Below, piece by piece: positions 1-42,402 of a stretch of DNA of 42,402 nucleotides. Position numbers and translations under genes: made by a program. Each line of letters opens with the position of its first letter. Position 1 is the first letter of the stretch. The notes beneath the pieces were generated by a model. The model had not been told where the DNA came from. It did no database searches and saw only the letters and a list, made by a program, of their open reading frames with translations. This DNA comes from Zoopage sp. CT-All (Eukaryota; Zoopagomycota; Zoopagomycetes; Zoopagales; Zoopagaceae): the NCBI GenBank assembly GCA_004114245.1, contig QZWS01000019.1:1-42402 (forward strand). Reading direction: 5' to 3'.

Positions 1-145
1 TATTTTCCCTCATTTTTCCGTATTTAAGGATCGATATTTATCCGTATTTATCCGTATTTACGGATCCGTATTATCCGTACGGATAGCCTTAAATTTATCC
101 GTAAATAAGCTATTTACGGATAATACGGATTTATCTGTAAATAAG
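1..145. repeat. AT-rich array of palindromic ATCCGTA units
   Basis: The stretch is built from repeated TATCCGTA / TACGGATA units separated by short A/T runs. Three dyads can be read directly: 50-65 (ATCCGTA-TT-TACGGAT reading inward), a perfect 14-bp palindrome at 72-85 (TATCCGTACGGATA), and a 13-bp perfect inverted repeat with a 3-bp spacer at 95-107 / 111-123. No coding potential is seen. It abuts the truncated integrase end of the Ty3-like element. The array continues to the window edge, so its full extent is unknown. It could be satellite DNA, a non-autonomous palindromic element, or the remnant of another insertion. Confidence 0.75.
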
Positions 146-209
146 CAGGCCTGGTCATACGGCACGCAAAGTCCTCGGCGGCCGGTACTGTGGCTTCTGA
201 CGGCCTGGG

Positions 210-1463
210 CTAGAGGATTGTGAAACGAGGATGGTGACCAGAGTGTGCAAAGAAAGGCGACATCCCGGTCGACGCATGCGACGCGTTGTTGTAGGCGAAT
301 TCCGCGAGCGGGAGTAAGTCAACCCAGTCATCCTGGCGGTAGTTGATTGAACAGCGCAGGTACTGTTCCAAGATCTGATTGACCCGTTCGGTCTGACCGT
401 TTGATTGCGGATGATAGGCCGTGGACAAGCGGACCTTGGTGTCGAGCAACTTGAGTAGGCGGGCCCAAAACCTAGACGCAAATTGCGGTCCACGATCTGA
501 AATGACCTCGTCGGGCAGGCCATGCAGACGGATAACGTTGTCGAGAACAAGTCGGGCGGTGCCAGCGCTTGTAATCGTTTTATGGCATGGGACAAAATGC
601 GCCATCTTGGTCAAACGGTCTACCACCACAAGGATCACATCAAAACCATGTGACTTGGGTAGGTCCGTGATGAAATCCATACTGATAGACCCCCATGGCC
701 GCGACGGAACAGGGAGAGGTTGTAACAGGCCGTAAGGGGCATGACGGGGGGTCTTAGCTCGGGCGCAGGTTTCGCAAGACTGAATGTAATTGCGCACGAA
801 CTCGGCTTGACCAGGCCAGTTGGTAACGCGGCGGACGAGATCCAGGGTCATGTTGATTCCACGATGACCGGCAGCGTGCGCATTGTGGCATTCTTGTACG
901 AGGCGATCGGCATCAGAGAGTTCGGTGGTGGCGGCTTTGTCGGGGTGCGGCTGTGCAGATACGGCGACAGCGTTGATTGCGGCGAGCATGAGATGGTCAG
1001 GAGGGATCAAGGCGGTGCGTTGAATAGAGAGCCGCTCATCCCCCTCTTGAGGAATGTAGTCTGCACGATGAGAAAGAGCGTCGGCCTTGCCATTATCAAC
1101 ACCTGCACAATACTGTATTACGTAGTCAAATTTGGCGAGGAAGAGGGACCAGCGTGCTTGTTGACAATTGAGTACGCGAGATTCGGAAAAATAAACAAGA
1201 TTCTTGTAATCGGTGAGTACGCGTACCGTGTGTCGAGCTCCAGCAAGATAGTGACGCCATTGTTCGAATGCAACGATGATGGCGAGGAGCTCTTTATTGT
1301 AGACGTCATAATTAATCTCAGCTGCAGTAAACTGGCGGGAATAAAAGGCAACTGGATGTGGTTGACCGCCATTTCCTATTTGTGTTAAGACAGCTCCTAA
1401 CGCGAAATCGGAGGCGTCCGTTTCTACAATAAACAGGCGGAAAAAGTCAGCGTGCGCGAGCAC
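210..1463 (-). pseudogene. pol: Pol, second part: RNase H and integrase (broken)
   Basis: This frame starts after a single-base frameshift near 1470. It shows an RNase H domain (ETDASDFALGAVL, later KELLAI and LTDYKNL), then the integrase zinc-binding region (HAAGHRG ... CETCARAK) and the catalytic core (SMDFITDLP, ISDRGPQF, and the E in AYHPQSNGQTERVNQ), the Asp/Asp/Glu set of retroviral-type integrases. It ends at a TAG (210-212) just after the HHPRFT block. In related elements this block is followed by a longer C-terminal tail or chromodomain; here only about 20 more codons can be followed before homology stops. Confidence 0.85.
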
Positions 1464-1549
1464 GGGGCTGAGGCGAGAGCATTCTTGAGGTTATCAAAAG
1501 CGGTTTGTGTTGTTGGAGTCCATTCGAAAGGGAAGTCATGTCGGGTCAG

Positions 1550-3028
1550 TCAGTTCAGTGGAGACGCCATCTCGGCATAGTCCTTCACAAAGTTGCGGTA
1601 AAAATTACCTAGTCCAAGAAAACTTTGAACTTCCTTGACGGAACGAGGCGCTGGCCAGTTGCGTATCGCTTGAACTTTGCCGGGATCCATGTCGGTGCCA
1701 TTTTTCGTAACGCAATAGCCAAGAAAGTCTATAGAAATTTTGTCGAACATGCACTTTGACAACTTGGCGTAGAGGTTATTTGCAATCAACTTTTCTAGTA
1801 CCAGGGCGACGTGACGGTCATGTTCTTGTTGGTTTGCAGAGAAAATCAAGAGATTGTCTACGTATGCGACAACGAAGACGTCCAAATACTCGTGCAGAAC
1901 ACACTGAATCATATTCTGGAAGACAGCTGGGGCATTACACAGACCGAAAGGCATGACTGTGTATTCGAAGAGACCGTGTCTTGTGCGAAACGCGGTCTTC
2001 CATTCGTCCCCCGGGCGAACACGGACAAGGTGGAAAGCATCGCGCAGATCAATTTTCGTAAAGACTCGGGCTGATGAAAGACGGTCAAGCAAGCTTGGAA
2101 TCAGAGGCAGCGGGTATCTGTTCTTGACCGTGATTTCGTTCAGCTTACGATAGTCTACGACCGGTCGCAGATTACCATCTTTCTTTGATACGAACATGAG
2201 TGGAGATGACGCTGGAGACTTTGATGGGCGGATAGATCCACGTTCGATGCCGTCAGCAAGATATTTTTTCAGAACCTCGTCCTCTTCAAGCGTGAGGTTG
2301 TAAATGGGGCCCCAAGTCGGTTGCTTGTCCGGCATCAACTCGATGCAACAGTCAAACTCGCTAGATACTGGTAATGCATCGATGCGATCCTCGGTAAATG
2401 CACGTGTGTACGAATGGTATTTAGCGGGGAGTTCGGCGCAAAGCGAGTCGTGATCTGAAGGTAGTTGCGGCTGGGTGATTGGTATGACTGGTGGTGGGGA
2501 CTTGGGCATTGTCAGTGACAGTGTAGACCAGTTGACAACGGGCTCATATCGTTGGAGCCAGGGTAACCCAAGGACAATCGACAGGGTACATGGCCATACC
2601 AGGCAGTCGGCCGGGGTTTCACTGTCCTCAAACTGAAATGGTACGTCAGGCACGTATGAATCAGCCGGAGGCGTGGCTAGTGCCTGGCCATTGAGCGCGT
2701 AGAAGGAGACTTTTTGTGGTAGACTCGCCGGAGTCAATCCAAACTCGCGAACAAGAGAGGGGGCGACAATGTTGTAGGGAGCACCAGTATCGACGAGAGC
2801 ACGAACGCGGATGGGCGGTTTATTTCCGACGCTGAGCTTAACGAATGCGATGAATGAAGGAGATTGGTCTGGAGAAGCGAAAGCTTTAGTATTTAACCCG
2901 AACAGTGCGACCTTCACTGCCGGGCCGGGGCTTTTCCCGAGGGACCATTTCCTGCAAACCGAGACCGAAAAGGCGGAGCATTGGGACATTCGGATGTAGG
3001 ATGTCCGGATTCTCCACAATACAAGCAA
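1550..3028 (-). pseudogene. pol: Pol, first part: aspartic protease and reverse transcriptase (broken)
   Basis: The N-terminal part has a retropepsin-like site (DTGAPYN). The rest is a Ty3-type reverse transcriptase with the expected blocks: the KKDGNLRPVVDYRKLN region, the KIDLRDAFHLVR palm block, MPFGLCNAPAVFQ and then the catalytic box. The catalytic box reads YVDN instead of YVDD, so the second catalytic aspartate is replaced. The frame ends at a TGA at 1550-1552; Ty3-like codons continue after it in the same frame (HDFPFEW...), so this is a premature stop and not a natural end. It is read from the -1 frame relative to Gag. Confidence 0.85.
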
Positions 3029-3864
3029 AGGTTATTCAGTCGACGTCGGTCCTTTTCTTCTTGGGATAGTGGGCCACGCGGTCCGGGTGTACCGGGCGGG
3101 CGAGGCCCAGAAGGGGGAGGACGGGGTGCAGACGACCGTTCTTGGCGGCGCTCTAGGACGCGATGGTAGCACCGAGTTGCACGGTCGATGGCGTCTGTGA
3201 GTGACACGGGAGAGTCGGCCATGAGAGCGATCATATCCTTTACTTCAAAGGAGAGGCCGTCCAGGAAACGATCGAGAAGAGCATCATCGCTCCATTCCGC
3301 GTCGATGGCGTGACGACGGAACTCAATAGCGTAGTCGGAGACAGATCGTGATCCTTGGCGGATAGAACGTAGCGCTTGTCTGGCCGAATCCCGACGGTTC
3401 GGATCATCGAACATTTGCTGTAGTTCTTTAATGAAGACATCGTAACCGCGCAGCAACTCCGGTCCAGACGTTTCGAGCGAGGAGAACCAAGCAAGGGCTT
3501 GGCTCGACAGCAAGGTACCGATGAAGGCGACCTTCTCGGAGTCGTTATAGGAGTACGACGACAAGGAGAAGTATAGCCCGACCTGTGCTAGGAATCCGCG
3601 CAGGGCTGATCGAGTACCGTCAAAACGTTCCGGTGTTGGTGGCTTCGGGCGGTGATTCGGATGCGCTGGGATGTCTTGGAGGACCGGGCCCGCTTGCCCG
3701 GCCTGGATTCGAGAGATCATCGCCTCCAAGTCGGCGATAGAGATCTGTACCAATCCCGGCGTCGTTTGTTGGGGATCGGCGGACATAGAGCGAGTAACAC
3801 GGCGATCAGTGGGGTTGGGCAGAGGAGCAGAGGGCGAAGTTGGAGTGTCGGGGAGAGAGGTCAT
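2914..3864 (-). CDS. gag: Retrotransposon Gag-like capsid/nucleocapsid protein
   Basis: About 316 residues from the first in-frame ATG at 3864. The middle shows a retrotransposon Gag capsid pattern (aromatic-rich segment around FLAQVGLYF and the AWFSSLE stretch). The C-terminus carries one zinc knuckle of the form C-X2-C-X4-H-X4-C (CLYCGESGHPTSEC), which binds RNA. A Pro/Arg-rich linker precedes the knuckle. The frame itself is open, unlike pol. The last 115 nt overlap the pol frame (up to 3028), consistent with -1 frameshifting to make Gag-Pol. No confident slippery site was assigned. Confidence 0.8.
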   Translation of the reverse strand: MTSLPDTPTSPSAPLPNPTDRRVTRSMSADPQQTTPGLVQISIADLEAMISRIQAGQAGPVLQDIPAHPNHRPKPPTPERFDGTRSALRGFLAQVGLYFSLSSYSYNDSEKVAFIGTLLSSQALAWFSSLETSGPELLRGYDVFIKELQQMFDDPNRRDSARQALRSIRQGSRSVSDYAIEFRRHAIDAEWSDDALLDRFLDGLSFEVKDMIALMADSPVSLTDAIDRATRCYHRVLERRQERSSAPRPPPSGPRPPGTPGPRGPLSQEEKDRRRLNNLCLYCGESGHPTSECPNAPPFRSRFAGNGPSGKAPARQ

Positions 3865-4020
3865 ACAACGAGGGGGTCGCGCCAATCTGTGATGACCGAA
3901 CGAGGAGGAAGTCAGAGACGAACAGAGGAGAGAGTCAGAGGCAGAGACGGAGGCAGGATCAAGAGGCTGTATTCGGCGCAACACTGGTGTTGGCGCGACA
4001 AGGAGAAAAGTGGGCGCCAA

Positions 4021-4541
4021 CCAAACCGGGCCGGACTATTACCATTACAGTCTGCAATCCAAACAGCCTTAAATATAGCCATCACTCTTTAAGAATATCA
4101 CAGATAATTAGAATACACCAGCTACTTTTGAATGTCATCATTTGTTAAGAAACATTGCTAACAGTCAGACCAAAAGAGGTATATATATAGCCAAGACATT
4201 TTTTACTCACTGCTATATAGCCACACCCAGATATACTACATAGCAATATAATACTGTTCTGTATAACCACACCCAGATTGTCATTTCAACACCATTCAGC
4301 AGTATAAGATATTTATGACCTCATGGCCTTACAAAATAGTACTGCATCTTCTTGCCTACATCTCAACGATCTTGCCCAATTGTCCATTTAGCTGACAGAT
4401 CGGCAATTTCCCAATCTGTCCAAATCGAGGAGCCACGTGGCCAACCAAGCCCAACATCATAACCTCAATCACATCCCAACAAGACAACATCCCCACCAAA
4501 TCAGCCACACCAAATCCACCATAAGCAATAGAAAGACCGAA
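4021..4541. other. Non-coding stretch upstream of the secreted-protein gene, possible LTR remnant
   Basis: No gene is visible. The stretch is AT-rich (for example TATATATAG at about 4183-4191) and holds two copies of a 20-mer of the form CT(A/G)TATA(G/A)CCACACCCAGAT at 4213-4232 and 4259-4278. Because it lies directly upstream of gag, part of it may be a decayed 5' LTR. The distal part probably includes the promoter and 5' UTR of the gene starting at 4542. Confidence 0.4.
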
Positions 4542-5705
4542 ATGCATCTTCATCTCGCGAACCCATATGTCGCCCTCGCCCTGCTCCTTGTCGCCTTTGC
4601 CGCGGCTCCTACAACTGCTTCCCTTCTCTCAGCTTCTCGCGGCCATGAGATCCACCACAGCAATGAAAAAGCCCTTGCCAACCTGGATCTCGTCGAAGCC
4701 AAAAAGTTCAGCGAGCACCATGCTGTTCCCCCCACAGCGTGGACCCCCAATCTTGTCCATCGGATATTCGTCAACACCCTCAATACCCCCCTCCACAAAC
4801 TGGACATGCAGTACGTCGTTGCTGCTTCCACCATTCTGCCGCTCGCCGGATATGTAGGCAAAGGAGCAAACCAGCTTGATATACGCCAACTGCAGTTGAC
4901 ACCGCAGCAGATGCTGACGCTGCTAGCCCTGGTGAATTTAGACAGCTCGTCTACAAAGGTCGATAATACCGCTGTGCCTTCGCAGGCGACCTCATGGGGC
5001 TGGTCGTCTATGCTATCATGGGGATCTGCTGCCACCAAGCCATCGATTTTGTCGTATTTCAAGATTGTTGATGAAGTGGACCTACTAACTTCTGCGGCCA
5101 CGACTGCCAAGTCCGCTGAAAAGGCCGTTGCCGTGCAAAGAATTATTCTGGGATACATCCGCGCCCGGCATGCTCACGTGGTGAATGCCACAAGGCCCTT
5201 GCGAGTGACGATAGGGTTGCCCATCGACAAGTTACAAGCATTTTTACGCGTGATGCCAGACACTGTCCCCCTTGAAAATGGCCATCACCCACTTCTCCAT
5301 GACATTTGTGTCTCAAGCGCCGTGTTCCTATACGCTGCGTGCATTTTTTCCACGGACTTGACTGCACTCGTCGGTCGTGCATACAACTGGATGTGTGCAG
5401 ATGAAAAAGGACCACCACCAGCACGCTTGACTTCAGTGGAATTCTTCTCCACTTTAGATGTAACCCCGAAAGTATTGATCGAACGCATAGGATTCACCAT
5501 CTATCCTTTCAGCCAACGACATTGTCTTGCAGGTAAAGCTCTGCAAGCGGTAATGGATAACCTAAGTCTCAAATCCGAATACCTGATAACGGCTTGGAGG
5601 ACGTGGCTGGAGAACTGCCAGAAAAGCTATTTAAGTTCTTCTCAAGTTCCCGTGACCTCGAGTGATCCCGGTCTCGAAAACTGGACGCTAGTTGACAAGC
5701 AGTAA
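4542..5705 (+). CDS. Orphan secreted protein, 387 aa
   Basis: From the ATG at 4542 the protein opens with a short polar stretch and a strong hydrophobic core (VALALLLVAFAAA) ending in small residues around TASLLS, a classic secretory signal peptide. The mature part has no family that I recognise. It is mixed alpha-helical in appearance, with a Trp/Ser segment (SWGWSSMLSWGS) near residue 150, several Cys in the second half, and no C-terminal hydrophobic tail, so a soluble extracellular or vacuolar protein is more likely than a GPI protein. No introns are needed. It sits next to a dead transposon and faces the receptor gene tail-to-tail. Function unknown; the call rests on an intact frame plus signal peptide. 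Confidence 0.7.
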   Translation: MHLHLANPYVALALLLVAFAAAPTTASLLSASRGHEIHHSNEKALANLDLVEAKKFSEHHAVPPTAWTPNLVHRIFVNTLNTPLHKLDMQYVVAASTILPLAGYVGKGANQLDIRQLQLTPQQMLTLLALVNLDSSSTKVDNTAVPSQATSWGWSSMLSWGSAATKPSILSYFKIVDEVDLLTSAATTAKSAEKAVAVQRIILGYIRARHAHVVNATRPLRVTIGLPIDKLQAFLRVMPDTVPLENGHHPLLHDICVSSAVFLYAACIFSTDLTALVGRAYNWMCADEKGPPPARLTSVEFFSTLDVTPKVLIERIGFTIYPFSQRHCLAGKALQAVMDNLSLKSEYLITAWRTWLENCQKSYLSSSQVPVTSSDPGLENWTLVDKQ

Positions 5706-6182
5706 TCTTGGTCGTTCACCTATATATATTCCTCAAGACCGGTTGCCATTCGCCATAGGATGGGTCTTGTCGCTGATTATAAGCCACAGCACTCTTTCCG
5801 CTTGTTGATCAGCTGCCCCAATCAATCCTAACTAAAGCCACTCAATCCATCCAAAATACACGCCATTTGTTGATCAGAACCATATATTCATTCCAATGTG
5901 CCTTGAATCACTGTTATGGCCTGGTGCTAGTATTGTCATCCGTCTCTATTACGCACCAAATGGTTGGATAATACATAATGAACATCTGGGGTATCATACA
6001 GGAGGTTATGAAAAGGAGAGATAGCAAATTGTTTTCGCTGACTTGTATATTAGGATTGAAGCCATGCAGCTGCCTATGATGAAGCACCACATCTACGTCT
6101 GAAATTTCAGCGAGAGTATTCATGTGTCAGATTCAAGCGAGGGACGAGTTTTCTGGAGTAAAACACACCGAGCTGACCATTT
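5706..6182. other. Convergent intergenic region, no gene seen
   Basis: This 477-bp AT-rich gap separates the 3' ends of the secreted-protein gene and the receptor gene. It contains TATATATA just after the stop (about 5721-5728) and two copies of TTGTTGATCAG (near 5803 and 5867). Nothing with coding potential is visible; it most likely holds the two 3' UTRs and polyadenylation signals. Confidence 0.5.
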
Positions 6183-7901
6183 CTATGGCGAAAACACATC
6201 AGACCCTCGCCTTACTATTGCTCCTGCTGTGCTATCCACGCTCGGGCGATGTACAGTCTGGAAGCTAACACGCTGGCTAATAGCGTCTGCACTCGGACTA
6301 ACGTCCATGGACAGTGGATCATCGTCCAGGTCCGAGCCGACTGCCATTGATGACATCTCTGATGCACTATCATCACTCTGATTGCGACGAGCACTGAGGT
6401 AATGCTTAGGTGACGCATGACCGCCTTCCGGGCCTGTACCATTACGCAGCGTGGGCAAAGGCGCGTTTTGTTGCTCGAGAAGTAGCAGACGTCGTTCCGC
6501 CCAAGTCATAAGCCGGCCCGTCGGGGTGTGCGCCTTGGATGCACGGCGCGTCATAGTGCTGAGATCGGCAATCACCATGCGGCCACTGGCGGGTGTGCCG
6601 TTTTCTGCGCGCAATGTACTCGAGGTGACGTTATCTCTGCTTGGCCGTTTGCTGGCAGGTAGCGTCCTTTCGTCAGCACTGGATGAGCTCTCGTCGCTGT
6701 TTGACTGGTCGATGTCTGGTCGCCATACTTCCTCCAGGCCAGCCGAGGAAAGCATCCGAGACCGCTTGGTGCTCATCCTACGTTGTCTTTGCCCAGCAAA
6801 GGACTCGCTACTGTTTCGCGCAAGCGGCGAATCGGGAGCATTGAAGGTGAGAAACGGAGACATGGGCGGGGCCGACGGGTTACTTTCCTTGCGGGTAGTT
6901 GCGGCGGCAGCGAGCGCTCTGGGCGTCCCAGGCCTGAGATAGGTAAGGAAGAAGAGGACGATGAACCCGACAAAGCCGGCCAGTGGCGAAAAGATGGCTT
7001 GGACCAGGGACCAGCCGAGCGAAAATTCCTCAAAAGTCGGCTTGCGCATTTCAGGCATGACGGCGGTGATGATGGTGAAGTAGAGCCGCGAGATGAATGT
7101 TGGGATCCATATGGCAAGGAGCATGACGAGAAGGTAGATGACCGCAGCCCGGGCATACGGGCGGGCAAACTTGTTGGTGGAGTACAGACTCGCGCGCGGT
7201 TTGGCCATTGACGGGGAGGGCGGCAGATTGAACGTGCTTGGACGACGAAACAGGGACATCTTGCGCTCGGCCATGTGGCCAAGAGCAGAGAGCTCGCTGG
7301 CAGCCTCGGCTTCGGCATGAGTGGACCACAAGTAGAGGGCAATGGGCGCAACGGCTCCAACAATGATGACGGCCACGAGCAGCATGGGAATCAGCGATGA
7401 GAGCAGCCGGATTTCAGGATACTGGGTCGAGATCCAGCACCATGTGACGTTGCGCGCGAACAAAGGCGGTGAGTCGGGCAGCCGAGTCCACAGGAGCGAG
7501 GGAAGGAGGGACACACCGCCAAGGATCAAGACAGCTACCAGCGCTTGATACTCGGCAATTTTGACATTCCTGCGCTTCGAGTACCCGAAAAACGAGACGG
7601 CGACGGCGAGGTAGGCGATGACGGCAAGCCATACGTTTGCCGCGATATCCATCACCTGCATGATCGAGCCAACGACGGTGCAGCCCACGGTACCTTCCAC
7701 TCCCGGCACCAGCTTCATAACGGTAGCGGGAGTCAGGAGGAGGGCATGGATGAAGATGGATCGAGAAAGAGGGACGCGGTGGAAGCGGGGCAAGAACAGG
7801 AAGCACGAGATCGTGGCGACGCAGCCGAGGAGGCCGCCGACGGCACATACGCGTGCAAGGATTTGCACTGCAGCGATTTGGTCACGCAGTGTCGAGTCCA
7901 T
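6183..7901 (-). CDS. Seven-transmembrane GPCR-like receptor (cAMP receptor / Git3-like)
   Basis: A 572-residue intronless frame starting at an ATG (7901). The first ~330 residues contain seven hydrophobic segments (beginning CAVGGLLGCVATISCFLFL, then SIFIHALLLTPATV, IAANVWLAVIAYLAVAVSFF, VLILGGVSLLPSLLW, LIPMLLVAVIIVGAV, AVIYLLVMLLAIWIPTF, FSPLAGFVGFIVLFFL). A Ser/Arg-rich third cytoplasmic loop (about 205-240) precedes TM6, and a ~230-residue Ser/Thr/Arg-rich tail follows TM7. That layout fits fungal receptors of the Dictyostelium-cAMP-receptor/Git3 superfamily, which sense nutrients or unknown ligands at the plasma membrane through G proteins. The tail is rich in basic-Ser motifs (RRAS, RRGS) that suit PKA or arrestin-type regulation. 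Subfamily and ligand are not determinable here. Confidence 0.75.
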   Translation of the reverse strand: MDSTLRDQIAAVQILARVCAVGGLLGCVATISCFLFLPRFHRVPLSRSIFIHALLLTPATVMKLVPGVEGTVGCTVVGSIMQVMDIAANVWLAVIAYLAVAVSFFGYSKRRNVKIAEYQALVAVLILGGVSLLPSLLWTRLPDSPPLFARNVTWCWISTQYPEIRLLSSLIPMLLVAVIIVGAVAPIALYLWSTHAEAEAASELSALGHMAERKMSLFRRPSTFNLPPSPSMAKPRASLYSTNKFARPYARAAVIYLLVMLLAIWIPTFISRLYFTIITAVMPEMRKPTFEEFSLGWSLVQAIFSPLAGFVGFIVLFFLTYLRPGTPRALAAAATTRKESNPSAPPMSPFLTFNAPDSPLARNSSESFAGQRQRRMSTKRSRMLSSAGLEEVWRPDIDQSNSDESSSSADERTLPASKRPSRDNVTSSTLRAENGTPASGRMVIADLSTMTRRASKAHTPTGRLMTWAERRLLLLEQQNAPLPTLRNGTGPEGGHASPKHYLSARRNQSDDSASEMSSMAVGSDLDDDPLSMDVSPSADAISQRVSFQTVHRPSVDSTAGAIVRRGSDVFSP

Positions 7902-8353
7902 TGTGGGTAGTTGGCTTTCAGGATGGAGTGGTTACAGGTGGGGTTGTATTTCGGACCGAGCGTGCTGGAGATCTGTATAAGGCACGAGGCACGATGCGTG
8001 GGTTGCTATGCTTTTGTCTTGTATTTGATTCTCAGGGTGGCCCTATATTTGGCGATGAGCGTACAGAGTCGGGGGTGCCGACAATGGGCACAGAGGTGGG
8101 CGATACACAGAGATGTCGACTTGTCCGAGTCGACTACGGCTGATCTCTGCAGACAAACGGCCAAGGCCGACAATGCACGATGGGTGTGTTTTCGAGGAGA
8201 GATTGGAGGAAATCCGAGGGGGACCGGATGCAGGAAAGACGGAATAGGATGGAGAGGTGACTGTTGGGCCACCCGAACCAGGTGCAAGGCGTGCCCGGAT
8301 TGGGAAGACGGCTATATCCTTGACAGTAGCGATAGTAAATGCAAAGTGATTTT
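7902..8353. other. Intergenic promoter region of the receptor gene
   Basis: About 450 bp between the start of the receptor gene and the stop of the SDR gene, both on the minus strand. Open frames on either strand here have no family signal and look incidental. I see no repeat or RNA gene. Confidence 0.45.
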
Positions 8354-9543
8354 CTACCTAGCATGCTTGCAATCGAAAAATATCCGGTTATTCTCGATTC
8401 GGCCAGTGTTCTCGTTCGCTGCAGCAGCGCTCCGCAGTTCGCGCCGCATCGCACACCAGGCCGCTGTTTCCGCACCCTCCGTGTTGCTCCTGCCACACAG
8501 CATGCGAAATGACGCCATAACTCCAACGGCGAGATCATGGAGCGGTTTAAAGGGTATTAAGGAAACAGCAATTGCGTCGATATCACTGCGCAGCAAGCCT
8601 GGATCTGCCAGTGAAACGGCAGCGTACGAGCGGCAATGCATCTGAGATGTGTGTCTGGCAATGAACAGCTGGCAGGCGACAGCCGTTGCCAGTGGAGAGA
8701 GTCGCGCCAAGATGCTGCGCACTACTTGATCGTCCGGCATCGATGACAAGGACAATAGCGCGGTGACGTCATCCAGATGTTGTTGATTAATAACACTTGC
8801 CATTCGTCGAGCAGTTGTCAAAGGTACCGAGACAACAATCCGAGGAGGCCAGTGGTATCGTGACGATGACGCAACGTCTGCTGCCTCTTTACTAGACTGA
8901 TTGGTGCCTGCGTGGACGACAAGCAGGTTCAGTAGGGCAATGGTAATCTTGGTGTGGGCAAAAATCTAGCAACATTATCGCCGCACTGTCGACAAAGTCG
9001 CCGTACCTCCAAACACCTTGACACGGTTCGATCAGCAGATCTCCAGACTCGAGGGTCGTGCCCAAGGACAACAACATCGTAGTCTAAACGATCTCGATTC
9101 GCCATGGTAGCATCACCCCCGAGCTGCCCACGCAGATCTTCTAGAATCGCTTCGGCCTTTTCCAACGACGATGGCTTTCGAGCATGCGCCCATAAATCGA
9201 CAACAGCGCCGTCAACCCGCCAACTTCTCGCGTCCCGTCTAACCTTGGCCTCAGCTGTCGACACCTCTACTGCTGTCGGTGCCGTCATTACTACATGTGC
9301 TCCAGTCTTTGACAACTGCAGTGCAGCGTAGTATCCGGTTGAATCACAACCAGCGTTAATGACGAGCGCACGTTTGCCGATCAGGCTAGCAACCACACGA
9401 TTCGACGCAGCACGGTTCGCGTAGTATACAGCCGCAACAGCAGCCAACGTGCTGGCTACGGCTGCTAAGACGAGTGGATCCGGTGTGAGTGCCTTTATTA
9501 AATCGACCAGGAAGCTGTAAATGCCCAAAGATTCCGAACTCAT
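8354..9543 (-). CDS. Membrane-anchored short-chain dehydrogenase/reductase, 382 aa
   Basis: Two exons: 9543-9007 and 8965-8354, joined by a 41-nt intron (8966-9006), in phase. After an N-terminal hydrophobic helix (LVLAAVASTLAAVAAVYYA) comes a Rossmann-type start (RALVINAGCDSTGYYAALQLSKTGA), where the glycine-rich TGxxxGxG motif is degenerate. Next are the DYDVVVLG strand, the helix leading to ITIALLNLLVVHAG (position of the NHLGHF-type segment in retinol-dehydrogenase-like SDRs), RIVVSVP, and a late SLADPGLLRSDI block resembling the HPGxxxT segment. Such proteins usually sit on ER or lipid-droplet membranes and act on lipid or retinoid-like substrates. The usual SDR YxxxK pair is not obvious, so catalytic activity is uncertain. 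An upstream in-frame ATG at 9597 is possible. It is divergent from the 9622 gene. Confidence 0.65.
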
Positions 9544-9621
9544 GGGAAGGCCAACGAGGTGACCATCGGCTGAGCCGTTTCCCGATATAGCACACATTTT
9601 TCTTTCCCGATTACGTTCACC

Positions 9622-10585
9622 ATGTCCGAGGACGCCATGTTCTGCGAAGACGTTTTCGGCGCACTTGCGCAGCCCGTCGACCCGGCACATCTTGAAGGAC
9701 TCATAAAATACATGCTGTTTGTGCGGAAACGCGTGCGACAGGCCGTGGTCCGGGCTCACGCTGCGATGAAGCTCGTCGTCGAGCGCCAACTTCGTGCATG
9801 CCCCAAGATGAAGCCCGAAGTGCGCGCGGAAGCCATAAAGGTTGCGACGCAGAAATTGGCCGACATAAAGGCCATTGACCTTATTGCAGAGCTGAGATGG
9901 TGCATGGAGCGTATTTATGCTGCGCACGACATGGCGAAATTGCCGTTGTGGTTGGCCTATGTCCAGCACGCTCGTGCCGAAGGTGCGTCATCCGCTGGGG
10001 CTACAAGCTCCAATACGTCGCAGTACGAATCAAGTATTATGCCGGTATCGAGCCAACTTCGACGGTCGTTCACGAAACTCACCAAAGACCTCCGGATCAA
10101 AGTCGCCAGAGTGTCGGATCCAATGAGCAAGTATAAGGAATTCGTGCAGAGCAAGCTGAAGCAGCCCCAGCCAAAAGGGCCGGGTAAAGAGGTTAGAAAG
10201 GAACAGAGAAAGGCGAGAAGGGCTGCCGAGCGGGCCGAAGGCAGGAAGAAGCGTAAACTGGAAGAAGACGAGAATGGAGTCAGCGAGCACAAAGAAAAAG
10301 TCCAAGCAAAGCCGGCATCATTCGAGGTCAACTCGGATTTCGTTGGATTTGCAGTCGGGGCAAACGGTGAGCCGCTTGTGTCAGCTTTTGATTGTATGAC
10401 TGTGCATAGAAAAGCAAGAAGCCGGTAATGCCGACAATGACCGACCTCCAACGCAGAAGAAGCGCAAAATAGTGAAGGAGCCACCGCGGCCTGGATCGCG
10501 AAAGGCACTGCGCTTGGAGCAACGCCTTGAAATGAAAGCTAAGAAGCGCGAGGAGAGGACTGATAAGAAGAAGTTTCGTCGCTAG
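9622..10585 (+). CDS. Bud22/SRFBP1-like ribosome biogenesis protein, 306 aa
   Basis: Two exons, 9622-10366 and 10410-10585, with a 43-nt intron (10367-10409, GTGAGC...CATAG). The N-terminal ~110 residues form a basic helical region (LEGLIKYMLFVRKRVRQAVV ... KMKPEVR ... ATQKLADIKAIDLI) resembling the N-terminus of SRFBP1/Bud22. A Lys/Arg/Glu-rich charged middle with nuclear-localisation-type clusters follows. The second exon ends with the RPGSRKALRLEQRLEMKAKK segment, similar to the RPGQRARR-type C-terminus of the BUD22 domain. Family members are nucleolar and act in 40S pre-rRNA processing. The match is by eye to short motifs, so the family call is moderate; a generic nucleolar basic protein is the alternative. 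It ends tail-to-tail with DUG2. Confidence 0.6.
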
Positions 10586-10664
10586 TCAGTGTTGATAATA
10601 CACTCCTGGCTGACCAATCTGCTATGCTCACATAATAATACGAAGATATATTGATACCATATAA

Positions 10665-13600
10665 TCAAGCCTCATCGGTAGCACCATCAGGCAGGTCGGT
10701 CGACAGCCGGGCCAAGAAAGACTTGACCACGCGCCTGCCTGCAAGGAGATTCTGGAGACGAATGCGTTCGTTGCTCAAATGAGCACTGTCCGAGGACTAC
10801 GAAGACAGTAGTCAGCGCACCCACCACTGCACTTCGCAGCGACATACCTGGCCCATTGGGAGGTTCAACGCTACCGTGTTGAACGTCTTTTCAAGCCAGC
10901 GCACTCCTGGAATGCTGCCGCCTTCGCGTATGTAGAGCGGCTTCTGTTTCCATTCTTCCAACACCGCCGCTTCCATGGCTCGGAAATATCGATTCGATAC
11001 GTCCCCAAGCCACCAGTCTGCAATGCGGTTCATCTCTATGGCCAGTGCACTTTGACTTCCAAACGAGCTGAATACTGAGCGAGCGTGCGTCTCAAAGGAT
11101 GCCGCAATATCATCCCCTCGTTGATTTGGAACTGTGCGTATGGTAACCTTGGCAATGGCGCAGTGGGGGATGACTGCGCCATTGTCAACGCTTGACGACG
11201 TACTCGTCTCGATGCTGTGAACCGTCAGCGTGGGGAAGCGCCATCGCTGCATCATGTTCATTTTGAGACGTTCGCGGTCCGAGGCGTCGCTATAAACGCA
11301 TCTGTCAGTCATTCAATAGTGAAATCAGGCCTTGTCCACCTTGACAGCAACGTAGCAAGGTCGTCATACATCTTGTCTTCAGCCACAGTCACCGGTTTGA
11401 CCGTTTCGCTGAAGCCTGGTACAAGAACATTGCCCGAGTCATCCCTTAGCTTGGAAAGCAATTGAATGAGGAGCTGTAGCGGCTCCTCCGCCACACCGCC
11501 ATCTACTCCAGAATGCAGATCCTTGGCAACATTGCTTGTCACCTAGTAGCGTCAATACTTCCTCGGCCACGAAGAAATGTAGACAACCTTGAACGAGCCC
11601 TTGATGTTTCCGCGCAGGCCATATGTAATGCAAGGAATATCTTCACCAAGCCAGTAGGCATTGCTAAATACCGGTGAGAAAGCAACACGCTCCAGTGATA
11701 CCAACCTGACCAAAATCACGTCGGGATTTCCGATGTATTCCCTGTTTGCAAGAACCATGTCGGCAAATCCGGCGCTTCCGTTTTCCTCCTCTCCTTCCAC
11801 CAGGAATGTAATTTCGAGGTTCCACTGATCGCTGTTGAACAGCTCATGCACAGCAAATGCCATGGCTAGCACCGGGCCCTTGTCATCTGTTACGCCGCGG
11901 CCATAGATGTAGCCGTCCTCGCCTACAGTACCCTTATTGAGATATTGCTCATTTGCGAAGCACGCTACCGTTGATCTGAAATGGCGGAAACCTCCAATTT
12001 TTTTCATCCACTGGCACAACATCGTAATGTCCGTATATGAGAACGTGGAGCGGACGAGCATCCGCTTGCTTCCCAGTGCGGCCTCGCGGCGAGGCAAATT
12101 TGGCGATGACAAGCGGGTTGATCCCTTCATCGGTGTAAACCTTGGGCAAATCAGCTTATTCGACAAAGAATAGCACCACCATGCGAGATTCGGCTCCGAG
12201 CTGCCTGAAGAGCGTTTTGAGGTATTTGGCGCCACGACGACACTCCTCGACATATTGCGGTTTAAGAGCATGCATACCAGACACGGTGGGATACTCCACC
12301 CAGGCAGCGAGGGCGTCCAAAAGCTCGTCTACAGAGCCAGGCGTTAGATCAAGAGGATCAGCGGAACTAGGAACCTTGCTGGGCATTGACTGTCGGGTTG
12401 CGAGAGGTGTCGAATTGATCAATGTCAAGCTTCACCGTTTTCATCGACATTACGTCCCAGAACTAGCCCTTGTAAGCGCATGACAATCGAATATGCACCG
12501 CCTACCTTGATGAGATTATCGCTTCCTCCAGAAATAAGAAAGCGGCCAGATAGAACCGACGACAGCACGATACCATCATGTCCGGGAAGTATATTGGTGC
12601 AATCAAAATTCCTGTCCCAGCGTTTAATGCTCCCATCTGCTGCGCCGGTGAAGAATCCGAGGGGTCCACGATCAAAAAGGGGCGTTATGGTCAAAACGTC
12701 TTCGTCGTGGGCAGTGATTGATCGCACAAGGCGAAAGCTTTCCAGGTCCCAGACCTTTACATCGCCGTGCTGAGTCCCAGCGAGCAAGAGACCTTCGGAT
12801 GCACACAAGCAGGACACTCCTTCAGCGTCAGGGACTTGAAGGGTCTGGAAAGGCTCGGGACGGCCGGATGGGTGTAGCTTCCAGATTTTGACCGTTCCGT
12901 CGCCTGACCCTATGAGCGGTGATGAGCGGCGATGACGCGGCCGTGTAAAGCAGAGCGGTGCATACCAGAGACCAAGATGCGCTGGCCAGATTCCGGCAGC
13001 GTGGTTGTCATCAGTGTATAGACGTATCCAAAATGTGCATGGGCCAGGGACTCCTCGGTCTCGTTGATGCTATATCGCCAAGCATCACTATCCACCCCGG
13101 CCGTGCCATCCGACATTGGTAGCGGAGGCTGCTCCTCCGCAGAGAAGAATGTCATCTTTACGGGCGAGTGGGACGAAGAGGGAAGCTGCGCTGCTGCGAC
13201 TGCGTCCAGCCTGAACCACTAGGACAGCGTCAGCCATTGCGATACTGCGACAGATACAGATACTACCTGAATGCTCGTATTCTGACATCCGATATAGACG
13301 GTTTGCAGCTCATCAGACAGGGCAATGCTCAGAATATCCCCAACATTGCTTCCACAGTCGACAACGAACAGGCACTTGAGCGTTTCCACATCCCACACTC
13401 GCACCGTCCCATCGCCGGATGCACTGACCAGCATCTTTTCATCCCTCGACAGCCTCAGCGAGAATATCCCGCCCTGGTGGCCGGAGAGCACGCCGATGTG
13501 GAGAAACGTCGTGGCATTCCATACGTGGATGCACGAACTTTGCGAGCCGCTAAACACACGATGTGCGGTGGCGGCAAGCGACAAGACGGAATGGTCTTTC

Positions 13601-13806
13601 TGGGTGAGCGTCTGGTACGGCCGCAGTGGGGCAAGGGTGGCGGGAGCGTGCGGACCCCAGTCGCCACGTTCTATGCGGCCGGCGCGCAGGTGCTCGTGCA
13701 GCTGCAGACGCCCCAAGCGAACTGGACAAGTGAGCATGGCGAGCAGCGAGGACGGCTTACTGTCGGGAATAGGGCTCTCGGAGCGGCGGCCGGTTCGGAG
13801 CGACAT
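10665..13806 (-). CDS. DUG2: Dug2: WD40 + M20 metallopeptidase subunit of the glutathione-degrading Dug2-Dug3 complex
   Basis: Eleven exons give a 900-residue frame (exons 13806-13267, 13218-12966, 12909-12506, 12462-12436, 12389-12180, 12140-11964, 11932-11706, 11663-11588, 11542-11340, 11301-10848, 10796-10665). The N-terminal ~400 residues are WD40 repeats (GSGDGTVKIW, GTQHGDVKVWDL, GGSDNLIKFWD). The C-terminal half is an M20-family peptidase: YGHYDVVPV with metal ligands, GRGVTDDKGP, EGEEENGSAGF, and AKDLHSGVDGG in the lid domain. The WD40-M20 fusion is diagnostic of Dug2, which with Dug3 acts as a glutamine-amidotransferase-like enzyme that removes gamma-glutamate from cytosolic glutathione. 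An upstream ATG at 13893 exists but would leave only 11 bp to the next gene. One intron (11933-11963) would be only 31 nt, so that junction is tentative. Confidence 0.9.
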
Positions 13807-13904
13807 GGCCGTAAAGGTGTTGTTATTCTGCCCTGGAGCCAGCGTAGGCCCGGACACTGCTTTGATACAGCATACATTGGCCAGCAGCCACATGCATCCG
13901 GTGC

Positions 13905-15457
13905 CTATCCCTGGACTCTCGCTCTCTTCTTATCCAGTTTGCGCCTGCGCTCCTGCTCCTCGCGTTCAAACTCCAGTCTGTCCTCCTGCTTCGCCAGGCG
14001 CTCACTGTGAGGCAATGTAAGTGGCATGCATGGACAAACCAAGGATACCTGTAGGCTTCTTCGCGCGCCACATCGTTGAACGACGCCTCCATATCGTCCG
14101 AGTCGCTGTCGTCACCGTACCCTCGACGTACGGGTGCTCGTCGTCCGAATGCGGAATAGACAATGGATGATATATCGGTCGGCTTTCTCCGTCGCGGTTC
14201 ATCTTGCTCCACAAAGCCATCGTCCTCCGCGTAATCATCTTCCTCGCCATCTAGCGGAATGATACGACGCTTCTTGACAGGAGAGCTGCGAGCATAGGCG
14301 GGTGGCGCCGAGACACTTGGGCGCTCGTTTGATGGCGAGTGCTTTCCAGTCGACGTCAGTCTTTGCCGAGCATTGACCGCCCAAGGATCTGGTCTTGAGG
14401 GGATGAATAGCAAAGACTGTGACCGCATTGGTGGCGGCCTATTCTGTGCCGCTAGTGACGAAATCGGACCCGGCGCAGAGTGTGCCTCTCTGGTGCCGTT
14501 CAGCGATGGTCTACTGCTTCGGTTTGCAGTGGATGAGCGCGAAGGCTGCGGCGTCTGATGCACGGCTTGCGCCTTGACCCTGGGCTTGGCCGGTCGAACA
14601 GCTTCGGCCGTGCTGCTTGAGCGAGATTGCACCATACTTGGATGCCAAGGATCCGGGTGCCGAGCAGCAGATCGTTGATCCGTCTCGGGCGGCAAAGACC
14701 GAACAGCAGGTTTGGCCAGTCCCGGTGCAGGGGAGGACTCGATCGAGGGGGCCGCGGTCAACCCAAGCTCCACATCACGCCGCGCCGCGCCCTCGTCCAT
14801 CAAGTCCGCAACCGACCGAATATCTCGCCGTTTCTTGTTCAACTGAATCAGCGGCAATGCAGAGCTTGCAGATGCGACACGACCCTTGCGCGACTTTAAA
14901 ATATTAGCAGCAGCCTCGCGCTCATCCTGCACAATCTTGTAGTTCGTCAAAACCTTGCTTGCGGGCGCACTGATGCGTTCCTTGGCGGCGGCGCGAGCTT
15001 TCTGCTCTTTGATTGTCAAGGTCCCCGGCTTGTTGGTCGCCGACACCGACGTCGCCGACGCCACTGCTTGCCTCGCTAGCTGGCTCATATCGCCGTTGTA
15101 GCGATAGAAATTCGACGCTGCGATCCTCTGCTGGTTCGCCCGGAATGCCTCTGCGTCGGCCTTCTCTTTTGCGGCCTTGGCCTCCTCCCGCCTTGTCTCC
15201 GTCCGCCGCTTTTGCTCCTCCAAACTCCGCCGCTGTGTATCTGCAATCACCATTCGCGCGATCCTCTCCTTCTCTGCGCGCTGGGCGCGGGCATGCTCCG
15301 CCTCGCGTGCGGCGCGTTGCTGGCGTTCTCGTTGAACCCGCAGCCGCTCCGATTCGGCGATTTTTATAGCCTGCTCCTGGGATTTCTTCTCCGCGATGGC
15401 TATGGTTCGTTGATACTAACAAATGGTGGTAAGTGGGCGGAAGGGCGCGGGACGCAT
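13905..15457 (-). CDS. SPT2: SPT2-family chromatin protein (5' end uncertain)
   Basis: The bulk of the frame runs from about 15408 to 14049, and a last exon (14004-13905) follows a 44-nt intron (14005-14048). The N-terminal portion is a long Arg/Lys/Glu/Ala-rich helix (RERQQRAAREAEHARAQ...), followed by a Ser/Pro/Arg-rich linker. The C-terminus carries an acidic stretch (GYGDDSDSDDMEASF, VAREEAYSERLAKQE) and ends in EREEQERRRKLDKKRARVQG. This acidic-then-basic ending is the conserved SPT2 domain, which binds histone H3-H4 during transcription elongation in the nucleus. The first exon is short: the best in-phase candidate begins at an ATG at 15457 and splices at 15408, but the donor (GTCCCG) is poor. 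The stop lies 98 bp before the DUG2 start on the same strand. Confidence 0.7.
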
Positions 15458-15606
15458 GCACTGGTCATTGGCGGGGTGATTCGCAATTGAGCCGCTTGTG
15501 TGAGCCGAGTCGTTCAAGGCGTTTTAAGAATACATACAACGCAACATTTCCGCACAGAGTGTCATCAGAAATCTATACACGCGGTTGGCGGAACAGGAGC
15601 TGGCCT

Positions 15607-17649
15607 TCACTTCTTGCGGTCAAGACCGAAGCGGTGCTTCTTTCCAATGCCCGTCCTCGCCTCAGAATCCGAGCCGCTGGACGATTCTGAACTATGCTTG
15701 CCCTTGACCACAACAGGTCGGTGCTCGTTTAGATGCTTCGATCCCACCTTCACCTTCTCCCCCATCTTGGCTGCCATCGTGGACACGAAGGACATATCCA
15801 GAGATGGTCTACTACCCCCGGCAGATTCAGTCCTTTGCCGAAGATTAAGCGCAGGATCAGGGTCGGCACTCGCTCCAAGGATCATAGCTGCCGTAGGAGT
15901 GTTAGGGGCAGAGCTGAACGGACCTGCCGGGGTGTCGGCACTCGACTGGGTCACGAAAAATGACGGCATAGAGGCAAAATCAAGCGGTGAAACGGAAGAC
16001 TCCGTTGCGGCGCTGGTGCCTGATTGGACTGCAGTCTCTGGCATGTCAGGTATTGTTGCGGCGCCTACATCCGGCTGCGCCGATGTACCGGGTACATAGG
16101 TCTCGCTGACGTGATGGATGTTTGGCGGATGGGCAAAGGCATTCGCGGTTCCAGAATCTGCCGCGATGATCGCTTCCTGACCACTGCCACTATGTTGAAT
16201 GTCTGTCTGCATCGTAATATCACAATCGGCGGATGGCATCGCCTCCTCCAGTTGGGCTTCAGGCACAGGCACCAGCGTCTGTTGCCAATACTTCTGATAC
16301 ATCATAGATGCATCTGCATCGAGCGAGGGCTCTGCAAACGTCGTTCCGTTGGAGTCGGTAATCTCGGGCAACGGTTTGTTGCGATAGTCCCCTTCCTCGC
16401 CAGCCTCAAGATCGGTGTAGGCATCAGATCGAGACATGCGCGCGCTTGCCCGATGATAGCGACGCACCGAGCCGTGCCGCACGCGATCCATCACGCTTTC
16501 GATATCCATCGTACCACGGCCTTCCTGCTCGGGCGGCAGATCCGTCTCTGCATCGGCGTCGACTCTGCGCACGATCGTTCCGTTGCGACGCAGCGATCCC
16601 GCGGGCTTGAGATTCTTGCCGTGCTTGCGCGAGATAATATACTTCAGGTAGAGGATGCCGTACCAAATCTCGCGTATGAAATCCATTGGGTTGAGCGAAT
16701 CGACCATGCCGCGCCAGACCTGTGGAGTATGGGTGCGATCGACGGGTCGGTACGGGCGGTATTCGAACGCGCGGTGAAAGTAAACGGCGAATATGATCAT
16801 TTCGAAGCATATAATGAAGGCGTTCAAACCGGAGCTGATGTTTCCGGTCGTCCAGTACTCGGTTTCTTTAATTAGACCAAAATGCGCAGCAATCAATATG
16901 GCCACGTACTGCCAAAACACGATGAAAACAATGAGCTTGATGGCGATGAACTTGGACAGCGGGTTGTACTCTTTGAGATCATCCTTGAGCGTGACGTAGA
17001 TGGTGACCAGGGCATAGAGGGCCACCGACACCGAGAGGAACATCACGGCCACAATGTAAAGATGCGAGTATTTCGGGCTGAGGCTTTCCGGACAGTACAC
17101 GCCAAAGTGCTGCAATATCACGGCAGTGACGGTGAGCACCGGTCGCAAGACGACATACTGAAGAATGCAGTACTTTAGGACCCACAGGAAGTGCGGATTG
17201 CACGGGTTGTAGTGGATGCAGCAGAACGGGAACGCCAGCGCCATGCTTTTCCTGTCGCTGTCGCGTATCTTCTCTGTCTGCGCCTGCGTCGAGTCTCCAA
17301 GGTACTGGAGCAGCAAGATGAAAAACGAGGCAATGACAAACGCCTCGTAGCAGTCGCGAATCAGCTCGATGTACACCGCCTCCCGAAAGTAGAAATACGA
17401 CAGCCAGGAGGTGATGGCGTAGATCGGAATCAGCAAAATGATCCGGATGATGTATCGCTGCTGATTCGGCTTTGTGTAGAAATGAAGGTGCTTTGTGATG
17501 AGGAATAGTGAGACGGCGCAGGCGATGGCGGTGGCGACCGCGCTGAGCATCCATCCGATGTAGGATGCGCTGCCGAGGTCTGACAGCTTGGTGATGCGCC
17601 GCGGATCATGGTCCTTCAGCTCAAAACATATGTCGTGCTGCGCCGACAT
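15607..17649 (-). CDS. TMEM184 / organic solute transporter alpha (DUF300) family membrane protein, 680 aa
   Basis: Intronless from the ATG at 17649. Seven hydrophobic segments fill residues ~25-310 (for example IGWMLSAVATAIACAVSLFLI, IIRIILLIPIYAITSWLSYF, AFVIASFFILLLQYLG, SHLYIVAVMFLSVSVALYALV, FIAIKLIVFIVFWQYVAILI, AFIICFEMIIFAVYFHRAF). Family hallmarks include PIYAITSW, YEAFVIASFFILLLQYLG, a Cys cluster in FPFCCIHYNPCNP, and LYALVTIYVTLKDDLKEYNPLSKFIAIKLIVF. The ~370-residue tail is hydrophilic, acidic and Ser-rich, and ends in basic residues. Family members are vacuolar/endosomal or plasma-membrane proteins with roles in transport or vacuole morphology. Substrate unknown. Confidence 0.85.
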   Translation of the reverse strand: MSAQHDICFELKDHDPRRITKLSDLGSASYIGWMLSAVATAIACAVSLFLITKHLHFYTKPNQQRYIIRIILLIPIYAITSWLSYFYFREAVYIELIRDCYEAFVIASFFILLLQYLGDSTQAQTEKIRDSDRKSMALAFPFCCIHYNPCNPHFLWVLKYCILQYVVLRPVLTVTAVILQHFGVYCPESLSPKYSHLYIVAVMFLSVSVALYALVTIYVTLKDDLKEYNPLSKFIAIKLIVFIVFWQYVAILIAAHFGLIKETEYWTTGNISSGLNAFIICFEMIIFAVYFHRAFEYRPYRPVDRTHTPQVWRGMVDSLNPMDFIREIWYGILYLKYIISRKHGKNLKPAGSLRRNGTIVRRVDADAETDLPPEQEGRGTMDIESVMDRVRHGSVRRYHRASARMSRSDAYTDLEAGEEGDYRNKPLPEITDSNGTTFAEPSLDADASMMYQKYWQQTLVPVPEAQLEEAMPSADCDITMQTDIQHSGSGQEAIIAADSGTANAFAHPPNIHHVSETYVPGTSAQPDVGAATIPDMPETAVQSGTSAATESSVSPLDFASMPSFFVTQSSADTPAGPFSSAPNTPTAAMILGASADPDPALNLRQRTESAGGSRPSLDMSFVSTMAAKMGEKVKVGSKHLNEHRPVVVKGKHSSESSSGSDSEARTGIGKKHRFGLDRKK

Positions 17650-18032
17650 GTCTAGAAGGTGAATGTGGCGGAGAAGGCGGGTGTGGCGAGCAATAAGCCC
17701 TGCTGTGGATGGATTGGTGAGAGGACAGAGTTCTATTTTTGGAACAGATGGCGCATGACCGCATGGATTGCTCGAGGATACAGCCTGCCGCGCGTGCAAA
17801 GCTTGTCCTGCGGTGGTGCGGCTGCAGAGCAGGAGAGGCTCGTGCGCTGCCTCTCTCCCAACAGTTTGCAGTGGCCAAAGCAAGTACCATTGCAGCAGCA
17901 ATCGGGCATCGTGCATCGGGCACCAGGCATCAGGCATCAACCATCCAGTGCCCCATGCAGAGTACAGCTAAATGCATTCCTATGAGGAGGATTGTAGCAG
18001 ACAACTGCGTATATCCCTTGTCCTATCTCGTG
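17650..18032. other. Intergenic region with imperfect GCATC repeats
   Basis: The 383 bp separate two minus-strand genes and should hold the TMEM184 promoter. At 17901-17946 there is a short imperfect tandem run of GGGCATC / GTGCATC / GGGCACCA / GGCATCA units. No gene is visible in the rest. Confidence 0.5.
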
Positions 18033-18470
18033 TTAGCTGCGTGCAGTACGGTCATGCTTGGGGTTTGCGTGGGGGTCCTCGATGATACTCGGACCAGGCT
18101 TATCATCAAGCCAGACTATTCTCGCTAAGCCACGATTCAGATATTCTTGGACGGTGACTGATTCCTCCATGATTCTGCACCATTGGCCCATCTTCACGAC
18201 TGCATATAGCGGAAATTTCTGTTCATGCGTCCTATTGTATTCTTGAAGGATATCATGTCTGGTCCAGTTCGGGTCGAGCCTAATCGGCTCGGCTCTCGCG
18301 TCTACCTTGGGAATGACATAAAACAGGACTTTGTTATCGACATTGGGGGCGGTGTGTTTGGAACCGTGAGATGCGGCGGCAATGAGTGAGTTTGTGCTGG
18401 TTGAAGGGGTGAAGATGGCGAGGACGAGGACCACGGCAATGGCGATGACGGTGTGAACGGGGACGATCAT
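18033..18470 (-). CDS. Small secreted protein, 145 aa
   Basis: The frame starts with an ATG (18470) and a long hydrophobic leader (VHTVIAIAVVLVLAIF) ending near STSTN, as in a signal peptide. The mature part (about 120 residues) has a single Cys, a WxR-type central region (NWTRHDILQEYN) and a basic C-terminus, with no transmembrane segment. I do not recognise a family. It lies head-to-head with the YHM2 gene, with 96 bp between start codons. It could be an effector-like secreted protein, but nothing in the sequence proves a role; chance retention of a short frame cannot be excluded. Confidence 0.5.
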   Translation of the reverse strand: MIVPVHTVIAIAVVLVLAIFTPSTSTNSLIAAASHGSKHTAPNVDNKVLFYVIPKVDARAEPIRLDPNWTRHDILQEYNRTHEQKFPLYAVVKMGQWCRIMEESVTVQEYLNRGLARIVWLDDKPGPSIIEDPHANPKHDRTARS

Positions 18471-18566
18471 ACATGCATAAGGCGAGGGTTGTTGTTGGGC
18501 ATGCAGGTGGCGTTCGTGTTATCGAAGGTGTACCGTAAATACACTAATACAACACTCTCCGTTCCC

Positions 18567-19565
18567 ATGCCCGCCGACGCCGCCTCCGCCGCGCAACCGG
18601 TGGCTAAGAAGCCTGTGTCATGGCTCAACATCCTCATTGGCGCTGGCATCCAAACCTTTGAGGTGTCGACGCTGGGCCAACCCTTCGAGGTGGTCAAGAC
18701 GCACATGGCCGCGAACCGGTCCGTGTCGCTGCTCGCCGCCATCAAAAACACCTACGTCCGCGGTCGCGGCATCGGCGGATTCTACCAGGGGCTGATTCCC
18801 TGGGCCTGGATCGAGGCATCCACAAAGGGCGGTGTGCTGATGTTAACGTCGTCCGAAGTGGAGTTCCAAGCACGCACGCGACTTGCGCTGAGCGGGACCA
18901 CGGCCGGGCTGCTTGGAGGCATGGTCGGCGGCGTTGCACAAGCATACACGACCATGGGATTTTGCACCTTCATGAAGACGGTGGAGGTGACGCGGCACAA
19001 GCAGGCCGGTGTGGCGGCAGCGTCGACGCTGCAGGTGGCTGCCGATGTGTGGCGTCGCGAGGGCTGGAGGGGAATGAATCGCGGGGTCTCGGCCGTCGCG
19101 CTGCGTCAAATGACGAATTGGGGCAGCAGGTTTGGGATCACGCGATTGACCGAGTCGGCCTTCCACAGGCTGCACGAGCTCGGAGCGGATGGCAAGCAGC
19201 AGAGGTTGTCCACCCTTGAGCGGATCGCTGCCTCGGCGATCGGCGGTGCACTTGCCTGCTGGAACCAGCCTATCGAGGTCATTCGCGTGGAGATGCAGAG
19301 CCAGCAAAAGACACCTGGCCGGCCCGAGAATCTCAGTATTTGGACAGCGGCGAAGTGGATTTACCAGAAGAATGGCTGGCGCGGCTTCTACCGGGGCGTT
19401 ACACCGCGTGTGGCTCTCGGCGTGTACCTCACTGTGCGTTCCTTGCTTGCAGCATGCATGATGGACTGACCATGCCTCGTCTAGATCTGTATGGTGTTTG
19501 GCGGCGACGCGGTCAAGGCCTGGGCTGCCGAGCAAAGCCAAAAGCCAAAGCACGACTCCCCCTAA
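18567..19565 (+). CDS. YHM2: Mitochondrial citrate/2-oxoglutarate carrier Yhm2
   Basis: Two exons (18567-19433, 19485-19565; 51-nt intron) encode 315 residues, the usual size for a mitochondrial carrier. The sequence follows Yhm2 closely: TLGQPFEVVKTHMAANR, GLIPWAWIEASTKG, TMGFCTFMKTVEVTRHK, AIRQMTNWGSRFG, ACWNQPIEVIRVEMQSQ, GFYRGVTPRVALGV, with ICMVFGGDAVK after the intron. The carrier PX(D/E)XX(K/R)-type signature is seen as QPFEVVK and QPIEVIR in the first and third repeats. Yhm2 exchanges citrate and 2-oxoglutarate across the inner membrane, supporting cytosolic NADPH and mtDNA maintenance. An upstream in-frame ATG at 18501 would add 22 residues. It is followed closely in tandem by bleomycin hydrolase. 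Confidence 0.92.
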
Positions 19566-19574
19566 TATATAAAA
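19566..19574 (+). promoter_or_regulatory. TATA-like box for bleomycin hydrolase gene
   Basis: TATATAAAA begins on the base after the YHM2 stop codon and lies 71-79 bp upstream of the first ATG (19645) of the next gene. Its position fits a core promoter squeezed into the 79-bp gap between the two tandem genes. Inference from motif and spacing only. Confidence 0.45.
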
Positions 19575-19644
19575 CAATTCGACTGTATGGTTGCCTGGTT
19601 TCCCGCCGACTTGGGAGAGGTCGTGCCGACTTGATCTCATTAAC

Positions 19645-21234
19645 ATGTGTCTACTCAGCAGCCCTGGCCGTCAGCTCCTCCGCGGCACTGCCCACACTGT
19701 CTCCCGTTTCACCACCGCCCACGCCATGTCCAGATTCTCATCTACCGTCTCGGCAGAATCTCTGGCGCGCTTTAGTGCCGCATTTAACACAGAGCCGCGG
19801 AACACACTCGCTCAGAACGCCATCACTCGCTCCAAGCTGTACGATGTCCTCGTCTCCCGCACCGCAACCCTGCCCGTCGTGCACCAGTTCAACCATCGCA
19901 TCGAGGCGGAGTCCAAGGCGACAAACCAGAAATCCAGTGGACGGTGCTGGATATTTGCGGCGCTCAACATGCTCCGCCTGAACCTGATCAAGAAGCACAA
20001 CCTCGAGAATGATTTTGAGCTATCGCAGCCGCATCTCTTCTTCTATGATAAGCTGGAGAAAGCCAACTGGTTCCTCGAGTCGATGATGTCGGAGGAGCTG
20101 CTTGCTGCTCCGGCAGGCGACAGAACCCTCGACTTTTTGCTAAAGGATCCAGTGCAGGACGGCGGGCAGTGGGATATGATTGTCGCCTTGGTGCGCAAGT
20201 ACGGCATCGTCCCCAAGACCGTGTATCCAGAATCATACCAGACGTCAAACTCGGCTCAGGTGCGGTGGCTGATAACCTGTCGCCTGCGTGAAGCCGCGTC
20301 CCATTTCCGCAAACTGTTCGCCTCTGGAGCATCACGCGAGGACTTGGCTGAGGAGAAGGAGCGTCGCCTGGAGGAAATTTATCGCGTGCTAGCTATTGCG
20401 TACGGTGAGCCGCCACACACGTTTGACTGGTGCTTCCGTGACAAGTCCAAAAAGTACCAGCAGTTCTGCAATCTCACTCCCCTCGATTTTTACAGGACCC
20501 ACGTGAAGGAAGACCTCGACCGTTACTTTTCACTTGTCCATGATCCACGGAACCCTTATATGCGAGCGTATACCGTCGAGTTCCTTGGCAACGTGCGCGG
20601 ACAGGCAGTGAATGAAATTACTATGGACAACGCCCAGGAGCATACTTCAAACAGCATCGATTCCGAGCCGTCTGTCGTTGCCGCTGAAACTGCCACGCCC
20701 GAGCTTAAGGCGGAAGCCGCCCAGCCCATCACAATCAGCATGCCTCCGCTCGGCAAGCACCAACAGGTGCGCTACATCAATGTGCCAATTGAGCGCATGC
20801 GCGATCTAACAGCTGCAGTCCTTTGCAGTGGGAAGCCAGTGTGGTTTGGCTGCGAAGTTGGCAAGCATTTTGCCAGACCCACCGGTGTTCTCGACATTGG
20901 CAGCATGGACTACAAATCCTCTTTTGGTGTGGAATTCGAAATGTCCAAGGCAGAGCGCCTGCAGTACGGCGAGAGCGCCATGACCCACGCCATGATGTTC
21001 ACTGGCGTGCACATGCATCCTGAGACAAACGAGCCGGTGCGGTTCCGTGTGGAGAACTCCTGGGGCGAAGACGGCGACACCAAGGGGTATCTCTCCATGA
21101 GCGCGCGCTGGTTTGACGAGTACAATTTCCAAGTTGTACTATGCATCGACGATATTCCGGAGGATGTGCGCGAAGTATTGACGCAGCAGGCTATCGTGCT
21201 TCCGCCCTGGGATCCCATGGGCAGCTTGGCCTAG
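19645..21234 (+). CDS. BLH1: Bleomycin hydrolase (C1B cysteine aminopeptidase), likely dual-targeted
   Basis: Intronless, 529 residues from the ATG at 19645. All three catalytic positions of papain-type bleomycin hydrolases are present: Cys101 in SSGRCWIF, His448 in MTHAMMFTGVH, and Asn471 in VENSWGEDGD. Family blocks DGGQWDMI, PHTFDWCF and KPVWFGCEVGKHF also match. The enzyme forms hexameric barrels and trims peptides and homocysteine thiolactone. The first ~27 residues contain Arg, Ser and Thr with no acidic residue, like a mitochondrial presequence. A second in-frame ATG at 19726 starts a 502-residue form that matches the usual cytosolic length, so alternative initiation could give two locations. 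An insertion rich in Ala/Glu/Pro (around residues 340-375) precedes the KHQQVRYINVP block. Confidence 0.93.
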   Translation: MCLLSSPGRQLLRGTAHTVSRFTTAHAMSRFSSTVSAESLARFSAAFNTEPRNTLAQNAITRSKLYDVLVSRTATLPVVHQFNHRIEAESKATNQKSSGRCWIFAALNMLRLNLIKKHNLENDFELSQPHLFFYDKLEKANWFLESMMSEELLAAPAGDRTLDFLLKDPVQDGGQWDMIVALVRKYGIVPKTVYPESYQTSNSAQVRWLITCRLREAASHFRKLFASGASREDLAEEKERRLEEIYRVLAIAYGEPPHTFDWCFRDKSKKYQQFCNLTPLDFYRTHVKEDLDRYFSLVHDPRNPYMRAYTVEFLGNVRGQAVNEITMDNAQEHTSNSIDSEPSVVAAETATPELKAEAAQPITISMPPLGKHQQVRYINVPIERMRDLTAAVLCSGKPVWFGCEVGKHFARPTGVLDIGSMDYKSSFGVEFEMSKAERLQYGESAMTHAMMFTGVHMHPETNEPVRFRVENSWGEDGDTKGYLSMSARWFDEYNFQVVLCIDDIPEDVREVLTQQAIVLPPWDPMGSLA

Positions 21235-21390
21235 GCGGTGATTGAGGCTGTGGTATGAGCAAAGGGAGTGCAGTGTTGAGATACATCAAAATGAACATAC
21301 GGTTCTAATTAACAATTGGCATGTATGTGGCCAGCGTCTGGTAGATCCGTTACGCTCAGAGTTATGTGTCTCCTCGTCCTCGTCTACCCT

Positions 21391-22581
21391 CTACATACTG
21401 GCAGCGTCTTTTATCTCGGGCGTTGCAGCAAGGGACTCTTTGGCATCCGAATCACATTGATCAACGAGCACGGGCCGAGGCATCTGCGACTGGGTATCAG
21501 CCCACATGTTCTTCACCATCCTGATCACCGCATTCTCCGGCAATGCACCAATGACGCGCAAGATGATGAGATGCGTCTCTGATACCATAGAAGATGTCGA
21601 CGCATCGCCTGCTGCTGCCAGTGGTCCGAGCCACAGGTGCACGCACCCGTTCACAAGCGTTTCGACAGCCAGGCCCAGTTGCGCATCATTCCGCGCTGCT
21701 CGGACTAGTATCTCCAACAGCTGCTTCGGATCAGCCAGGATACCATCGCAAAATGCTTGTCGGGCTTCGATTGCGATATGACTGTTGTCGTGCACACGGT
21801 GCAGAGTAGTCGCCCATTCAGTAAGGATATCGCGTAGAATTAGCAGATCCACGTCCGCATCGATGTACGACACTATGCTTCGGAAGCGCGAGTTCCTAGA
21901 TGATACCCTTCGCACATGTCGCAGTATTCGCGTGGTAGTCGTGGTTGAGATGTTGTCATCAACCCATAGGTTCCAGATCTTGCCATCAGCAAACTGACGG
22001 TCCAGCGCGGCATCTTGGAACGGCACAAATGTCGCTTCAGTCTTGATCTCAAGCTAAACGCGAAGGACACACGTCATGGCTGCGATGCATCGAATGCACA
22101 ACCGGTACCTTGAACGTTCCGTCGGTTTCCACTTCAATTAGACCCGAATCGGGCAGAATACGGATATTATGGACATTCACAGCCTGCACCGAGACTCGGA
22201 TTAGGCCATTCTCGATGGTTAGCGCGAGCATATCAGCGCCACGGCCATCGGCTTTGGTGTGATCGTAGAACTGGAACCTCAACTGAAGCAGGCGTTAGTG
22301 AGGATGGGATGGGGTGCACGCATCGCTCACATTTGCAAATTCTGAATTAGCATCATCATCTGCGCCACCTACAAGACGCGCACACCAGTTCAGGAACAGT
22401 TCGTCGGGATGGCAGAGGAGAGATGCGAGCGAGGCCTACCAGCAGTGTATTTGCCGATTTCCACCCGACTGAGCGGCACATCTAAATAAGGCAGCGATGC
22501 AGTTCCCGTTGCAAAGCGCTTCTGATATGGGCGAGGCGGTGGCGGTCGCGAGCCGTGGCCGCTCGAGTAGATGCGTTTCAT
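21391..22581 (-). CDS. Unrecognised conserved-looking protein, 338 aa, four exons
   Basis: Four exons in consistent phase: 22581-22440, 22370-22333, 22282-22109, 22053-21391 (introns 69, 50 and 55 nt; the second has a textbook CACTAAC branch point). The product begins basic (KRIYSSGHG, PYQKRF), continues through YLDVPLSRVEIGKYTAG into a beta-rich segment (MLALTIENGLIRVSVQAVNVHNIRIL ... LIEVETDGTFKLEIK), then GKIWNLWVDD and a helical C-terminal half. No family was recognised. Upstream in-frame ATGs at 22632 and 22620 could extend it by up to 17 residues. It follows RdRP on the same strand, only ~110-160 bp after its stop, so the two may share regulation. Confidence 0.65.
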
Positions 22582-22739
22582 GGAGTTGGTCAAGCTGCGT
22601 GCGGTTGTCACGACAACCATGTGCAGATGCATACTGAGACATTGGAAGCACCCCGCTGTTCCCAGCACGAGGCGGAGGCTTGCAAGGTACACTTACATTT
22701 ACATGATAGCAAAGCAGGACTAGCGAATGTGTCCAAGCA

Positions 22740-25700
22740 CTACTGTGGCTTGTGCTTGCTGGCAATTTCGCTAATTACGTCGAAAACAACCCACGGAAAG
22801 GATACAAACGGCGTGTCGTGAGAATCGTTCTGGGTGCCTTCGCTGGAATAGGTCACATAGTACCATGCCGATGCCTTTTGAAAGCGCGCCATTTCTCGCT
22901 CTCTAGCATCGATCTCTTGGATCTGATCATCGAACAGCTTTCTGAACGTCTTCTCCAACAAATCGTAAACTTCCATACACTTTCGACGAATTTCCCATTC
23001 TTTCTTGACAGTTTTTGGGTACTTGACAATAAGCCCGGTGACAAACTCCATCTCTGATCGAATCCGATGCTGGTGCATGAACGAGCGAAGCTTGGCATCG
23101 TAGTCGAACTTGTCTCGCCGGGCTTGCTGGATAAATGACTCGTAGCCATCCACCAGTAGCCAGCTTACAGTCGCAGCTTCTTTTGACGACGGAACGAAAT
23201 CTCGAAGCTCAACCGACCGATAGATCTTGCCAATCACCGACTCTGACCTGTACGACGGCCTGTCATCCTTGCCCATGAAGTCGGGATAATGCTCGGGGCG
23301 CAACCGGGCAGGAAATGGCGTAGGCACACCAGACTTGGCAAAGTCGACAGCCGTGGAATGCATCTGAGCAAGGCGCAGGCATGCAGACTCATGCGGCCCG
23401 AGCGGGAGCTTGTCTGCAAGTGCCAAATGCGCATTTGCGATCATTCCAAGATTGTCATAGGTAATCTAACAAATGCCAACTGTTGAAGATGAGGAGCAGA
23501 CGTACGTAGTTGACAAAAAACTTCTTGATCTCCTCGATGGTAACGTGCTCTTCCTCAGGCTGCACCGGCTGAGAAACCATGGGCGCAACGGTACGTGTTG
23601 GAATCAGTTCGGGATCCCAAACAACCCTTTCAGGCGTAAGAGCTGCAGCACAAGCAAGGATGCGGCCTTACATGAATGTATCACCGTCAAGATCGCCACC
23701 ACTGAGCATGCTTGGGATGTCTCGCTCGCCAACTACACACAATTAAATCATGCAAATGCACTCGAGGTTTACCCTGGGGGAAAACAACCAGATTGTTGAG
23801 GTAGCCGAGGGATTCGCAAACGTCCACGGCAGTGAATACTTGGACGTCGCCAGGATGTAAGCAAGGATTTCTCGTCACCAATACCTTGCCTGTCAGCACG
23901 TGCGTTTCCGTCAGTCCAAGCGGATCCACGAACTGTACAAAAATCTCATCAGCCTTGAGCACAGATAGCTCATCCATCACTCCAAGTAGCACAACACCCT
24001 TGGGAACATTGATGCGCGTTCTCTGCTTCAGCTCTCGCAATTGGAATGCTCGGAGCAGGGTAAGGGCATCCTGCAAGAACACGTCCTTTGCAGCAAGCAA
24101 ACCACAGCGAATTTGGCTCGACAACTTGCGCACTATGGCAGGACTTTCAACAGACGAGCCAAGAACTTCAAACGCATCGCCAGGGGAGGTCAAAATGTTA
24201 TCCAAACGCTTGACCATCTGATCCTTTAGCTCTAACAGGCGACTTTTCCCAACGCCGAGGGAGGTGATCAATGTGATGACCTGTCGATTCATAAAGCACG
24301 GCATAAAATCAGATGCCCGCACCACCTCCAGATGGTTGCTGAAGCTATCGAACTTGGCCTGGCTCGGTCGAATGAGAACCCAATCGTCGTCAAGCGAAGG
24401 ATCCAGCGCCAACATTCCTTTTGCACCACCAAGTCGAAACTGAATAGCACTTGGAACGTACGATAGGCGCAGCGTCGATGCCACCTTATCGAGCAGATTA
24501 CGGCTAATGCGACCCACGCCATCGCTGAATACGTAGCCCTCTCGCTCCACGTCAGGGATACGCTGGATGTTTGGCAGTGGCAAATCCGCGACGAAGCGCG
24601 TATTTGAGAAGCATTGGCCCATCCGAGCGGCGCACTTGGCAGACGTTTTGATCTGAGAGAAGTCGCCCATCCAAGCCCGAATCTCGTTGGTCAAGAGCTC
24701 GGTTTCACGATTGTAGAGCAGCCGCTCTTCACCAACGATCGGCGCGAAAAACCAGCATGAATGCTCCCGCAGCTGACTTGCCGAAAACGCAAGGAATTCG
24801 TAAAAACGCCCAGCGATGTAAATCCCGTTTTGCAATACCTTGAAGATGCGATTGTGAATCTGCATATTCATTTCTTCGTGAGCACTGACGCGGTAGCCAT
24901 CCTCGTCGGTAAACTCAACGCGAAGGAAGCGATCGGTATAGTCGAAAAATCGTCGAAGAACGCGATTGGTCGTTTCCACGCCTCCAAGCTGCGGAAGAAT
25001 ACGAGTCGGGGTAATGATGATCTTGTTCACTAGCAAATACGCATAAGGAGACGCAGGAAAAGTGACCATGGCATCGTACCGCGACAGCAGTAGCGCGGCA
25101 ACTCCGTGCTAGACCCATCAGAAGGCGAGCCGGGTATAGGCTGCTGCAAGATACTTTGCAGAGTCATGGCTGGATCTAGCAAGGATGGCGGAGATAGTAG
25201 CATTTGCTCCAGCGACATCATGATTAATCGGTTTGCTTTGTTGTGTGGATCATCACGCTGAAGGGCATCTTTGATTTTCTGCAGAAACGGCTGCGTCATT
25301 CTTCGCTCGGGGACGTGGCCAGAGGAGATTAAGCACTCAAGAAGATATCGCACTGAAAAATCGAACCCGAACGAGTCAAGATCCAGCAGTGGCTCACTTT
25401 GCTCGGTGACAAGCGACGGTGGCACGCGCGATACACTTGGCGACCATGTCGTGATAAGCGAGTGGTAGTGTGCATCCGTGTTCTGCCGCAGAACCCAGCG
25501 CAGTTTTGCTAGCGACGCTCCGGTGAATTCCAGGGCATAGGCTGTCCAGTGCCCGAGATGAATGCGCCTGGGGTCACGCGTGGTTGGATCCAGGCGCACG
25601 TTCTCATTCTCAGGCCGGCGATCCTTCCACATCTCTGCAACACGACGCCATTCATCGCCTGCGCGATACGCAAAAGGGTCTTTGATGTTTCTGAGACGAA

Positions 25701-26591
25701 GCTGAACCCAGACCATCGCCGGCATCGTCGAGTCGAACAACAGGATGATACGATCACCGGCATCCAGCGCGATGGCAGCACGCAAGTCACGGGCATTTAA
25801 ACTGAACCGATACAGGCTTGTGCGCGGCCGCACCGTCCAAGTGACGCGCGAGTGATGGTGGTCGAGCGAGAAATGTATGTTGCTCCGGAATGTCCACTCG
25901 CGCATGACGCTATATCCCGGCTGATCGCCCAATGCAACGCCCATATGGAGGGCATCCGCCTCGATTTCGTCAAACTCGGCAGCCTCGGCCAACCACTTTG
26001 GTGCATAGAACATCGATGCCACAGGCTTGTTCTCGTAGGAGCGATGTACCTCGGCTTTTATCAAAACACGACGACCGCGTATGCTCACGTCGACCGTGTC
26101 CCAGTGCGCATTCACATTCATCGAAAAGATAACGCGCCCGCTCCCCAAAGATCTTGGCTGCCAGGATCTGAATGTGACCTCGGGCGCATTCTCTGCGGTG
26201 ATGGGATCATATACGGCGATATATGCGGCCTCGATCTGGCCGAACCAAGAGAACTCACGAACGACGTCCTGCGCGGTGGTATCGGGATGAAGATTCCGCA
26301 GGTACAGCCTCGTCTTGAGCCGCACGAATGGAAGTAATTTTCTATGCACGCTCAGTTTCTTGACGATGCGCAAGGCAGAACGGCGCACCGAGGATCCCAA
26401 GGCCTCGTTGAACCCGACGCAGAGCCCATTTCCTGCCAGGCACTTGCTGCCACCAGCTGCGGTGAATCGCCAGACGTCTCAGTGACCGCCGAGTCGGCCA
26501 AATTGTGTCTGCTTGTCGCGGAATTTGAAGCATTTTGCTGTTGCTGTTCAGCCGACACTGAGGCGGGGGCGGCTGTTCCCAACGCGTCCAT
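22740..26591 (-). CDS. RNA-dependent RNA polymerase of the eukaryotic RNAi family (QDE-1/RDR type)
   Basis: Six exons (26591-26454, 26403-25155, 25101-23773, 23732-23672, 23626-23506, 23465-22740) encode about 1207 residues with all phases consistent. The N-terminal part includes an RRM-like segment (TRLYLRNLHPDTTAQD ... FGQIEAAY). The C-terminal half is the double-psi beta-barrel polymerase core: VFSDGVGRIS, AIQFRLGGAKGML, LLGVMDE, VTRNPCLHPGDVQVF, then GERDIPSMLSGGDLDGDTF, with the metal-binding DLDGD at about residues 919-923. The VVWDPELIP block follows. These enzymes copy aberrant single-stranded RNA into dsRNA for Dicer/Argonaute silencing (quelling, epimutation, transposon control). 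The catalytic loop is intact, so activity is expected. The start codon is 26 bp from the MSS51 start on the opposite strand. The 25102-25154 acceptor has an alternative nearby. Confidence 0.92.
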
Positions 26592-26617
26592 CAAATGTTT
26601 GTGACTGCGAATGCACT

Positions 26618-27967
26618 ATGCTCGTCGCGGCCTCCCGGCGTCCGGCACCAATCGTGCACTGCATCTTGCGCAGCCCCGCGCTGATCCAGCGACATCGATT
26701 TAGCATCGCTTCGCTCTTTAATGGGCGGAAAAAGCAGCTTGATACAGCCGCGAGCGGTGCAGACCCGTCCAACCGCTTCTTCAACCTCTCCGAGTCTCCG
26801 GCCGCAGACCTTCGTCAACATGCCGCAACAATCAAATCCATCGGCGTGTGCCCGGTATGCGACGCGGCAGGGAACAAGACACGGCCGGTGTATGAGTGCC
26901 CTGGGTGTGGATACCCGTCGCATTGCTCCGAAGCGCATCATCGTGCTGACGCGAATCACGCGGCCAATTGCCGAGTGCTGCGTGAGATTAACGAGAATGA
27001 GCACGATTTGCGGCTTCGTAAGTCTCACCCCGAGTTTGACATGCCCGGGCCACAGGGCTACGAGGAGGCCATAAATCTGTCCAACTGGTCAACCCTCTTC
27101 TACACGCGCAAGTTCCAGGGCATCGCGGATTCGTTTGGCTCGCGTCATGTGACAAAGCTCTTGACATACCCTATGACTATTGCCTCGCTTCTTCACACGT
27201 CGTCACCGTATCGTCTGGGTGCATCATCGTCGGCAACCGCTGAGCTGACTCCGGCGGGGCTCCGAACACTGTCGTGGCTGCGAGGGACGCTGCGTCGCCA
27301 GAGCGCGGCGTTGGGCAATTCGGCCGAGTCCTCACGACGCGTCAGTCCCGCTGAACCCGTCCGAGTTATCATCCCTGGCGCGCGAGCAGAGTCCATGCTC
27401 CCGCTTGATGCCTGGGTGCAGCTCTCTGCCGTATTTCCTTCCACACCCTTCAACGTCGTATTTGCCGGACCCGATGCTTCGTACAAGCCAGTGAAGCGAC
27501 CGGCTGCCGATGCTGTTCATGGGGAGATGGCCAACAATGTTTTCGTTCGGCGTCCACATTCACGCCTCGCATTCACCCACACTGAGAAGTCTTGGGATGC
27601 GTTCCACCACCAACTGGAGCCGTACGATCCTGCAACAGACGTATTTTTCCTCTTCAGTCCTGGCCTCGGCCACCAGTCGTCGCGCAAAGGATGGGTCGAT
27701 GCGCTTCGGAAGATGATCGATACCAAGTGCGGAATTTTCATCACCGGATTCTCCGATGCCGATATGCGCCAAGATGTCGCCATGGTCCAAGAGGAGTTTA
27801 GCGGTGAGATCGACTGGCTTTTGCACCCCGGAGAGAATCCGTTCAGAAGCCTCAAAGCGGATGTCAATCCCGAGGACCTTCGCGAAATGGCATGGACAAA
27901 CTGGGGCATATTTGGCATCCGTGGCAAGCGATATGATGTGACAATGGTGGATGAAGATGAGGATTAA
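26618..27967 (+). CDS. MSS51: Mss51-like mitochondrial translational activator for COX1
   Basis: Intronless, 449 residues from the ATG at 26618. The N-terminus is basic and Ser-rich (ASRRPAPIVHCILRSP), suitable for mitochondrial import. Residues ~80-130 contain a MYND-like zinc finger: CPVC ... YECPGCGYPSHCSEAHHRADANHAANC. The downstream region carries family blocks NWSTLFYTRKF, LTYPMTIASLLH, VIIPGARAES and VFFLFSPGLGHQSS. Mss51 binds cox1 mRNA and nascent Cox1 in the matrix and couples synthesis to complex IV assembly. The C-terminus is acidic (VDEDED). It is divergent from RdRP and convergent with condensin, with a 29-bp gap at the 3' end. Confidence 0.88.
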   Translation: MLVAASRRPAPIVHCILRSPALIQRHRFSIASLFNGRKKQLDTAASGADPSNRFFNLSESPAADLRQHAATIKSIGVCPVCDAAGNKTRPVYECPGCGYPSHCSEAHHRADANHAANCRVLREINENEHDLRLRKSHPEFDMPGPQGYEEAINLSNWSTLFYTRKFQGIADSFGSRHVTKLLTYPMTIASLLHTSSPYRLGASSSATAELTPAGLRTLSWLRGTLRRQSAALGNSAESSRRVSPAEPVRVIIPGARAESMLPLDAWVQLSAVFPSTPFNVVFAGPDASYKPVKRPAADAVHGEMANNVFVRRPHSRLAFTHTEKSWDAFHHQLEPYDPATDVFFLFSPGLGHQSSRKGWVDALRKMIDTKCGIFITGFSDADMRQDVAMVQEEFSGEIDWLLHPGENPFRSLKADVNPEDLREMAWTNWGIFGIRGKRYDVTMVDEDED

Positions 27968-27996
27968 AACGAAATGTACTGTTGCAGCATCCCATC

Positions 27997-30900
27997 CTAC
28001 TCTTCTTCTGATTCCTGCTCGCTCGACTGCTCCTCGGCCTCGCTTTCATCTCCCTCATCGGCAACGTCTGCAGGGCGCGTGAGTCATGGTAATGCAGCGA
28101 CAAGCAACTTGCCCTCCGAGAGGCTTTCTCGAATAAATTCAAAGATATCCTCGAGCACCGCGTCCTCTTTGTGATCAGCTCTCGGGTCAAATTCTGGCAG
28201 CAGCTTTTTAAGGGACAGCGTAAACCGCCCGAGCGTCTTGGCCGTAGCTGGTTCCAACTCGCGGGACTAGATGAAGGCAGTTGCAAAGAACACGCAGCAA
28301 ACATTCGTACAGGGAACCATCCAGCAAGGAGGGACATCTTCTGCAAGTCTTGCATTTCCGCCGTATCGTCCAGATGAAGGGAACAGATCGCTTGCATCAG
28401 CACCTTGCGAATGCCTAAAGGTGTTCTCAGGCCCCGTGATGATAGTGACGATACCCACCTCTGTCGTTTTCGGTATATGCGCATTTTAGCATATCGATGC
28501 CGAGCATGCAATGCGCATTGCATGTTGACGATATTGCACCATCGCGGCTATAATAGCATTATCGCGGCAAGTGCATGAAATAAGAGGTCGATCATACAGA
28601 TACAGGTTCGCATGGTCGGTCCAGTCGACAGCTTGTTGAATGATCTGCGTCGGATTCACCATGGTGTCTTTTTCATCTAGGCTGTCGTACAAATAGCAAA
28701 GCTGAGTCCACACAATAACGAAGAACTTGGCAATATTTTCCTGGTTGAGCTGCGACATCTGCCCGTATGTTTGCAGGAAAAACGACAGGCATTGGCGGAG
28801 CCAGACATTGTCGGCAGTAGTGGGATGGAAGTAGAGTAGAACCAGCGATTTGAGTGCCTACAAACGTAGTCGTCAAATTGAACCAGCACTGGCATGCAAG
28901 TACCTCGGAGTCTGTGAAAATGTTGGAAAGGAGAAGCTTGCATACGCCCTGAACAGCGACATTCATCACCGCATTTTCCTCATGTGCAGAACATTCCGTG
29001 ACTAATTCGTAGATTTCGGTGTCCTACGCAATGAAGGCATGAATGGCAGCGTTAAATCGAATGAACGGACATTGTCTAATCGACCGGAAAGCGGTGTGAA
29101 TCCGTAAAGCATGACCAGATCGAAGACGATCTTAAATACTCATTCGCCAGTGCTCATAAACCGACCAGACTCACTTTTAGCGCTGCAACTTGCAATTCGA
29201 TATGGCCGTTGCGAACTGCGTGGAGAAAAACATGAATTTTGTCGATCGCCAGTGTCTACGTTGGATCTAACACAATGCAGCAAAAAGGGAAGCAGCGTCC
29301 ACCTTGTCGAGATAACAACAGTGACCGAGGCAGATAACGCTATTCTCGCGAAGCGCTGGATGCGGAGCGAACGAAAGCGGAATAATAATACTGTTGACTA
29401 GGCCGTGCATGGTGGCGTTTTGCGTGAAGCTCTGCAAATAGTGAGACACGTCAGCGACTTGTCTGCAAACCTCTTTCATCTTCTCCAGCACGCACTTGGT
29501 AATGTGCAGACATTTCATCGCCGACCAGAACATGGCCTCGTTGTCCTCTTGGCTCTCTTGGGTAAGCTGCGTCATTGTCACCTGGTCCTCGTCCGACTAT
29601 ACACGTCAAGCATGACGGGACAGCATAGCTGGCTCACTGTCAAAAATCCATCCCGAATTTCCGATATGATTTCCATCACGATTCTGAAATGACACAAGTC
29701 CCGGTCACGGTCATGGTCATGGTGCAGCAGAAGAAACATACCGCAAAAAGTCTCGCTCATCAGGCAGAAGACAACGCAATACTTCGATGGCGGCGGCAAC
29801 CAGATTTTCAGGATAGCCTTCAATCAAAATCACTTCGCCTAATTGACAAAATTAGGAAAGAGCACATCAAAGCAAGACGTACGCATCAAATTGAGCATAT
29901 TGCGCCGACCAGTTTCTTCCGCAAAGTTCATGTGCCGAGCAATGACAAGCAGCTGCTCCACGATAAACTCGAGATCAGGCTTGTCATCCTCATCGGCTTC
30001 GAGCCAAAGATTGTTGTAGCGCTGGATGTATATCGCTTGTTTGGTGAGCTCCGGGAGCAGGTCATCAGTCATGTCCGTTTCCTTCATACGATGACAATGC
30101 TGAGTGTAGCAGCGCAGCAAGAAAGACCCTTCGACCGAGAGGTTGGTCCAGAACTCGTCTGCAGGGAAAGACAGCATTATACCGGGCTGGAATATACGGT
30201 TTGAATACCATCAAATGCAAAGCCCTGGATCATCTCTGGGTGGCTGATAAACAACGCAGACATCATATCAGCGGCAATTGTGCTTCCAATGACGTCGATT
30301 CTTTCCAGGAACTAATCAGATGTCAGCATGAAAGATGTGAGGTGCAAGCGCCAAGCTTCAATAATGTTGTTATTGGCTTGAAGAATCCAGGAATCAATGA
30401 TCATTGCGATGCAGGCCTGCCTAACGCGGGGATCGCGATCCGCCACTCCCTGTCGCAGCAGTCTCTCGCGGTCATTGAGCGACAGTATTCGAAAGTCCTC
30501 GAGCAGAGACATGGGCTTGGCAAAAACCAGGCGACGCGTTAGCGGATCGGTATCGTGCGCTCGTTCCATGAGGAACGGAAGCGTTGCCATTGTCGGAGTA
30601 ATGCTCATAATAATCGCGCGTCGAACATCGCTAATTAGAGGGTGAGATGCCAAACTGAACTGTGGGCACGTACGCGCTCGGATCAGTGCGCATGCTGTTG
30701 ATAAGCAACTGCTGTGTTTCTTCCGCGGCTGGATCCTCCTCGTCCTCGGTACTCTGCGCAAGATTAGTATATCAATAGGCCTGTATGAGCGCCCTACGGC
30801 TATGCAACATAGGGCAGTAGCAGCCTGGACACGGACGGACGCCTCCTTGTCGGAGAGGCGGGCGACAAGCATATGCTTCAGCTCATCAAACACATCCGTG

Positions 30901-31491
30901 CTGCAGATATGAGGTTAAAGAGGTAGCATCTCAGCATAGCCTACTCTATTTCACCGACGTACTGCACCAGGATGGCCAGCAGCTGGCAAACGCGAAAACG
31001 AACAAATTTATCCTTGGCCAGCGTGCCCGGCAATAGGTGCCGAATCCAGGCCACCACAGCACGATTCAGCGGCGTATCCATATCGCGCTCTTCGGAAAAC
31101 ACATTTCCATCGTCGAGAGCAGCGTCTGCGGCGCAGGGTTAGCATAGCGACAGCAATGAACCGGCGCACCCTTCTCAGCAGAGAGCTTGAGGTAGTACGC
31201 GAAAAACCTGATCACGCGCCCAGCCACGGGTTCTGTCCGCTTCACCGGCAACAAGTGGTTCATCAAGCGCGACACGACGGAAATAAACGTGCGCTCGCCG
31301 TCCGCATCGTCTGCAGCGAGGCAATCTTGATGAGCCTTGTGGAGGGCAATGGCGAGCTTCCGATGGTGCGACGCGGACGCCTGCGCTTCCTGAAAAATCT
31401 GTGGAATGCGGAGGAGTCGGGGCGAGATCGTTGGGGGTGGCGGTTCAGCGGGGGCTGCGGCGGCGCGAGCGCTGGGCTTCCGTGGCGGCAT
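27997..31491 (-). CDS. YCG1: Condensin complex subunit 3 (CAP-G/Ycg1), 17 exons
   Basis: Seventeen exons give a continuous 906-residue frame, starting at ATG 31491 and ending at TAG 27997-27999. Family blocks appear in order: RHLLPGTLAKDKFVRFRVCQLLA, KEASVRVQAATAL, TLPFLMERAHDTDPLTRRLVF, NNIIEFLERIDV, EVILIEGYPENLVAAAIEVL, IVMEIISEIRDGFL, ALKSLVLLYFHPTTADN; the end is an acidic tail (EDVADEGDESEAEE...). It is a HEAT-repeat protein that, with the kleisin Brn1/CAP-H, forms the DNA-clamping safety belt of condensin in mitotic chromosome compaction. Introns are 41-79 nt; two (28068-28112 and 30312-30356) need GC instead of GT donors. The 79-nt intron (28461-28539) and the adjoining junction are the least certain. 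Confidence 0.9.
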
Positions 31492-32050
31492 TCGCGTCTG
31501 CTGAGAAGTGGCTCGCCTCAACCGCCCGTAGTATGCATCCACGCCCAACACACTAGGCTATTATACACACGCAGCACGCCCTTGGTATCAGCGATGGATA
31601 TCCCACACAGCGGTGTCATTATCGCCAAGCACGCCAAATGATCTGGAGATGGCGCGCCCACAAGCGGGATCCGGAGACCTGCGAGTGGGCGGAATCCATA
31701 CTCAAGCTGTCGACGCTGGCCCCTGTCGATGTAATTCTCGGTGCGGTCGGAAAAGGCCAGGGTTGGTGCAGGCAGCGGACCAGGATGGGGCTACTGTAGA
31801 ATGAATATGCTGAACCGAGCCATGATGTCCGCGGAGATGGGTGCGCACAGAGAGGCGCCGCTGCAGAGGGCGAGAATCACCGAGATGTGGGTGATATTGC
31901 AGAGCATGTTGGCGAGAAGCCTCGTTGCGCTATCAACGCTCCATCAACGCCCCATCAACGCCCCATCGTTGACAAGAAGCCGATGATGTGCATTTCCTTA
32001 ATTATGGCCAGACCTAGACTCGCTGCGAACCCGATCAGGACGCATTCCTC
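31492..32050. other. Intergenic region with a short 11-bp tandem repeat
   Basis: About 560 bp between the condensin start and the copper transporter stop, holding the condensin promoter. At 31931-31967 there are three to four copies of an 11-bp unit, ATCAACGC(T/C)CC. Frames here have no protein signal. Confidence 0.5.
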
Positions 32051-32623
32051 CTACATACACCCATCGCAGTTGCCAACCAGTGCCGCTTCACCGTCTGTCG
32101 GGCTACTTCGTCGTGCCTGGCGCAGCTGCAGCCACTCCACCACCGCCTGGCCCGCACCAAGCCCAAGCACAATGGTCACGAAGAGGGCCGTGTTGAACGT
32201 CATGGATATCAGCATCAGCGAGTATCGCAGAAATACAAGCACCGGGTGCAAGCCCATGCGCTGCAGCAGGGTCATGGTGGGGTATGCCTCAACGCTGCCG
32301 TTGGCGTATCGAAGTCGGCTGTGGTAGAATGTCAGCGCGCGCTCGACGAAGCACACAAGCGCGGTTACAACGCACGCGGCAATCAGCTGTGAGTGCGTGG
32401 TGATTTTCAATCCGTCAAACAGCATAAATACGCCGGCGTAGTTGGAGCTAAAGAACGGGCCGGATGGGGGCGCGGCGGCGTCCCCTGCTGTCGTCATTGT
32501 TGTTGAATCGTGATGATGGCAGTGTCCCATGATGCGTGGCGTAAAGGGGGCGGCTGGTTGTTGCAGGCTTGAATGGGCGGCGATGCCAGAGCTGGTCGTC
32601 AGATTGTAGAGCAGAAGCAGCAT
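32051..32623 (-). CDS. Ctr-family high-affinity copper transporter
   Basis: A 190-residue intronless protein from the ATG at 32623. It opens with a hydrophobic leader (MLLLLYNL), followed by a lumenal/extracellular stretch with a metal-binding MGHCHHHDSTTM cluster. Three transmembrane segments follow: SQLIAACVVTALVCFVERAL, then VFLRYSLMLISMTFN with the Ctr MxxxM copper filter (MLISM), then TALFVTIVLGLGAG with the GxxxG helix-packing motif. The C-terminus ends CDGCM, a Cys pair suited to handing Cu(I) to chaperones. Ctr proteins form trimers that import Cu(I) across plasma or vacuolar membranes. Usually regulated by copper; no certain copper-response element was identified. Confidence 0.88.
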   Translation of the reverse strand: MLLLLYNLTTSSGIAAHSSLQQPAAPFTPRIMGHCHHHDSTTMTTAGDAAAPPSGPFFSSNYAGVFMLFDGLKITTHSQLIAACVVTALVCFVERALTFYHSRLRYANGSVEAYPTMTLLQRMGLHPVLVFLRYSLMLISMTFNTALFVTIVLGLGAGQAVVEWLQLRQARRSSPTDGEAALVGNCDGCM

Positions 32624-33052
32624 GGCCGCGCTAGCCACATTGGGCTAGCCGAACAATGTGTCAGATTCCATACATATATTGCATCGCCTCCTGACAGGGA
32701 TAGTTTGACCGCTTTGCTGCACAATCATCCTGCAACCTTATTGGGATAAGCTCAGTGGCGTGCTGTGGAATGTGCCTAAAAGAGGGCCTTATTAAACTTC
32801 TAGTATGAATTGATGCTGGTGATGCTGGTGATGCCAGTGTGCTGCGCATTATTACAAGCATCCTGGAATGCAGACACGATTGTCTATGCCAAGCTGCAGA
32901 CGGCAGCAACAGCGCTTGCCCGCCATGTCCACATTGGCTAGCCGAGTTCGGTTAGCCAGCGCAATTTATCTATTTCTGGCGGCAAAATGGCTAGCCTTTT
33001 CCAGCAACTCTACCCAGCCACCTCGGCCCATCCGATCACACAATCAACCTGG
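32624..33052. promoter_or_regulatory. Divergent promoter with repeated GGCTAGCC palindromes
   Basis: The region lies between the copper transporter (minus) and the glycine-zipper protein (plus). CCACATTGGGCTAGCCGA at 32635-32652 recurs as CCACATTGGCTAGCCGA at 32929-32945. The second copy is the left arm of a 10-bp, one-mismatch inverted repeat (32936-32945 / 32948-32957). The self-complementary 8-mer GGCTAGCC occurs at 32643, 32936 and 32989. A short GATGCTG repeat lies near 32810-32835. Repetition and dyad symmetry suggest binding of a dimeric regulator shared by both genes; this is inference. Confidence 0.5.
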
Positions 33053-34456
33053 ATGACGAAGCCGCTAACGACTCTACTTATACTCTGCACGTTTGCAGGC
33101 GTCATCAGCGCTGCGGCGCGTCTCAACGGTGTCGGTAATGCTGAGGACGCAGACAAGGAGGAGCCCGTGTCTCGCGGTCGACGCGGACTCAAAACAGCTG
33201 GCAAGGTCGCCGAACGTCACATCGGAATCTTCACAGGCGCCGCAATCGGCGCACTTACTGCCTATGGCGCGCAGAAAGCATTCGGTGCAAGCCTTCCACC
33301 CGCTGCCACTTCAGCCATTGGCGCTGGTCTTGCGTTGACCACGTTCAAACTGGCCGACCACACCGTCAAGCGCGTTCTTCGCAAGGTCCACTCGCATGTG
33401 GCCCGCAAGACCGATAAAACGCTTGCAGAGGAGCATCGTCGCCGCAAGGCGATTCCGCGGAAAACACGCAACGCGGCGTGGTTAAAAAAGCACACCCCAG
33501 CATGGTTTGGTCGGCGCTTGAAGGAGGTCGGTGCCAGCCAACTGCCACTGGTGTTTGGCGCCATGGCTTCTGGGGCTACGGCGGCTACGGTCGGCGGTTT
33601 GCTAGCGGGCGGGTCAATCGGCGTCCTTGGCACGGCTGCCATTGCTGCATCGGCTGGTCTGCCGGCATTTGGAATAACGCGCAAGGTCGCGATCCGCGTT
33701 AATCGCCGAGTTAGAGCGAGGAGAAACCGGCGCCGTAAAGGCCTCTCCAAGCCAACAAAGAGGCCGCTAAGAGAACGTGTGCATGAATGGGGCCAGAAAC
33801 ATACACCCCGCAAGGTGGCTACCCGTGCTGGGCACGGCCTGCTCCGCTTTGGTCCTGCCGTGCTAGGTGCTGCAGCTTCCGGGGTAGCAGGGGCAGCTGT
33901 GTCAGGAGCGTTAGTCACGGTCGGGCCCATCGCCGCTGTCGCAGGCGCAGGCATTGTGGGCACGACTGTGTTTGAAGTCATCAAGAAATCAGGCGACGCC
34001 ATCATCGGCAGCATTCAAAAGCACCGCCGTCATGGCAGCGGCAGCTCAAATTCGACCATGCCGGCCAGCGGAAAAGATGGAGACGCGGAGGCTGCAAACG
34101 CCATGAGCGGAAACACGCAGCCTGTCGCGCTTCCGGGCGGCCCCTGTTGCCCAGCCTGCAGCGGCGGCGGCATGAATGTGTGTCCGATCGAGCGTGGTGG
34201 TGGCCGGGCGAGTCGAGCATCGTTGTCGATGAGTGTGGAGGAGGGTGCGCTGCCCGTGCCTCGGCCTCGAGCACCCGCGCCTCGGCTGTCTGCGTCGGCT
34301 GCACCGAGACCTGCATGTGTCGGCTGTGTTTCGCCTGCGGGAGGTGCTGCCGGCGCTGCAGCAGCCGCCGAGTCGGCTATGGCAGGCAGCATCGCCGCGG
34401 AGGAAGCGGCAACGGGATCGTTTTTCTCCCGAGCCATGAGAGGCATTTTCAAGTAA
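33053..34456 (+). CDS. Secreted glycine/alanine-zipper repeat protein, unknown function
   Basis: About 467 residues from the ATG at 33053, which places a good signal peptide at the N-terminus (PLTTLLILCTFAGVISA); an ATG at 32987 would add 22 residues before it. The mature part has three copies of a module: a basic linker followed by a ~45-residue Gly/Ala-rich hydrophobic stretch (GIFTGAAIGALTAYG, VFGAMASGATAATVGG, AVLGAAASGVAGAAVSGAL) full of GxxxG/AxxxG spacings. The linkers share KKHTPAWF / QKHTPRK and contain RGRR, KR and RRRK clusters that could be Kex2-type cleavage sites. The C-terminus has a Cys cluster (PCCPACSGGG) and a Pro/Ala-rich tail. No family recognised. It may insert in membranes, or be a processed precursor. 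Confidence 0.65.
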   Translation: MTKPLTTLLILCTFAGVISAAARLNGVGNAEDADKEEPVSRGRRGLKTAGKVAERHIGIFTGAAIGALTAYGAQKAFGASLPPAATSAIGAGLALTTFKLADHTVKRVLRKVHSHVARKTDKTLAEEHRRRKAIPRKTRNAAWLKKHTPAWFGRRLKEVGASQLPLVFGAMASGATAATVGGLLAGGSIGVLGTAAIAASAGLPAFGITRKVAIRVNRRVRARRNRRRKGLSKPTKRPLRERVHEWGQKHTPRKVATRAGHGLLRFGPAVLGAAASGVAGAAVSGALVTVGPIAAVAGAGIVGTTVFEVIKKSGDAIIGSIQKHRRHGSGSSNSTMPASGKDGDAEAANAMSGNTQPVALPGGPCCPACSGGGMNVCPIERGGGRASRASLSMSVEEGALPVPRPRAPAPRLSASAAPRPACVGCVSPAGGAAGAAAAAESAMAGSIAAEEAATGSFFSRAMRGIFK

Positions 34457-34615
34457 TGAACTAGGATTAGAATACATTCCATTTGCTCTGTTACTGGAGG
34501 CTGTGCCGGTGAGTGGGTTCTCGGCGGCCTGCATGGTATCCGCCGTGTAGACTGTGCCCCGACCCCCTGTTTCTTTTCTCCCTCTGCCAGCCGCAACCAC
34601 CGCTCACATCCCACC

Positions 34616-35071
34616 ATGGCCGACGACGAAGCTATTGCCGCCGCTGAGCTCAAGAAGAAGCGCACTTTCCGCAAATTCACCTTCCGCGGCGTCGATCTCG
34701 AGCCGCTGTTGGACCTGCCCTCGGAGCAGTTCATCCAGATGCTGCACTGCCGCGCTCGCCGCCGCTTCCGCCGCGGCCTCAAGCGCAAGCCCATGACGCT
34801 GATCAAGAAGCTGCGCAAGGCCAAGACGGAGGCCCCGGAGAATGAGAAGCCGGCGGTGGTCAAGACGCATCTGCGCAACATGATCATTGTGCCCGAGATG
34901 ATTGGCTCCGTGGTGGGGGTGTACAACGGCAAGGTGTTCAACCAGATCGAGATCAAGCCCGAGATGATTGGCTATTACCTGGGCGAGTTCTCCATCACGT
35001 ACAAGCCGGTGAAGCACGGCAGGCCCGGTATCGGTGCCACGCACTCGTCGCGTTTTGTCCCGCTCAAGTAG
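34616..35071 (+). CDS. RPS15: Cytosolic 40S ribosomal protein uS19
   Basis: 151 residues, intronless. The sequence matches eukaryotic Rps15 nearly throughout: [90 protein letters not shown], and the decoding-centre tail [12 protein letters not shown]. It sits in the 40S head near the A site. A pyrimidine-rich leader (CTGTTTCTTTTCTCCCTCTGCC region, 34567-34590) precedes the ATG, as is common in fungal ribosomal-protein genes. Codon use is strongly biased to C/G-ending codons, consistent with high expression. Confidence 0.98.
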
Positions 35072-35568
35072 GTGTGCTGGCTGCTGTTGCAATGCACCGT
35101 TGCAATGCGCAGGCTATATTACTTCTCGGCGACCGTCTCCCGCGCAACACGCTTCCTGGGGATTGAATTCGAATCACGGCTGTGTCTGATGCACTGGCGT
35201 GACCGCTTCTGGCCACTCAGGGAGTAGGGTCGTGAAGCAAGGCACTTCCCATGGCGGTGCAGAAAGCGGAGACGTGGGAGCGAATCATGATGCACTGCGA
35301 CCAACAGCACCCACATCCCGCTCTCAGACACGGCTGCGTTCACTGCCAGCCCGGCGCAGCATCCTGGCCGCAGCGCACATCCCCGCGCTGTGCGGCACCC
35401 ACTCTGCTGGCGAGCAGTGTTTGACGCCTGTCCACTTTCGGACAGGCCATGCATGCCCTCTGCTCAACTCCTTCACTCTCGCCGCATCCCTGTGTCCCCG
35501 CCTTCCCCGCCTCCCTCGCCCCTTTCTCGCACCCATTCCCGCTCTCTCAGTCTAGATCCGCACCGATC
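35072..35568. other. Intergenic region, promoter and pyrimidine-rich leader of the GPI-protein gene
   Basis: No gene is seen. From about 35456 to 35555 the plus strand is strongly C/T-rich (Pro/Ser-coding by chance in several frames), which looks like a pyrimidine-rich 5' UTR/promoter tract of the gene starting at 35569. Confidence 0.45.
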
Positions 35569-36231
35569 ATGCTTCTTTCTCGCACTGCCATACTTCTCGG
35601 TCTCTTCGCCGCCCTCCCTGCCGCCGTGCTCGCCGACCTCTCCATCACCTTCCCCGTCGCCGGCTCCTCCTGGTCCCCCTCGACTGCCGCCTCCATCTCT
35701 TGGGCACCCTTCCCCGCCGGAGCAACCTACGATTCCGCCAAGACTTATGCCGTCGATCTCATGCGCGGCAATCCCCAGGCCTTGGTGCTCGTCGCCACCC
35801 TCGCTCAGAGCGTGTCCGAGGCCCAGGGCGGACTGAGTGGGATAAGGCTGCTGGGCGATTGGGGCAGTGGGAATGATTTCGTGGTGCGTGTCGGCGATAA
35901 GTACTCGCACGCGTTTGGCATTTATCAGACCTCGGCTGGGGGCTCGCCGGCCCCGCCGCCCCCCGCTGCTCCCGGCAACAGTGGTCTAAATGGCCGGCCT
36001 GGACAGGGTGTAGTGGGAGGCAGTGGTTCTGCGAATGGCACCTTGGGTGCGCCAGGGACCGTGCCCGGCCCAGGCGCCCCAGGCGTCAGTGCCACAACTC
36101 CCGGTGCGCCGGCTCCGCGCATCACCACCACCCCGGCGGTGAATAGCTCTGCTGCTGCTGTGGAACGGTCCGGGTCTACGATTGCGGTTGCCGCGCTTGT
36201 CCCCATTATTGTCGGAGTCTGGTGGCAGTGA
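35569..36231 (+). CDS. Kre9/Knh1-like GPI-anchored cell-surface protein, 220 aa
   Basis: From the ATG at 35569: a signal peptide (LLSRTAILLGLFAALPAAVLA), then a ~95-residue beta-sandwich domain with the hallmarks of the fungal Kre9/KNH N-terminal family (DLSITFPVAGSSWSPSTAASISW ... VVRVGDKYSHAFGIYQ). A long Gly/Pro/Ala/Thr-rich linker follows, apparently for O-glycosylation. The C-terminus has small residues (NSSAAA), a spacer and a hydrophobic tail (STIAVAALVPIIVGVWW), as needed for GPI attachment. Such proteins locate to the plasma membrane/cell wall and are often abundant in hyphae or fruiting tissue; a role in beta-glucan assembly is inferred only from the family name. No introns. Confidence 0.82.
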   Translation: MLLSRTAILLGLFAALPAAVLADLSITFPVAGSSWSPSTAASISWAPFPAGATYDSAKTYAVDLMRGNPQALVLVATLAQSVSEAQGGLSGIRLLGDWGSGNDFVVRVGDKYSHAFGIYQTSAGGSPAPPPPAAPGNSGLNGRPGQGVVGGSGSANGTLGAPGTVPGPGAPGVSATTPGAPAPRITTTPAVNSSAAAVERSGSTIAVAALVPIIVGVWWQ

Positions 36232-36348
36232 GTGGGCTCCCCTACTTGTTCTCTTCATGCATCCTGTTTCGACCGATAGTTTGAGCTATTGGACTGCCTA
36301 CAACAGCGACAGACAGCTAAAGGGCTTTATATGATGCCGTCGGCGAAA

Positions 36349-38140
36349 CTACTGCCAGCCACTGACATAAGCTGAATCCAGCTGCAACACTACTGGATCA
36401 TCATCCTCGTCAACTTCGTCAGGTGTTTCTCCCACAGCAGTCCTTGGTCCATCCGGCTGTGCTATCCTAGGTTCTTCGGTATCATTAAATCCGCTTACAT
36501 ATGCGCTGTCCAGCTGCAGCACAACATGCTCGTCGTCATCTGCCACTTCGACCACTGCAGCAGCTTGAGCACCTGCCATGGTCTCCTCTGCATCGCCATC
36601 ACCGTGTCCTTCGACAACCCTGTGCAGCATGTGCCTTGCTTCACCAAGTTCTAGCCGTTCTGCGCAGGCCTCCTGCCAACATCCCTCCACCACACGACGA
36701 TACGCTCTCGGCACGTCGGAGGAAATAGCTTCCCTGGTACTGTTGACCAGGACATCAAAGACGAGGCTGACGTCGTTGCGGCCGCCAAACGGTCGTTTAC
36801 CGCTGGCAATTTCCCAGCAAAGCCATCCAAAGGAGTATATGTCCATGGCCTCTGTATAAGTCATCGATGGAGTGGACAGGCGCTCCGGTGCAATATAGGC
36901 AACAATCCCAATGACGCCGGTGTCAGTAGCTGTGGCAACATCTTTGTTGGACTTCGCCAAGCCAAAATCCGTGATCATTGGGCTGCCGTTCGCGTCCACC
37001 AGGACATTGCCAGAGTGAAAATCGCCGTGGAGGATGCCATCGCGGTGAATGAAGCCCAACCCGATAGCAATCTGCTCAGCGAGGAGTGCGCGCTGCGGCC
37101 ACGACAAGCGCGCGTGATATTTTGCGAGATAATCCACCAAAGACCCGTTCGCAGCATACTTCATGATCATGCCAGGTTGCCCGTCCTTGTCGTACATAAT
37201 GCCATGCAGCTTGACTACATAATCGCCGTCGTGTATGCGCTTCAACATGCGCACTTCCTCGACAAACGTGGACGCATCAAAGAGGTATTTGAGCACAACG
37301 GGAGTGTCGAGCCACGATGCACGCGACACGCTGCCGAACCCACCGCGACGGAGGAATTTCTCCACGCGCACCTGCGAGGCAGGGATCTCGCGCAGATGCT
37401 TTTGATCTATGGCGAGGCGCAGCCAGCGTTTTCGCTCATCCTCGAGCGTCAAGGCCGGGCGCTGCAACAATTCCAATGGGACGTGCTGCAGCGTGTCGAG
37501 TTCAGAGAGCTCCGTGTCGATCTGACGTCGGAGTTCGTTAAGAAGCGCACGCTGGCTTTCCACTGTCACCGGCTGCGGGCGCTCAACCATTGCACGGACC
37601 AGGGCATTTGCAGCTGCATCGAGGCGGGCGTGGATCTGGTTAAACGCCTGGCGGTCGGAGAATACCACCGCTTGGTTGGGCGGGCCGGGTCGAAGAGGAA
37701 GCATTTGCAGCTGAATCTTCACCTTGGCCTGCATTACTTGCTCCCCGAGAGCCTTGGACGCGGCGGCGAGGTCGCTGAGGTCATGGGTTTGAGAGAATCG
37801 CATCGGCTGCTTCTGAAGACGAATCTAGCCATCGATGTCGATGAACGCAAACTACCGGGGCTAATGGAGTCTACATCGAATTGAAAATAGTCGACCGCTA
37901 TTTGCTTGACACGGCGCATGATGGCCTCGCAGTCCCCGGCGTTCTGCTTGACGGCCCTGCACATCTGCTCGATGCTGAAGGCCTGCTGCTGACTCTCGGC
38001 CAATCAGTCAAGATGGCTCAAGGGAGGCAAAGCTACATGTTGACAGCATGGCTATGTGCATCGGCAGCCAGCGCGGAGATCTGCTCGGGCGTGAGGCCCA
38101 GGCTTGCGTCGGCTGCGGCTGCGGCTGCGGCTGCGGTCAT
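36349..38140 (-). CDS. Protein kinase (TKL/RIPK-like) with helical N-terminus and duplicated C-terminal motif
   Basis: Three exons (38140-38045, 37994-37875, 37824-36349; both introns 50 nt) encode 563 residues. The N-terminus is poly-Ala then a ~200-residue helical region (FSIEQMCRAVKQN ... DLAAASKALGEQ ... LRRQIDTELSELDTL). The kinase domain has a Gly-rich loop (RRGGFGSV, ~232-239), VVLK lysine (~251), catalytic loop HGDFHSGNVL (HGD replaces HRD, a non-RD kinase), intact DFG (~358-360) and APE. All catalytic residues are present, so it should be active. The C-terminal tail is acidic and contains VVLQLDSAYVSG twice (~506-517 and 550-561), the second at the very end. Divergent from the neighbouring pseudokinase gene, 73 bp between start codons. 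Confidence 0.85.
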
Positions 38141-38213
38141 GGCGAGATAGCCAATCGACGGAGCTTTTGCCACCTACCCCTGCCCCAGCACTTCCCTATT
38201 TACTGTGCCGCCG

Positions 38214-40284
38214 ATGGACTCGCTTCTCGAAGCCGGACATATTGTTGTACAGGTCGGTACGATCGTCGGCGATCTTGTCCCCGTCCCTTTCCTCGCCCAG
38301 GCGCTCAGCATCGTCGCAGGCATCGTCGCGCGGGCGGAACAGGCTGAGCACAACAAGGCCACCTGCTCGCGCCTTGCCGCCCGTGTCAAGATCGCAAACG
38401 ACACGATCGCGCAGATGCCGCGCCAGAATCTAGTCGACAATCCCGCGATGGAGGCGTTCGTGGTCGTGCTGAGAGACGTTTCGGTGTTTGTGGAAAAGGC
38501 CTCGCGGGTAAGCTCGTTCGTGCGGTGGCTCAACGCCGGCGAGGTCCGCAGCACGTTTGACTCGCTGACGTCGCGACTGGATATCTGCATTGCAGATCTT
38601 GGGCTGAATACGCTGGCAAGGACGAATCGGCAGGCGGTGGAGGATCGCGAGTGTCTGGACCGCGATATGGCCGAAATGCGCGTGTTTATGAGCTCGATTG
38701 ACAATGGTCTCGCGAGCGTCGATAACAGACTCGAGGCGTTGATTGAGGTGGTCAGGTCGCGAGACGTCTCGCAGGATGTACTGGCCGCGTCGCGGATTGC
38801 GCCCAGTGAGCTGTCGGACGCCGATGCTGCCGACGGGCTGCCCGTTCGGCTTAGCCGGTCCGTCACGCGCCGCGTTTGGCGCTATCAAAACGTTGCGGAC
38901 AAGAATTTCGGCCCTGTCGATGGATCAATCCTTGATGAGCTGACCAAGGAAGTCGCGCTGCTCAGACAGCTGGAACAGTGCCAGTACGTCGTCAATGTCT
39001 ACGGCACTGCCCAGATCCATGGTCGGCTGCATCTCATCATGGAATACTACCAAAACGGTGCCCTGGACGAGTATCTTGCAAAAAGCTCCCTTGGATGGCC
39101 CGAGCGACTTGATATTGCGCTGGACATCGCCCGCGGAATGTGCTTTCTCCACGAGGTTGGCATCCTGCACCACGACCTTCGCTCCGCCAATGTCTTGCTA
39201 AACGACCGCCTGCAGGTATTGACATTGTTTATAAAACTGTCTGTCTCACTGTCATGGTGATAGGCCAGGATAAGCAATTTCCGAACGAGCCGAACGGAGG
39301 AGGACGTATCGCGGTCGGTCGTGGATGACATGCAGCGTATTCGCTGGACCGCGCCCGAGAAGGCTAAAGATTCCAAGCTTGCGTTTTCCAAAAACTGTGA
39401 TGTGTACAGGTATGATCCTCTTGCTCCGTTGCCAATGCTCAGTCGATTTTAGTTTCGGCATGCTTCTGTGGGAGATTGCCTCTGGTGGTCCTCCCTTTGC
39501 CGCCTTGGATGCAATTCAGGCATATCGTAAACTCGTCACGGGCAGTCGAGAAGCGCCCCCGGCGGATACGCCGCCAATGTACGCTGAAGCGATGCAAAGC
39601 GCATGGTGCTCCGAACCGCAGAAACGGCCGACTATGAGCGAGCTTTTCCTGAAACTAAAAGGCGCCAAGGATAGCTACAAGCCGCATCCATTCCCACCTA
39701 CTACCCTTGCGTCCACTTCTGCAGCTGTGAATGCTCCTGGATTAGATTTCGAGGATGACTTTGAAAATCTTCGAATCGGCGATGACCTTGATGACGAAAG
39801 CGAGGCACTCCCGCCTCTCGCCGACGGCATTCAAGCGCATAATGCAAAAGACCATGATCGCGCTTGGGGCATCTTTCAAGGGCATACCGATCGCAACGAT
39901 GATCTGAACGCCATGTACTGGGTTGCATATTATCTCTATCGCGGTCTCGGCAGCCAAGAAATGAATGCCCAGCTTGCACTCAAGTTCTGGGAGCGCGCCG
40001 CAAATGCAGGCCAGCCCGACGCCCAGCTTCGATTCGGCGCGTGCCTGATGCAGGGCTCGGACGGTCTAACGCGCGATGTCCCCGGTGGCTTTGCATGGAT
40101 CAAGAAGGCCGCGGATCAAGGCAACATCGCCGCGCAATTCAACGTCGGCGATTTATACCGGAGTGGTCGTGTCAAGTCGGTTGGCAAGGACGATGCCCTT
40201 GGTCGAAAATATCTTGGTCTCGCGGCCAAACAAGGCCATCCAAATGCCAAGCAGATATGCGACAAGTGGCTGATCGGCTATTGA
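38214..40284 (+). CDS. MLKL-like four-helix-bundle / pseudokinase / Sel1-repeat protein
   Basis: Three exons (38214-39215, 39264-39409, 39453-40284; introns 48 and 43 nt) encode 659 residues. Residues 1-135 form amphipathic helices (IVVQVGTIVGDLVPVPFLAQALSIV ... AEHNKATCSRLAARVKI ... VVVLRDVSVFVEKAS) like the MLKL N-terminal/HeLo-type bundle. Helices at 140-185 resemble the MLKL brace. The kinase-like domain (~205-470) has no recognisable Gly-rich loop, the catalytic loop HHDLRSANVLL (Asp and Asn kept, Arg lost), and NFR in place of DFG (~339-341). APEK and WEIASGGPPFA follow. The C-terminus has about three Sel1-type repeats (WERAANAGQPDAQLRFG, IKKAADQGNIAAQFNVG, LGLAAKQGHPNAKQ). Probably a pseudokinase effector or scaffold in cell-death or stress signalling. 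Confidence 0.85.
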
Positions 40285-40332
40285 CATACAGGCCCAATGC
40301 TTGCATATATGTGATACACTAATGCGAATAAT

Positions 40333-42402: not shown

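Follow-up and report, generated by a model that had tools for sequence, protein, structure and literature searches.

The window, which is the whole stretch of 42,402 nucleotides analysed here, contained two predicted kinase-fold genes that are located head to head on opposite strands. An MLKL-type pseudokinase gene on the plus strand (the plus gene) starts at a predicted ATG at position 38214, and a gene coding for an active-looking TKL-group kinase on the minus strand (the minus gene) starts at a predicted ATG at position 38140, leaving 73 bp between them. This arrangement had been put forward in the original prediction, and its coordinates, strands and spacing all proved right for the gene models. 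Both models rest on reading frame and splice signals, with predicted introns of 44 and 62 bp in the minus gene and of 48 and 43 bp in the plus gene. The features of the pair are the following:

36349..38140, minus strand: active-looking TKL-group kinase gene (minus gene), 561 amino acids, three exons (38140-38037, 37992-37875, 37812-36349), frame-preserving GT-AG introns, assigned by PF07714 and the kinase tree
36358..36393, minus strand: tail motif VVLQLDSAYVSG, second copy, 12 residues (548-559), ending 2 residues before the stop
36490..36525, minus strand: tail motif VVLQLDSAYVSG, first copy, 12 residues (504-515)
36610..37389, minus strand: kinase domain of the minus product, residues 216-475 (PF07714, 135.8 bits; Gly loop, Lys, HGD, DFG, APE)
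37390..38140, minus strand, introns included: N-terminal part (residues 1-215) of the minus product, no Pfam match
37908-37943, minus strand: motif N-x3-C-x2-I-x2-R-V in the minus N-terminus, residue 52, pattern as in the plus product
38141..38213, no strand: interval of 73 bp separating the predicted ATGs, putative common promoter
38214..40284, plus strand: MLKL-type pseudokinase gene (plus gene), 659 amino acids, three exons (38214-39215, 39264-39409, 39453-40284), frame-preserving GT-AG introns
38298..38606, plus strand: MLKL_N domain, residues 29-131 (Pfam PF22215)
38352-38387, plus strand: motif N-x3-C-x2-L-x2-R-V in the MLKL_N region of the plus product, residue 47
38859..39684, plus strand: pseudokinase domain, about residues 216-460, across both introns (PF07714, 160.1 bits; motif residues)
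39802..40281, plus strand: C-terminal region with three Sel1 repeats (PF08238), matches between 39910 and 40239

The interval between the start codons is presumed to act as a promoter common to both genes. Long open frames, probably genes, adjoin the pair on the left (35449-36231; 117 bp away) and on the right (40333-42144; 48 bp away), so that the closeness of the pair alone says little; a Pfam search of both flanking frames gave no match. The same window also encodes Mss51 with a zinc finger, an RNA-dependent RNA polymerase, and intron-bearing genes, a content that makes a fungal origin probable.

Three regions were recognized in the plus product. At the N-terminus, the MLKL_N model (PF22215) matched with 28.3 bits, which is barely above its cut-off of 27 (E 1.4e-6, for a library of 24,736 Pfam models), and the reversed N-terminus, used as a control, gave no MLKL_N match. 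When the whole 8.6-Mb assembly (8,620,231 bases, 419 contigs) was searched in six frames with PF22215, the plus gene was the sole match at E ≤ 10 (28.5 bits). The HeLo model PF14479 did not match the plus product at E ≤ 1. An AlphaFold model of residues 1-219 alone was helical at modest confidence (pLDDT 63.5), with helices at residues 3-21, 24-43, 48-66, 77-96 and 100-107 and a long helix at residues 111-182, a predicted layout that is compatible with a four-helix bundle plus brace; a second model, built with one sequence added, was poorer (pLDDT 45.1). Foldseek searches with the former model returned no match at E ≤ 0.001 against the PDB or against viral models, and no MLKL chain occurred among the best 50 of 227 Foldseek rows, which leaves an MLKL fold possible; a plant Rx coiled-coil chain (4m70_H) held rank 50 without significance (E 3.4). 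Similarly, the 50 rows listed by VIA-align for this model contained no MLKL chain, its matches lying within the noise stated for bundles. At the sequence level, a search of 6,595 candidates with residues 1-260 gave no relative at E ≤ 10, the N-terminus had no match at E ≤ 1 among PDB sequences and none by phmmer among 240 collected proteins, and scans of viral contigs for its relatives gave 36 and 76 pattern matches, none of which was confirmed. Pairwise comparison only brought up P0015, a JGI metagenome ankyrin/bundle-like/kinase protein, the N-terminus of which resembles that of the plus product (score 58 versus 30.9 ± 4.9; 1 of 1000 composition shuffles). P0015 also has the bundle-kinase order of the plus product, but its kinase motifs are intact, it carries ankyrin instead of Sel1, and Pfam detected no MLKL_N in it, even with the limit relaxed to E ≤ 10.

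The central region of the plus product is kinase-like. PF07714 (PK_Tyr_Ser-Thr) covered residues 240-449 and aligned only from profile position 45 on, indicating that the Gly-loop part is missing. Indeed, no Gly loop was found, HRD is changed to HHD (residues 319-321) and DFG to NFR (residues 339-341), VADK and APE being present. In a two-sequence alignment with P0015, Lys230 (VADK) and Glu246 coincided with the catalytic Lys and the helix-C Glu, and both Asp321 (HxD) and Asn326 were retained, indicating that the domain is only partly degraded. It thus looks like a pseudokinase of which the decay is partial. The third region consists of Sel1 repeats (PF08238; 58.7 bits, cut-off 30.7, three stretches). 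Through the kinase part, exon 1 of the plus gene matched 22 PDB sequences at E ≤ 1e-8, representing tyrosine and other kinases, none of which is MLKL.

A protein search with the plus product, in which 7,995 candidates were scored and 212 reached E ≤ 0.001, retrieved a Glomus cerebriforme protein (P0001) as best match (6e-39; 28% identity, 66% of the query). This protein possesses the closest kinase domain found, with HHD, NFE-TSR and RWTAPEK, and thus has HHD, NF-x-TSR and RWTAPEK in common with the plus product; unlike the latter, the P0001 sequence used here lacks a bundle at the N-terminus and matched Sel1 only below the cut-off. In a kinase-domain tree of 37 rows (23 selected assembly loci, 12 of the 240 collected proteins, and both window genes), the plus gene grouped with P0001 (97/90), and P0015 was the next to join them (83/79). 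The minus gene was found elsewhere in the same TKL-type clade, where its place was without resolution, and not as sister of the plus gene; other members of this clade include a plant kinase and two RIPK1 rows from animals. Because the plus gene groups with a similarly built Glomus pseudokinase, it belongs, as judged from its sequence, to the fungal MLKL/Sel1 class already reported in the accessible parts of PMC8778642 and PMC12881547. In the members of this class from Glomeromycotina (TCDB 1.A.105; PMC8778642, in part), a kinase-like domain is likewise followed by Sel1-type repeats. The same part of PMC8778642 reports MLKL-family homologues with Sel1 repeats only from Glomeromycotina, and MLKL is named in Basidiobolus in the part available of PMC11476962. 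Fungal MLKL-like pseudokinases are, as far as these partial sources go, already known, and the plus gene adds one member to them.

The minus product contained a Gly loop (RRGGFGSV; residues 229-236), VVLK (residues 246-249), HGD (residues 336-338), DFG (residues 356-358), and APE (residues 382-384), and by these motifs it looks like an active TKL-group kinase. The kinase-like Pfam families APH and ABC1 also exceeded their cut-offs in the same stretch. Compared with RIPK3, it is without the RHIM-type core ([ILV]Q[ILV]G), and orthology with RIPK3 is not established; one such core, VQVG, was present at residues 12-15 of the plus product, as it was in 22 of the 240 collected proteins. A further MLKL_N domain in the N-terminus of the minus product was considered and rejected, as no Pfam match was found at E ≤ 10, pairwise similarity was at the level of chance, and a two-sequence bundle profile scored -0.4 bits. 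As to the domain states of both products, the original prediction held: the MLKL-like N-terminus (PF22215 over its cut-off, reversed control negative), the kinase-like domain with NFR for DFG and without Gly loop (PF07714 coverage and motifs), the Sel1 repeats (three PF08238 stretches), and the intact Gly-loop, Lys, HGD, DFG and APE of the minus product were all recovered. The combination that it had described, namely an MLKL-type N-terminus and pseudokinase beside a catalytically intact kinase, was likewise borne out by PF22215, the motifs and the common TKL-type clade, so that the interpretation as an activator-executioner pair is supported in part.

Beyond its kinase domain, the minus product carried the 12-residue tail motif in two identical copies, each of them preceded by an acidic stretch. 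Eight of the 12 codons and 10 of the 36 bases differ between the copies, every change being silent, and random placement of 10 substitutions kept the 12 residues in 0 of 100,000 cases. This divergence by silent changes alone indicates that the short motif is strongly constrained. When the assembly was searched with a degenerate DNA pattern of the tail core, at most one mismatch being allowed, only these two sites matched, and both did so perfectly; the reversed pattern, used as a control, likewise gave two matches, indicating that about two chance matches occur at one mismatch. With its 12 identical residues, the motif differs from HET-S repeats, which are longer and imperfect.

Taken together with what is known of the family, the plus product may be a fungal MLKL-type executioner that is freed by an upstream kinase, with the minus product as candidate, a reading that is preferred here tentatively. 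A first element of this putative mechanism would be a membrane-targeting helical bundle that is restrained by the pseudokinase and the Sel1 repeats, both membrane action and auto-inhibition being assumed from the family. Secondly, an upstream kinase would phosphorylate the pseudokinase loop at Ser/Thr of the NF-x-TSR stretch, which is found in the Glomus relative too. Thirdly, phosphorylation would free the bundle, which may then damage membranes. The TKL kinase across the same 73-bp interval would be the most convenient candidate activator, and its duplicated tail motif may serve as a docking or assembly element. In favour of this reading count the MLKL_N match, the N-terminal similarity to P0015, the contrast of a degraded plus and an intact minus kinase, the grouping with the Glomus pseudokinase, and a NACHT-WD40 receptor-like gene in the assembly; against it count the fold and PDB sequence searches with no MLKL among the matches listed, the lack of relatives for residues 1-260, the place of the minus kinase apart from the plus kinase in the tree, and the close flanking frames. 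Animal MLKL has a comparable build, in that its MLKL_N-type domain precedes a pseudokinase that lacks the DFG Asp and has Ser/Thr in the activation loop, whereas the plus product, as far as its sequence tells, adds Sel1 repeats and retains the HxD Asp321 and Asn326. Sel1 repeats are not known to be part of the animal RIPK3/MLKL pattern. One detected MLKL-type gene that is located head to head with an intact TKL kinase would constitute a small and direct test case for a necroptosis logic triggered by a kinase in organisms other than animals.

Nearly as likely is that the two genes are chance neighbours, namely a fungal MLKL/Sel1 protein of known type and an unrelated TKL kinase that share no pathway and lie in a gene-dense stretch. 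The flanking open frames at 117 and 48 bp are in line with this, as is the grouping of the plus gene with the Glomus protein rather than with the minus gene. In addition, the similarity of the plus and minus N-termini was not significant, its score being reached by 161 of 1000 shuffles, and no common short motif beyond chance was found. The candidate examined in this respect, a shared homotypic (RHIM-like) motif (GHIVVQVGT in the plus N-terminus and EHVVLQLDS in the minus tail), was rejected as no better than chance: the first tail copy was matched equally well or better by shuffled versions of the plus sequence in 712 of 2000 cases and by 82 of the 240 collected proteins, and the second in 1929 of 2000 cases and by 226 of 240 proteins. 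Against chance neighbourhood, the spliced kinase domains of both genes matched each other at 123 bits, a score that neither of them reached with the other 23 assembly loci in the comparison, where the best match was 99.4 bits, between the plus gene and contig C224, which harbours a TKL-Sel1 gene whose kinase looks intact. This point is to be qualified, as in a six-frame search with the minus kinase, with exons scored separately, C224 (69.9 bits) outranked the plus exons (51.3 and 26.9 bits). Also, only three of the 25 assembly kinases in the tree fall in the TKL-type clade, the plus and minus genes among them. Finally, the pattern N-x3-C-x2-(L/I)-x2-R-V is common to both N-termini at nearly the same place (residue 47 versus residue 52). 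Among shuffles, a fraction of 3.5e-5 had it no more than 10 residues from its place in the plus product, and one of the 240 collected proteins (P0015) carries it; it is a hint only, because the pattern was picked after both N-termini had been inspected.

Sel1 repeats are protein-protein interaction modules, and the plus product may alternatively be a scaffold that does not kill, in that its bundle would self-assemble or tether to a membrane and its Sel1 repeats and pseudokinase would scaffold the minus kinase. The partly retained kinase residues would fit a nucleotide-binding or allosteric role, and an active-looking TKL-Sel1 protein is encoded on contig C224 of the same assembly. This explanation is nevertheless rather unlikely, as MLKL_N is named for a killer domain, and helical bundles of such type are tied to cell death in fungi, according to the part available of PMC12881547.

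Very unlikely is an old inverted duplication, by which one ancestral bundle-kinase gene at this site would have given rise to both genes, diverged in sequence and activity, since the plus gene joins P0001 (97/90) and then P0015 (83/79) with the minus gene outside, and the two-sequence bundle profile misses the minus N-terminus (-0.4 bits), despite the spliced kinase domains being nearer each other than the other loci compared and the helix motif in both N-termini (3.5e-5 of shuffles, picked post hoc). A recent local duplication of the two genes was rejected too, because the tree joins the plus gene to the Glomus protein and not to the minus gene.

The executioner reading can be carried further, into a self-contained two-gene fungal module for kinase-triggered, necroptosis-like death, which would be expressed from one short promoter and in which the kinase would be docked or assembled through its duplicated tail motif; in this complete form, it is unlikely. 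If it held, the activator-executioner logic of RIPK3 and MLKL would also occur outside animals, and without RHIM amyloids. The fungal HeLo/HELL effectors of NLR amyloid signalling (HET-S/NWD2, HELLP) resemble the gene pair in their membrane-targeting bundle superfamily and gene-pair logic, as described in the part available of PMC12881547. However, PF14479 and PF17111 gave no match across the assembly at E ≤ 10, the plus product matches MLKL_N instead, and its partner is a kinase and not an NLR. In the partial sources covered on fungal MLKL-like pseudokinases, no activating or paired kinase is described. As for receptor-like genes, an NB-ARC search of the assembly gave none at E ≤ 0.001. A NACHT search gave one match over the cut-off, with 33.3 bits on contig C173, and two that fell short of it; the frame of the former match, of 1556 residues, is receptor-like, with numerous WD40 repeats and a region of ARM type.

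Two further loci on other contigs of the same assembly were retrieved:

L067 (contig C173), 1641-6308, minus strand: frame of 1556 residues with an ARM-type region, a NACHT domain and many WD40 repeats
L062 (contig C224), 2700-5903, minus strand: TKL kinase whose motifs look intact, with many Sel1 repeats after it

The NACHT/WD40 frame on C173 is a candidate NLR-like receptor. The TKL-Sel1 gene on C224 begins close to the contig end, by which its start may be cut off. The JGI metagenome protein P0015 combines ankyrin, an MLKL-type-like bundle and an intact kinase in a single protein, an all-in-one arrangement for which Pfam provided no label.

Within the window, the following features were found:

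36490-36525 and 36358-36393, both on the minus strand: the 12-residue motif VVLQLDSAYVSG in two identical copies, at the C-terminal end of the kinase
213-3028, minus strand: retrotransposon pieces with domains for reverse transcriptase, RNase H, integrase and aspartyl protease
22743-25069, minus strand: an RNA-silencing-type RNA-dependent RNA polymerase (PF05183)

Comparison of the two motif copies revealed differences at 10 of the 36 bases, all of them silent, and a pattern search retrieved no further copies elsewhere in the assembly. Adjoining the kinase gene, an open frame (35449-36231, plus strand) encodes a small, secreted-looking Ser/Pro/Gly-rich protein without a Pfam match, similar in appearance to Kre9/GPI-anchored proteins. 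The retrotransposon pieces are of the Ty3 type, and the RNA-dependent RNA polymerase is spread over at least two open frames.
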